64,000 bases of DNA from Sialis fuliginosa (lineage: Eukaryota; Arthropoda; Insecta; Megaloptera; Sialidae), in assembly GCA_961205875.1 (NCBI GenBank), contig OY540810.1, positions 12,028,001 to 12,092,000 of the forward strand, in the 5' to 3' direction. Below are positions 1-64,000 of this stretch, one piece after another. A program made the position numbers and the translations under genes. Below the pieces are notes generated by a model. The model was not told the origin of the DNA. It ran no database searches and saw nothing but the letters and a program-made list of their open reading frames with translations. Each line of letters begins with the position of its first letter. Position 1 is the first letter of the stretch.

Positions 1-111
1 GATGCAAGCTATCTTCCAGCCAAATTTCATGAAGATCGGTTCATCGGTTTAGTCGTGAAAAGGTAAAAAAAACAGACAAACACACTTTCGCATTTGTAAT
101 ATTAGTATGGA
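1..111 (-). mobile_element. Helitron-like element, 5' part, cut by the window edge
   Basis: On the minus strand it begins TCCATACTAATATTACAAATGCG at 111 and continues through the 'GTTTGTCTGTTTTTTTTACC' and 'AAATTTGGCTGGAAGATAG' blocks shared with 11610-11776, 21374 and 25877. Confidence 0.65.
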
Positions 112-769
112 TTTAAAGCAATGAAAAAAAATTGGAATAAAAGATTTCACGATTTCTATTACTAAACATTACATTCTAAAAGGTAAAAAAAATGTACACA
201 GTAATTTGAATATGACTGAAAGATATAAAACATGTAGTTTATAATGTCTTATCACTAAAAATTCCGAAAAAAATTATGATTTTTTAATTTTTACCCCCAC
301 CATATTGAATTAAAAACGGGGAATGAGTGAAAATATTTACTGTAATAGTGTATCTAACATAGAATTTCACTTTTATTATAAGTAGCTCATAAAAGTATGA
401 TTTTTTTTATTATTTTTACCATTTTGGTGAATTTAAAATGGTTTAAGGTGAGAAAAAAAATGTTTTCTTAAACTCTGATACCTCCGATCACCGTTGATCA
501 TAGTTTCAATTCAATTCTGATACTCTTTCGACTCGAAAAAAAAGTGAAAATAAAAAATCTCTTATTTTTTGATACTTTTCGACTTAAAATCCGCCATTTT
601 TTTTTTCAGAGCCATAAAAATGTAATTTTGAACCCGGAAATAGAAAGAGCACACTCGAAAATAGTAAAATACATTACTTTTATTTATATTACTTCCATTA
701 ATTATTCTTAATGAGTTTGGAGCTCAAAGATTGACGAAAAAAATTGTTATTTTGGTCCTTAATAGGTTA
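112..769. other. AT-rich non-coding stretch
   Basis: I see poly-A/T runs and 'ATTTTTACCCCCACCATATTGAATT'-type diverged repeat sequence, but no gene or delimited element. Confidence 0.5.
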
Positions 770-1690
770 AATAGCCGTTACCCAAAAAAATTCTATGACG
801 TCCCTCCCTATTATTCCAAAATTTAAAATTATATTGTTGACTTTAGTATTTATCTTAGGTAGTCTCACCACAGCCTCATTACTAATTTTTTTTTCAGTTT
901 TTTTGAGCCAGTAGTTACAAAGTTAGAGGGGGGGGGGGCAAAATAAAATATTACTTTTAGTCTCCTATAGGCGCCATTTTTGAGTTAGAAAAAAAATAAA
1001 ATATGGTCATATTCTACTAATTGAGATCTATATTTCGATAACCCACATGCCTAGATATGAAAATTAAAAATTCTGACATCCGTCCCTATTATTCCAAAAT
1101 TTAAAATGATATTATTGACTTTAGTATTTGTCGTTGGTAGTCTCACTAAAGCCACGTTACCAAATTTTTGCAGATTTTTTGAACCAGTAGTTACCGAGGT
1201 AGAAAGGGGGGGGGGCAAAATTAAAAACTGCTTTTAGCCTCCTGCTGGCGCTATTTTTGAGTTAGAAAAATAGGGTCAAATTTTACTTATTGAAATCTAC
1301 ATTTTGATACCCCACACGTCTTGATATAGAATTGTTTTTTTTTTTTTTTTTGATTTGCTTTAAAGCTCCCTGCTGGCGCAATTTTTTATTTTAAAAAAAA
1401 TAAGAAAAAGCGTCAAATTCCACTGGTTTGGTTATACATTTTAACGTGCCACATGCCTTGATATAAAAAAAATATTTTGTTTACCTAACTTCTCCTTAGC
1501 GTCAACCCTGAAAAATTATTTTTTCAACAAAGTACATATTTTACTAGAAGGCATTATTTTACATGTTCAGTAAAAATTTCAAGTTACTAGCTTATATAGT
1601 TAACGAAATATTTTGCTTTTACTGAAAATGACGGACGGACGGACGACAAAGTGAGATTAATAGGGTTTCTTCGGAACCCTAAAAAAGAGT
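770..1690 (+). repeat. Repeat X, + strand copy
   Basis: It contains two internally similar units (about 780-1040 and 1070-1330) sharing TTCCAAAATTTAAAATKATATTGTTGACT-like sequence, 'GAGTTAGAAAAA' and 'GGTCAAATT/ATTCTACT', and ends with GACGGACGGACGACAAAGTGAGATTAATAGGGTT...CGGAACCCTAA. Related copies lie at 3986-4131 plus 5348-5400, 6990-7135 and, inverted, 40322-40830. The 60-codon frame at 1651-1833 is fortuitous. Confidence 0.65.
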
Positions 1691-1833
1691 TTGTTCATTA
1701 TTTTAATTTTAATAATACATTTATTATACCAATAATTTTTCCAACTACTAACATAACTTTTTCAATTACATATAAATACATATTCATGTTAGAAATGTAT
1801 CAAATAGATCAGTCGCGCCCGGCGGAAGGTTAA

Positions 1834-2275
1834 AAATAAAATAATAGTACAAATCACAAGTCACAATGTGTGAAATAGTTAAAGCCGCCTCGATGTTTAC
1901 ATTAACATGAACAGAAACTAGTAATATATATATTAAACTGGTTTGGGTAAAGGCGGAGCTTAAGCTTAGTGTGCTGTCAAGCGAGGGGTACGGGACGGAT
2001 AATTTTGTATCTTGGATAATAAGTTAGTTCAAGTTCCGATTGTAAGATGGCTTGAGTGCTGCCATCTAGAGCTTGGAACATCGTCCCCGTTTCATCAAAA
2101 TACATTGCGTTGTTTCTCTTGTTATTCTTTACTCAATGATATCAGATAGTTATCTAGCCTGGGTCTGATTCATACAAGTAAATAATTTATTTGTTTGTAT
2201 CAGCCGGTGTCGGTAAATTCGTTTTGATATGCTTTCGCTTTTCGTACATAGACGGCACCAGGTACAAAGTTAAGC
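1834..2275. other. Unassigned non-coding stretch
   Basis: Slightly more mixed in composition than its flanks (1950-2080). No frame, repeat partner or RNA was recognised. Confidence 0.45.
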
Positions 2276-2473
2276 TTACAAGGGGAGATTATATTTAGGG
2301 AAGTTGGGATTTCAGTCAGCTTTGGAGAAGTGAATCTAGACCAAAAATAAGGAGACACGTGTTCGAGAACTCATCTGGGCAGCCCTTATTAGTAAAGATA
2401 TTAAATTTTGAAAATTGGTATATTTCCTTAAGCTCTTATGTACTGTAATAAGCATCTACGTTAACAATCCTTC

Positions 2474-2545
2474 AATGGCTGTGCGTGTAGAGCGCCGGCT
2501 TATGATCCAAAGAACACAGGTTCGAATCCCGTACCCTGTACAGAA
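2474..2545 (+). other. tRNA-derived sequence with A/B boxes (left arm)
   Basis: TGGCTGTGCGTGTAGAGCG (2476-2494) resembles a tRNA A box/D arm. GGTTCGAATCC (2519-2529) is a perfect B box/T loop. The T stem is 4/5 paired. The 7-bp acceptor stem and a clean anticodon stem do not form, so this is not a working tRNA; it is better read as a tRNA pseudogene or an internal pol III promoter. A T-run at about 2579-2586 could terminate transcription. Confidence 0.55.
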
Positions 2546-3239
2546 TAATTTTTATTTTCAATTGTTTCTTACTTTTTATTTTTTTTACATATAGATTACC
2601 ACTACCTGCTATTTATACATTATGTTTTTTAGGTAAACATATCGATAATATATGTTTTTTGGGTTGAAATACACATGTAAACTTTTAAATAGATTATTTT
2701 TATTGAAACTACGTATATAATTTACCAATTAAAAATATATTTCAATTGTTAAACTTTTAAATATTCCAAAATGTGCATCATTTATTATAAAATAAAAATA
2801 ATAATATCGTAAAATCTTACTTGTTTTATTCAATTAAAGAAATATAAATATAAACAAATAACTAGCTGTAAATAATTTAATTATAAGGCCAAAAAAGAAA
2901 AAAAATAGAAATAATAATATTTTCAATAGTATAGAAGACCGATAATTTATTTGAATGAAAAAAATTAAATAAAAGTAAAAAATAATTTATTTAGGTATCA
3001 AATAAATTTGATTAATTGAAATATATTTTTAATTGGTAAATTATATACGTAGTTTCAATAAAAATAACATCATAAATAAACTATTTAAAACTTTACATGT
3101 GTATTTCAACCCAAAAAACATATATGTATTATCGATATGTTTACATAAAAAGCATAATGTATAAATAGCAGGTAGTGGTAATCTATATGTAAAAAAAATA
3201 AAAAGTAAGAAACAATTGAAAATAAAAATAAAAATTATT

Positions 3240-3310
3240 TTGTACAGGGTACGGGATTCGAACCTGTGTTCTTTGGATCATAAGCCGGCGCTCTACACGC
3301 ACAGCCATTG
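3240..3310 (-). other. tRNA-derived sequence with A/B boxes (right arm)
   Basis: This is the inverted partner of the left-arm sequence, with an identical B box (minus strand, 3254-3264) and D-arm-like region. Conservation of both boxes in the two arms fits a shared origin from one palindromic element. Confidence 0.55.
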
Positions 3311-4131
3311 AAGGATTGTTAACGTAGATGCTTATTACAGTACATAAGAGCTTAAGGAAATTTACCAATTTTCAAAATTTAATATCTTTACTAATAAGGG
3401 CTGCCCAGATGAGTTCTCGAACACGTGTCTCCTTATTTTTGGTCTAGATTCACCTCTCCAAAGCTGACTAAAATCCCAACTTCCCTAGATATAATCTCCC
3501 CTTGTTAGATAAAAATTTATTTGCGAGAATTTACCTATCTGGATTTAATTCCCGATTCCCGATTATCAAATTCAGAGAGATTCAAGATTGCATTGTTCCC
3601 GTTTCGGTATATTGTTATTTTTATTAACTTTTTGGGGGAATTATTATTTATTAGTTGTGAAATGAAATAGTTGTAACTTTTTTTGTTTCGTTATATCCGA
3701 TTTTATAAAAAAATATTGATTTTCTTATTGAGGTACAGGTATCGGTGCAAACAAATCGGTATTTATAATTAGTAACTGTTATAGACCAAGAGCTGGCTGT
3801 AAAAAAACTAACCTATCGAGTAACAGGGTAAAATGTTTTTTTAATGTTACCTAATACCCATAGCGACCATGAGAAAAATCATTTTATGCCTGGGCGGAAC
3901 TTGTTAATTTTTAAGTGGGGGGGAGGGGGGCGGTAAGGAGCTAAAGCTAGGTGACATGTTAAAATGTATTACCAAAGCAGCGAAAATTGACCCTCTTTCT
4001 TATTTTTTAAATAATATTAAATAAATAAAAAATTATATGACGCCCATCCCAATTATTCCCAAATTTAAAAAGATATTGTTGACTTTAGTTCTACTATAAA
4101 CTACAGAGTTTGAGGCGTCATTTTTGAGTTA

Positions 4132-5347
4132 AGGCTCTGTCAAACAGGAGGCGGACTGTCCACGCGAACAGTCGCGAACTCTGTATCCTGTAATGTAGCA
4201 TTACCCTGGTCAAACAGAAAGCGGAAAACCACGGCGGACAAATTTAGTCCACCGCGGACAGCGGACAGGTTGTAAATTTTTACAGAGTTCGCGCGCGAAC
4301 TGGATAGCAAAATGAGTAGAAGAGAAGATAATGATGAAAAGTTGATTGATCTTGTGCGGTAGTGCAGTTGTTTGTATGACTTCGCTTCAGTATTTAGCTC
4401 GGAAAACAACCCTCTCGAACGTAGAATGCCTAGTCACTATATAGAATGCCTGCATTATGTACATTGACTATGGCATACCCATTTCCTTTTTCGTCTTGCT
4501 GCTGAATTCACAGCTAAGAAAAGAAGTAATTCTTTTTTGTCAGACGAACTGCTGGTCACTAAATGAAGAAAGAATTTGCACTGGTTCGCCGTATGTCCGA
4601 AAAGTTAGCCCCCCCAAATGCATATTTTTAGTTAATTTTATGTGCAATCGTTTGATATTCGTTTGATAGGGTTTGTTTGATAGACTTATTTTGTCGTTTG
4701 ATAGTAATAAGTTTAATTAAATTTTAAATAAATTTCATGGAAAAGTTAGCCCCCCCACCTTTGATTATAGGCTTAATTTTTGTTTTACAAGATTGATTTT
4801 TATTTTAAAATGTTTGATAGAACAAATCTATCGTTTGATAGTTTTCGCTTTCGCAGATTTTTAACATTTTAGTTTAACAATAATCAAATATTCAAATTTC
4901 CCGCGTACTTGTTTTTAAAATTGTAGCTCCCCCAAATGCTTATTTTAAGTTATTTTTATGTGCAATCGTTTGAATATTTGATTATTGTTAAACTAAAATG
5001 TTAAAAATCTGCGAAAGCGAAAACTATCAAACGATAGATTTGTTCTATCAAACATTTTAAAATAAAAATCAATCTTGTAAAACAAAAATTAAGCCTATAA
5101 TCAAAGGTGGGGGGGCTAACTTTTCCATGAAATTTATTTAAAATTTAATTAAACTTATTACTATCAAACGACAAAATAAGTCTATCAAACAAACCCTATC
5201 AAACGAATATCAAACGATTGCACATAAAATTAACTAAAAATATGCATTTGGGGGGGCTAACTTTTCGGACATGTTCGCCGTCACTTGCGCGTTCTGTTTG
5301 ACCACCTTAGTCCGCGCGGACAGTCCGCTTCCTGTTTGACAGAGCCT
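4132..5347. mobile_element. PIF/Harbinger-like element (TTA TSD), host of a nested foldback
   Basis: The TIRs start AGGCTCTGTCAAACAGGA at both ends and match over about 35 bp. The TSD is TTA (4129-4131 and 5348-5350). It sits inside a copy of repeat X: the uninterrupted sequence GAGTTAGAAAAA is visible in the other copies (e.g. near 980 and 1260), proving the duplication. The short frames at 4140-4409 and 4457-4666 are not recognisable proteins. Confidence 0.8.
4593..5272. mobile_element. Foldback element with 9-bp TSD, nested in the 4132-5347 element
   Basis: Nearly the whole 680 bp is an inverted repeat: arms from ATGTCCGAAAAGTTAGC (4593) and GCTAACTTTTCGGACAT (ending 5272). The 9-bp duplication GTTCGCCGT lies at 4584-4592 and 5273-5281. 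Long arms with a 9-bp TSD suggest a Mutator-like (MULE) foldback. The arms carry repeated TTTGATAG/CTATCAAA words and C7/G7 runs. Confidence 0.78.
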
Positions 5348-5597
5348 TTAGAAAAAAAAATATGGTCATATTCTACTAATTGAGATCTACATTTCGACAC
5401 CCCATTAATACTTAATACTTCAAGTAAGTATTTTTTCATAATACTTGAATTTAATACTTTCTTTTAACAAGTACTTGAAGTATTATACATTTGAAAATAT
5501 AAAATATTACTTGGTAGTTCAAGCACTGAAGGTGCATAACTAACTTTTCGCCCTGGGTTTCAACCTTCCTTAGTCCGCCACTGGGTTTACATTAATA

Positions 5598-5974
5598 CAG
5601 TGATCTTCAAACTGTGTTCCGCGAAACCTTGAGGTTTCACGGTAGCTCTCTAGGGTTTCTGCGAGTAAAAATAAAAATTCGAAAAAAAAATTATAAAACA
5701 CGCACTAGTTGACTAGAGTTTTTTAATTAAACAATATAAAGATGCATTTTTTATTTTTTTTTTATTTGGCCTTCTATTTTTGATAAGATGAATTTTTTGC
5801 TTTTATAGTTAATCCTAATAACATAAATACTTGCGCAGTAACCAATTCTCGTCGGGCCACCAGCATTTAAAAAATATAGGGGAGGTTGTTATTTTTCTAA
5901 TAGTGGGAAGATGTTCGCCGAAAAACCCTATAGTTCTAAGGGTTCCGTGAGTCGACAAAGTTTGAATACTACTG
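5598..5974. mobile_element. hAT-like MITE
   Basis: The ends CAGTGATCTTCAAACT and GTTTGAATACTACTG are inverted. The 8-bp TSD is CATTAATA (5590-5597) / TATTAATA (5975-5982), one mismatch. Confidence 0.72.
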
Positions 5975-5982
5975 TATTAATA

Positions 5983-6989
5983 TAAGTTGTCTATACTATG
6001 AGTTACGACCTATCTATGTATCTATTTATTTATTTACTGTCACTTATTTGACACGCGTTTGAATTGTATAAATATGCAAATTTCTTAATGACAGTGACGT
6101 CAATTGATTATGTAATGTGTATAGATAATCAATTTATACTATAATACATAAAATTGTAAAACAAGATTTTTCAATTTACATTGACACGGGAGAGGGGAAT
6201 TGGTTGTATGTACTGACCTGAAGGTAAAGTGTATTGGAAAATACCATAAAAGAAAAACTGATATATCATTTACATATCATATATTATTTATAATATTATG
6301 TTAATTGTATGTATGCATAATGCAGTGCTTCTTAACCTTTCGTGAGTTTTGGACCATTGAATGTTTGTATGAAATCGCTCGTTGATCAAGCCTCTGACTT
6401 TCGCATTTTTGCGTGCTCTGTACCTCCGGACGTTTTCAGCTTTTAGCTACAAATATAATAATGGTCTATTTTTCGATAGCTGCTGAGATGCTCTTTCCAA
6501 TTCTGTGCGACTTTTCTATTTCATAATGGCTTTTTGCGCGTGTTTTAGCGTACATTATGATTTACCTTTTATTTTTATTATAATATGAGGTTTTTCACTC
6601 ATTAAAACTGTTTACATGTTTTGATTTGTACTTGTACCTCGTAGATTTAATAGAGATCTATAATTTGAGACCAAAACCAGCGTGATAACTGCTCTGAGTG
6701 TCGAACTATACTGATTGTAACTTTACACTAGCGCGCAAAATGATCACTACGCGTTTAGCCCCCATTCAACCGTACCGCATTTCCGCGGGGGTGCCTCAGT
6801 GTTTAATGGGTACAGACCAATACGCCGGTTAGAATGATACCAAAATCATCCCAGTCGGACTTTTAGTTTCTGAGTTATTCAATGGTTTTATATCATCCTG
6901 AAAACATTACATTAAGTTTCTGTAATCCCCCCCCCCCAGTATCTGACTAGTGACTAGTGTAAAACATTAGACGTTATTCACGTATTACA
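5983..6989. other. Unassigned stretch with an orphan hAT-like end
   Basis: CAGTGCTTCTTAACCTTT at 6323 resembles a hAT left end, but no matching right end was found. A C13 run lies near 6927-6939. No gene. Confidence 0.4.
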
Positions 6990-7135
6990 TGGACTTTTTG
7001 GAATTTTGGAGCCACCTACAAGTGTATTTTTGCTTGGAGCCCCTTGAGTTAGAAAAAATAAAAAATGGGATAAAATTCTACAGATTGAGATTTACATTTT
7101 GATACCCCTCACGCTTTGATATAATTTTTTTAATG
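6990..7135 (+). repeat. Repeat X fragment
   Basis: The 'GAGTTAGAAAAAATAAAAAATGGGATAAAATTCTAC' type sequence and 'TTTTGATACCCCTCACGC' correspond to the 3' half of a repeat X unit. Confidence 0.55.
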
Positions 7136-8248
7136 TTCGCGGGTCCACGCTACGTCACTGTTCCTGAACAGTTTTTTTTTTCATACAACTATGAAACACA
7201 CAAAAATTCTATGGCTCACTTCCTCTATGTCATATAATCTTAAATCTTTGGGTAAAAGTCAGTAAACTTATTTTAAAATAGAATAGAATATTAATTTTTT
7301 TAAGTTTATCAAATTTGTTATTTTTCCTGAATATAAAAGCAGTAGAATTATTTTTCAAAATAAAAAAGCAGTTACTTTTAAACTATGCTGAAAAATATAC
7401 GTACAATATTTACAATCATTCCAAATTCTTATAATTTCGAAAATACAGTTTTCAAAAATTATCTACTTCAAATAAATAATATAGTTTTATTTTAATTTTT
7501 TTTCATTGTAATTATTCTTCAATCACTTTATAATTATTAAGTGTCATAAAAATTTTTGTTATGTGAAAGAACAATAAATGTTAATTACAATTTAATATTT
7601 TGTAATTCCATACTCATTAGTCAAAGATTATTTTACTATTAACTTTTATTTTGATCTCAATAAAATACATTAAAATAAAACTGAATTTTTATTCTTCATT
7701 ACTGCAGTTTACCTCTGACAAAAAAAAAACTATTTAAATAATTAATACAATGGAAAAAGGCAGTAATTCTGTTTTAGAGTACAAATGCAGTAAACCACAT
7801 CTTACTGCTTTTAAATTTCCAGAAATAAAAGACAGTAAGTCACTCAATTAAGGCATTTTGATGAATTGTAAACTAAAATGACTCTCAAGTGACTTATAAT
7901 GAAGAGTCATGTGACTTATCATTGATCGCTAAATAAATTTTATGATAAAAAATATGATCAATTTATTTTTAAAAAACCAAAAACTTCGAGTTTAGTTTTC
8001 TCCGTTTTTATTTTTTATATCTTACCTAAATATATAAGCACGGCAGTATGATCTAAAGTATCAGTAAATTTCTATAACTGTTTCTATTTGTTATTTTATA
8101 AAAATCTGTTTTTACAAGTGCACTTCTAATTGTATGTGACATTTCCAAATATTCAATTTTCATTTCTAAATATTGGTCTAAAGTACTTTATGGTGCATAT
8201 GATGACGGTTATTCGTTTTGTATATTTAACATACCTACCTTTAACTAC
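7136..8248. other. AT-rich stretch, nothing recognised
   Basis: There is some reiteration of 'GCAGTAAT/GCAGTTA' words around 7330-7850. The 61-codon frame at 8130-8315 runs into the inverted repeat and is not a gene. Confidence 0.45.
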
Positions 8249-8451
8249 ACCTGTCAGCCCCTCTCCCGCAACAAAAATGTATCGTTTGTGTTCATTGGCG
8301 TTCAATATAAAATAAAAAGAGTGTGAGAATTAATAAAAATATGTTATATTTAATGTTTTGGCATTTTTATTATAAAAGTATATTTAATACCAAATTTGCA
8401 TCAATATTTGTATATATAGCCCCTAGAAAGGGAGGGGGGGGGCTGACAGGT
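8249..8451. repeat. Inverted repeat of a possible MITE
   Basis: ACCTGTCAGCCCC at the left and GGGGCTGACAGGT at the right are perfect inversions with a G9 run inside the right end. No TSD was found. Confidence 0.5.
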
Positions 8452-8729
8452 TCTAATCTGGTTGCCCGGGGCTAAGGTTGGGGGGATGGTGCGACAAGTC
8501 AACGAAATTTTTTTTGGTCGTCGCCAAAAAAAAATGTTATAGGTTTCTTGATACTATATATACCTGAAGTACCTTTCTTATAGAAAATTTTATTATCTGT
8601 GAAATTGTTCCTGTACATTTATTCTCTATCTTACATCATTTTCGCTGCATGGATGATTTAAGTATAAACAGCACACAATTTTTTGGTATATTTTTCGGAG
8701 GCCTGTAGCCTTGTGTTTTTATCATTTAA

Positions 8730-9270
8730 CTAGCACATTAGACCCGGTGTTATCCGGGGATATAAATTTAATATGTAATAAACATATTAAACGTTGTTTT
8801 CACTTATCGCTAACTATTTACGCAGCGATACGTCTCCGACGATTTTTTTTCCAACTTGATGAAATTTACACAAAATATCCACAAATTATACACCTAAACC
8901 TTCCTCGTAAAACACTATCCATTAGAGAAAACCGAAATAAAATACGTTCAATAGTTGCTGAGAAAATCGTGCACAGACAGATAGACAGACACGCGACGAG
9001 GAACTTTGATTTATTATCTTGGAGTTTTTAAGAGATAAGTTAGTTAGTTACTTAACGGTTTAAGAGCGCGCTGACAGCAAACTTTTTTCTGACTTGATTT
9101 ACTATTATCGTCACTGCTTATTCTTTATGTTATCTAACGTACCCTGGCCAGAGAACATATCTATGAATTAAAAACAAAACATGTAAATCGGATAAGTGGT
9201 TCTTGAGTTATAAGCGCATTAACGGACAGACAGACAGACAGAGAGACGTTGAGCTTTATATATATTAAGA
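8730..9270 (-). mobile_element. Helitron-like composite, minus strand
   Basis: CTAG at 8730-8733 followed by the hairpin ACCCGGTGTTATCCGGGG is the minus-strand 3' end. The interior (8850-8970) shares 'AAAATATCCACAAATTATACACC' and 'AGAAAACCGAAATAAAATACG' with 49845-49930. From about 9050 a family 2 segment in inverted orientation is joined on. The 106-codon frame at 8711-9031 reads through this repeat and is not a gene. Confidence 0.55.
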
Positions 9271-10137
9271 ATAGACTAAGGGTATCATTAATAACCGATT
9301 GGCGCTAAATTAATTAAAAAAATTTAACCTCAAAACTGATGTAAAAAGCTGCCACTGTTTATAGACACTCACAACACCATAATCTAGGCGCAGTTGGATC
9401 AAATACCTGTTTTCCTACGTATATATCCGTTGGACAACCAGGTGATTTAAGAACCGACATACGTGTATACACATTCACCATAAGCTAGACAAGGATATTC
9501 CATATAAAATACATTTACCGATACATTACTATTATGGTCATCTACTTTTTACCCACTGCTATTTGGTTTATGAAGAATAATAGCGTAAATAATAAATGGT
9601 GGAAATATAATTGTGTGCAAGATTTAAAACAAAGTTTTATTTTGTGGTGTTATTTGTTGATTAACAATTGTTATTAAAATTGATTTGTGATATGTAGTTT
9701 ATTGTTTTAATGCCTATTTCTATAACGGGACTGATTGGAATTTATCAACGTGATCTAAATTCTAAATAAATAAACTTTGATTTGCATTTTTGAGTTAAAC
9801 ATAACTAGGTAAGGCGTTTTATTATTTTATTTTATATACATACATATTTATTTAAATTGTGTTATATTTATTTTCATGTATAGATAATTTACAAAAAGTG
9901 TAAAAAACTTTAACAGTGTTAATTTTCGTGAGGGAGCTACATCCCCTCAAAAATTATGCCCAGCGTTTATTAATTATTTGGAGAATCGATTACTGCATGT
10001 ATTTATCAATTCTAAGTATCAAATAATTATTATTTATACCAGGGTTGTATTGGGTCACTAGATCTGTCAATTTTATCTTGTATTTTTTTGCTCTATAATT
10101 TTTTCGATAGTTCTTATGTTATAATAAAAAACTTTTT
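9271..10137. other. AT-rich stretch, nothing recognised
   Basis: No coding frame, RNA or delimited repeat. Confidence 0.45.
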
Positions 10138-10500
10138 AAGAAAAAAATAAAACCGACTTCAAAAAAACGGTTAAGAATTCTGAAAAGTATATAATAATTA
10201 AATTTAACAGTTTTGGAAGTCTGTTTTATTTTTTTTCCCCTTAAATTATTTATTGGCTTGGCATCGAATTTTCAGGGTTTTTTCAAGTAGTTTTTTTTAA
10301 GTTTTGATTTTTCTCTTTTGAGTGGCGTATCTTCAAAGTCCATGGTCAGATTCTATAATTTATATTGGTCCACCTCGAAAGTATACTCTTTTAAATAAAA
10401 AAATCGTCTAAATCGGTACATATTTGCCCGAATATATATAAAATATATATATTGTCGAATTGAGAACCTCCTCCTTTTTTGAAGTCGGTTAAAAACCGAT
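10138..10500 (-). repeat. 'AACCGACTTCAAAAAAGGAGGAGG' repeat, copy 1
   Basis: It is bounded by AAAACCGACTTCAAAAAAAC and GAAGTCGGTTAAAAACCG. It shares TGTCGAATTGAGAACCTCC, TGGCGTATCTTCAAAGTCCA and AGTATACTCTTTTAAAT with the copies at about 18195-18450, 53050-53470 and 60985-61215. This repeat is widespread in Lepidoptera. Confidence 0.6.
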
Positions 10501-11609
10501 TATCAGATTTCATAACTATTAAATAAAAACTAATAATCTTTGGGGGGCTCTATCTCCCTTACAAAGAATTTTGGGATACATGTTCATATGAAGTTTTTTG
10601 CTTGAAATAATATCCTTGATCTACTGTTGTTTTTTTTTAATTCGTTGTAAGTCATCCTGTATATATTTACAAATAAATTAAAAGTATTTTTTAAAGAAAA
10701 TATTTCATAATGTCAAATATTGTAAAACATGTCTATATTTTATAATATTTTTTTAGACTTTGATGAAGACTAACAATGGTCGAAACGTCTGAAATATAAT
10801 ATTTTAAAGAAATATGTTTATATATTTTTTTAAATAAACCAATGACCAAACCTTTAAAAAATAAATACTTTTAATTTAAAATATGGTCATTTACATAAAC
10901 TCGAAATTTACAAATAAACGTATAGATATAAAAAGAAAATATATTTATGATATTTTGATTTATTTAAGAATTGAAAACATATATTATTCATTATAAAATA
11001 TACGCATGAACTTTTTTTGATATATGAAATTATATAAGAAACAAGATTGCAACCAGATTTGAACTTTAAAAATGTTATAACATTCATATGTAGATTGTAA
11101 ATTCTTGTGTACCTATGTATAATTGAAGAAAAGAATTATATATTTATGTATTTATATATACGATATATGTATACGTAGGAAAATGTATTATGTATGCACT
11201 TATACATAAAGATGATTTTTTTATATTTAGTGTAAATGTTGGTTGGTTGTAGGTACATAATTTATCTATTGTTTAATTTTAAAAATTATACTTTTCAAAT
11301 TCATTCATTACTTATTCTACTTTTCTGTCTAATCAGTCCAATGGATTGATTTTTCGTAGTATTTTGATGGCAGCTGTCATATTATCGTTATTTTTTAAAC
11401 ATTTTTTTTCAGATTTTTATTAATATTGCATATTTTTAGTAATAGTTTTTGCAACTTCGGGCTTGACAGATCTATGCAAAAAATGATTTCAAAGATTAAA
11501 ACAAAAGTTATAGTACTTATGTGTAACTGTAGGAAAGTACGGGGGACACAATGGGAAGGTGCTAATGGGTCGGTCATAGCAGCTTCATTGCTTATTAACT
11601 GAAACTGTA
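10501..11609. other. AT-rich stretch with a hammerhead-like fragment
   Basis: TTTGATGAAGACTAACAATGGTCGAAACGTC at about 10759-10789 has the order TGATGA / stem GACT-GGTC / GAAAC / GTC, but C3 is replaced by T and stem I does not pair. Otherwise no gene. Confidence 0.4.
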
Positions 11610-11776
11610 CTAGTTTTTACCCGCGATCCATTTTTTTATCTATTACATTTTTGGGATAAAAAGTAACATATATCCATTCTTAGGATGCAAGCTATCTTCC
11701 TGCCAAATTTCATCTAAATTAGTTTAGCGGTTTAGCCGTAAAAAGGTAACAAACAGAAAGATAGACATAGTATGGA
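11610..11776 (-). mobile_element. Short Helitron-like element with TC and CTAG ends
   Basis: The minus-strand 5' end is TCCATACTATG at 11776; the 3' end is CGCGGGTAAAAACTAG at 11610. The flanks are A (11609) and T (11777) in + orientation, as expected for A|T insertion without duplication. It is an internally deleted copy (167 bp). Confidence 0.68.
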
Positions 11777-14700
11777 TGTGTAATAAAGTAAGTACATTTA
11801 ACTAATTTAAAATTTTTGTAAAAAATAAATCAAAAATTTAAAAAGTAACAACTTCCTTTACCGTCCAATTTTAATCCAATTTTAATTTATATCTATATAA
11901 AGATGTCCTGAGTGACTAACTTAACGCCAGCTCAAATATCTTGGCCTAGAAACGTGAAATTTGATGTAAGGAATTTTCTGAAATTCAACCCTAGGGTGGG
12001 GGGGATGTTATGTAAAATTCAGGCAAAATACTTTGCTGTTAATATAAAAATACACGTGTATCGCGATTTTTCAAAGTTCAAAAGGGTTAAATATTATTCC
12101 AGATTAACAGTACAAATTAATTAAATTTTATAAATTATGTATATATAAATGTTCATAAAACGAATTCATCGCGGGTGAAAATCGCTATGTAGTTTGATAT
12201 AAATGACAAGCTGTCAGTTTCTAAATTTTAAATAAAATGTTAAATTTACTGTTGTTTGGATGCCATTAACAATAATAATACTAAATTTCACCATTTTAGG
12301 TATTCTAGAAGTAGGTTATAGGTACAGAACATCCATTTAAGTATTATATAGATAATTTACTGCCTTGAATCTTAGATACTACAGTATATAAAAAATGCAA
12401 ATATTTCTAACAGGTACATACGAATTTTTAACAAAAACTTTTATAGAAATTCCTTTACATAATGAGGTAAAGAAATACTTTTTTAAGTAGCATGCTTTCA
12501 CTCCAACTTATAGATGTTATACCGTAAATGTAATATAAGTAATAAATAATAAATGTAATAAGCATGGGTGCTCTTAGAGGGGGGAAACGGGGCCCAAAGG
12601 GTCGTATAAATTGATACATTAAACAAATTTTATTGATGTAGGGGAGATACTCGTACGCAATGAAATGGAAATGTATGTTCTATCGAAACTATCCGAACGA
12701 ATTAATTCAAATTTTGTTATTAGTACCACAAAGTTTCATGAGCTATGTTTGTATTGGCATATATAAGTTTTCATTGTTTGATGTTTTGTATAATATTGCA
12801 TATATTTTAGTCAAAAATTATTTTTCAAATCTTATTTCTATGTAGATGAAGTTTGTTAAATAATTTTAAAGGTTATTTACGCATTGCATCGGACAAATGT
12901 TCATGCATTGAAACGGACGTTTATTTAAATAGTAATGTAGATTGGCTAAAATGTCTTAAATGCTGTTAATAGGCTCAAGTTAAAGGACTGCGGAACTTAT
13001 TTTGCAATAAATGTAATTAAATAAACAATTAGACTTGATAAAACCAAATTTTAGAATTTAGTAATTAATTACTTAGTAATAATACAAATACTAGATTAAA
13101 AATGATTATAGATCTCAAAATATGTGTAATTAAAATTTTGTTTAATTTGAATTAAATTATATTTGATAAGTCCCAATTATGTACTCCAATCCGTTTCATC
13201 ACACCCACTGCCCTTTTCAATGCGAATAGTGTTATAAAATGGACAATTTTTTTTTTTTAAACATGTTATTTACTTATATTCTATTCTTTTTGTGGTAAAA
13301 AGAGATAAAGTTTAAGAAATTCAATTAATTAGAGATATGTTAATTTTTTTTATAATGTTTGCAATTTCAATACAAAAACTCTCCAATCTCCAATGTCCGT
13401 TGAATTGCGTATCTGCTCTACAAATGTAATTTTTCTTTTTAAGCTTTACCCCCACCCCCTGAAAAATTTTCTTTCGGACGTCCCTGTACGTAATTATAAG
13501 TACACATAAATAACTGTGTTTAATTTATAAGCGCGAAAAACTTTCAAACAACGTATTAATTAGCAAATTTGAGATGTTTCTTCAAAAAGTTGTTGATCTT
13601 GACAAGTTTTATGGTTGAATAGATAAATATAAATAATATAGCATGAACTATTATTATATGTAACTATAAAATCATGTAGGCATAACGGTTTTTGACAATT
13701 CTGGTGCCAAGTTCATACGATTTGCAAATTTCAATATCGAATAAAAGTAGCTCATTGCCAAAGAATCTCACGTACAATTTCCTATATAATTATAGGTTTT
13801 ATGTTAATTTTAATGAAACGCCTTCTATTATTTGATTTGTTGATGTTTTTATCAATTAATGCAGTTTTTAACATTGGCAGTTTTCTATTTAAGGAAATCC
13901 GACATTGCAAAATGGACTGTTCCCATGTTATTCGTTTATTAATTTATATGCCCTTGTTCACGGTTTTATGTTTTAAACTGTTTACATGTTTTGGATGGTT
14001 GAATAGTTCAATATTAGTAATAAATGTACAGAATTTTGTTGGTAGTACCTATGCACGCTCCCACACGGGGTATGTACTATGGGCTTCAGAAGTCGTCTGC
14101 CATCCTAAAAGTCAGAATCGCTAATCACACAAATATATATGAGCACTATTAACGAAGAGTAGTTCTTTATCTAGCAAATGAGTTTCAAAATATCTGTCTT
14201 CATTTGGTACATGGAGATATGATTTAAATATTATAATAATTAAATGAATGAAAACTGGTCGACCACTTCTGCATGCGACTCTACGATTTTATGTGCCCAT
14301 AATAGACATACATAGTGAACAAATGCTTCCATCTAGGGTACAGTACGCACCCGTAACAGGCACGAACTTACACTGATATCATGATAAAAATTATAAAGAT
14401 TTTTTTCTCTTATAAACCATTTCAAATATAGTTTTTGGGGAGAAAATGAACAGAACATAAATTATAAATAATAATATACTACACTTTTACCCTGAACATT
14501 TTTTTTCTAATACGCACAGTTTAAAAAAAATTCACTCTAATCTTTTCAGATTTTCGAACTAATTTTCTTTGTGTTTTTTTAGACATTCTTTTTTTCGTGA
14601 ATTTTTATAAACTTTTTTCACACAATTTTCGGCTTATTTTAATTGATTGATTTGGTTTAACGCGATTTTAGAAAATTATGGAACGTATCGCTTACTTTAT

Positions 14701-15150
14701 ACAGTAAGCAAGGTTTTTTTAAGCGATTTTTTAATTTCGATTTACTGTGGAACGTATCTACCTCTTAAAAAAAGACCCTAACGTATTATAATTATATCGA
14801 AAATAACTTTTATATACAAAAAACGAACCATACGTAAACATTATAGCTTGTGTATATTGTATGCATCTTTTTAAATTTCATAATATCTATTCGATCGATG
14901 TAGCCTATCATCTACAAGATGCTGTTTCGAAAAGAATGCCGTAAAAATAAAGTCAAGGCTAAACCACAGCCGTCTAATCTAGTGTCAGGTATTAATGCGT
15001 CTGATATTGGTAATGGTTAGTCCACCAAAACCAGACAATATTAAATATTTTATCGTATAAGTATACACTATACCTACGATGAACTTCATGTCTCAGCGTT
15101 TTTTTGTTTTATTTACTCGTGGCTTCGCTCGCTTAAATATAAATATATAC
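11777..15150. other. AT-rich stretch, no gene recognised
   Basis: Frames at 11912-12124, 12660-12845 and 13801-14124 are open but resemble no protein; the last is hydrophobic because of T-rich sequence. 'GGAACGTATC' occurs twice (14680, 14750). Confidence 0.45.
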
Positions 15151-15310
15151 AGGTTGGTTCGCCAGAATTGAGTGATTATTGCTAACTTTATTTTTATATG
15201 GAGCTAGAAGATCGGATAAATGGGCAAAGTATCAGTATTTTTTCCGGGGGAAAAAAAACAAAAACAATTGAATGTCGACTTTCAGAGATGTATTGAAAAA
15301 TAACGTTTTT

Positions 15311-15800
15311 AGGTTTCCGTAGAAAACTAGGAAACCTTAGTTTCGCCATGTCCGTCATCAAAAATTTTAAGCCGATTAAGATGAAATTTGGTATACGGAT
15401 AACACAAAAACAGAAATGATAAGATTTTTGAAAAACAAATTTTTTTTGGACCCCCTTTCCATAGACTGAAAAGTGAACTCACATTTTTTTTTCACTTACC
15501 CCATTGAGTGGGATGTCATTAGATAGGTCTCCTAAAATGCAACAAAAAAATGTTAAATGATCTTTTGATTTTAACCCTTCAGTCACGATATATTTTCATT
15601 TAAATGTCGTTATCAGAGCGTCCCCTCCCCCTTCTACTTTCTAAACTATCGATGCAAAAAATCTAAAAAAAAATCCAGAATGTAGCTTTTAGTTAGTACT
15701 TTCAATGAAAATTATAACGAACACTGTAGCTAAAATAGTTTATAAAAAAAATTGAAATAACTCTTGTTTATAAATCGTAATGACTACGAAAACCTATCAT
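15311..15800 (+). repeat. 'AGGTTTCCGTA...GTCCGTC' repeat, copy 1
   Basis: It shares 'GACCCCCTTTCCATAGACTG', 'AAAAGTGAACTCACATTTTTTT', 'TAGATAGGTCTCCTAAAATG' and 'GTACTTTCAATGAAAATTATAACG' with 16475-16830. It is preceded at 15151 by an 'ACAGGTTGGTTCGCCAGAATTGAGTG' segment, also found diverged at 27926. Confidence 0.55.
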
Positions 15801-16474
15801 GTGCGTGCCCAACACGCACTTGACCTTTTTATTTATTTTAAATGGAATACTCTGTATATTATTATTGGATTTTATAATTTTTTTTTTTTTTTGGAGGTCG
15901 ATCCACCGGGTTTATCCGGGCCTAATTCTCACACAATATAAAACAAAAAATTATAAAAAAAACTTTACCTACTCCACTGATGTAAAGATGATGCGTACTT
16001 GTTTTTGCAATATTAATTAATGAAATAATTGAATTATAATAACACGGAAAACAGATCTGATCATTTGTTTTACTACATTTAATTGTAAAAAAAATAATGG
16101 CAATTAATAATACTGAAACACATACTTGCAAAATATGTGTACGACGTACGTATGTATATATTCTTCTTATTATTTATAATTCTTACACGGTGCATCAAGA
16201 CTTATCAGTTTTTTATTTGACCTTACAGTTATTGCGTTTTGAGAAATAATTGGCATTCGTTGCAGTAGTTAAAAGTGATAAGAACAGCAGTGAAAAATCA
16301 TAGAAAAACTAGTTTTTTTTTAATTGAATTCTTTGCCAACAATTTTTTATTCATATATTACATCACTTTTTTGTTTTGTTTATTAATTAGTTGTTAAAAA
16401 ATTCGCTTTGATTAAAAAAATATTTTATGTCTTGTAATTTATTTTTGTCGCGTTAAACGAAACGTATGATTTTT

Positions 16475-17090
16475 AAGGTTCCGTATAAAACTAGGAACCA
16501 TTATTGTTTTGTTCTGTCCGTCTGTCTGCCTGTCTGTATGTCACAGCCCTCCCATTCTCTCATTTACAGGTATTACCTATTAAGATGAAATTTGATATAC
16601 GGACGTAGATTATGATGACCTAAAAACAGAAATGATTTTGGGAAATGGTCTCATAGACTGAAAAATGTACTCAACTTTTTTATTTTAATTAGTACTTTCA
16701 ATGACAATTATAACGAACACTGTCAAAATTTTTTGGACCCCCCTCACATAGACTGAAAAGTGAACTCACATTTTTTTCCACTTACCCAATTGAGTGTCTT
16801 TAGATAGGTCTCTTAAAATGCAACAAAAAATGTTAGGTTTTGATGATCGTGAGTCTGTCAGTATCAAAATACGCCGTATCTTTTAATTGCATTGAGTTAG
16901 AAAAATAAGGTTGTAGACCAGTATCTGCCAAAATTTTTTTTTCCGGCACACTTGGAATTTTTCGAGGATCACTACTATGCCAGTTACTGCTGTAGACCAT
17001 AGTATTTGATATTAATTTCAATTTTGACACCTCTAACCGTTCCTGAAAAAAGGGTATTAACGGACATACAGACGGACAACAAAGTGATCC
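16475..17090 (+). repeat. 'AAGGTTCCGTA...GTCCGTCTG' repeat, copy 2 (rearranged)
   Basis: It has the same blocks as 15311-15800 but in partly different order, with an added (GTCT)n run. The minus frame at 16833-17030 is a shadow. Confidence 0.5.
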
Positions 17091-17139
17091 TATAAGGATT
17101 TAATTTTTTAGTTATACATTCTAAAATATCATCCTTACA

Positions 17140-17650
17140 TATTATAAAACACATCGTCTCTTTGTCTGTATGTCTGTCCCTTGATCCCTTGTGTGCTTAA
17201 CATTCGTGAACCACTTATCCGATTTATGTTTTTTTTTAATTCATAGATATGTTCTTTGCTCAGGTTTTAGTATATATTTTGTTACGTTAGGTAACATAAG
17301 GAATAAACAGACGATAAGTAAATCAAAGTTTGCCGCCAATGCACTCTTTGCAATACGCTGCTAAGGGCCAATCCACACTATCGTGCCGGTCTCGCTCCAG
17401 TCAAATATTCAGTATAATAAACACTGTATTGGAGGGTGACTGGAACGTTTATTGTTTATTTCTATTTGATTGGAGCGAGACCGGACCGGGACCGGCACAA
17501 TAATGTGAATCGACCCTAAACCGTTAAATATTGAACTATATAATTTACCTAATAAAGAATTGCGTAGAATCAAAAGATCTAAAATAAACTGCGCGATATA
17601 TATATATATATCTAACGTTTATAGTTAAGCGAGCAAAACTGCGGGAACAG
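17140..17650 (+). mobile_element. Helitron-like element, family 2, interrupted by a MITE
   Basis: The left part to 17364 and right part from 17520 ('ACCGTTAAATATTGAAC...TAAAGAATTG') match the 63-kb copy; the sequence between is the 152-bp MITE at 17365-17516. Confidence 0.62.
17365..17516. mobile_element. TAA-TSD MITE (PIF/Harbinger-like), 'GGTCTCGCTCC' family
   Basis: The TIRs are GGGCCAATCCACACTATCGT and its inverted partner ending TGTGAATCGACCC. TAA flanks both sides (17362-17364, 17517-17519). The other Helitron family 2 copies (42955, 63645) give the empty site 'GCCTAAAC'. Confidence 0.75.
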
Positions 17651-18022
17651 CTAGATGTTACAATAAATTTGATAAATTATGTACCTATGTGGTTCATATT
17701 TTTATTAATATTAATTTCGAATAACTGTTTGAATTACAGTCATTATACTTTTACGAAATAATAATATTTTCATAACACGCATTTAAAATCTTGAAGCGTA
17801 TACTAGTATTATTTAATTTGTAACATTGTCAAATACTGGATTTCTGTGATATAGTCCAGTGCATTCAAAACAATAATAATGTCCGAAAATGTCACAGGCC
17901 GTGAAAAGTGTAACACCATCTAGCGGAAATTAGTGTTAGCTAATCTTGAAATATAAAATATACTTTACAGTTTGATTTTTACACAACAGATCGTTTTGGC
18001 TTTAAAGCGTTCACAGACAGAC

Positions 18023-18166
18023 CAGTGGCGTAGTAACCCCGAAATATTCAGTGTTCTAAAAAAACGTATGTTTTGAGAAAACATCAGTTCAAAATACCTT
18101 CAAAAAATTTAAGTAACTCATATGTATTTATCCCCCCCCCCGAAAATTTTTCTTACTATGCCACTG
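18023..18166. mobile_element. hAT-like MITE, CAGTGGCGTAG family
   Basis: CAGTGGCGTAGTAA...TTACTATGCCACTG with a perfect 8-bp TSD AGACAGAC (18015-18022, 18167-18174). It contains a C-run at 18132-18141. Confidence 0.78.
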
Positions 18167-18194
18167 AGACAGACAGACCGATAAACACATATTA

Positions 18195-18450
18195 ACACAA
18201 TTTAAATTGAACAGTTTGAAGTTTTTTTTTTTTTTATTAATTGACTTCAATTCGACAATATGTATATTTTATGTATGTTTGGGCATAATTCCGACAAATA
18301 TGCACCAGTTTGCACGATTTTTTATTTGTTCGAAAAAGTATACTCCCGAGGTGGTCTCATATAAATTTTATCAAAATCTGACCATGAACTTAGAAGATAC
18401 GCTACTCAAAAGAGAAAAATAAAAAACTTTTTAAGAAAAAAATAAAGTCG
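18195..18450 (+). repeat. 'AACCGACTTC' repeat, copy 2 (degenerate)
   Basis: Shared blocks are 'TTCAATTCGACAATATGTATATTTTATGTATG' and 'GAAGATACGCTACTCAAAAG'. The 71-codon frame at 18207-18422 is a shadow. Confidence 0.55.
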
Positions 18451-19363
18451 ATTTAAAAAAAAGAACAACCTAAAAACACTGAAAAGTATATACTTAATAA
18501 TTAAAGTTAACAGTTTTTGAAGTCGAAGCCAAACAAATAATAAACTTTTTAATGAATAAAAAAATAAAACTGACTTCAGAAACTGTTAAATTTAAATATT
18601 ATACATTTTTCAGTATTTTTTGAAGTTAGTTTTATTTTTTTCTTAATATAAAAAGTTTCTATTGTTTATATTAATAGTATGATTGTGATATTTTTATTTT
18701 GAAACTTATGTTAAACTTGTGTTAGTAGCCTGCATCCATATTGTAATTTTATTTTCTCACAATTAGAGTTTTTCATGGAACTTTTTTTGGATAATACAAT
18801 TTAAATACTTTTATAATTCCGGATGTTCAATTGATGTGATATTCTAATAATACGTGTCCATCCGTCCTGTATTTGAATAAAAACATAATTTGATTTATAA
18901 TAGTACCTACCTATTGTCAGAGGGGGAATAGACGTTTTTAGAAGCAAAAATACGTTTTATATTTATTTTGATATTGATCTATTGTCTAAAATAAATAATT
19001 AATAATAATATTAATATTATATATATTTTTATGGGGGTTATTGGGGACACCCGTAGTGTCCCCAATGATCCCACTGAATTAAATTCTGATTTAAGGGACA
19101 GCTTGTATACATCTCGAAGCTGGAAATTATCTTATTCACTTTTTTATTGTTCCCTTATTGTTAAAATTAAATTTTTTTGGTAATATCTATTTAACGGTTC
19201 ATTTTACAATAAAAACAGTAATAAATAATATTAAAAATAATTTAATTCCCTACAAAAATAGTAATACGTATTTTTTTCATATTACAATGAAACAATACAA
19301 CGACTAACAAACAAACAAAATATTTTTTTCTAATTATTTTCTGATTTGGTATACCTACACCTC
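18451..19363. other. AT-rich stretch with one perfect hairpin
   Basis: ATTGGGGACAC/GTGTCCCCAAT with loop CCGTA lies at 19040-19066. No gene. Confidence 0.45.
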
Positions 19364-19901
19364 TATAAGATACTGTTACCAGTCTTGGCCGCCTTGAGAG
19401 CAAAATATACTGTTTTTTGAGAATTGATTGACTTCTATTTTGTAATTCTCATGAACTCATGTTTCTAATTAAATAAGTACCTCTTTATAAATCAATTTAA
19501 TTACCAAAGTCCGCAAACATAGTTTGTTTATAAATTATAGCCTTATATTTTGTTTATGTTTTTTTCTCCAGTAATGGGTAGCTAGTGATGGACACTTGCT
19601 AATGATAAGTACTACGACACAAAAATAAAATAAAGAATGGTAAAATTTGAAACAATGTAAAGCAGATGCTATGATAATTAATAAATAGATTACACTAATA
19701 ATTAGTTTAAATGTCTACCATTTTGACACCCATTGGTCATCAATTTAAGCTGTTTTACAGTTATTTATTTATAGATTATGATTCAGTAATGAGAGTATGT
19801 AATCAAATTTCAACAAATATTTATAATTTAGTATACGTATTTAAATAAACAAGTATCCAATACTGGGGTATGATCCAAGACTGGTACCAATACCTTATGT
19901 A
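19364..19901. mobile_element. Palindromic 'ACCAGTCTTGG' MITE, copy a
   Basis: TATAAGATACTGTTACCAGTCTTGG at the left and CCAAGACTGGTACCAATACCTTATGTA at the right are inverted. The interior (e.g. 'CACTTGCTAATGATAAGTACTACGACAC') is shared with the other copies. TA flanks are possible. Confidence 0.65.
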
Positions 19902-21373
19902 CAACACTAAAATGTCTAACAATAAGTTAAATTATATTTTATGGGTTAAAATTAAGAAAATATCAGTTTCAACTCCCGTAAGTTGGAACGATTAAAATGT
20001 CATAAAAGTCAATGAGCGCGCCCGTAGCGGTCCTTCTGATCACAGTTAGCCATGGCGAGGTTAGAAGAAGCGCACGAACAATTAGTCAAAGTGTTCTAGA
20101 TCATACATAGTGTGTAAATGACATTGTGATAAATAGGGCACGATCGTAGCGGGCCTTGCCTTCTTTCGTTTCGGTTTTTGGTTCTGTTTACTGTTTTAAA
20201 TGCGAGTTAATGTTATTGTTTTGTTTTGATATCATGTTTATTATACACTTTTTTTAATGTACCCACTTAATATTACTTGTGATGAGAGTTGTAGTTTTTG
20301 TGGCGCCTTTGAGCAGATATTTTAGGAACTATCTATTTTACGATTAAATTTTTCAAAAAAAAAAAAAAAATCTTAAATAAACTGCAAACCTATTTTTATA
20401 TATTTCTAGTTATCCGATTTGGCTGTGTTTGAATAGGGTTCTATTCTGATAAAAGATGGAGTGAATTTAAAAGGATTGCTGTTAATTTATTACGTATTGC
20501 GATCTGTATCATATTGCTGTCGTGTAAAAATAGGCAAAAATGGATAAATTGAAATTTGTTTATATTTTTATGACAGAAAATTAAAACCAATCGATATTAA
20601 ATTAAGTAAATATGGAGCCTGTAATAGTCTCTTTCAGAAAATGTGATCTTTTAAGTGGGTTACTAAAGAAATTTAAGATATAATTGTAATTTTATCTAAT
20701 ACGAAACAAAATGTTAGTACGATAATAGAACACACATCCAAGCATGCAGAGTATTGCAGAGCCTGCTTGTGGTGTGCAATAAAGGAATGTTTTTGCAATT
20801 GATATTCTATTATACATTTAAAACAATTGAATCTATCCCCGTGGTGACGTCAATTATTGCGCAAACGCTGATTCGTCAAGGAGCTACTGAGTTTACCTTT
20901 ACCTTTTACTTTACATACCTTGGTTCATATCTTAATCACAAAATATGTCATTTCAGTTAAAAAAACACAAATTTTATGTATGTGCATATATTTCATTTTA
21001 ACATACCAAATAATTTTAGTGTTTGGAATGCGAACAATGTTGAATTTAATGGTTTGATTTATTAGTATGCAGAGTGTTTGTGTATGTATATATGTGTGTG
21101 TGTGTGTGTATAAGTGAGTAAAACGTGACGAACTACACGATGCAGGATAGTAGTAATTTAGTAAACTGTAATTGTAACACGTAACAGGATGAATTCGAAA
21201 AACTAATTTTTAATGAAGATAAACTAGAGCATATGCATACATTTTGTTTATAGATGCAATGCAGTTTTTAAAAATAAGAAATAAACATTTGTCAACTGCG
21301 ATCGAACTTTGTGTTTTAGTGTCCCCTACCGTAGATTAAATTCTTTAGTAAAGTTGAGAATCAATTTAAATTA
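19902..21373. other. Unassigned stretch with a small GC-rich island
   Basis: 20005-20180 is clearly more GC-rich than its surroundings and contains GTTAGCCATGGCG, a good start context with only 15 codons. An A-run lies at 20355-20370 and a (TG)n microsatellite at 21089-21108. The 68-codon frame at 20754-20960 is not recognised. Confidence 0.4.
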
Positions 21374-21660
21374 TCCATACTAATATTATAAATGCGAATG
21401 TCTGTTTGTTACCTTTTGACGGCTAAACCAATAAGTCGATCTTGATGAAATTCGGCAAGGTGATAACTTGCATCCTGAGGAAGGACATAGGCTACTTTCT
21501 AAACCTTTTTTTTTTTTTATTTAACATTTTGGGGTATGAACAAATTTTCTACATATTTTTTTTACCTCTATATAAACAAGTTTTTAGAGGTTTTAATTTT
21601 GACCGGATTACTATATTCATGTTTCTAGGTCCAATAGTTTGGGCTGTACGTTGATGAATC
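21374..21660 (+). mobile_element. Helitron-like element, 5' part, 3' end degenerate
   Basis: It starts TCCATACTAATATTATAAATGCG after an A. It contains the ACCTTTTGACGGCTAAACC and GATGAAGGACATAGGCTAC-type blocks. No CTAG tail is recognisable. The 70-codon frame at 21442-21654 is a shadow. Confidence 0.6.
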
Positions 21661-24600
21661 AGTCAGTCAATGGGGTCAATGAGGACAAACCTTTTTATAT
21701 ATTTGGATAAAAAATAACAATAATTTTTCATACATATAAAACGTGCAGAAAATTGATATCAATCATAACAAATAAAACGTATTTATTTTTAAACTGAATA
21801 CAAAAAATCAATAACAACCTACCCTTTAAAAAACAACGTTAAAAAATACAGTGAGTGGTTGACAGGGATAACTACTAATCCTTGAATTTCAACAACAAAC
21901 TTAAGTATTTGAATAAAACGTAAAATAAAAATACACAGATATTGAAATAAGAAAATAACTAGCAGTTAACAGAGATGTAAACATGTTGATATGAAAGTGT
22001 TTGTGAATTTCGTTAATGCAGGTCGGGTACAAGTCTTCATTATTGTTTCTTTATTTACCGTTTTTATATATACACATAATATAACAATTACCTACTTATT
22101 ATCAGTTTGTGTATAATTAAATGTACAATTTACCTACTTACATAATATGTGGATATAATAGGGTATTTGACACTATTAATAAGAAAGACTAAAATGTAAA
22201 TAGTGTAGAATATATTATTATTATTTACAATCAAGTGTTTTTTTACGTGAAATAAGTCAGTATTTTAATTATAAACCAGGGCCGTAACTAAAGGCTTTGG
22301 GATCCCGAGGCAGTAAGTGATCGAAGGACCCTTATAAAAATTGTGTTGAACAATTTTCATGTATGCAACTATTTTCGAAAAAAAAGTTTTTCAATAAAAA
22401 TATGAAGGCTTTCAAATTTTAATTATTTTTTTTATAAACAATTAAAACTACACTAGAGAAAAATTAAAAAAAAAACAGAAAAACAATGATGAGGTTGTTT
22501 TAATGTTTTTAAACCTTGTTGATTTCATTAAAAAATGTAAACAAAACTATCTTTATTTTAAATTTCAATTTTTTACGTCCAATAGTTAGAGAAAATTGCC
22601 TGTGATAGACAGACTGACGGACACCAATGTAATTTCATTAGTGTTTTGTTTTCACGAAACACTAAAAATGCATTTTTTTTCGTTATGAATTTCTCTATAA
22701 AACTTACTATTTGAAAATCTTATATTTTATTACATAACCTAAAGAAAATAAAAACCAAAACCATTAATATTTTTTTATGTTTGCCAAGTTTCAATTCATT
22801 TATTCAATACGACTAAAAAACACATTTAAAAATAAAAATTTACTCGCCACACTGGACCCCCAAACTAGAGCCCTATAACCCCCCCCCCCCCCTTCATAAT
22901 TTTAGTACGTTACTAATTATTGCCATTTATTTCAATACTACCATGGGGTGAAATCATCCCCAAAATATTAAGAAAAATGAAACTATTTTTCTAAAATTCC
23001 GAAAAAATATTTTAAGTGCTTGAAGTTCATTGAAAATGTAGAATATAATAATATAATTATATTAGTCCCGATGAGAAAACAACCTCTACGAGGGGTAAAA
23101 CCACCCCTAATCAGAAGGAGATAATGAAAAAACTTAAAAATTATAAATAAATAAGATAAATGATTTCATAACTAGTGGTATTTTCGATTTTTTAATATTT
23201 TTTTTTCAACCCCTTAATAGGGGTAATTTCTTGAAGTTTTCAAAAAATGAAAAGTGATGCTCACTTTGGTTTTCAATGAGTAATTTGGTACCTGTAACAT
23301 ACTTTTATATTTTTTCCCAGATCGCTAGCGAGGTCCAAAAAATAGGCTAATCATTAACTTTTCTATAAGTCTTCTTACTAAATCATTGAAATATTAATTG
23401 CCTTTGAAAGATTAATAAGGATTTTAAGTAAGTAAATAAATATGATTTATTTAATAGCAATATCTCAGCCAAAAACGAACGGAAACATTTGAGTCTGCTA
23501 TTAATAAATACTAGTATGAATGTATGTATGTATGTATATATCTAACGAATGTGCTGATACGTCAAGTTAACATAAGGTCTATCTCAAATTAGTTTATATC
23601 TTTCCTTATGCAAGGCGGAAATTGCCTGTAATTTATAAACCTATAAGAGATTTGGAATGAAAAATCATTCGTATATTTTTAACTTGATAAATATGTTTAT
23701 TATATAGAAATTGATTGATATATCTATATAAAATGATATCTGTATAGTGTATGTATATAAAAAAACCGTACCGGAAGTCATTATTTATTTTAATTGTTTC
23801 TTATACTTGATTATATACCTATACGAAACAAATATAATATAAATTAACTTATGTTTTTAGAAAAAAAGAATAATTATTTATTGAATATACAATATTATCC
23901 CAAGATTGGTTAAAAACAAATAAAATGTGCTAATTGCACTTTTTGTTTGTTAAAGCAGTATTGCGGTCCGACGTCTAAAATTTTAAGCATATTTCAGGAT
24001 TTGTTCGTAACAAAATAAAATATAATATTTTCAGTCTTTTTATATGTTTTTATTCGTATTTTAAATTATACACAAAAAATTTTTGTAGTAAATTTTATAA
24101 TAGGTACTTTGTGTTTTTTGGGGTCAATGCGTACTCCTCGGAAAAAAGGTGGGTGGGCGGTGAGAAACACATCTCCATTTGTAGGGATTTGAAACAAAAG
24201 AATCAAATTTATTTTATTTTATAGACTTGTCTCTATCATATTACCTAGAATTAGACATTTATATTAATAAATAACAAAATTATAGACTTGTAAAAAGAAA
24301 TGCAAAAATCGTGTTTTTTTTTTCGTTGAAAATAAGAAAAAAAAGAAATTATTAATAAAAATAAATAATTTTAGGTAATACGATAACTATTAGTGTGTAA
24401 AATTTCAGTTCTGCTTCCCACTAACCGAATAAAGGTAGTTTCGAGAAAAACGCATTTAAAGATTTAGTAACAGATGTTACACTAACACGGCCCGTGCTTT
24501 TCTATATGTATCGTAAATAATTTGAATTTCGGTTTATAATTTTTATAGTGTATTGTCAATATATTTTTAAAATATATATTAAAAAAATTGAAAATTTTAA

Positions 24601-25876
24601 ATCGTCATACCGCAATACTGCCTCAATACAAATTATCTTGGTTTATAACTTTATAAGTAATTTGTCATTTGTTTTTAAGGTAAAACAATCTTCTGTTCAA
24701 ACATTGAGAAATTTCATATTGCTTCTATTTAAGAAAACATAAGTTTGTCTCATATCTCAAATACTACGTGATTTCTGAAAACTAAAAAAAATATTATTAA
24801 ATAGACAATACGAAACCATACAACATTTATTTTAAACATTTCATTTATTTTTAATTCACGATGGAAAATTTCGAACTAAAACGGTTTTTGGCTAATACCT
24901 ATATAGTAGGCTATGAGAATTTTGTGAAATGTTTGTGCACCATTAAACTGTCCTCTCTTAAAGGTAACTTTTGCCCTATTTAACCGATAGTTTCCGAGAT
25001 CCTCATTCTGTACCTTGGTATTTAGACATCCTGTATAATACTTTAATATATTTTTTTAAACGTAAAGTCTAAATTCTCGAGTATTTTAGACTGTATTACA
25101 TAAATTAAAAACTATGACTCTAATGTAAGTTTATTATAATATATGTAATAAAATGAGTTTATTTATGATTTATAAGTTCCGTTATTATTAATGTATTTTA
25201 TACAATTAAATTTTAAATTACTATATATACCTTTCGTGACGGTTCTAGAAGTTGCAAGATTGAAAAAACTCCTACTTAAATTTTAATTCCACTTTAATTA
25301 TAAAATTGGTTAATTCTATTAGCTGTAATTAGTTATATGATGAGCAACACGGAATGTCAATTTTATTTCTATGTTGGTACCTACTGCGTACATTTGAATA
25401 TTTTTTTTGTTTTGTTTGATATGGTAAATAATAATCGTAGAAAATTATATTTTGTGTTAAATTTACCAAAGGTAGTTAATTATCGAAAAATTTATTCACT
25501 TGCTTGGTAAACCATTTAATTTTTATACAATTTTACAAAAAAAAATATTAATTATATATTTTTTCTGATACGTGCCTGATTTTTTGTTGTATATTTTTAA
25601 TTTTTTAACAATTTCAATCTAAATCTAATTTTTCTGCTACGCAAACGTCAAAATGACATTTATATGTCAAAGTAAATAGCGATGACGATTTTTTTATGCA
25701 AATGGAAATAATTTTTAGCAGTAGAAAAAATGAATCAACTATTACGGGATTTCCCCGACAATCTGCATTTGACACACTTTACTACTCTAAATCCAACTAT
25801 ATATCATTATTTTCGTCCGCCCAAGTCAATTTTTTAGGTGTGTATAATTAGCTTAATAATTTCGCACCCTGTTATT
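21661..25876. other. AT-rich stretch, no gene
   Basis: CAGGGCCGTAACTAAAGGC at 22278 resembles a hAT left end without partner. A C15-16 run lies at about 22880. An (ATGT)n microsatellite lies at 23519-23535. The frame 24548-24742 is AT-rich noise. Confidence 0.45.
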
Positions 25877-26220
25877 GCATACTAATATTATACATATATA
25901 AATGCGAAAGTGTGTTTGTCTGTCTGTTACCTTTTCACGGCTAAACCACTAAACTGATTTTGATGAAATTTGGCAGTGATATAGCTTGCACTCTGATGAA
26001 GGACATAAGCTACTTTGTATCCCGAAAAATGTATTACTTAAATAAAAAATGGGTGTATGATTTTTGTACGCGCGACCTGTTTTATCGACTATCATAACAG
26101 AAATCTGTATTACCTAACTTCTTCTTTTTCATGAGTTTTTTTGTCAAGTAGATTTTCTCTTTTTCTGACAGCTTTTACTTAACCTTAATTCCACGCGAAC
26201 GAAGTCGCGAGTAACAGCTA
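25877..26220 (+). mobile_element. Helitron-like element, nearly complete
   Basis: 5' GCATACTAATATTATACA (first T/C degenerate), then the GCGAAAGTGTGTTTGTCTGT and TTTTCACGGCTAAACCACT blocks, and a 3' end CGCGAACGAAGTCGCGAGTAACAGCTAG at 26217-26220 followed by T. GCGAACGAAGTCGC forms a short imperfect hairpin before CTAG. Confidence 0.72.
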
Positions 26221-26693
26221 GTAAATAATAAATGAGATAGTTAATTAATCAAGTGCCTATTGGTTAATTTTAAGTTAACATTAAACCGTTGAATGGAGAA
26301 TTTTAAAATGGTCATCACATTCTTTTTAGATAAAAATCTGTTTAGCCTTTATAATTAAATATGTTTAACTGATACTTTGAAACTTCTGCTGTTTGTACTT
26401 ATGTTTAATATATTTTATAATTAATTTAATATACCATGAATCAACTGTTAGAAAAACAATTGAATGTACAAGAAAGTATCAATGTATCATTTTTTAAATT
26501 CCTTGCGACGGAAACAGTTGTTTATTTAACAGTTACTGGTTCGGAATTCCGATACCCATAGGCGTGTGCCCGGAATCGTAATTGAGAGTTTTGTTGCAAC
26601 GCATTATTGTTTGTTGGTTAGTTTTTGTTCCCTCTCTCTTCCGCTTACGTGTTATGTTTGTATTTTGATTTAATTTAATGTATAGCACTGCGA

Positions 26694-26868
26694 CAGTGGT
26701 GCACCCATTGAAGGGGAGGGGGGTGTCAGACATTTCTCGTCCAAATTTGTCAGTGTTATTTAATTTAACAATTGGTAGATAAAATGATAACAAAATGAAA
26801 ACTAACTATAAATACAAAAATTACCCCACCCCCCACCCACCCGAATTTTTGTTGTGGGTGCACCGCTG
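26694..26868. mobile_element. hAT-like MITE
   Basis: CAGTGGTGCACCCA...TGGGTGCACCGCTG with TSD CACTGCGA (26686-26693) / CATTGCGA (26869-26876), one mismatch. It has G- and C-rich strands near the ends. The minus frame 26533-26793 overlaps it by chance. Confidence 0.76.
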
Positions 26869-27102
26869 CATTGCGATATACATATATATTTTCATACTAT
26901 ACCTTATCGAAAGCGATAAAAGAGGCCATTAAGTATTTTGTTTTAGCATTTGTTTGAAAATAATCTTTCTAAAATTAATACATTTTTGTAAATTCATTAA
27001 AGAAATGTAAAATTTAAATTTACACAACACCTAGTCTAACATGGATCAGGGGGAGGGGGTCATAGAGGTAATGCCCCCTTACCAAAAAATGTATATAGAT
27101 TT

Positions 27103-27481
27103 AAAGCATATAAAAAACACTTATATATTAATCCAGTATCTGTCTATCTGTCTTTCAAGCAGGAAGATAACTTGCATCTTGGGGATTATACATACATATG
27201 TATTCTGAAAAAAATTGATTAAAAATATGACTGTGACATTTGTACGCATTATAGGTTATACTTTTTTGGCGTAGGTCTTTAATGTGCAAATGCGAAACTA
27301 AAAACCTGTTTCATGGACCGTCATAGCAGAAAATGAGAATTTAAAAACCTGTTTTATCGACTATCATAATAGAAAATGCGAAACTCAAAACCTATTTTAT
27401 CGAATATCATAAGTAATCATGACAGATATTTGTATTTATTAACCTGTATTCTACGCGAACGAAGTCGCGGGTAACAGTTAG
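27103..27481 (+). mobile_element. Helitron-like element, degenerate
   Basis: Internal blocks ('GGAAGATAACTTGCATCTTG', 'ACCTGTTTTATCGACTATCAT', partly duplicated) and the tail GCGAACGAAGTCGCGGGTAACAG end in TTAG at 27478-27481, a CTAG variant. Confidence 0.6.
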
Positions 27482-28776
27482 TTATTATTATACTAAAGTT
27501 GTTTTGTTTTGAACTTAAAAGCTTATTTTGTCCATTTCCTGGGCCATGCCCCCCACCCTTCTAATATAAAATCGCGCCTGCATAACGAATTAGACTGGCG
27601 ACTTGTGATTTACAAAATAACGTAATATAATTTATTATTATGTTAAAATAACGCGCATTTTAATCGTTGGAAGATAACCATCGTATAAAAAGATTATTAT
27701 TATTTACAATTAAAGTATTTTTTGTAAAAATGTAATAATATTTGCTTACGCACAGTGCAGTATTTTATGTACAAATGTACACGTACTACATGAAATAAAA
27801 AGATTAAAATTATTTTTAATTTTTTATTAACATAATATTTATTTTTTATTTAATGTTATTAACATTTAATTTTAATTAATACTACATGTCTTATATAATT
27901 GTAACTGGCCTTCAATTTTAATACAGGATGTTCGCGAAAACCGATCACTTTATTGGGGTTAGAAGGTCGGTTAAATGAACAAAGTATCAGTTTTTTTTAT
28001 AGATGAATAAAATAATTGTAGGTAGGTACGTTGAATTTCAAAGATTTTTTTTTTTCAAAATCCGAAAGTAAAAAAAAGAAATTTGTATAGTAGAAATATA
28101 TATTATAAAAATAACACAGTTTTATTGTAACAGGAACCATAAAAAAATTGTTAATTTTTTATGTAGCTTCTAAAGTAGACGAAATTTTAAGAATATGTTT
28201 ACATTATTATAATTTAATCAAGTATTGATTAAATTATAATAATATAAAATATTCTGTTAGGGGCAGCCCAGTTTAAAACAAAATGTATTTCTGTTTCGAA
28301 GAATTTTTTTTGTTTATAGGTATAAAAAGAGAAAATTATATTAAATAGCGTCTGATAAATTAATTTTATTAAAAAAAATTTTTTTTAAAATAAATAAAAA
28401 CCATCGTCTGCCCCCTCTCCCCTAAGAAATAAGCTAAATTTATACTATGACAATGGGTGTATCAATTCTCAGAAAATACTTTTTGAATATTAATAATGAA
28501 GAAAATGTCAAACATACTACTTAAATTAATTATTATAATTTAAAGACCTTACTTATAACATGTACTTTAAAATTTACAAATGTCAACATCCTAAAATAGT
28601 TAATATTCCTATAACAAAACGCAGAAAAATAAACTAAAAAATTATAATCGAAGGTTAATATCAATTGTATTATATCAATTAATTAATAATTCAAATCATT
28701 TACTTACGGTTAAAAACGTGCAAAGTGAATTTAGAATGTATAAAAAATAATAAACGCATCAAGCAATCGGAAGTGT
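27482..28776. other. AT-rich stretch with an old repeat fragment
   Basis: 'CAGGATGTTCGCGAAAACCGATCACT' at 27926 is a diverged relative of 15151. No gene. Confidence 0.4.
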
Positions 28777-29411
28777 AGAGATACTCTAGTAAGAGTTCTG
28801 ACAGCGTCGCCATTTTTAGCCACATTTATTATGTAATAAGATACTGGCACCAGTTTTGGCCGCTTTTAGAGCAAGATATACTGTTTTTTGGGATTGATGG
28901 GCTTCTTTTTTATAATTCTCATGAACTCATGTTACTAATAAAACAAGTACCTATTTCTTTATTAAATCAATATAAGTCCGCAAATATAGTTTTTTTTTTA
29001 ATTTCAGCCTTTTATTTTGTTTATGTTTTTTTTTTTAGTAATGGCCACCTAGTGATGAACATTTGCTAATGATTACAAAATGATAAGTACTACGACACAA
29101 AAGTTATAAAATAAAGAATCGTAAAATATGAAACAATGTAAAGCAGATCTATGATAATAAAATAATTAATAAATATATTACAACAATAATTAGTTTAAAT
29201 GTCCATCATTTCGACACCCATTAGCCGATTGTCATCAAATTAAGCTGCATTACAGTTAAGTGTCTATAGATTATGATTCAATAATGGCAATTATCAATTA
29301 TCAACAAAATTAATAAAATCAGAAAATACGGCTATAGGTAAAACTTGGCTATTACAATAATTTAGAAATCGATTCGGGCTGTCAGAACTCTTACTATGAG
29401 TATCTTTACGG
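28777..29411. mobile_element. Inverted-repeat element enclosing palindromic MITE copy b
   Basis: GATACTCTAGTAAGAGTTCTGACAGC (28779-28804) and its complement (about 29380-29406) form the outer arms. Copy b starts at 28834 with TAATAAGATACTGGCACCAGTTTTGG and lacks its right end. Confidence 0.55.
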
Positions 29412-29816
29412 ATGTTCTCTGAAAGATATACCTTAAAATAGCCTTTAATTGAAGGCCATGAGTTCGACAATTTTATAAAGAGCGTATGTGCAATTACATA
29501 TACGTTTTGAGCCAGTGCAATAACCTTATTATCATTGAAATTTATTTTAAGATATTGTTATTTCTTTTAATCGCCTTTATTGGTTTAAAAATAAATAATT
29601 ATGTTATTTTTGGTGTCTAGAATTCAGAATTATTTCCTGTTTCGTATAGATAGTTTTATTTTTATTTATTATTTTATTATTATTGAAACTATTGTATTTT
29701 ATAACAATAGCAATTATTTTTTTAGGAATGAAAAATAAATGAAATTCTAAATATAAATATCGGTATGGAGAATTATACATGATTTCCATAAAATAAAACT
29801 CACCTTTGTATTATAA

Positions 29817-30190
29817 ATAAGGTACTGGCACCAGTCTTGGATATGCACCCTATTTTTTAAATTAAATGTACTGAATTAAAAATATTTGTTGATATATGAT
29901 TACTACTATTCCTGAATATTAATATATATATACATTTAACTGTCTTACAGCGTGATTTGATGTCAATCGGCCAATAGGTGTCAAAATGGTGGACATTTAA
30001 ACTAATTATTAGTTATAAGTTATTTATTATTTATTAAATTATCATAACAACTGCTTTACAATGTTTCTTTGACGATTCTTTCTTTTATGTCGTAGTACAT
30101 ACTTATCATTTGTAATCATTAGCAAGTGTCCATCACTGCGTGCTCATTACTGGTTTTACTTTATCCATTACTGGAGGAAAAACATAAAAG
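29817..30190. mobile_element. Palindromic 'CTGGCACCAGTCTTGG' MITE, copy c, truncated
   Basis: It opens ATAAGGTACTGGCACCAGTCTTGG and runs in opposite orientation to copies a and b ('TGTCAAAATGGTGGACATTTAAAC', 'AGCAAGTGTCCATCACT'). The other end is missing. Confidence 0.55.
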
Positions 30191-31865
30191 TTATAAAATT
30201 TCGAATATATCAAAAACCTATAATCCGATTAGCACAAAAATCAATAGTACTCACTGAGACAAATATTTTTCACAAAAATAATTCAAAACGTCGGTGAATT
30301 TACCAGTAGTTATCGTGAACGAAAAAAAAATTATACATCCAGACACACACGCACAGCCGCCATGCGGAAATCAACTTTTCTTTATGTTTTGAAGGTAGTA
30401 CAGTCAGACTCTGCTCTTATCTCGGACACAATTTTTCGATGGTATTACAATAGTTTCATTTATTTCAGAACATGGAAGTAAAAAATGTAATAAATACAAA
30501 TAAATGGGCAGTATTCAGAGTTCCCTAATTATAGTAATAAAATAAATAATTTGATAAAATTAGAAATCTGACTATGCAAAAAGGAATTTGAACTGAAATA
30601 TATTAAACAAAATGTAAAGTACGGTACTGTGTATACATATATATATATATAAATATTATTACTAACTACAATCAAATAGCCAAGTATATAATCATACTTA
30701 GGTACTTACATTGTTTATTTCATATTTAATTAAATGCATGTCTAAAAGTAATTATATTAAATACATATTATGTATATGAGTTTATTTAAAGCATAAAGAA
30801 TTAATGTTGATACAATGAAAGATATTTTGAAAATTTATTAAACATTAATATTTAAATATATTAATGAATTAAGATGTTTTTATTTATATTACTTTCCCAA
30901 TAATTACTCAAAAAAATATAGTTACCCTCCATTAAATATTTAGATGCATGGATTTTTGCGATGAACTGCGCCATTACTAAAACAATAATAAAATATCTCT
31001 CATGGGAGCCACAGGACTTTCTTTTACGTAACATTGAGAGTGAACCGTATACGTGTTTCTAATATTTAATGAAAAATACTTCAAACTAATAAAAGAAAGA
31101 ATAAAATTAATGGCTCATAAATTATAGATAATAATATTCTCTACAACATGTATCAAATGAATTTTTTTAATGAATAGAACATAAATTATATATATTAATA
31201 TTACCTACAGATTTTAACTTGACCATTTTTCTCTAATTCACACTGTTTCAAAGTAATTCGAAAAAATCAAAAATCGACCTCAGTAAACATCCGTATCCGG
31301 TTGAAATATCGTTTTAAAAAATATATAATAATAATATATATAATTATAATATTATAATAATTTATATGATTAATCTTAAATATAAAATTTCACCCTTCTG
31401 TTATTTGTCGTATTTGAGTTACAGCGTCTACAGACAGACCTACACACAGACATCATAGTAAAAATAATCCGAATGAATTAAGGGAGGGTCAAAATGGATA
31501 ATTCCATCAAAATCCGGATTTCTAAAAAATCGACTTAACAATACTTATACTACTGTATACATATGTATCTATATTTCATATATGTAGGTACTCACATGTG
31601 TATAAGAAAGTAATAATTCTCAGAATTGAAAAGAATAGACAAAACACCTGCTTAACAATATTTTTATTCTATAATATTATTAGATTAAAATACGTATTGT
31701 GTATAAACAAACGCATATCTAGATTTACAATTTGGGGGGAGGGGGGTCATGGACTGTGAAAAGGACAGCAAAAATGTTACATTATTATAGTAGTAGCAAC
31801 TATACATGTTTCTTAAATAAATAATACACAAGAACATATCAAATTGATTTCAAAAATGGCTACTA
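30191..31865. other. AT-rich stretch, nothing recognised
   Basis: There are (TA)n tracts near 30636-30650 and 31320-31360 and a G-rich run at 31733-31746, with no coding frame. Confidence 0.45.
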
Positions 31866-33453
31866 TCTACTATATATAACGAAGTGCCCTGACTGACTGA
31901 CTCACAATCATTTTTTTGACCATTTCCACTCATCGGAGAAACTTGAAATTTGGTATATACATTCCTTGGGGGTAAAAAATAACAACTAGTGGGCCTTTTT
32001 TGAAAAAGTTTATAAATGGGGTAACAAGGGGCCCCCAAATTTTCAAAAAAAAAGTTACAATTTATTTATTATTTTTTTTATATTCCTTGGGCGATATAAT
32101 GTAAGGTTCAAATTTCAGATTTAAAAAAAAAGAAAAAAAAAGGAAAAAAAAAGTTTTGATGTAAAAAACTATCAAAACGAAAACCGATATTAGATTTTTT
32201 TAATTTTTTTCAAATACTTTGGTTAATTGACAACCATGAACCCGTGTCTGATTTTTGAAAAAGATATGTTAAAGAGGAGAAAATAAACAAAATACGTTTA
32301 CATATAATGCGCTTTAAGCATTTACTAAATTAATTGCAAATGTCGTAACTATGGATACATTATATTTTATTGATTATTTTTTAAATTTTTAAATGTCAGT
32401 GGCCATTTAAAATTTTGAATTGAATGTGTTTAATATATGAACAATAAAATATAATAAAAAAGAAATATAAAGAACATAACGAATGAAAAAATATGGACAA
32501 CTCAAAGTAATGAATAATTAAAATTTTCGTACATAAATATGTCAAAAAAATTGAAGACAAACAATCACAGCATTCGGATGACTAACATTCGGCATAACAT
32601 AGGTAATACATTAAAATTTAAAACTTAAAGTTATTGATATATCAATATTTTTACCTACATAGGTATTTTAAATATCAGAAGTATTTATTTAATTAACAAT
32701 TAACATTGACGTAATTTTAAATGATATTTTTTTAATTGTTAGAATTTGTATATCTGTTAAGGATCCACATTTACTTATCTATGTATGCAAGCATCTGTAC
32801 CAATCTGTATATCATACATCTAAAATGTCAATGTGTATCTACTGTGCTCTAACTTTTAAATAGTTGAACTGATTTCAAATGATTTATTGCGAATTGTTCG
32901 AATACAGTGACAAAATTCGTTTAATTTACAAGAATATTTGATTTTAAAAAAGGTTAATCTTTTTTAATACGAAATGTAGGTAGGTATATACTAATATATA
33001 GTTAATTGTAATTAATTGTAGAAAGGATGTACAACAAGAATGTATACAAGCTACTAATAATATATTTATATAGAAACATTGATTTAATTTAGATGACTTT
33101 TTGAAAGACACGAGGAGAAAAACCGAAAATGAAATTATTTTTAATATTCATAAAATGTTATTTCAAATCATGTAAGTATATACAATATATTTAAAAGTCA
33201 GCATTATTCCATTATCATAAAAAAGTAATTATCATCTGTAGGCTTTCATGGCTGTTCATATATGAACTTTGGTTTCCGAACTGATGTCAACGTTTAAATG
33301 TTTTTTTGTTGCCGTTGAACATATGTATGGCTTGATGTTTCGACTTCCATGTCGGAGTCTTTTTCATATAAGACTAAAGGTATGTGTAATACAGGGTGAC
33401 AGATTAAGAGTAACCCATTCTTAATTAATAATATCGAAATAAGTAATCACTAA

Positions 33454-34229
33454 GGGTGCGTTCCAGATGGCACTTGTAACGTTACGATCATGACGTGTCA
33501 AATATTCTGAATGATGCAATTGTAAGAACCAATGAGTGTCAGTAAAAGCCAGAAATTAAACCGGATATATCTGATACAATTCCTTATACGTATATACCAA
33601 AGTTGTAAACAACGGAGCCAGCGGACATCTGTCAGGAGAGTAAGTCCCTCCTTTTTTATAATTTAATTAAATATCCTTAAGATTCTTTGTTTACCGGGGT
33701 TCATATTTTTCATCGTTGAAATGATTTGCATTATTTTGTGATTGTTGCAGAAATCAAAATTTGCATTTTACAATAATTTCTACAATCAAACTTATTTCTA
33801 TGCCGGATAGTTAAAATATTTTTAAAAAAACTATTATAATAATGTTTTTTAACTGTGATATTTTTCTTTGTTCTGTATTATTTTTAGTTTTGAACGAGTT
33901 AAAATTAAAAAAATTACCAAAAAAAACATTTATTTTTTCAGTTAATACGATAAGGAGTTAAAACTAACAGGGAATTGCTTTAGAGGTTCACGTGCGTTAC
34001 TTTCCTTCAATAACAATTTCACCGAAGAACCTCATTATGTTCTGATGAAGGAAGTATTCAGTCAAACATTTGGTGTTCCTAACCACCACCCAAAGAACCA
34101 GCCGTTCTTCAATAATGTTTACACATTCAGTGTTTTGGATAATCGTATATGGTTCAGGAACTTCCAGATACTGTCAGAAGACGGCGCTTTGGCTGAAATA
34201 GGGTCTAGATTCATCCCTGGAACGCACCC
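33454..34229 (+). mobile_element. TWA-TSD MITE (PIF/Harbinger-like) carrying a BRX1 gene fragment
   Basis: The ends are GGGTGCGTTCC...GGAACGCACCC, perfectly inverted over 11-13 bp. The flanks are TAA (33451-33453) and TTA (34230-34232). The opposite arm of the surrounding palindrome shows the uninterrupted sequence as CAC-TTA-GTG, so the target was TTA and the left copy carries one substitution. A 3-bp TWA duplication is typical of PIF/Harbinger. No transposase is visible. The interior holds intron-like sequence and the BRX1 exon at 33942-34212, plus a donor-like GAG|TAAGT near 33640 that might close another captured exon (weak). Confidence 0.75.
33942..34212 (+). pseudogene. BRX1: Captured exon fragment of ribosome-biogenesis factor BRX1 (Brix domain)
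   Basis: The frame through 33955-34212 reads about 85 residues that match the middle of the Brix-domain protein BRX1, a nucleolar factor for 60S ribosomal subunit assembly. Key stretches are LTGNCFRGSRALLSF, EEPHYVLMKEVF, HHPKNQPFF, and VLDNRIWFRNFQILSEDGAL followed by AEIGSRF. The ATG at 34045 is an internal methionine, not a start. An intact acceptor (TTTTTTCAG at 33933-33941) precedes it, so this is a genomic copy with intron sequence, not a processed cDNA. The first codons (33943-33954, reading NTIR) are one base out of frame with the rest, which suggests a frameshift near 33955. The homology stops at 34212, just before the transposon's right terminal inverted repeat, in mid-exon. It lies wholly inside the element 33454-34229. 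A functional BRX1 is not encoded here. Confidence 0.88.
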
Positions 34230-34269
34230 TTAGTGGGCCTAATTTTAATTATCAAATCTTTTGTGAACC

Positions 34270-34614
34270 TTAAAGTTTTTGTAAAAATGGTGTTATGGCC
34301 GATTGATGGTTTTCGACAGACGAGTAACACAAATTCTGTTTATTCCTCTTGCCAAGAAATTGGAAATGCGCTTCGTTGCTCATAATTATGATGTTAACAA
34401 AATTATTCCCTCTATCTAAAATCCAACGACTGAAATCCAAACATGTGTTTAAGTCATTTGGAAAAAGTTTTTGAGCGTTTTGCCATTTGTATGGATGAAA
34501 GTGTAAATCTTTCTTCAAAATTAGATTTGATTGATTAAAATTTGCTTCAATCCTGTTTGTTTTTCTTCTCCGATTCACTTCCAATTGTCTTGCGATTTGA
34601 AGCCACGGGAACAT
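34270..34614 (-). pseudogene. Degenerate Tc1/mariner (IS630-type) transposase fragment
   Basis: The open frame of 114 codons corresponds to the linker and start of the catalytic core of an insect IS630/Tc1-mariner transposase. 'LKKDLHFHPYKWQNAQKLFPNDL' resembles the usual 'ILHKDLxLxPYKxQxxQELxPND' block, and 'SNEAHFQFLGKRNKQN' corresponds to the 'SDEAHFxLxGxVNKQN' block. In the last block the catalytic Asp is replaced by Asn, so the enzyme would be inactive even if complete. The N-terminal DNA-binding domain and the rest of the core are missing. The apparent start methionine is accidental. It lies between the long TIRs of 33390-34764. Confidence 0.75.
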
Positions 34615-35591
34615 TTAATTGTTGTCGGAACCACCACTGAGTCTGAATAATTTAATTGGTTAAGGTTAACAAAAGATTTTACAGTTAAAATTAGGTTCAC
34701 TAAGTGATTACTGTTTTCGATATCATTAATTAAAAATGGGTCACTCTTAATTTGTCACTCTTTATATTAATTTGAAACATTTTTAATTCTATAGTTATGG
34801 CGTAAAAGTTATAAAACAATTTTTTATCGTTGTCGTATCAAAAACAAATGTGATATAAGTATGTAATATATTTTTATACGACAAGAGTTTAAAACATATC
34901 AAACAAAAACACTACGCCAATCGTTCATACTTAGGATACACCAACATGTCAAGGCGAAATTCAACATTAAATTAAAAATTTAATTATTTGTTGATCTGGA
35001 AATTATTATATTCCAATATTAGAAGTAAATTTTTTAATGAGAGTTTCAAATTATAGAGGTTATAGTTAGGTGACATCGATAGAGAAACCATAGATGTGAA
35101 CAGATTTTGATTTATCGAGATTCGACTTATAATAATGTGTGTATTTTTTTAAAATTAAATAATTTGGTGTGAATTTTGTTTTAAATTAAAATTTTGAAAA
35201 TAATTAACTTGGAAATTACTGTATTCCAATATAGATATAATTGAACAGAAAAAAAATTAAATAATTTTTACTTTAGAGATTAAATTTATAAACCCGAGTA
35301 ACACCGGGTCCAAAGCGTTAGTTATGTAAGGATTCCTTCATATTCATAAAGATACAAAATAAGTACATATCATGCTGCGGGGACATATCTTATAGAAAAT
35401 CGGAAGGCTCTGTAACGCGGAGACTTTGTATGAACTTGATTTTTGGGCTGTTATCCATGACATTGTATTAAAAAACTTGAAAATTAATTGATTCCAATAT
35501 AGAAATACTTTAATTGAAAAAAATTATTACAGAATCTTTACTTTACAGATTAAATGTATATACTCGAGTAACACCGGGTCCAGCGCGCTAG

Positions 35592-38500
35592 TCTACTATA
35601 TATAACGAAGTGCCCTGACTGACTGACTCACAATCATTTTTTTGACCATTTCCACTCATCGGAGAAACTTGAAATTTGGTATATACATTCCTTGGGGGTA
35701 AAAAATAACAACTAGTGGGCCTTTTTTGAAAAAGTTTATAAATGGGGTAACAAGGGGCCCCCAATTTTTCAAAAAAAAAGTTAGAATTTTTTTATTATTT
35801 TTTTTATATTCCTTGGGCGATATAATGTAAGGTTCAAATTTCAGATTTAAAAAAAAAAGAAAAAAAAGGAAAAAAAAAGTTTTGATGTAAAAAACCATCA
35901 AAACGAAAACCGATATTAGATTTTTTTTATTTTTTCCAAATACTTTGGTTAATTGACAACCATGAACCCGTGTCTGATTTTTGAAAAAGATATGTTAAAG
36001 AGGAGAAAATAAACAAAATACGTTTACATATAAGTCGCTTTAAGCATCTACTAAATTAATTGCAAATGTCGTAACTATGGATACATTATATTTTATTGAT
36101 TATTTTTTTAATTTTTAAATGTCAGTGGCCATTTAAAATTTTGAATTGAAAGTGTTTAATATATGAACAATAAAATATAACAAAAAAGAAATATAAAGAA
36201 CATAACGAATGAAAAAATATGGACAACTCAAAGTAATGAATAATTAAAATTTTCGTACATAAATATGTCAAAAAAATTGAAGACAAACAATCACAGCATT
36301 CGGATGACTAACATTCGGCATAACATAGGTAATACATTAAAATTTAAAACTTAAAGTTATTGATATATCAATATTTTTACCTACATAGGTATTTTATTAA
36401 ATTAATATGTAATCATAAATATCACAAGAATTTATATAATTTGAAAATAACATTGTCGTAATTTTTAATGATACTTTTTTAATTGTTGTTTGAATTTGTA
36501 CTTCTGTTATATTTACTTATCTATGTATGTACATCATTCAACTAAAATGTCAATGTGCATCTTCAAAATGTTTTGTAAAGCTCTGTTAAATAGTTCACAA
36601 GTATTAAATAATTTAAAAGTATTAAAATTATGATAAATGTTAATTGAAAATATCAATATATTTATATGAGACATTGATAGATGGCAAGCAGAAAAACCAA
36701 ATTATTTCTAATATCATGTAATCATGTAAGTACATAAAATACAATATAAACATATATTTAAAAGTCGGCATTATATTATTATTATTATAAAAGTAATTTT
36801 TTCTATAGGTTTTCATGGCTGTTGTTAAAATTAATATATGAACTTGGTTTCCGAACTGCTGTCAATTTTCTAATTTGGCATTTCAACATTCTCAACTATC
36901 ATGTTGAAATAAGTAATTGATGTAAAGGAGATTGAGTTCACGATTTAAACGAGAAGCTTTGCCACAAGAGATTAAGGTTCGTAGAGATTGTCCTAATCAA
37001 GGACAAAATACTTAATTAAATTTGAACAATGTACACATACAAGTACACATACGCAATATTGTTCGTTTAGTGTTTTTTCTAAATGTACCTCTATACTTCT
37101 GAAATCTTTTGCATTAGATGGGTGTTACACGCTCAGTCTGGCATCAGTTCAGTCCACGACTGACATCAAACTGATCGTGTAATACATTGACCGACAGACT
37201 AAATATTTTAATATTTTTCGTCAGTCTTGGTACGATGAAGGTCATGGACTGAACTGATGCCAGACTGAGCATGTAACACCTGTCTTGAGATTGTTTTGAT
37301 GGATGTGTCAGAGTTTATATCGTCCCCTAAAAGTCAATGTACTGTAAACGACATTTTTCTAATTTTACAAGACACAAAAATGAATAATATGATCCCAGAC
37401 GACATAATTTTCTTTAATAATATGTACTTTATTTTTATTTATTTTTGTAGGGGACGATATGTAAAAAAATTACGCTAAGCTCTAAAATAACGACACGTAT
37501 GATTAATTTAGTCCCTGTATCATATACATCATATACTTTTCAGAATCAATTGTGTAATTACAAGGCAGCTATAATGTGGACTTCAAAAAATCGTATAGGC
37601 GTGGAGACTTCCGTCACTCATAACACAGGGTGAACGTCCCATTGCAAAAAAATTGCTGATCATATTTAACTGCTGTTGGTCTACACTCTACAAAACAAAA
37701 TCTGAGTGGTCAATACCTCATTGATGACTTTCTTATGAAACGGACCTAAAAATTGTTTAAGACCGAGCGTAGAGATTTATTATACCTTTATATATACCTT
37801 TCCATCAAAACAATCCAAATGCAAAATATTACATAAACATCGGTATATAGAGACCTGATGAAGAGGTATAAAGCTTATTGTAGAAGACTAAGTGTTTTGT
37901 TTATTATATACTACGGTAAAAATATCTTTCATCAACGAACATTGGTACATATGTGTTTTTATACCTACACTTTAAGAAACTGATGAGCGTAGTTGATTAA
38001 GGAGTGCAGAGGTAGTTTGGCATGGAGTGAAAAAGTAGTTTTTTTCATTAATAACATCAAAACAGCTAATTTTATTAATAAGTATTTCAAATATTTTTTG
38101 TAGTTTTTTATTAGACCTTTAGTTTGTTTTTTTACCTCTGTGCATTGAGACTAGAGATATCATGTTGTGGCATGTGAAAAATAGAAATTAATTAAAATAG
38201 AAAGTCATAGTTAAAATTAAAATTGTTACAAATAAAAATTGATAACTGTAGATAGAATTTCAGTGTAAAGAATGATATTATCGATACAATATTAAATGTA
38301 AAACTGAGAAATTTTTCATATTGAAGTTTTATATACAACACAACCGTTTACACTTACGATACACCAACATGTCAATTACATTAAATTAAAAATTTGGATA
38401 TTTGTTGATCTGGAAATGATTATATTCCAATATAGAAGTAAATGTTTTTTAAAGAAAGTTTCGAGTTATAGAGGTTAACAGTTAGACAACATCAATAGAG

Positions 38501-38785
38501 ATCATATTTAGTTTGCGTAAAGGAGATTTTAGAGCCCGAAGGGAAGCGAACGGATTTTGATTTATCAAGGTCCGACTTATAAAGTTTCTACTGTAATGTG
38601 TGTGTAATTTTTTTTCCATTCAAATAATTAACTGTGTATTTTATTTTAAATTAAAATTTTGAAAATAGTCAACTTGGAAATTACTTGGTTCCAATATAGA
38701 AATAATTTAACTGAAAAAAATATTACAGAATCTCTACTTTAAGAGATTAAATGTATATACCCGGGTAACACCGGGTCCAATGTGT
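35592..38785 (+). mobile_element. Helitron-like element, copy 2, directly abutting copy 1
   Basis: It begins with the same TCTACTATATATAACG immediately after the CTAG of copy 1, with no spacer. It includes an 81-codon minus-strand shadow frame at 35656-35901 that is only A/T-run sequence. The tail at 38755-38785 has the CCGGGTAACACCGGGTCC hairpin but the CTAG terminus is lost (CCAATGTGTG). It contains a 160-bp inverted-repeat MITE at 37121-37280. Confidence 0.58.
37121..37280. mobile_element. Small inverted-repeat MITE inside Helitron copy 2
   Basis: The arms GGTGTTACACGCTCAGTCTG and its inverted partner ending CATGTAACACC match for roughly 40 bp. No clear target duplication is visible, so the family is not assigned. 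Confidence 0.6.
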
Positions 38786-38997
38786 GTTGGCTTCACACGA
38801 TACTTGATTTTGTAGATGATTTTGATGCGTGTTAAGTGACAGTTCTAATATCAATATAATACTATAGTGGATATGAATTATGAAAATAAAAAAATTCTTT
38901 GGGTGAACAATATATAATTAATATTTATTAATTTCAACAGTTAAACTCAATGAGCTAAGTTTAAAATTTCAATACAATTCAGTTTTCTCACATTTAT

Positions 38998-39240
38998 TTT
39001 TTACATGCAGGATCGATCTTATGAGGTATGTTTAATAAAACTCACATTTGAATATTTGTAAAATGGACATAATTATTTTATTATATGCTACTTTGTATCC
39101 TGAAAAATTTATTAGATAAAAAATGGGTGTGTGACATTTGACCTGTTTTATTACAAAAATCTGTATTATTTACCTAAACGAACTTAATGTAATTTCAGTA
39201 ACGTAAATTCCACGCGAACGAAGTCGCGGGTAGTAGCTAG
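38998..39240 (+). mobile_element. Helitron-like element, 3' part
   Basis: It contains GCTACTTTGTATCCTGAAAA, matching the 26-kb copy, and the tail GCGAACGAAGTCGCGGGTAGTAGCTAG at 39237-39240 followed by T. The 5' boundary is uncertain. Confidence 0.6.
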
Positions 39241-40009
39241 TATTGTATATGTAAATATTTCTAAATGTCCTTTTTAAATATTTTTCTTGAACCTTTTTCT
39301 CTCTCTCTCTCTTTGGGTTTTCCTCAATTTCCCAACAGGTGCTAATACCTGATCAGCTTATCATTGATCAAAATATGGCCATGAGATGCACAAGATCCCC
39401 CCACCCCCCTTCTCCATCAACAAATATATGAATAATTCCGAAGTTAAATTGACTACTTCTATACAAATATCTAGAAAATTTATAGGTTTTTATAATTTGT
39501 ATTATTTTTTTCTAATAGAGAAAATAGGTAGCTGAAATAAAAAAATCTGCCTAAAGATCGTTTTTAATAACAAAGGTTTTTATTTGTTATACAAAATATA
39601 ATAAGTATCTACATAAATAATAATCATATCTGATATGAACAGAAGTATTTTACAATTTCTTGGAATAAAACGATAACAAAGTTCATTTTTGTAAATGTTC
39701 TTCCAAGAAATATTTACTTAATGATATAATATGTATTGTATTTAATTATTCAAGATATCCATTCATTAATAAGTAGTTTTCATAAAATAATTCACTTATA
39801 TTGACATTTTTTTTGTTTTAAATAAATGTTTTTAAATTATCGATAGAGCTATGTGATTTCATAGAAATGAATAACAATGCATTTTGATTTTATCAATATT
39901 GCTGATATTTTTTAACATTAAGATATTCTTATAACGTAATAACTATGTATCCTTGATAATTAAAGACATTTATTGTATTTAAACATAAATAAAACATAAA
40001 CCTATTACA

Positions 40010-40135
40010 CATTTGTAGCCCCTTAAACTAAATATATACACCTTAACCACAATAAAACAGGTGGAATGTTTAAGATCCTGATGAGGACTTGTGAATTCGA
40101 AACACGTATCGAGTGACATTGTTTTCTATAACTAA
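40010..40135 (+). repeat. Diverged copy of the 54.2-kb insert with hammerhead-like core
   Basis: It shares 'CTTAAACTAAATATATACACC', 'TTAACCACAATAAAACA' and 'CCTGATGAGGACTTGTGAATTCGAAACACG...TCGAGTGACATTG' with 54268-54380. CTGATGA is at 40078-40084 and GAAAC at 40099-40103. Stem III (ACAC/GTAT) is imperfect, so any ribozyme is probably dead. Confidence 0.5.
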
Positions 40136-40321
40136 CATTTCGTTCTGGACCACAACTTTCCTTAGTCCGTTTGTAACGTTACAATTGTGTCGATCTTTCG
40201 CACGAATACTGATGAAAATGTAATTTCAAAGATTAAAAATGTCGAAAATGACATAGAAAATCGTTTTTGGTCAGTAAATACAAAACAAAAAAAAGATTTC
40301 AGACTATATCTTTTGTCTTTT

Positions 40322-40830
40322 TTATTAGGGTTCCGAAGGATCCCTATTAATTTCACTTTGTCGTCCGTCCGTCCGTTCTTTTCAGTCAAAGCAAAATATC
40401 TCGTGAATTATATAAACTAGAAACTTGAAATTTGTATTGAATATGTAAAATAATACCCTCTAGTAAAATATTTTAAAAATGGGGCGCGAAGGGGCTAAAG
40501 CAAGACAATTTTTTTTATATACTAAAGCATGTAGCACGTCAAAATGTATAACCAAACCAGTGGAATTTGACCCTTTTTCTTATTTTTGGCTCCTGCAGGG
40601 GGTTCCAAGCAGTAATTTATCGGTAACTACTGGCTCAAAAAATCTGAAAAAATTGGTAATGAGGCTTTGGTGATACTACCAACGACAAATACTAAAGTCA
40701 ACAATATCATTTCAAATTTTGGAGAAATGAAGAGGGGCGTCATATATAAGTTTTTATTTTTATTTTCATATCTAGGCATGTAGGATGTCAAAATGTGACT
40801 CAAAACAGTCCACGTAATTTGATACAAAGG
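40322..40830 (-). repeat. Repeat X, inverted copy
   Basis: It reads as the reverse complement of roughly 770-1690, with AGGGTTCCGAAGGATCCC and GTCGTCCGTCCGTCCG at the left. The small frames at 40162-40420, 40479-40673 and 40627-40827 are shadows of this repeat. Confidence 0.65.
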
Positions 40831-41058
40831 TCACTTTTGGTTAGTTTTTGATTTTTTGCTCGACCTCATTTAAAACGTCACCTCGTTATAACGACATAAA
40901 ACTTGTGGTACTTAGAATGTCGCTATAACCGAGTTCGATTATACTTAAATCATAAAATCTATAAAATCTGAAACGAAAGCTGATTATTTCAAGTGATATT
41001 TAGGTCTTACGACTCCCGTGATAGTGAAATTAGTTGAAGTAGAATAATACATGACAAA

Positions 41059-41810
41059 CACGGCCGGATTAACAACGTAGCAGGAGTAGCAAATGCTACG
41101 GGCCCCGCGTCTCTGGGGGCCCCGCGGACTTTGCGGAAAAATATCTCTTATTGGACTTACCACTTACCGTCCAATGGTTGATACGGGGTGTCCAAATCTA
41201 CAATAATTAATAATGTAAATTTACGGTTTCCGATCTCGATTCAATTTAATCGAAAAATCGATTTTTGAATCTCCGATCTTTGATTTTTTTAATCGATTTT
41301 TCTAAATTTGCTCAAATCAAATCAAGAAAATTTTGTTTGTAAAAGTGGTGTTTTATTATACACACCTCAAAAAAATTAAAGGATAATTAAAAAAAAGCAA
41401 AACAAAAAATTCAAATTTTCAAACAGTTATATTTCCGCGAAAATTAATTTAATTTACGTGTTCCAAAGCACATTTAAAAGTTTGTGCTTTCTAATTTTTG
41501 AATAAAAATTTCAACAAATTTTATCATCCCTTTCCGTTCTTTGCCAAGGGTTAAAAGGATTCAAAAAAATTTCCCTTAATTTTTTATTAACTTATCAATT
41601 TTTTTAAGGATTGTATATTCTAAATCAAGTCAGTCAGCGGTGTGACGCCCGCTTAATGTGCAAAAAAAATCCTATTGACTTTTTTCGGGGGGAGTGGGTG
41701 AAGCTATCGATTTACTCCCCGAGTTCCCCCCCCCCCCCCCCCCGAGGCCACTGACAAGGGCCTCTTTATAACATTTGCTACGGGCCCCGCGCTTGCTTAA
41801 TCCGGCCCTG
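41059..41810. mobile_element. hAT-like non-autonomous element, 752 bp
   Basis: CACGGCCGGATTAA...TTAATCCGGCCCTG with a perfect 8-bp TSD ATGACAAA (41051-41058, 41811-41818). Subterminal 'GCAAATGCTACGGGCCCCGCG' is also inverted. A C16 run lies at 41728-41743. Confidence 0.82.
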
Positions 41811-42744
41811 ATGACAAATGTCAAGAATAACAATAAAATTACATAATTACATACGGCGACGTTTAATTTAGGATTTTTAGGTTACTTATTGTGAGTTATT
41901 TTGTATTTAGTTTGCAAATTAGATAATGGATTTAGATTTATGCTACAATACTTACTTCATTGTTCACACAAAGTAAGTTTTATCAAACTGTTTATTTTAA
42001 CTCTATTTGTCAAACAAAATTTCATTAAAATGTTTAAATATTAAACATAATATATTAGGGTAATATACTGGTTAATTTATGTATTTTTTGATAAAACTTA
42101 TTTTTTTCAAAATTTTTATGTGTTTTGTGACGTAATTTATGGTTGAATAACACGCAAAATATTTTTATAACTTTATCCTAGTAAAATATGGATTTCAAAT
42201 CTAAAGAAACAAAAAATAACGACTTTCAAACCATATCTTGAAAATCTCTACGAACTTTTCGAACAACTTGTAGTTAACTGAGGGGTGATCCATAAAATAC
42301 GTTACGCAAAATTCACATATTTTTGTAGGTATTTCAAACGTCTAGTTTGTTCGGGCCCCCTCCCCTCTCGTAATATCATCCGCTAGATAAAATTTATTAT
42401 CATAATTTTTTGGTTGAAACTTTGAACCAATGAGAAAAAACCAGGAATTATAAAACACAATTAATATGTTTTTTATCTTTAAGATTCAAAAATAACATCG
42501 GACAAATGTTATGTCAGATATAATTATGTGAATTAAAAAATAAAATGTCTTTAGTATTAGAAAAATAAATAAATAAATGTTACTCAGCTATTAAGGGATT
42601 TTTCCGGAATATATATTGACCATATGCAAAGAGACATGGATTGCGCATTCTGTATTACCTTAATGTATAAAATTTGGTTCACAAAAGTGAATATAAAGAT
42701 ATAACCCAATTAATACTCAATCTTTTTTACACATCCATACATAT

Positions 42745-43101
42745 TATGATAAAAGTCAACGTATCTATGTCTGTCAGTCTGTCCGTTAGTGCGTTTATTA
42801 CTCGAAAACCACTTATCTGATTAACGTGTTTTTTAATTCATAGATATGTTCTTTGTTCAAGTTTTAGTATATATTTTGTTACATTAGGTAACATAACAAC
42901 TAAGCAGTGATGATAGTAAGTCTGTTGGAAAAAAAGTTGCTGCAATACGCTGCCTAAACAAACCGTTAAATATTGAATAATATAATGTAATAAAGAATTG
43001 TGTAAAATAAAAAAATCTATATTTCTTCAACTATATTTTTCAAAAATCCTAAACAATAATTCCGTAGTCCACGCGAGCGAAGCCCCGGGCACTGCTATAA
43101 T
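42745..43101 (+). mobile_element. Helitron-like element, family 2, degenerate tail
   Basis: It shares the 'ACTCGAAAACCACTTATCTGATT' and 'GTTACATTAGGTAACATAA' blocks and ends CCACGCGAGCGAAGCCCCGG with a damaged CTAG (TGCTATAA). Confidence 0.6.
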
Positions 43102-43680
43102 TTATCAAAAATGTACAATTATATAATTTTCTCGGGACGCACATGGCCGATTTTCCTAACTTTTTCGAACATATAAATTTTTTTTTTTAAATCCAACATC
43201 CCGAATGCATTAGTTCTCTACTACTAGTTTTTAATTTAAATAAAGACAAACATAAACCCAACGTATACTCTATCTCTTTTTTATTGTAAAAACACGATTT
43301 TCAAATTAGAAGTACAGTTACTGTTCCATATTTACATGTATTTGACGGTCCTATTTTTTTTCATTTTACAAATATGGTTACAAAAATTTTCGCTTTCTGT
43401 ACATTTTTTTTCCTTAAAATAAATGTAATACATGTGCTTCTAATGAATGTATGCTAATGTAAAGATGTGTTTGTATATCGCTTAATATTTAAATCACGTA
43501 ATTACATGTGGTTGCTCATTCATGTCAGTGAAAGACTATAGGCTGTGTCATAGCGAGTTATTTTCAATTTATTTTTCTACTGTATATAGTGTTTAAGATA
43601 TACTAACATATGCACTATGCACGTGCGTTTTATGTCTTTATATTCTAACAATCAGGTATGTTTTGTCTTATATAAAATGT

Positions 43681-44385
43681 TATAAAGTACTGGTATCAGT
43701 TTTGGACAATACCACAATATTGGACACTTGTTTAATTAAATGTACTAAATTATAAATATTTGTTGATATTTCATTACATACTGCCATTACTGAATCATAA
43801 TCTATAGATACTTAACTGTAAAACAGCTAAATTTGATGAGAATTGGCCAATGGGTGTCAAAATGGTGGACATGTAAACTAATTATTTATGTAATATTTTT
43901 ATTAATTATTATTATTTTGTTTCAAATTTTACGATTCTTTATTTTATAACTTTTGTGTTGTAGAACTTATAATTTTGTAATTATTAGCAACTGTCCATCA
44001 CTGGGTGACCATAAATGGTTTTACTTTGTCCATTACTGGAGAAAAAAGGCTATAATTTAAAAAAAAACTATATTTTAAGAACATTTTTTAACTGCAAATA
44101 GGTACCTTTTTATTTTTGCACTACACTTTGTATATTTAAATTATTATTGTAAATTATATTGACCTTTTTTTTGCTCTACACTTTTTTATATTTTTCTTTC
44201 TACTTGTAATTTTTCAACTACACAAATTAGCTTTTACAACTACAGAAACAAGTTACAACTAAACTACACACTAAAATAACCCCTGAACAAGTTCATGAGA
44301 ATTACAAAAAAAAAATCCATCAATCCCAAAAAATAGTAACCCTAGATCTTGAAGTGGTCAAGATTGATACCACTACCTTATGTAT
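43681..44385. mobile_element. Palindromic MITE, copy d
   Basis: TATAAAGTACTGGTATCAGTTTTGG at the left and CAAGATTGATACCACTACCTTATGTA at the right. The interior is as in copy c. Confidence 0.6.
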
Positions 44386-45391
44386 AAAAAACAAACTTTT
44401 TTTTGAATTTTTTTTATTAAAAAAAGTTGTTATCCACGTCAAAATAAAAAAAAAACCTGCTGTCAGAATAAATATGTATGTCATATATATATTATATATA
44501 TTTTCTGCTTCAATTGATAAAGAATAAAAATAAATGAATTTAATAAAATCAATTTAATGATATACTTTTTTTTTACTTATCAATAGTAGGGTGAGTCTAA
44601 AGTGCATATTTCTTCGATATCCCCTCTCTTGTATAAGTGATAGAGTCAAAGTTTCAAGTTTAATTAATATTGGAAATTAAAATGCATATTTTAAAATTAT
44701 ATAGAAATATTGAAACCGTAAGTTATAGAATTCTTTATTGAATGGCTATTATGTTTTTATATATAAATGACAGTTGTATGCTGTGACATCATGGAAACAA
44801 AACACGACTTGATAAAGATTTTTTTAGTCTTTTGATGTTAAATCTTGGGTTTCTATAAAATATTAATAGCCACGAACATGCACAGAAAAATTATCTAACT
44901 ATTGCTGAAAACCGTATTGAAATCAGTTCAGTAATTCCCGAGACTATAAGTCTCATACAAACGAACATTCATTTTTAAATGTAGAGATGTATGAAATGTA
45001 CATATGTATTATGTACTTTAATCAAATATCATCTATATTTGTCACAATAGCACGTAAAACTTATATATGTAGTATAAATTATAATATTGATGTGATTGAC
45101 ATGGATGATTTAAAAATGCTTGTTTATTTATTTATACACGAATGTGGGTAATTCCTAGATGATAAACAAAACATTTCTTTGAATAAAAATATTCGGTATT
45201 TCCTCGATGTAAACATATCAATAAAAATCATTACATGTATTAACAAAAAAATTAAATTATACATTTTATAGAAACATTAAAAATATCGATAATTATCGAA
45301 AACTCCGTAAGGATTTTCTAGAGATGGTTTGGAAGTCGCGTAGATGTTTCGTGGTTATTCTATGGGAGTGGGGAGGGGGGGGTTTCTACAT
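44386..45391. other. AT-rich stretch, nothing delimited
   Basis: 44740-44990 shares 'TGACATCATGGAAACAAAACACG' and 'CTATTGCTGAAAACCGTATTGAAATC' with 50220-50400, so an older copy of that Helitron family lies here. Confidence 0.45.
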
Positions 45392-45394
45392 TAA

Positions 45395-45715
45395 GGGTTG
45401 ATTTAGACTATCGAGCCGGTCTCGGGTCGGTCTCGGTCCGGTCTCGCTCCAATCAAATATAAATAAACAATAAACAATGAAATCAAACGCGCGATAATGT
45501 AAATACCATAAAATTTGATTGGACTGAGACCGGTTCGTTAATGTAAATATCATAAGATTTGATTGGAGCAAGATCAGACTGAGACCGGCCCGAGACTGGC
45601 TCGATAGTCTAGATCGATCTTAATACTGTATCGGAGCGTGATTGGACCAAAACCTGAACGATACTTGATTCGACTGAGATCGGACCGAGGTCGACTCGAT
45701 AGTCTGGATCGACCC
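45395..45715. mobile_element. TAA-TSD MITE, second copy of the 'GGTCTCGCTCC' family, composite
   Basis: The left end is GGGTTGATTTAGACTATCGA and the right end TCGATAGTCTGGATCGACCC, with TAA at 45392-45394 and 45716-45718. A second right-end-like sequence (CTCGATAGTCTAGATCGATC, followed by TTAA) at 45599-45620 shows that this copy is composite. The minus frame at 45386-45571 is a shadow. Confidence 0.72.
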
Positions 45716-45718
45716 TAA

Positions 45719-46623
45719 GAATAATGATTTTCGTACAGAATAAAAAAAATTACCGAGAAAAATCGGTCACCTCAATATGTTTGGTATAGTATACAAATTG
45801 AATTGTAAAAATAGTTTTTGATAAAAATACAAGGAAATTGATTAGCATAAAATATATATACAGTCTGAGATGAATATTTGATTTCCAAATCTATCTTCAA
45901 TGTTGTACGTGCACTTATCTTTCTATTGGTATTGTTATATCGTACGATTCGTACGCACCTACCGTTTTTACATTTAAATATTTTATTCCTGTCTACCATT
46001 TTGTATATACTTAAATCTATTTGCAATACCAATTAGAAATACAGTATTATCGCCTAGCGGGTCTGATAAATGTCTAGGATAGGCTAAAGTCATTCAAAGT
46101 AAGAGTTAGATTTAGCGCGAATCGTTTTCTGATTAATAGTAGCCAAGTCTCACTCAAAATCGTATTTTCTAATTTTATCAACCAATATCATTAAATATAC
46201 TACCTACCCCCACGGAAAAAAATACAAAATCCATTGTTTTTATACAGAGTTATTTAATTTATTTATAATTAATTTAATTCCGTCTCGTTAAAGTTTCAAA
46301 CGGTTTCGTCTCGTTAAAAATAAAGTGGTATCGACTTGGTCCAATTTCATTTCAATTTAATTTTGAAACCGAGACATGCAAAAGTCTTGTCTCTGTATGC
46401 AGCTCTTATCTATGTTGAAATGAATCTAACACGATTAATACAAGTAATATCAACACACATTACTTTATTCTAAAGATAAGTGTCAGTTAATTAATCATTA
46501 AAAAAATATATCACAGAAGTTGTTTTATCTGAAGTATGTATATAAAAAAACAAAATAGAAAAATACATTCAGGTTTATCCATAAAGTCACTTGTTTATTT
46601 TTATTTTTATTGAACTTAATATA
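45719..46623. other. AT-rich stretch, nothing recognised
   Basis: The 86-codon minus frame at 45772-46032 resembles no protein. Confidence 0.45.
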
Positions 46624-46625
46624 TA

Positions 46626-47690
46626 CAGGGTGAGTAAGAAATATGGAATATTGCTTATATTTTCTAAAATATTCATTATTTAAAAAAATTTATAGAGAAA
46701 ATATTTCATATGTAATGCTAATCTTCAAAAAAATTGTGCTATCAGTTACGTTACTGTGGCATCCAACTTTTTTTTTAATGACAACATAAATTTTTTATAG
46801 TTTCTATGAATAGATCTTAATTTTTTGCATACAACCCTGTAAAATTTTAATGACATTGTATACGAAAAATTTTGAGAAGCCTTGGAAAATGACTGAAACT
46901 TGTAAAACATAAAAAATCTAACGACCAAATAAATTAATTTAACTATTGTTCAAAATGATGTCCGTTATTGTCCATATACATGACTTATATATTCTTGAAT
47001 GCGCCATATTCTTAAAAAAATCACTTAGACCTATTTTCGGAAAATGTAAATTCCCACATATATAACACAAGAAATAAAAACGATTTAATTCCACCAACTG
47101 GCAATCTCACTCCTGTCAATAAAGGCCCGCAAACAGTGATAATAAAAATTTACAATAATTTGCCACAAAATATAAAACTACTCCCCTTGACAAGGTTCAA
47201 GAATGAGTTAAAAAAACATTTATTAGATAAAAACTATTATAATTTAAGCGAATTTAATATGTTGTAAATAAACCTATGTACAATGTATAATATTATATTT
47301 ACTAACACATTCACATTTTTAACAGTATGACCATTTTTCTCAAGTTTAAGTCATTTTTCAAGGCTTATTTGGTTAAGTTGCCGTTAATGTGATCTGAGAT
47401 TATAAAAGATTTTTCTCAAAATTTTTCGTACGCAATTTCATTAAAATGTGTACAGGGTTGATTCAAAAAAATAAAATCTATTTATAGAATCTATAAAAAA
47501 TATATGTTGTCATTTAAAAAAATAGAGTTGGATCATGGATGCCATAGTAACGTAACTGATAACACCAATTTTTTTTTTGAAGATTAGCATTAGGTACATA
47601 GAAAATAATTTTTCTAAAAACTTTTAGAAATAAAAATAATGAATATTTAAAAAAAATATGAGTAATACATGATATATTTTACTCACTCTG
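46626..47690. mobile_element. Tc1/mariner-like element, copy A
   Basis: The left end is CAGGGTGAGTAAGAAATATG (TA at 46624-46625); the right end in inverse is CAGAGTGAGTAAAATATATC (TA at 47691-47692). The arms pair for about 300 bp. Near 46950-46970 (minus strand) 'MDNNGHHFE' resembles the C-terminus of insect IS630-type transposases, so the long arms derive from a transposase-bearing element. A LINE fragment lies in the core. Confidence 0.68.
47056..47267 (+). pseudogene. LINE reverse-transcriptase C-terminal remnant
   Basis: The frame from 47056 reads 'HIYNTRNKNDLIPP...NKGPQTVIIKIYNNLP' and after one missing base near 47160 continues in another frame as 'PQNIKLLPLTRFKNELKKHL...YYNLSEFNML' to TAA at 47265. 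This matches the tail of CR1/Jockey-type LINE ORF2 proteins (the 'YNTRxKNDL', 'GxKIYNxLP', 'FKxxLKxxL' and 'YYxxxEF' blocks). Only about 70 residues remain and the frameshift disables it. Confidence 0.7.
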
Positions 47691-48208
47691 TATATATAAT
47701 ACATACGTACTTAAGTTGAATTATATAGATATCATACTTAAGTCTTCATTGATGAAATTTATATGTTTTGAATTATTATTGTATATATATATTTATCTTC
47801 AGTTTTAATAATAAAATAAATTGTTAATTAGGTTTTTCATCTATAAATACAAACTAAAAAGAAGATGTAAACGTTTTATATCAGGAAAAAATTATTAATT
47901 AAGTAAGCAAAATATAGACTTCTTATCTCTAAGTATTTGTTTATAATTTTATCACAATACTAATTAAAGAGAATATTATTATCAATGTATAAATAACATA
48001 TGCATTTGCTATGATTTATTATTTCTTTACATGCATACAATACAAGCTTTTTGTATTATTATAATTTTAATTAATTAGTATCTTGAGTATATTTATAAAT
48101 AATTACTTCGATTTCAAAAGACAGTGGTTCTTCAACAATAGATATAATTAAAATATATGTAATTAAAATAAATAACTACTTATTTCACTAAATAGCTGCT
48201 TTCTAAAG

Positions 48209-48361
48209 CAGTGATTTTCAAAGTGGGGTGCGCAATGTGATACTAGGGGGTACACTAAGTTTTATTTTATATTATTTATTTTATTATTATCATAGAGGGG
48301 GTATAACTTATACGTATTTTCGTTTTAAGGGTACGCGATCAGAAAAGTTTGGAGATCACTG
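48209..48361. mobile_element. hAT-like MITE
   Basis: CAGTGATTTTCAAAGT...AAAGTTTGGAGATCACTG with TSD TTCTAAAG (48201-48208) / TTCTAAAA (48362-48369). The frame 48228-48443 is a shadow. Confidence 0.74.
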
Positions 48362-48779
48362 TTCTAAAACATTGAAGATTGATTTCTACAACTACGGTGT
48401 AGATATTTTATTAAGATTTCCCAGCATAGGGATGTTATTTTAACGGGTCCGGAAATCGAAATAAAAAATATCAACATATTTTTATATTTCAAGATTAAAA
48501 ATAGTAATAAAGTATAAAAGCTGTCAAAAGTTCAAGAGGAGCTAGAAGACAAAAAAAAATTAATAAAACAAAATGTTTCAAGGTCACTATAGTATGTTTA
48601 TAATATTTTCAAAAATGTATGGGTGTACTTACGTACATATAGTACGTATGTGAGTGGTAATTTTTTTCCTGCACGAAATCTCGCAAATAAAACATAATAT
48701 TGTTTTCGTTGGGGTATCAACCGAAGCTCCTTGACGTTAATATGATTTAAAAGAAATTTCATCAAATTCGGTCCAGCCG

Positions 48780-48935
48780 TTATCTTATCTATTATAAAAC
48801 AAAGTCCCTAACCACGTCTGTCTGTCCTTCTGTGCACGATTTTTTCAGTACTACTGAACGGATTTCATTCCGGTTTTCATTAATGGATAGAGTGTTTCAC
48901 AAGGAAGGTTGTAGATATTAACCCGGGTAACACTC
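48780..48935 (+). repeat. Helitron-like fragment
   Basis: TATCTATTATAAAACAAAGTCC, a (GTCT) block and 'GGATAGAGTGTTTCACAAGGAAGG', ending with TTAACCCGGGTAACACTCATG, a degenerate tail. Confidence 0.45.
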
Positions 48936-49669
48936 ATGCGTATAATATAAAATAACATTTTTTTATTAAATAACATCTTATAGTTTTTTTATAACAGTAT
49001 TCATAGTCATACCATGTTGGGAAGTTCGTTGTGTGGACCCTAAGGGCTTTTTAAATCTGGTATCATAAGGATAAAATATTAAAAGTTCCCCAAAAAACTG
49101 TTCATTTAAGATATTTAAGATGTTTGCAAAGTACAATTTATACTCCACTTATTTCCGGTCTAAGCAAGTAACATCTTACTCACATACCGTTCTACGTGAT
49201 GGGCAGATGAGTCTTGCTTAACCTTCAGCCTACTGAAGGTGACCTCTGGCCAATTAGAAGTCACTACATTGTTATCCAATGCACACGAGTGCATATCAAC
49301 AAACATCTAAATTAAATATGCGTAAGATGCGTTCTCCATTGTCGGTTTGAACGAAGGCGGCTATGTATTAGAATATATATATTTATTTAATAATTGACTC
49401 GTGAATCTACGTGTGCGTTGACCAGTGCATACTAGATCAGTGGTATTTTAATAGTGGCCCATGGGACATGATTATTAGTAGTAAATTGTCACCGGTTCTA
49501 AGGAGATAATCGATAATGTATAGATTCTGATTGTTTATTGATTTTTTGTAATTGGTGATTTATTTCTTTGGTAAAATATTTCAGGCGCCTTATCAATTTG
49601 TATACTGGTAAAATGGTCGTATATAGGGTGAATAAAAAATATGGAATATTGTTTATATTTTATAAAATA

Positions 49670-50432
49670 CTAGCGCATTGGCCCGGTGTTACCCGGAGAT
49701 ATTAATTTAATTAAACATAAAGTAATAATGCCCACCCGACATGCCCACCCAACATGCTCACCCTACATGCCCACTCAACATGCCCACCCAACATGCTAAC
49801 AACACACGGTTCACTACGAATTGTTTTTTCCGGCTTCATGCAATTTACCCAAAATATCCACAAATTATACACCTAAACTTAACCTATCCATTAGTGAAAA
49901 CCGGAATAAAATCCATTCAGTAGTTATTGAAAAAATCGTGTAAAATTATATTTTCTCCCATGAAACACCAGGTCTTATCTTAGAATTTGTATGAAAATCA
50001 AAAATAAATAAATAGGTTACCTTTCTTGGAAGTTCTTTATTGTAATTTATAAAAATCCGCGTTTATTTATATTGTAAATTACATATTTTTCATTCAAACT
50101 CATGGTGGAAAGATATATATTTGTAGGTATCATGATTCAAACTGACATTCACATATAGTAATTGTTTTCAGCGTCTTATATTCCATAGCTACTGTGTTTT
50201 TCTATAAATGACAGTTTTATGCTCTGACATCATAGAAACAAAAGACGCTGTGCAAAAGATTCCTTTTCATCTTTTGATGTTAAATTTGAGATTTTCGTAA
50301 AATATTATTAGCCACGATACTGCTCGTAAAAATTATCTAACTATTGCTGAAAACCGCATTGAAATCGGTTCAGTAACTTCGGAGTCTATAAGCCACACAC
50401 AAACGAACATTCATTTTTATATAATATATAGA
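49670..50432 (-). mobile_element. Helitron-like element with exact TC/CTAG ends and known empty site
   Basis: The + strand starts CTAGCGCATTGGCCCGGTGTT and ends ATATATAGA, so on the minus strand it runs TC...CTAG with a CCGGGTAACACCGGG hairpin before the end. It splits a mariner-like copy between A (49669) and T (50433). The equivalent uninterrupted site is 'AAAATATTCATT' at about 46670. It includes a 13-bp minisatellite. Confidence 0.78.
49728..49798. repeat. 13-bp minisatellite (ATGCCCACCCAAC)n
   Basis: Five full units and a partial one, with 1-2 substitutions each, lie inside the Helitron at 49670-50432. A 60-codon frame (49741-49923) reads it as Met-Pro-Thr-Gln-His repeats; this is not a protein gene. 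Confidence 0.8.
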
Positions 50433-51155
50433 TTCATTATTTAAAAAAATGTTTTGGTAAAAGTTTTTACTGAAATTATTTCCTATGTAATAACATCCAA
50501 CTGTATTTTTTAAATAACAATATATCTCTTTTTATTGATTCTATGAATTTATCTTATTTTTTTTGTATAAAACCCTATTAAATTTTATTAAGATTGCAAA
50601 CGAAAAATTTTGAGAAAACTTAACTTTTATAATCTCATATCACATTAACTACAACTTACAATTAACCAAGTAAGCTGTGAATAATGACTGAAACTTGTAA
50701 AGCATCAAAAATATCTAACGACTAAATAAATTAATTTAAAACAAATTATATAACTTTTTATAATCAAAAAATGTAATTTGGTCGTAACATTGTTTATTGA
50801 TATTTTACATGTTCAAGTTACTTGGTTAATATAATATAATAATAATATAATAATTAATATAAATAATATAAGTTGTAGTTAATGTGTTCTGATTGTGAGA
50901 TTATAAAAAATAATTTTTCTCAAAATTTTTCGTACGCAATACATTAAAATTTTACAGGGCTGTATGCAAAAAATTAAGACCTATTCATAGAATCAATAAA
51001 AAGGTAAATTATCGTTGGATGCAATAGTAACGTAACTGATAACGCCAATTTTTTGAAGATTAACATTACATAGGAAATAATTTCTTTAAAACAATTTTTG
51101 AAATAATGAATATTTTAGAAAAAAGTAATACTCCATATTTTTTATTCAGCCATTT

Positions 51156-52220
51156 AACCAGTGTCGGCTTTGAAAGGGGGGGGTCTGGGTAACCTAACTC
51201 ACAAGTGTGAAACTATCAGATTTACACAGTAGGTAGTTTATGTGGAAAGTATTTATTCGTAGAATAAAAATAGTAAATTTTGAATGCTAGCAATAAAAAA
51301 TAAGACATATTTTGTCTGTTAATTCTAAAATGAAAGTATTTACAGCTGTTATAAATATCAGCTTGCAAATACATTATATAGATTGTTTAGAAAGGGATCA
51401 CTTTCATAATTTTTTAATAATAATACTCTCATAAAATTCAATAAGCCTTTCTTTGCACGTATCAAATTTTATTGATTGCTATTGAAAATACGTATAATTT
51501 TATATTAAATTCTTGATATGAATTTTGTACATAAACATTTTAATAGCTTATTCAAAAACTACTACGGATTGGTACCCATCTTTTAAATAGCAAATGCTGG
51601 ACTCTGATTGGTCTGTTTGTAGATTTACATGGCTGTTTTGATGTACTTCTATACTTGGATAAAAGGCAGTTAGAAACGAAATCTAAAAATTGAGAAAAAT
51701 GGGATCAAAATTCTTTCAGATCCCACTTAACTGTGTAAATAATTTGAGGGTGATTTAATGCTAGATTTTTTTTATTGCATATGGAGTCTGGAGTTTTTAA
51801 TGGGTATAAATAAAATTTTATAAAATGTTTGTGCATCAATTTATTTTATTCATGAAAAATATGCTTAAATTATTGATAATTTTGGTAAAAATAACACACA
51901 AAATTATTTAAATGCAGATTTATTGCCCAAAAATGGAGTGACGTAACGCATAAGTTTATTTTTATGTTTTCTGTATTCAATACGAAACCCTCTCTCTATA
52001 AGAACTGCCATACACATTTCCTCTCGAAAAGAAGCACTTTTCAGGAGTAAAAGTCAGATTATTCATTTCGACGCGCACGAATTTGCTACTACCATAACCC
52101 GAATAAAATTGATTCTTTTCAACACTATTTTTGTTTTTTCAATAACTGCATCCATTTGAAAATGACAGTTGATTAGTTTCAAGTTTCAACACTTTCCTGT
52201 GGGACACCTGTATATGTATC
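51156..52220. other. AT-rich stretch, nothing recognised
   Basis: No frame or repeat boundary. Confidence 0.45.
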
Positions 52221-52228
52221 AAGAGGCC

Positions 52229-52471
52229 CAGTGGCGTAGATAGCTTTTTGCAATGGGGGGGGGGGGGGGGGTATGAGTGGTGACTGAGGGGCCTTTAAAA
52301 TATGTGAAATTAAAAAAATTATTATTGTAATTTTGAATTTCCCTATTTACTTGTACTATTTTGTTCATACTAGAGGAGTTTAAAAAAATGTCTTTAAATT
52401 TTCTCATGAAGTAAACTCATGAGGGGTGATTGATCATCTTGATACCCCCCCCCCCCCTATCTACGCCACTG
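52229..52471. mobile_element. hAT-like MITE, CAGTGGCGTAG family, with G/C homopolymers
   Basis: CAGTGGCGTAGATAG...CTATCTACGCCACTG is a perfect inversion with a perfect 8-bp TSD AAGAGGCC (52221-52228, 52472-52479). A G-run of about 16 (52255-52271) and C-run of about 13 (52445-52457) sit just inside the ends. Confidence 0.84.
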
Positions 52472-53049
52472 AAGAGGCCATAAAATACTACCCTATTTTT
52501 ATTTGCGAAGTCATTATATCTCTAAACATTTATACTTCTTCAAGCAAGTTTACCACGTCATTATTTTTCTTAATACATATGTATACCTACTCAAAATTAC
52601 TTTATAATATAAATATCATCTATTAAATTAGAATACTAATTCTCTTTAATCTCGTTTAGTTAATTTATTCATGAATAAGTCATTTCAGCATAATTTAATT
52701 AATCAATTAAGTTTCATAACTAATTTCTATACTTATTAACCTTTATTAAAATAAGTTGTCATAATAGACCTACAAGAAATTCTATTAGATTTTACATTTT
52801 TATTGATACTCTTCATTATATTAAGAAAATTAATTAGAAATTACAAAATCCAACGGTAGCAACATTATGTTTTATTGTTATTGCAAGAATAAAGTTGGAG
52901 GATTACATTTTACATCTTATATTTTGTTCAGAAATAAAATTAAACTTGATGATAAAAGCTCATTCTAGCTGAATTGTTCCTTTTTTCAAAAGCCCAGGTA
53001 GCAAGAGCGTATGCTGTAAAATTTCAAAAGGGGAACAAAACTATTTTTA

Positions 53050-53470
53050 TCCGACTTCAAAAAAGGAGGGGGTTCTCAATTTGACAATATATATTTTTCA
53101 TGTATGTTCGAGCATAATTCCGACAAATATGCAACTATTTGAAAGAGTATACTCCCGAGATGGTTCCATAAAAATTTTATTAGGATCTGACCATAAGCTT
53201 AGAAGATACGCCACTCAGAAGGAAAAAATAAAAAACTTTTTAAGAAAAATAAAACCATCTCAAAAAATGGGCCCATACAACCTTGGTCTAAATTGTTATT
53301 GGTAGATACAGGAAGTTGATAATACTTATTAATACTAAACCCTGTATCAAATTTCTTAACTGTATCATACTGGATTCTCAAGATATTAAATAAAAACTAA
53401 TGTTGGGTAAAATATTTGGAGGGCTGTAGCTCCCTCATGAAAAATTTCCGGACACATGTTCATATTTATT
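53050..53470 (+). repeat. 'AACCGACTTC' repeat, copy 3
   Basis: It begins GACTTCAAAAAAGGAGGGGG and continues with the ACAATATATATTTTTCATGTATG and GAAGATACGCCACTCAGAAG blocks. Frames at 53081-53305 and 53199-53381 are shadows. Confidence 0.6.
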
Positions 53471-54232
53471 TCATATCAGTTTTTTGCTTAAAATATTTTT
53501 GAAGTTTGGCAAGATATTTTTACCTCTTTTTGCCATGAATAACTACTTTATAATAACAACTTCCACAAATGGAAATTTGTTGTGTAACATAATAATATAT
53601 AAAACGGTAAAAACAATTTCCTTGTAATACTCGTACAATACATATAAGAAAAAAATAATAAAATGCAATTTATTCTGTGAGTCACAATATATGTACCTCC
53701 TACATACGCTTCATTTAATTAAAGAATAATGTAAACGTGAGAGTATATAGGTAGCGAGATTATTCAGAAGAAGCAAAAGAAGAATAAGAAATTATAAAGA
53801 AATGGTTTGAAAAAATACAGTGTTTGAATAATTATTATATAAGATTCTGGCACCAGTCTTGGATGCTTAAGAGCAAGGTATACAATTATGGTCACCCAGT
53901 GATGGACAACTTGCTACTGATTATAAAATGATAAGAACTATAACACACAGAACCGGCCTTAGCAAATCTGGCGCTCTGGGCGAGATTTATTTTTCCGCCC
54001 TCTCTTCCCCTATAAAAATGTTAAAAAATCATCGAAAATGCCAATTAAAATTGATAAATTAACAAATAAGTTGAATAATTAATATCACAGCTTGGCGCGA
54101 TCCTACAGACTCAAACTTTATTTTAAACATAGCTTACATCATTAACTTTAAGACAATCAAATGCCCTAAGACCGTCGAGACCTCTTTCCCCTATTATGAA
54201 CAAATTAAATTTGATAAATTAACAAATAAGTT

Positions 54233-54412
54233 ACTACTGGAAAAACGGAGAAACTGTGGTTTCTAGTCACTTAAACTAAAAATATACACCTTAACCACAA
54301 TAAAACAATGTCACTCGACTGTTAGACTCCTGATGAGGACTTCTTGTGAAGTCGAAACACGTGTCGAGTGACATTGTTTTATTGTGGTTAAGGTGTATGT
54401 TTTTAGTTTAAG
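54233..54412 (+). mobile_element. 180-bp insert with 13-bp TSD and hammerhead-like core
   Basis: It is flanked by TAACAAATAAGTT at 54220-54232 and 54413-54425; the uninterrupted version is at 54060-54072. About 50 bp at each side of its core (54277-54320 and 54366-54410) are inverted: ACACCTTAACCACAATAAAA and its complement. A variable-length TSD and ribozyme-like core would suit a Penelope-like or retrozyme-type retroelement (inference). Confidence 0.55.
54326..54369 (+). ncRNA. Hammerhead ribozyme-like sequence
   Basis: CTGATGA (54330-54336), GAAA (54354-54357) and GTGTC (54361-54365) occupy the conserved core order. Stem II is GACTTC/GAAGTC (54338-54343 with 54348-54353), with one extra G before it. 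Stem III would be the loopless ACAC/GTGT. Stem I is ACTC/GAGT next to the predicted cleavage after C54365. The extra G in stem II and the short stem III are weaknesses. Confidence 0.42.
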
Positions 54413-55426
54413 TAACAAATAAGTTGATTAGTTAGTATCTCAGCTAATACCTTATTAAAGGTTTTCTGGGTTGACGAATAAGTATTTGTTAGTTAGCAGC
54501 TATCAAATAAGCGATTTTTTTACAAATTAACATTGTTTATATTTATTGTTAGTTATATTTTTTGCTTAATCGGGTTTAACTGATCGACAAAAAATTTAAA
54601 AAGATAAAAAAAAAGTTTACTCAAAAATTACATCCTGTACACTGATTTGAACCAAAAAAATGACTTATGCTCCATTGTGCACCGCCCCACCTGGCCTGGC
54701 TCCCCGGGTGGTCGCCCTAGTTCGCCCCCCCCCCCCCCTAAAGCTGGTACTGACAACACAAAAGTTATAAAATAAGGAATAGTAAATTTTAGAACAAGAG
54801 TAATATATTCAAGAGTAATATTTCAAATTAAGTACATTTAATTGAACACTAGGGTATTGTTCAAGACTGGTGCCAGTAAATTATATATTATTTTAACAAT
54901 ATCCTCTTTTTTTCCAATCCCATCATAACTAAATAATTTATTCATGTGTATTCAGGTGCATAAATGTATTATTATTTGATGTATAGAAAGTGCATTACTT
55001 TGTTATGTAAAATTGTGAAAATGCATATGTTTTGAATACAAAAGTATCTTCAGACACAGTTACAACTTCCGACGTAAGTTTTGTTTCCGGCTTTAAACCT
55101 TATAATTTACACGTGTCAAATACAATACGATTTTTTTAAATACATATATTGCAACCTTTACACAATTGTAGTTTTGTGTTAATTAATAAATGTGATGAAA
55201 TTATGCATTTATTTGCATTTAAAAGATGGTTAATTATTTAAAAAATAAATAGGTATGTAAAACACTTAACATTATTTTTTGTGATGTGACGAAATAACTA
55301 TATAAATTGAATGTACATATGTATTTCGTAAAATGAATATTCGCTAAGATCCGATATTATAAAGAATTTGAATCTTGATCAAAACCAAACTAAAGGCTAT
55401 CAACATGGTATTAAAAAATACTGTAA

Positions 55427-55565
55427 TGCCGTGTTCAGACCGAAAAAACAAAACAGCAACATCGTGTCTTTTTGACAAAAGTGCAATAAAGCCTATGCAT
55501 TTTTAAATACGATGTGTTTTCAAACACCGTGTTGCTGTTTTGTTTTCTTTGGTGTGAACACCGCA
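55427..55565. mobile_element. TAA-TSD MITE, 139 bp
   Basis: TGCCGTGTTCAGACCG and the inverted GGTGTGAACACCGCA, continuing through AACAAAACAGCAACA and its complement; TAA at 55424-55426 and 55566-55568. Confidence 0.7.
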
Positions 55566-55568
55566 TAA

Positions 55569-57779
55569 GACTCCTATAAGTTTGAATTCCCCTATGGCCA
55601 TTTTTTTGCAAGTTTGTGATTTTTCAAGGCTTACTTGGTTAAGTTGCAATTAAACTTTATATAAAAGTGAATTTCAGAAAAAAATGCTCTTCTATTAAAA
55701 TTTAAAAAATAGGTCTATCCTGATTTTCAGTTCAAGGGGTAAAAAAACATAAATTTTGTTACTATGTAATTATTATTGAATATCTTCAAAGTAATCGACA
55801 ATAAAAAAATGAAAAAGTAAAGGGTATACAATATACAAGAACTAGTAGCTTTATTACCTTATTTTTATTTATTTGTTTCATATATATTTTTTAACCTTTT
55901 TTATGCCATTGAAAGTTACATATTTTGTTTCTTTTTCGGTCTTGAAAATTACCTAGTTATTTTTTTTATTCACGAGACATTTTATGTGCTTTTGTAAAAT
56001 GCCGCTGGAAATTTTCCATGGTCAATACAAAATTTATAACCCCTAGTGTTTTCAGAAATTAGCAAAATTTAAAAAATAACTGATAATTTTTTTGAATGAA
56101 TAGTTTAGAAACTTTTAACCCATTACATAGGCCGACAAAAATACTTTTATTCTACTGTCTCTACATAAATTGTTATATTTAAATGTAGTAAAGTCCATTA
56201 TGTCACTTGTGTCTTCTCTATTAATAAAAATTAGTATCGCCTATAGTCGAAATTCGATCAATATTTTACTTGCCTTAACGGCAACATACATACATAATTT
56301 TTTTTTACACATCTATGACACCTAACCTAACCTAACTTGCTTTTACAACAAAAATTTCCAAATAAAAACACTGCAATTGAACGCGAATTGTAATCTCTAT
56401 AAGCATTCTCTACGTTTGACAGAAACCCAAAACTATTTATTTTTGCCGCTTGGTCGCGCTAGGAGTATTGCTATACTATTGAACGATGCGAGGGGAAATA
56501 AACAAACAGTGAGAGGGGAAATCGTGTGTGTATGCTAACTTTATTTTACCTGCCTTAACGGCAACATACACACATAAATTCTAAAAAAACGTACGACAAT
56601 TTTTGATGTTCACGTATTAATATATAGATATCATATATAATCAAACTAGCATATCTCAGCGAAAAAAAATCGTACACTAACAAGTAAAAATTAATTTTAA
56701 AGATGAAAGATAGTACCTACTATTTGTTATCGTGAATGAAAACTTTAGAAAAAAATTATCTACAACTTAAACATTGCCAATATCATAATTTTTGAGATTT
56801 TTAGGTTAGGTTATCTCAAAAACTTAACGGGTTTTAACACACTAAAAACCTTCTAAATCTTCTATTCAAGTAGAAACAACAAAATGATGTCGGCCTGTTA
56901 TCAGCCAAAACTTAAAAAAAAATCATATAGTTTTTTAAATAATAAAACAAATAAATGTATTATATTAATTAAAATAACTTTACTTAATATAAATTGTACT
57001 TAAGAATCTTAAATACATAAATAAAAAAATAAAAATCGAGTTTCCCAAAAAAGGACAATGGGTAATAATGGGTTAATAGTTCTATATGCGCATAAATAAA
57101 TTCGCTATTTTCTCGAAGATACATACTATGTTATCATTTACGATTTGAAAATCCATAATTAGGTATCCTTGGATTGATAATGATTTTTACAATAATAGTT
57201 ATTTTCTTTTAAATATAAGTATTATTACAGATAAGTGTTGTTTTCCATGTCCTTAATGATGTTAATTTAAATAACACTGGTTTATTATTGTTTATGTCAG
57301 TAACTACGATTAACAATTAAAATTTAAAATAGTTGTTATTAATATCGAAGTACATATTCTATTTTTATTTAATGAATGTTAAATAAAATTAATTGAGATC
57401 ATTGTTATAATATGAAAAATTTCATGATTCTTTCAATAAAAATGAATAGTCGGTATGTATAATCATAGACATAGAGCTTGAACCGCGCATTCTGTATTAA
57501 TATACTAAAATGGTGTAACATTTCTCCAAAACTGTGAGAGACAAGTATATCCCAAATAATTTTCTATCACTTTTTTTACACGGCTCTGTTTTCGAGTCAG
57601 ATGCTCTAGGTCTATCTATAAAATAATTATAAAAGCTGGGCCATCTTTTGGTTTCTTTTTGAAGTGCATGTTTTTCAAAATATTATTACATATTATTTAT
57701 TTGTTTCTAAAGACGAACTAGGTTTTGATTAGTCTCGTCTCGTCAATATTTAAGAGGTCTCCACAGGGGTGGTCGTTTT
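55569..57779. other. AT-rich stretch with a short direct repeat
   Basis: TGCCTTAACGGCAACATACA occurs at 56272 and 56551, each followed by (CA/TA)CATAA. 'TTTTTCAAGGCTTACTTGGTTAAGTTGC' at 55620 matches the core of the mariner-like copies (47355). No gene. Confidence 0.45.
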
Positions 57780-57957
57780 AGGGGGAAAAACAACGCATAG
57801 CAGCCGAGAGGAAAACAAACAAAAAACAGAAAAAATCATATTTTACTCTCTTTTACATATAAATGGTTGTAATTAGTTTCAGTCGATACGGCGGAAAAAA
57901 TATCATAGAGATGGAAGTTTCGAAATACACGCGAGCGAAGCCGCGGGTAATAGCTAG
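57780..57957 (+). mobile_element. Helitron-like 3' end
   Basis: The tail ACACGCGAGCGAAGCCGCGG then GTAATAGCTAG ends at 57957 and is followed by TAT. The 5' boundary is not visible; the start given is approximate. Confidence 0.5.
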
Positions 57958-58558
57958 TATTTATAATATATATATATATATGAAGTTATATTTTATACCT
58001 ACCGGATGTTCAAAATAAAACTTTACGAATTTGTATTACGAAAATTGAGCTGTTCACAGAAAATTTTTTTTATTAGTGAGTGTTTTTTTTAAATAAGAAC
58101 TTATATTTTGATTTTAAGGATTTGTTTCTACGTGGAAAAATAAGATACATTTTTGTTAATTCGACATGATTTTTAAAAGTTATGTAGTAAATGAATGTAT
58201 TGTAGAAAATCAGAAATCTAGGTTCTCATTTAAAAAAAAAACAGTGGTAACTACCATAAAAAAATTATACTGCTCCTCCCACACCAAACTGAGTAACATA
58301 TTTTTGAAAGTATTTATTTCAAGAATCAATATAAAAAAATCATCAAATTTCTCTTATTATTATTTACCAATTCAAACAATAAAAAAACATTACCTACCCC
58401 ATGCCACCTCTCTCCAAATATATCATTATAGTTTAATATATAAAATATGTAATATATATCTATCTTACAAATTAATTTATCCTTAAAGTTATTTTTATTG
58501 TTTATAATAATCATTTATTAATATTAATCAATTAACGTCATTTTCCTTTCTGTTACAG
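57958..58558. other. AT-rich stretch upstream of the putative UTR exon
   Basis: The 106-codon frame at 58166-58486 is rich in Lys/Ser/Tyr/Ile from A/T runs and resembles no family. The stretch may be intron or promoter sequence of the FAM43-like gene. Confidence 0.45.
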
Positions 58559-59353
58559 GTATTGACTATTTTCAATGTAAATGGACTTAGCAACATTATC
58601 AACTGCACGTACTCCAATTTAATTAAAACAAGTGAAGAAAGATAACATACAAGTGAACTTTTAAGATAATTCTCCAACGAAAAAATTAAAATGCTTTTAA
58701 AAATAATTAATTATAAGTAATTAAAAATACCATACCCCTTTTATTAACAACCGATTAGAAAAAATGTTACGCAAATAAACAAAATTTCCGAGAAGTCTTT
58801 CAAAAATAAAAATACACAAAAAAAATTAAAAATATAAACCTGATCGTGTTTTTTTTTTTTAATTCAAGATTCCATATTTGTTTACAAAATCACGTATCGT
58901 CTTTCTACACACACACAATGCGCGCGCGTGTGTGTGTTAATGTAAGAGTGGGGGTACTGGATATACAAGTTGTATAGGAAATTAAAAAACAGTTGACTGT
59001 TAGCATTGTAAACGTGAAGTTATATCGACGATTTTAAAATTATTTATCAAATAAATATTGTGTTTATAAAATCGTGTTTTAAAATTATCCAGTGAAGTTT
59101 TAATAACATAAGTGTTGAGTGCATAAATGGCGTTTACCTAAAAAACCAAATTTAATTTAAAATTTCATCCGGAACTAATGCAATTAAGTTCTTCCTTTAA
59201 AAAATGTTTCGTGCAAAATACACTGATATTACTTCTACTCGACGCACGTAATATATAAAATAAGCACAGGAAGTTGCATTCGCCGAGAGAAACCACTGTA
59301 TATCCGGTGGTTAAATAAAAAAAACAAAACACAAACAGTGAAGTATCGAACAA
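58559..59353 (+). other. Probable 5' UTR part of the FAM43-like first coding exon
   Basis: A strong acceptor lies at 58557-58558: a pyrimidine-rich run followed by TTACAG. No splice donor is obvious between it and the ATG at 59354, so the simplest model is one exon from 58559 to 59630 with about 795 nt of 5' UTR. The stretch contains several upstream ATGs and a (CA)/(CG)/(TG) alternating tract at 58908-58938, so a promoter and transcription start inside it (about 58900-59100) is an equally possible model. No clear TATA/initiator pair was found. Confidence 0.4.
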
Positions 59354-59630
59354 ATGACGAACAACTTAAAGAAAAAGTTTGTTTCGATGCAGATCAAAAT
59401 GGCCCATGATTGTGTTAATAATAAGGATGGGGATCATAAATCAAGACCCCCTGTGTCATCAGATGGGCCGCCTATGGGACGTGTTAGACGGAGGGAGCTA
59501 AGTAAAAGGGCGCTGAGGTTGTTCTTGAATCGGCTCAGGTTAAGAAGGGTTGCAAGTGCTGATATCTCTCCACCAGATCCGTGCTATAAGGTGGTCTATT
59601 TGGGGAACGTTTTAACAGGATGGGCTAAAG
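59354..59630 (+). CDS. First coding exon of a PID/PTB-domain protein, FAM43-like
   Basis: This is the only convincing host coding exon in the window (92 complete codons plus one base). The ATG is preceded in frame by TGA at 59339-59341, which sets the start. The N-terminus is polar and basic (lysines near residues 6-8, an Arg/Lys/Leu-rich stretch about residues 43-66). The last 20 residues, PDPCYKVVYLGNVLTGWAKG, match the beginning of a phosphotyrosine-interaction (PID/PTB) fold: the 'YxVxYLGN' strand followed by a G-containing turn is how FAM43A/B and related PID proteins open. The exon ends with a phase-1 donor, AAAG|GTTAGT at 59630/59631, which splits the Gly codon; reading on meets TAG at once, so splicing is required. 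The remainder of the PID domain must lie downstream of the window. GC content is clearly higher than in the flanks. FAM43 is my best family call; another PID adaptor is possible. Its molecular role is presumably as a cytoplasmic adaptor (inference). Confidence 0.82.
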
Positions 59631-60984
59631 GTTAGTTTATTTTAATTTTAATTTTAGATTTAGAAAAAAATATTTTTAAACCTTTCAAACCAGTAATCCT
59701 TCCATCTACGTGGTTCAAAAAGTTTGGAAAAAGGGTGGAAAGACTTAAAAAACATAATTTCTATTGTTCCATCTACATACTGTTTTCATGGAACCAATTA
59801 ACCGCGTAAATGGGGGAATTACTGATTTTTAAATATGTATATCTACTAAAAATATTTTAAATGTAAGTATTAATGATTTAGAAAGCAGTCATTTGGAACT
59901 ATGTTTATACATATTTATAGAAACCGGTGAAAAATGTAATGCGATGTATAAGTATAACATATGATCATACCAGTAGCGTAGCTACAGGGTAGGAAGTCGG
60001 GGACTTTTTCGTTATCGTCTAAAATCTAAAACTATCGAAATGTTTATTATATTTATAGATTTTATGAGGGGGTAAATACGCTATTGCGCTGTCCCTCACC
60101 ATAGGAGCTATTTTCATCGGTAAATTTATCAGCAAGATAAGGGGCAGATTTTTACCCTAGAAACTTTATATTCCCGTAGAATTTATTCTGCTGAATCGAA
60201 TTATAACACTTTATTTGTAACAGGGGACGAAATAATGAAGTCAGCTATATGTACAAAACCTATGAAAATTAACTTAAATTTTTATACTGCTATATTTAAG
60301 GGTTGGAAATATTATTATATTTAAGGGATGGGGAGTTATATGCATTAGTTATATTATAAAATGGACTATATAAACTATCTATTCGTGTTTTATTTATTAC
60401 TTTACGATTATTAGTATGAAGTTACCCATTAATACGAGTACCACCGTAGGAGGGTTTGAAGGGGGCGTAGGTGTACCTCAAAAAAACAGAATTTATTTAT
60501 AAATATATACTGAATTATATTTGTATAGGTATATTATATATTTTAAAATATTTAATCTTATCGTAATTGATCGTATATTATACGTCAATAATTTAAAAAT
60601 AATAATATAATAAACAAAAATAAAACAAATATATTTTTTATAGAATGCATTGTTTGAAAACGTGTTCCTTTTGTATAAATTAATGAAATTAATAATTAAC
60701 ATGTTAACAAACCCAGTTATATAATGTGATTGTTAATTTAAAACAATTTGTATTAATTTAAAAATTATTTATTGAATTAACCTTGTACAGTTATAACGAA
60801 CAGGTTTATTGAAATAATATATTTAAAATGGTTTCTTTATTTGTTGTATCTTTATTTATTACATAGTTCATATATTTCTTTGGGTTAGTAAATTAAATAT
60901 TAAAACAAAAAACTTTGCAAGAAAGAACAAGAGAAACCGAAATGAAAAAAACTCTAAAAATACTGAGAAGTACCTATATAATAA

Positions 60985-61215
60985 TCAAATTTAACAGTTT
61001 TTTAAGTCGGTTTTATTCTTATTATACCTTATAAAGTTTTTTCTTTTTGGTGGCGTATCTTCAAACTCCATCGTCAGATTCTGATAAAATTTATATATGT
61101 ATATAAAGAAACAAAATCATCCAAATCGATGCATATTTGTCGGAGTTATGCCCGAATGTTACATAAAAATATATATATATTGTCGAATAGAGAACCTCCT
61201 CCTTTTTGACGTCGT
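60985..61215 (-). repeat. 'AACCGACTTC' repeat, copy 4
   Basis: Shared blocks are TTTTTAAGTCGGTTTTATTC, TGGCGTATCTTCAAACTCCA and GTCGAATAGAGAACCTCC. Confidence 0.55.
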
Positions 61216-62019
61216 TAAAAACAACCATTTTTAAACATTTAAAAATAGGTACTTACATTTTAAATTTCAGTTATTTATATTTTTTTATAAAATATATTTA
61301 GCTACGAATCAATTTCTAATCAAGGTTATTTTATTAATAAAAATAATATATAAAATTTCCAACCACAAATGACAAATAGTAATATGTTTATTTGTTTATA
61401 CCTCAACCAATATATATGTATAGTATATATTATAATTAATAATGCAAATTCAATTAAAAATATAAACAAACATATTTTACCTAAAATTGTTTTAAAATGT
61501 GTCAACATTTTTCGAAAATATTTTTATTACCTACGTACGTTATTAATAAATATTAATAAGTATTATTTGATATCTTCCAAGATAAACTTGTAGTAGGTCA
61601 AATTACGGTTAATGAAGGAAATTTACACTATAACTAATTAAATTTCAAATTTCCCATGTTATCTAAAATTAAAAACAATTTAATTGAAGTTTTTTCGCAA
61701 TAGCGATAATAATGTGGGTATGTACAAGATATTTTTATTTTTATTATATACATAGAGTGCAACTAGTATTATAATATATTGATCTTTGATTTGGGGCCAC
61801 GGTCAAATAGGCATATATACCTGCTAGTTAAAACGTTTGACAATATTGTTTATAGCTATTATTAATCATTTGAAAAGATTTTCTATCTAATAAAATATAT
61901 GGTTCCAATCTTCTTAGTATATAAAAATGTATGTGAGATCTTTAGGTCTAAACCACTGGACGTATCGAAGCCATATTCACACCATATGTTCGTTTGGTGC
62001 TCCGATAAGTTTATATATT

Positions 62020-62265
62020 TTTTGAACCCGGTAGGTGGCGCTGAGGTTGAGATATTTAAAAAAATCGTATTTTTTCATATAAAAAATACATCAAAACGTT
62101 GGTTTATATATTTTTGGACCCGGTAGGTGGCGCTGGAGTCGAGAATGTGTATTTATAGTCCGATTTGGCTCATATTCAGAATATAGATAGGTTAGTTACG
62201 TGGAAATAATTTTTTTACAAAAAATGGACCCAGTAGGTGGTACTGGAGTCGAGATATTTACGAAA
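62020..62265 (+). repeat. Three imperfect 'CCGGTAGGTGGCGCTGGAGTCGAG' units
   Basis: Units near 62025, 62115 and 62225 each read 'TTT(T)GGACCCGGTAGGTGGCGCTGGAGTCGAGATATTTA' with variation, about 85-110 bp apart. The function is unknown. Confidence 0.6.
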
Positions 62266-63424
62266 ATGTGTATTTATGGTCTGATTTTTAACCAAATTAT
62301 TTTTGGACAGTACAACGTTTGCCGAGTCAGCTAAAAAAAATTATATCCCTCCATATGCAACAAAAGGTGAAATATTAACTCAAGTGCGAAGTCGGGACAG
62401 ATCCGTTAGTTTAAATTAAATAAAGTGCTAGCTTTACTTGTACAATTAGTATTCCGTGTCATCAACTCCCCACTTAAATTATTGAAAATATTGAAAAAGT
62501 TGTTCCTCACATTGTTAGAAATATTTTTTATTGAAAAACTTTTTCTCTAAAATCAATGGTTCCGCAGTTATAAGGAAATAAACAATTTAATTGTTTATAA
62601 CAATTGATCGCGCTAGAATTTTTCAACCCTGATAATTTTCTTGATTTACAATTTTGTATATGAAGAAATAGCAAAAAAGTTGGGGCACATGCACTACTGT
62701 TCCTCTTTGTCTCTTTATTTTTAGAGAAGTTACATATACCTACCTAAAAAAGTATTTTGAAAGAGAAATAAAATAAAATACTTCAATAATTAAATTCCCA
62801 GCAGCTCCTGTTTTTTTATATTTAAAAATTCTTACCCTGATTGCCTTAGGATACGTTCTAGTCCCCCTGTCGTCCATATCTGTGTGATTTTGTAACATTT
62901 TTACTAGCTGTATAAAAACATATTAAAACTGAAATAAAAAAAATAATATTTAAAATGATTATTCAGTACATACATTCCTCTTAAAAACAAAAAAACAAAA
63001 TCTTTTCTTAGATAAAAGTCTAATGGCAACATATATCAAGTAATAAAAAAATATGGTTTATTTATAATTTGTGGTTCAACATTTATGTCACAATAATCTT
63101 AGGTTATGTTTGTTAATATTTATTCGATGACCTTTGCTCATGACCTCTACTAAGGTGACTATGGATAGAAGATTACTTTAGAGAGACATAATAGGTTGGA
63201 AGATATTTGCATTTTGAAAAATAATTTGCATGATTTAAAATGCTTATTACGTCATTTGTCAGCTATGCTGAAACTAGGTGTATATGTATTTGTAATTTGT
63301 GTTTAGAATAATAATGAAGGATTTTTATTTGGGTTTGATTTAGTCAACAATTTTTTCTATGATAAATTGAAATTTTAACCATGAAATTTTTTTTTCAATT
63401 TCGTTAAAAGTACTACTTGTATAG

Positions 63425-63773
63425 ATATTATAAAACGCAACGTCTGTCTGTCTGCCCGTTAGTACGCTTATAACTCGAGAACCACTTATCCGATTTATGT
63501 ACGTCTGTTTTTTTTTAATTCATAGATATGTTCTTTGGTCAGGTTTTAGTATATATTTTGTTACGTTAGGTAACATAAGGAATAAGCAGTGACGATAATA
63601 ATAAATCAAGTCGGAAAAAAGCGCACTCTTTTGCAATACGCCGCCTAAACCATTAAATATTGAACAGTGTAATGTAGTAAAGAATTGTTTAGAATAAAAA
63701 GATCTAAAATAATTTCAAAAATCCTAAAAAATAATTCCGTAGTCCACGCGAGCGAAGCCGCGAACACAACTAG
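63425..63773 (+). mobile_element. Helitron-like element, family 2
   Basis: It opens with ATATTATAAAACGCAACGTC and the (GTCT)n-rich block, then 'CGAGAACCACTTATCCGATTTATG' and 'GTTACGTTAGGTAACATAAGG', and ends CCACGCGAGCGAAGCCGCGA...CTAG (63770-63773) followed by T. Related copies: 17140-17650, 42745-43101 and, inverted, about 9050-9270. Confidence 0.68.
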
Positions 63774-64000
63774 TTTATTATATAGAAAATAGAGTGAAAA
63801 GTTGAGATTTTAAAACAGCAGATATGTATATTAAACCCTTCTCGAGATATAGCAAATTTATGTTTTTTTCAAAAGTTTGAAGAAAAACGGCCGTATCTTT
63901 TAAATCACTTGTCGAAATTGATTTTCGTTTATAAATTTGTCATGGCATGCATAATTCTTAAAAAATCGATAGAAAATATCCGTTGAAAAAAGAAATATTC

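Follow-up and report, generated by a model that had tools for sequence, protein, structure and literature searches.

A BRX1 gene fragment inside a TIR transposon nested in a mariner-like element and a Helitron

Nested transposons at the locus

The window, the whole stretch of DNA that we analysed, comprises 64,000 nucleotides of a 392-Mb genome in 20 contigs (G000:C2:12028001-12092000). It has 28% GC and returned zero matches to Rfam; elsewhere in the genome, contig C1 has a TTAGG array no more than ~1.5 kb from its end. TTAGG is the usual arthropod telomere repeat, which makes the insect origin named in a preliminary description plausible. That description had proposed that a piece of the gene BRX1 lies in a MITE, the MITE in a mariner-like element (MLE) and the MLE in a Helitron (Table 1). 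We recovered the same nesting, in a TA-flanked inverted-repeat element and then in a Helitron, in the copies that we read.

Table 1 Features of the nest and its surroundings (positions in the window).
Feature	Position	Strand	Remark
Non-autonomous Helitron with nest	31866-35591	+	5' TCTACTATATATA, 3' CTAG, between A and T
MLE (inverted-repeat element), interrupted by MITE	33392-34762	.	TA at 33390-91 and 34763-64
Left target-site copy TAA (window)	33451-33453	.	Flank comparison
TIR element (MITE / Pack-TIR) with captured BRX1 DNA	33454-34229	+	776 bp
Left TIR GGGTGCGTTCCAG	33454-33466	+
Element DNA not from BRX1	33467-33791	+	No match to BRX1 locus
Captured 3' part of BRX1 intron, to acceptor AG	33792-33941	+	145/184 parent intron nt
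Captured BRX1 exon	33942-34216	+	276/284 parent nt; 1-bp deletion near start
Right TIR CTGGAACGCACCC	34217-34229	-	Directly abuts BRX1 exon sequence
Right target-site copy TTA	34230-34232	.	Flank comparison
114-aa open frame in MLE, possible transposase remnant	34270-34614	-	Open-frame list
Second, diverged Helitron abutting the first	35592-38779	+	Right limit is match end at 38779, no CTAG there

The outermost layer carries the hallmarks of a Helitron, namely a 5' TC and 3' CTRR terminus (TCTACT...CTAG) and insertion between A and T without target-site duplication. Fetching 20 Helitron copies with ~2.5 kb taken on each side, we found the 5' end in 19 (L066 lacks it) and the outer CTAG followed by T in 19 (L054 shows its inner end only within the fetched stretch). 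The base preceding the 5' TC is A in 17 of 19 copies and G in L057 and L065, where that G is the end of another Helitron; after the outer CTAG, the base is T in 19 of 19. A 6-bp stem (-6.3 kcal/mol) is present in the abutting Helitron copy and a weak structure (-1.5) at the outer end of the window copy, whose longest open frame is 114 aa. This abutting Helitron, which has no Brix match, aligns with the first at 91.6% over 999 columns (35592-36562 versus 31866-32840), and the two meet with CTAG running directly into TCTACT. Searched as an exact pattern, the Helitron 5' end gave 0 matches in viral contigs and 0 in prokaryote contigs.

Within the first Helitron lies an element with the TA duplication and inverted repeats typical of Tc1/mariner transposons. 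Its outer arms (33389-33454 and 34700-34765) are 86% complementary, and a second arm pair (34229-34273 and 34660-34704) reaches 87%. The label 'mariner-like' was not confirmed beyond the TA flanks and inverted arms; the internal open frame, which presumably has a DDE-like look, matched no transposase family above cut-off. The MITE splits the left arm, and the right arm keeps the unsplit site CACTTAGTG, at coordinates that agree to the base with those first proposed. Right arm and right TA are present in 20 of 20 copies. The putative empty site is taken from the other arm of this palindrome and not from an unoccupied element, which counts against the relay proposed below.

The limits of the MITE, TIRs included, likewise hold to the base, and its 13-bp TIR is perfect and has no other occurrence within the window. 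In the window, as in 6 of 40 copies in all, the element has a 31-bp deletion; the consensus, which lacks this deletion, measures 807 bp. We examined flanks in 40 copies (39 fetched plus the window), omitting L029 and L040, in which the right end was unrecognised. Both ends were recognised in the other 38, among them the window copy; these comprise 23 with TAA/TTA, 14 with TTA/TTA and one with a damaged left flank (L033); five further, more diverged copies comprise four with TTA/TTA and one with TTA/ATA. Since TTA/TTA occurs in 14 of the 38 and in four of the five diverged copies, the 3-bp duplication was likely TTA at first, and TAA, as seen in the window, arose later in a younger subset. As an inexact duplication, TAA/TTA in these 23 copies, the window's among them, also counts against the relay.

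The BRX1 fragment and its parent gene

An open frame at 33946-34212 matches the Pfam Brix family (PF04427, E 1.1e-18), and among solved structures human BRX1 is its best match (8fkp, E 8.8e-35). A whole-genome Brix search returned 64 matches (64/64 candidates scored), which, merged with two pattern searches, resolve into 61 places: five Brix genes (on C4, C6, C7, C12 and C13), 54 element copies and two places with element sequence only and no Brix match. When we compared 30 loci, all five Brix genes included, the C13 gene was the only gene to match element DNA, and we call it BRX1 because its exon is the matching one. Exons 2 and 3 of this gene join into an open frame; an open exon 4 was read by eye only.

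Aligning this locus with the window element gave a single match, at 33792-34216 (88%; E 6e-149), and with the consensus a match at positions 370-794 only, with 374 of 426 columns identical; the other listed matches of the consensus are short low-score stretches. The inner part of the element alone thus matches the intact gene, where the exon follows the same intron and TIRs are lacking, as the preliminary description had anticipated. The limits it gave for this match, 33600-34212, need correction: homology begins at 33792, so 33600-33791 is not BRX1, and it stops at 34216, where the right TIR begins. Neither the TIRs nor the left arm is present at the C13 locus, and the full 776 bp, looked for there as the outcome that would have spoken for a segmental duplication, did not turn up. 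Because the match ends at the TIR and the gene has no TIRs, we conclude that the BRX1 piece was captured at the DNA level. Retention of 145 nt of intron with its acceptor points the same way, in keeping with the earlier argument against reverse transcription.

The fragment is a BRX1 exon with its own splice acceptor, cut mid-exon by the right TIR as first described; its last base lies 8 nt before the point where the parent has its 5' splice site. It differs from the parent by 10.3% in the intron and 11.3% in the exon. The 1-bp exon deletion, absent in the parent, and the right junction are common to the consensus and to eight of eight copies aligned with the parent, so the capture is most simply read as a single event. 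Seven of these eight copies keep the splice acceptor; L078 lost it through a larger deletion. Read from the sequence, splicing the exon in the parent's phase would yield VNTIRS and then a stop.

In the window element, 338 bp precede the BRX1 part, and a match that hints at their source was found for no more than the first 39 bp, a further point against the relay. A 24-mer from 33467-33791, allowed up to 3 mismatches, occurs at 56 genome places, 55 of which also have a Brix match or a nest junction; the 56th, C3:36345790, shows the inner 24-mer alone at 3 mismatches and was not read. A donor-like GTAAGT at 33641 had suggested exon-intron DNA of other origin, but we dropped this candidate, as 55 of the 56 places are element copies.

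Captor, carrier and order of events

Searching for relatives of the captor, we looked for the exact TIR in a TWA context, excluding the nest's own preceding base. The two genome matches lie on C14 in inverted orientation and delimit an element of 7.46 kb, of which we read the ends alone (540 letters). These ends are ~246-bp inverted repeats, 99% alike, and the first 39 bp of the MITE's left end are 90% identical to them. The C14 element has no Brix match and is single-copy in our search (3/3 scored) except for a 64-bp piece on C3. Other family members sharing the TIR without BRX1 had been expected, and by exact search this is the one we found. TTAA flanks it on both sides, and three readings are open to us: a duplication of TTAA, a TTA followed by one more base, or TA next to a longer TIR. 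The MLE site has TTA; the TTAA on C14 departs from a plain TWA rule of 3 bp, and this, too, counts against the relay. PIF/Harbinger Tourist-like MITEs have a TTA duplication, a GGG terminus and a short TIR, features that the BRX1 element shares. Set against this likeness, the TIR-sharing relative (C14:779324-786779) contains no PIF-type transposase domain DDE_Tnp_4 (PF13359) among the 150 matches listed (150/189 candidates scored). It likewise contains no DDE_Tnp_1_7 (PF13843), the transposase domain of piggyBac elements, among 118 matches listed (116/161 candidates scored). The assignment 'PIF-type' was not confirmed, given the TTAA flanks and this DDE_Tnp_4 result, and membership of the captor in PIF/Harbinger is unproven.

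The nest itself is abundant, which the preliminary description had missed together with the Helitron's part as vehicle. Copies with a Brix match number 54 and are spread over 13 contigs, and the MITE/MLE junction gave 53 genome matches at up to 3 mismatches, of which one, by position, belongs to the right end of a copy that we had counted before. The parent match (E 6e-149) excludes chance, as do these 53 junction matches against 0 for the reversed control. A junction match is present in 51 of the 54 Brix-bearing copies; L029 and L074 show the same site with local damage, and the last, C11:2852046, was not read. Junction and inner sequence also occur without a Brix match at C11:619029, likewise not read. 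The same Helitron sequence lies left of the MLE in 40 of 40 copies (39 fetched plus the window), and five diverged copies (L071-L074 and L078), 94.5-98.6% like the consensus in aligned stretches, share both the site and the Helitron sequence.

The mobile unit is now the Helitron, since its two ends are each found in 19 of 20 copies with differing flanks. Flanking DNA varies between copies with two exceptions: L057 and L065 start directly behind the end of another Helitron, and such an end also follows L052 and L061. Comparing 19 full Helitrons (18 fetched plus the window), we found lengths of 3673-3770 bp, with one of 4297, and pairwise differences from 0.16% to 4.2%. The Helitron 3' end has 142 genome matches at up to 1 mismatch; of the 100 that were listed, 51 are no more than 8 kb away from a BRX1-element place, so many family members lack the nest or their ends cannot be paired. 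The 10-11% divergence between parent and element exceeds the 4.2% maximum among the Helitrons, which places the capture before the spread; because similarity to the consensus falls to 94.5-96.4% in the oldest nested copies, this gap is smaller than it appears.

We consider it very probable that the nest arose by a four-step relay of TIR capture, MLE insertion, Helitron nesting and Helitron spread. First, a TIR transposon with ends GGGTGCGTTCCAG gained 421 bp of host BRX1 at the DNA level, most likely through repair of an internal break with the BRX1 locus as template. The resulting Pack-TIR, with 13 bp of its right end left, then moved at least once, into a TTA in the left arm of the MLE, as is shown by the duplicated TTA and by the partner arm, which is unsplit. 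The MLE would already have been in a non-autonomous Helitron or would have entered it; the nesting is plain to see, and its order we infer. Transposition of the Helitron, presumably by rolling-circle machinery supplied in trans, finally brought the package to the ~54 places where we observe it. Both hallmarks of a Pack-TIR can be recognised here, that is, host DNA between TIR ends with an identified parent, and mobility with a target-site duplication. The BRX1 element's own mobility rests on one insertion event, because genome-wide junction, inner 24-mer and Brix searches found no free-standing copy.

Other routes to the same arrangement seem very improbable. The Helitron itself could have captured BRX1 by filler DNA or end bypass, leaving the TIRs a coincidence. 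Insect Helitrons do capture gene fragments (3724 in silkworm; PMC3789558); here, however, what bounds the BRX1 match is a perfect 13-bp TIR also borne by another element of the genome, and the BRX1 element sits inside a TTA/TTA duplication in the MLE arm, which makes direct Helitron capture very unlikely. The intron and exon parts run collinear with the gene, as they also would after a segmental duplication of a BRX1 locus already holding the MITE. Such a duplication is scarcely credible: the parent locus lacks TIRs and left arm and is homologous only up to the TIR, none of the other four Brix genes matches element DNA, and every remaining Brix match is found together with element sequence. 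Least probable, to a vanishing degree, is a retrocopy of BRX1 mRNA later invaded by transposons, in favour of which there is nothing beyond the presence of an exon; 145 nt of intron with the acceptor are retained and the neighbouring exon is absent. The parent alignment rules out both of these last two readings.

It is also possible to imagine that the fragment is kept for a function, as a source of antisense or small RNA acting on BRX1 or as a new exon. The 54 copies, most with a stop-free 95-codon frame, invite the idea, and plant Pack-MULEs reportedly have small-RNA effects (PMC8277862). Across 45 aligned copies, though, the exon variants number 27 non-synonymous, 8 synonymous and 0 stop, and they are spread evenly over codon positions (10/13/12); variants per site are 0.127 in the exon and 0.107 in the intron part. 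Parent-phase splicing would run through VNTIRS to a stop, and stops would be missing from young copies anyway. We judge a retained function unlikely. Nothing in these sequences suggests selection on the BRX1 fragment, which on this evidence is a passenger, frame-broken, without the parent's 5' splice site and with no sign of constraint.

A relay among known systems

Helitron gene fragments are usually credited to capture by the Helitron, and this locus illustrates a different route, with capture boundaries, parent gene, intermediate carrier and the carrier's target site all readable. What is unusual is that the Pack-TIR family is nearly absent from the genome, yet its BRX1 piece multiplies inside the Helitron. 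We can only tentatively raise, and ourselves find rather doubtful, a wider reading in which Helitrons generally serve as landing pads for TIR elements bearing host DNA and then amplify them, so that the fragment captured by a near-extinct TIR family would persist by multiplying inside an unrelated transposon. The 54 copies offer a graded series for asking about transcription, silencing and feedback on BRX1, a ribosome-assembly gene.

The relay is assembled from known processes; in the open-licence literature we found no case of such nested capture, and the term 'Pack-TIR' only in PMC8277862. That study (Tan et al. 2021) describes 370 animal Pack-TIRs in 100 genomes, with none in insects among them, one multicopy family in fly population data (Ssk-FB4), a predominance of hAT and TcMariner, and gap filling as the favoured mechanism for single-copy cases. 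Like the animal Pack-TIRs outlined there, the BRX1 element is multicopy and has host DNA between TIR ends, an identified parent and DNA-level capture; unlike them, it owes its copies to a Helitron, whereas their multicopy cases are ascribed to their own transposition (PMC8277862). Plant Pack-MULEs or Pack-TYPE elements, as presented in PMC8903248, are similarly TIR elements with captured gene DNA. The present case differs in its arthropod-type genome and in the single transposition seen for the Pack element. Insect Helitrons with gene fragments are common (PMC3789558, PMC6544945), and PMC6544945 discusses filler-DNA and end-bypass capture by the Helitron. Our Helitron resembles those of silkworm and other insects in being non-autonomous, in carrying a host gene fragment and in its recent spread (PMC3789558, PMC6544945). 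Unlike theirs, its fragment appears to be second-hand, carried inside another transposon.

Head-to-tail Helitrons and their 3' ends

Two Helitrons lie head to tail in the window, as in L052 and L061, two other genomic copies of the Helitron that carries the BRX1-bearing nest. At each of these CTAG|TCTACT junctions the second copy begins without a gap, and at two further copies, L057 and L065, the Helitron begins immediately 3' of another CTAG end. Where the window pair can be aligned, identity is just 91.6%, and a fresh tandem product is therefore the less favoured explanation; the pairs look like insertions beside an older end. The nest-carrying Helitron of the window also has two 3'-like ends, ~270 bp apart and 82% identical. 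Structure prediction gave only weak folding for the outer one.

Other repeats and transposase matches

A palindromic stretch within the window is possibly another MITE, and an open frame presumably resembles the C-terminus of a reverse transcriptase of the non-LTR type. Among the DDE_Tnp_4 and piggyBac-type transposase matches listed, one contig of the same genome, C14, is strikingly common, mostly at 2-9 Mb.

Features in the window
Feature	Position	Description
Head-to-tail Helitrons	31866-38779	
Deletion point	33483/33484	31 bp missing between two ACGATC repeats
Intron-like stretch	33641-33750	GTAAGT ... TTGTTGCAG
Inner 3'-like end	35206-35322	terminates GTTAG
Outer 3'-like end	35474-35592	terminates CTAG
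Palindromic stretch	37121-37280	160 bp, 71% self-complementary; ends resemble GTGTTACACGCTCAGTCTGG
Open frame	47016-47264	

The BRX1-carrying element

The part of the TIR element outside BRX1 contains a stretch that looks like a short intron from a source other than BRX1. The 31-bp deletion defines a subfamily (6 of 40 copies), to which the closest pair among the compared Helitrons belongs.
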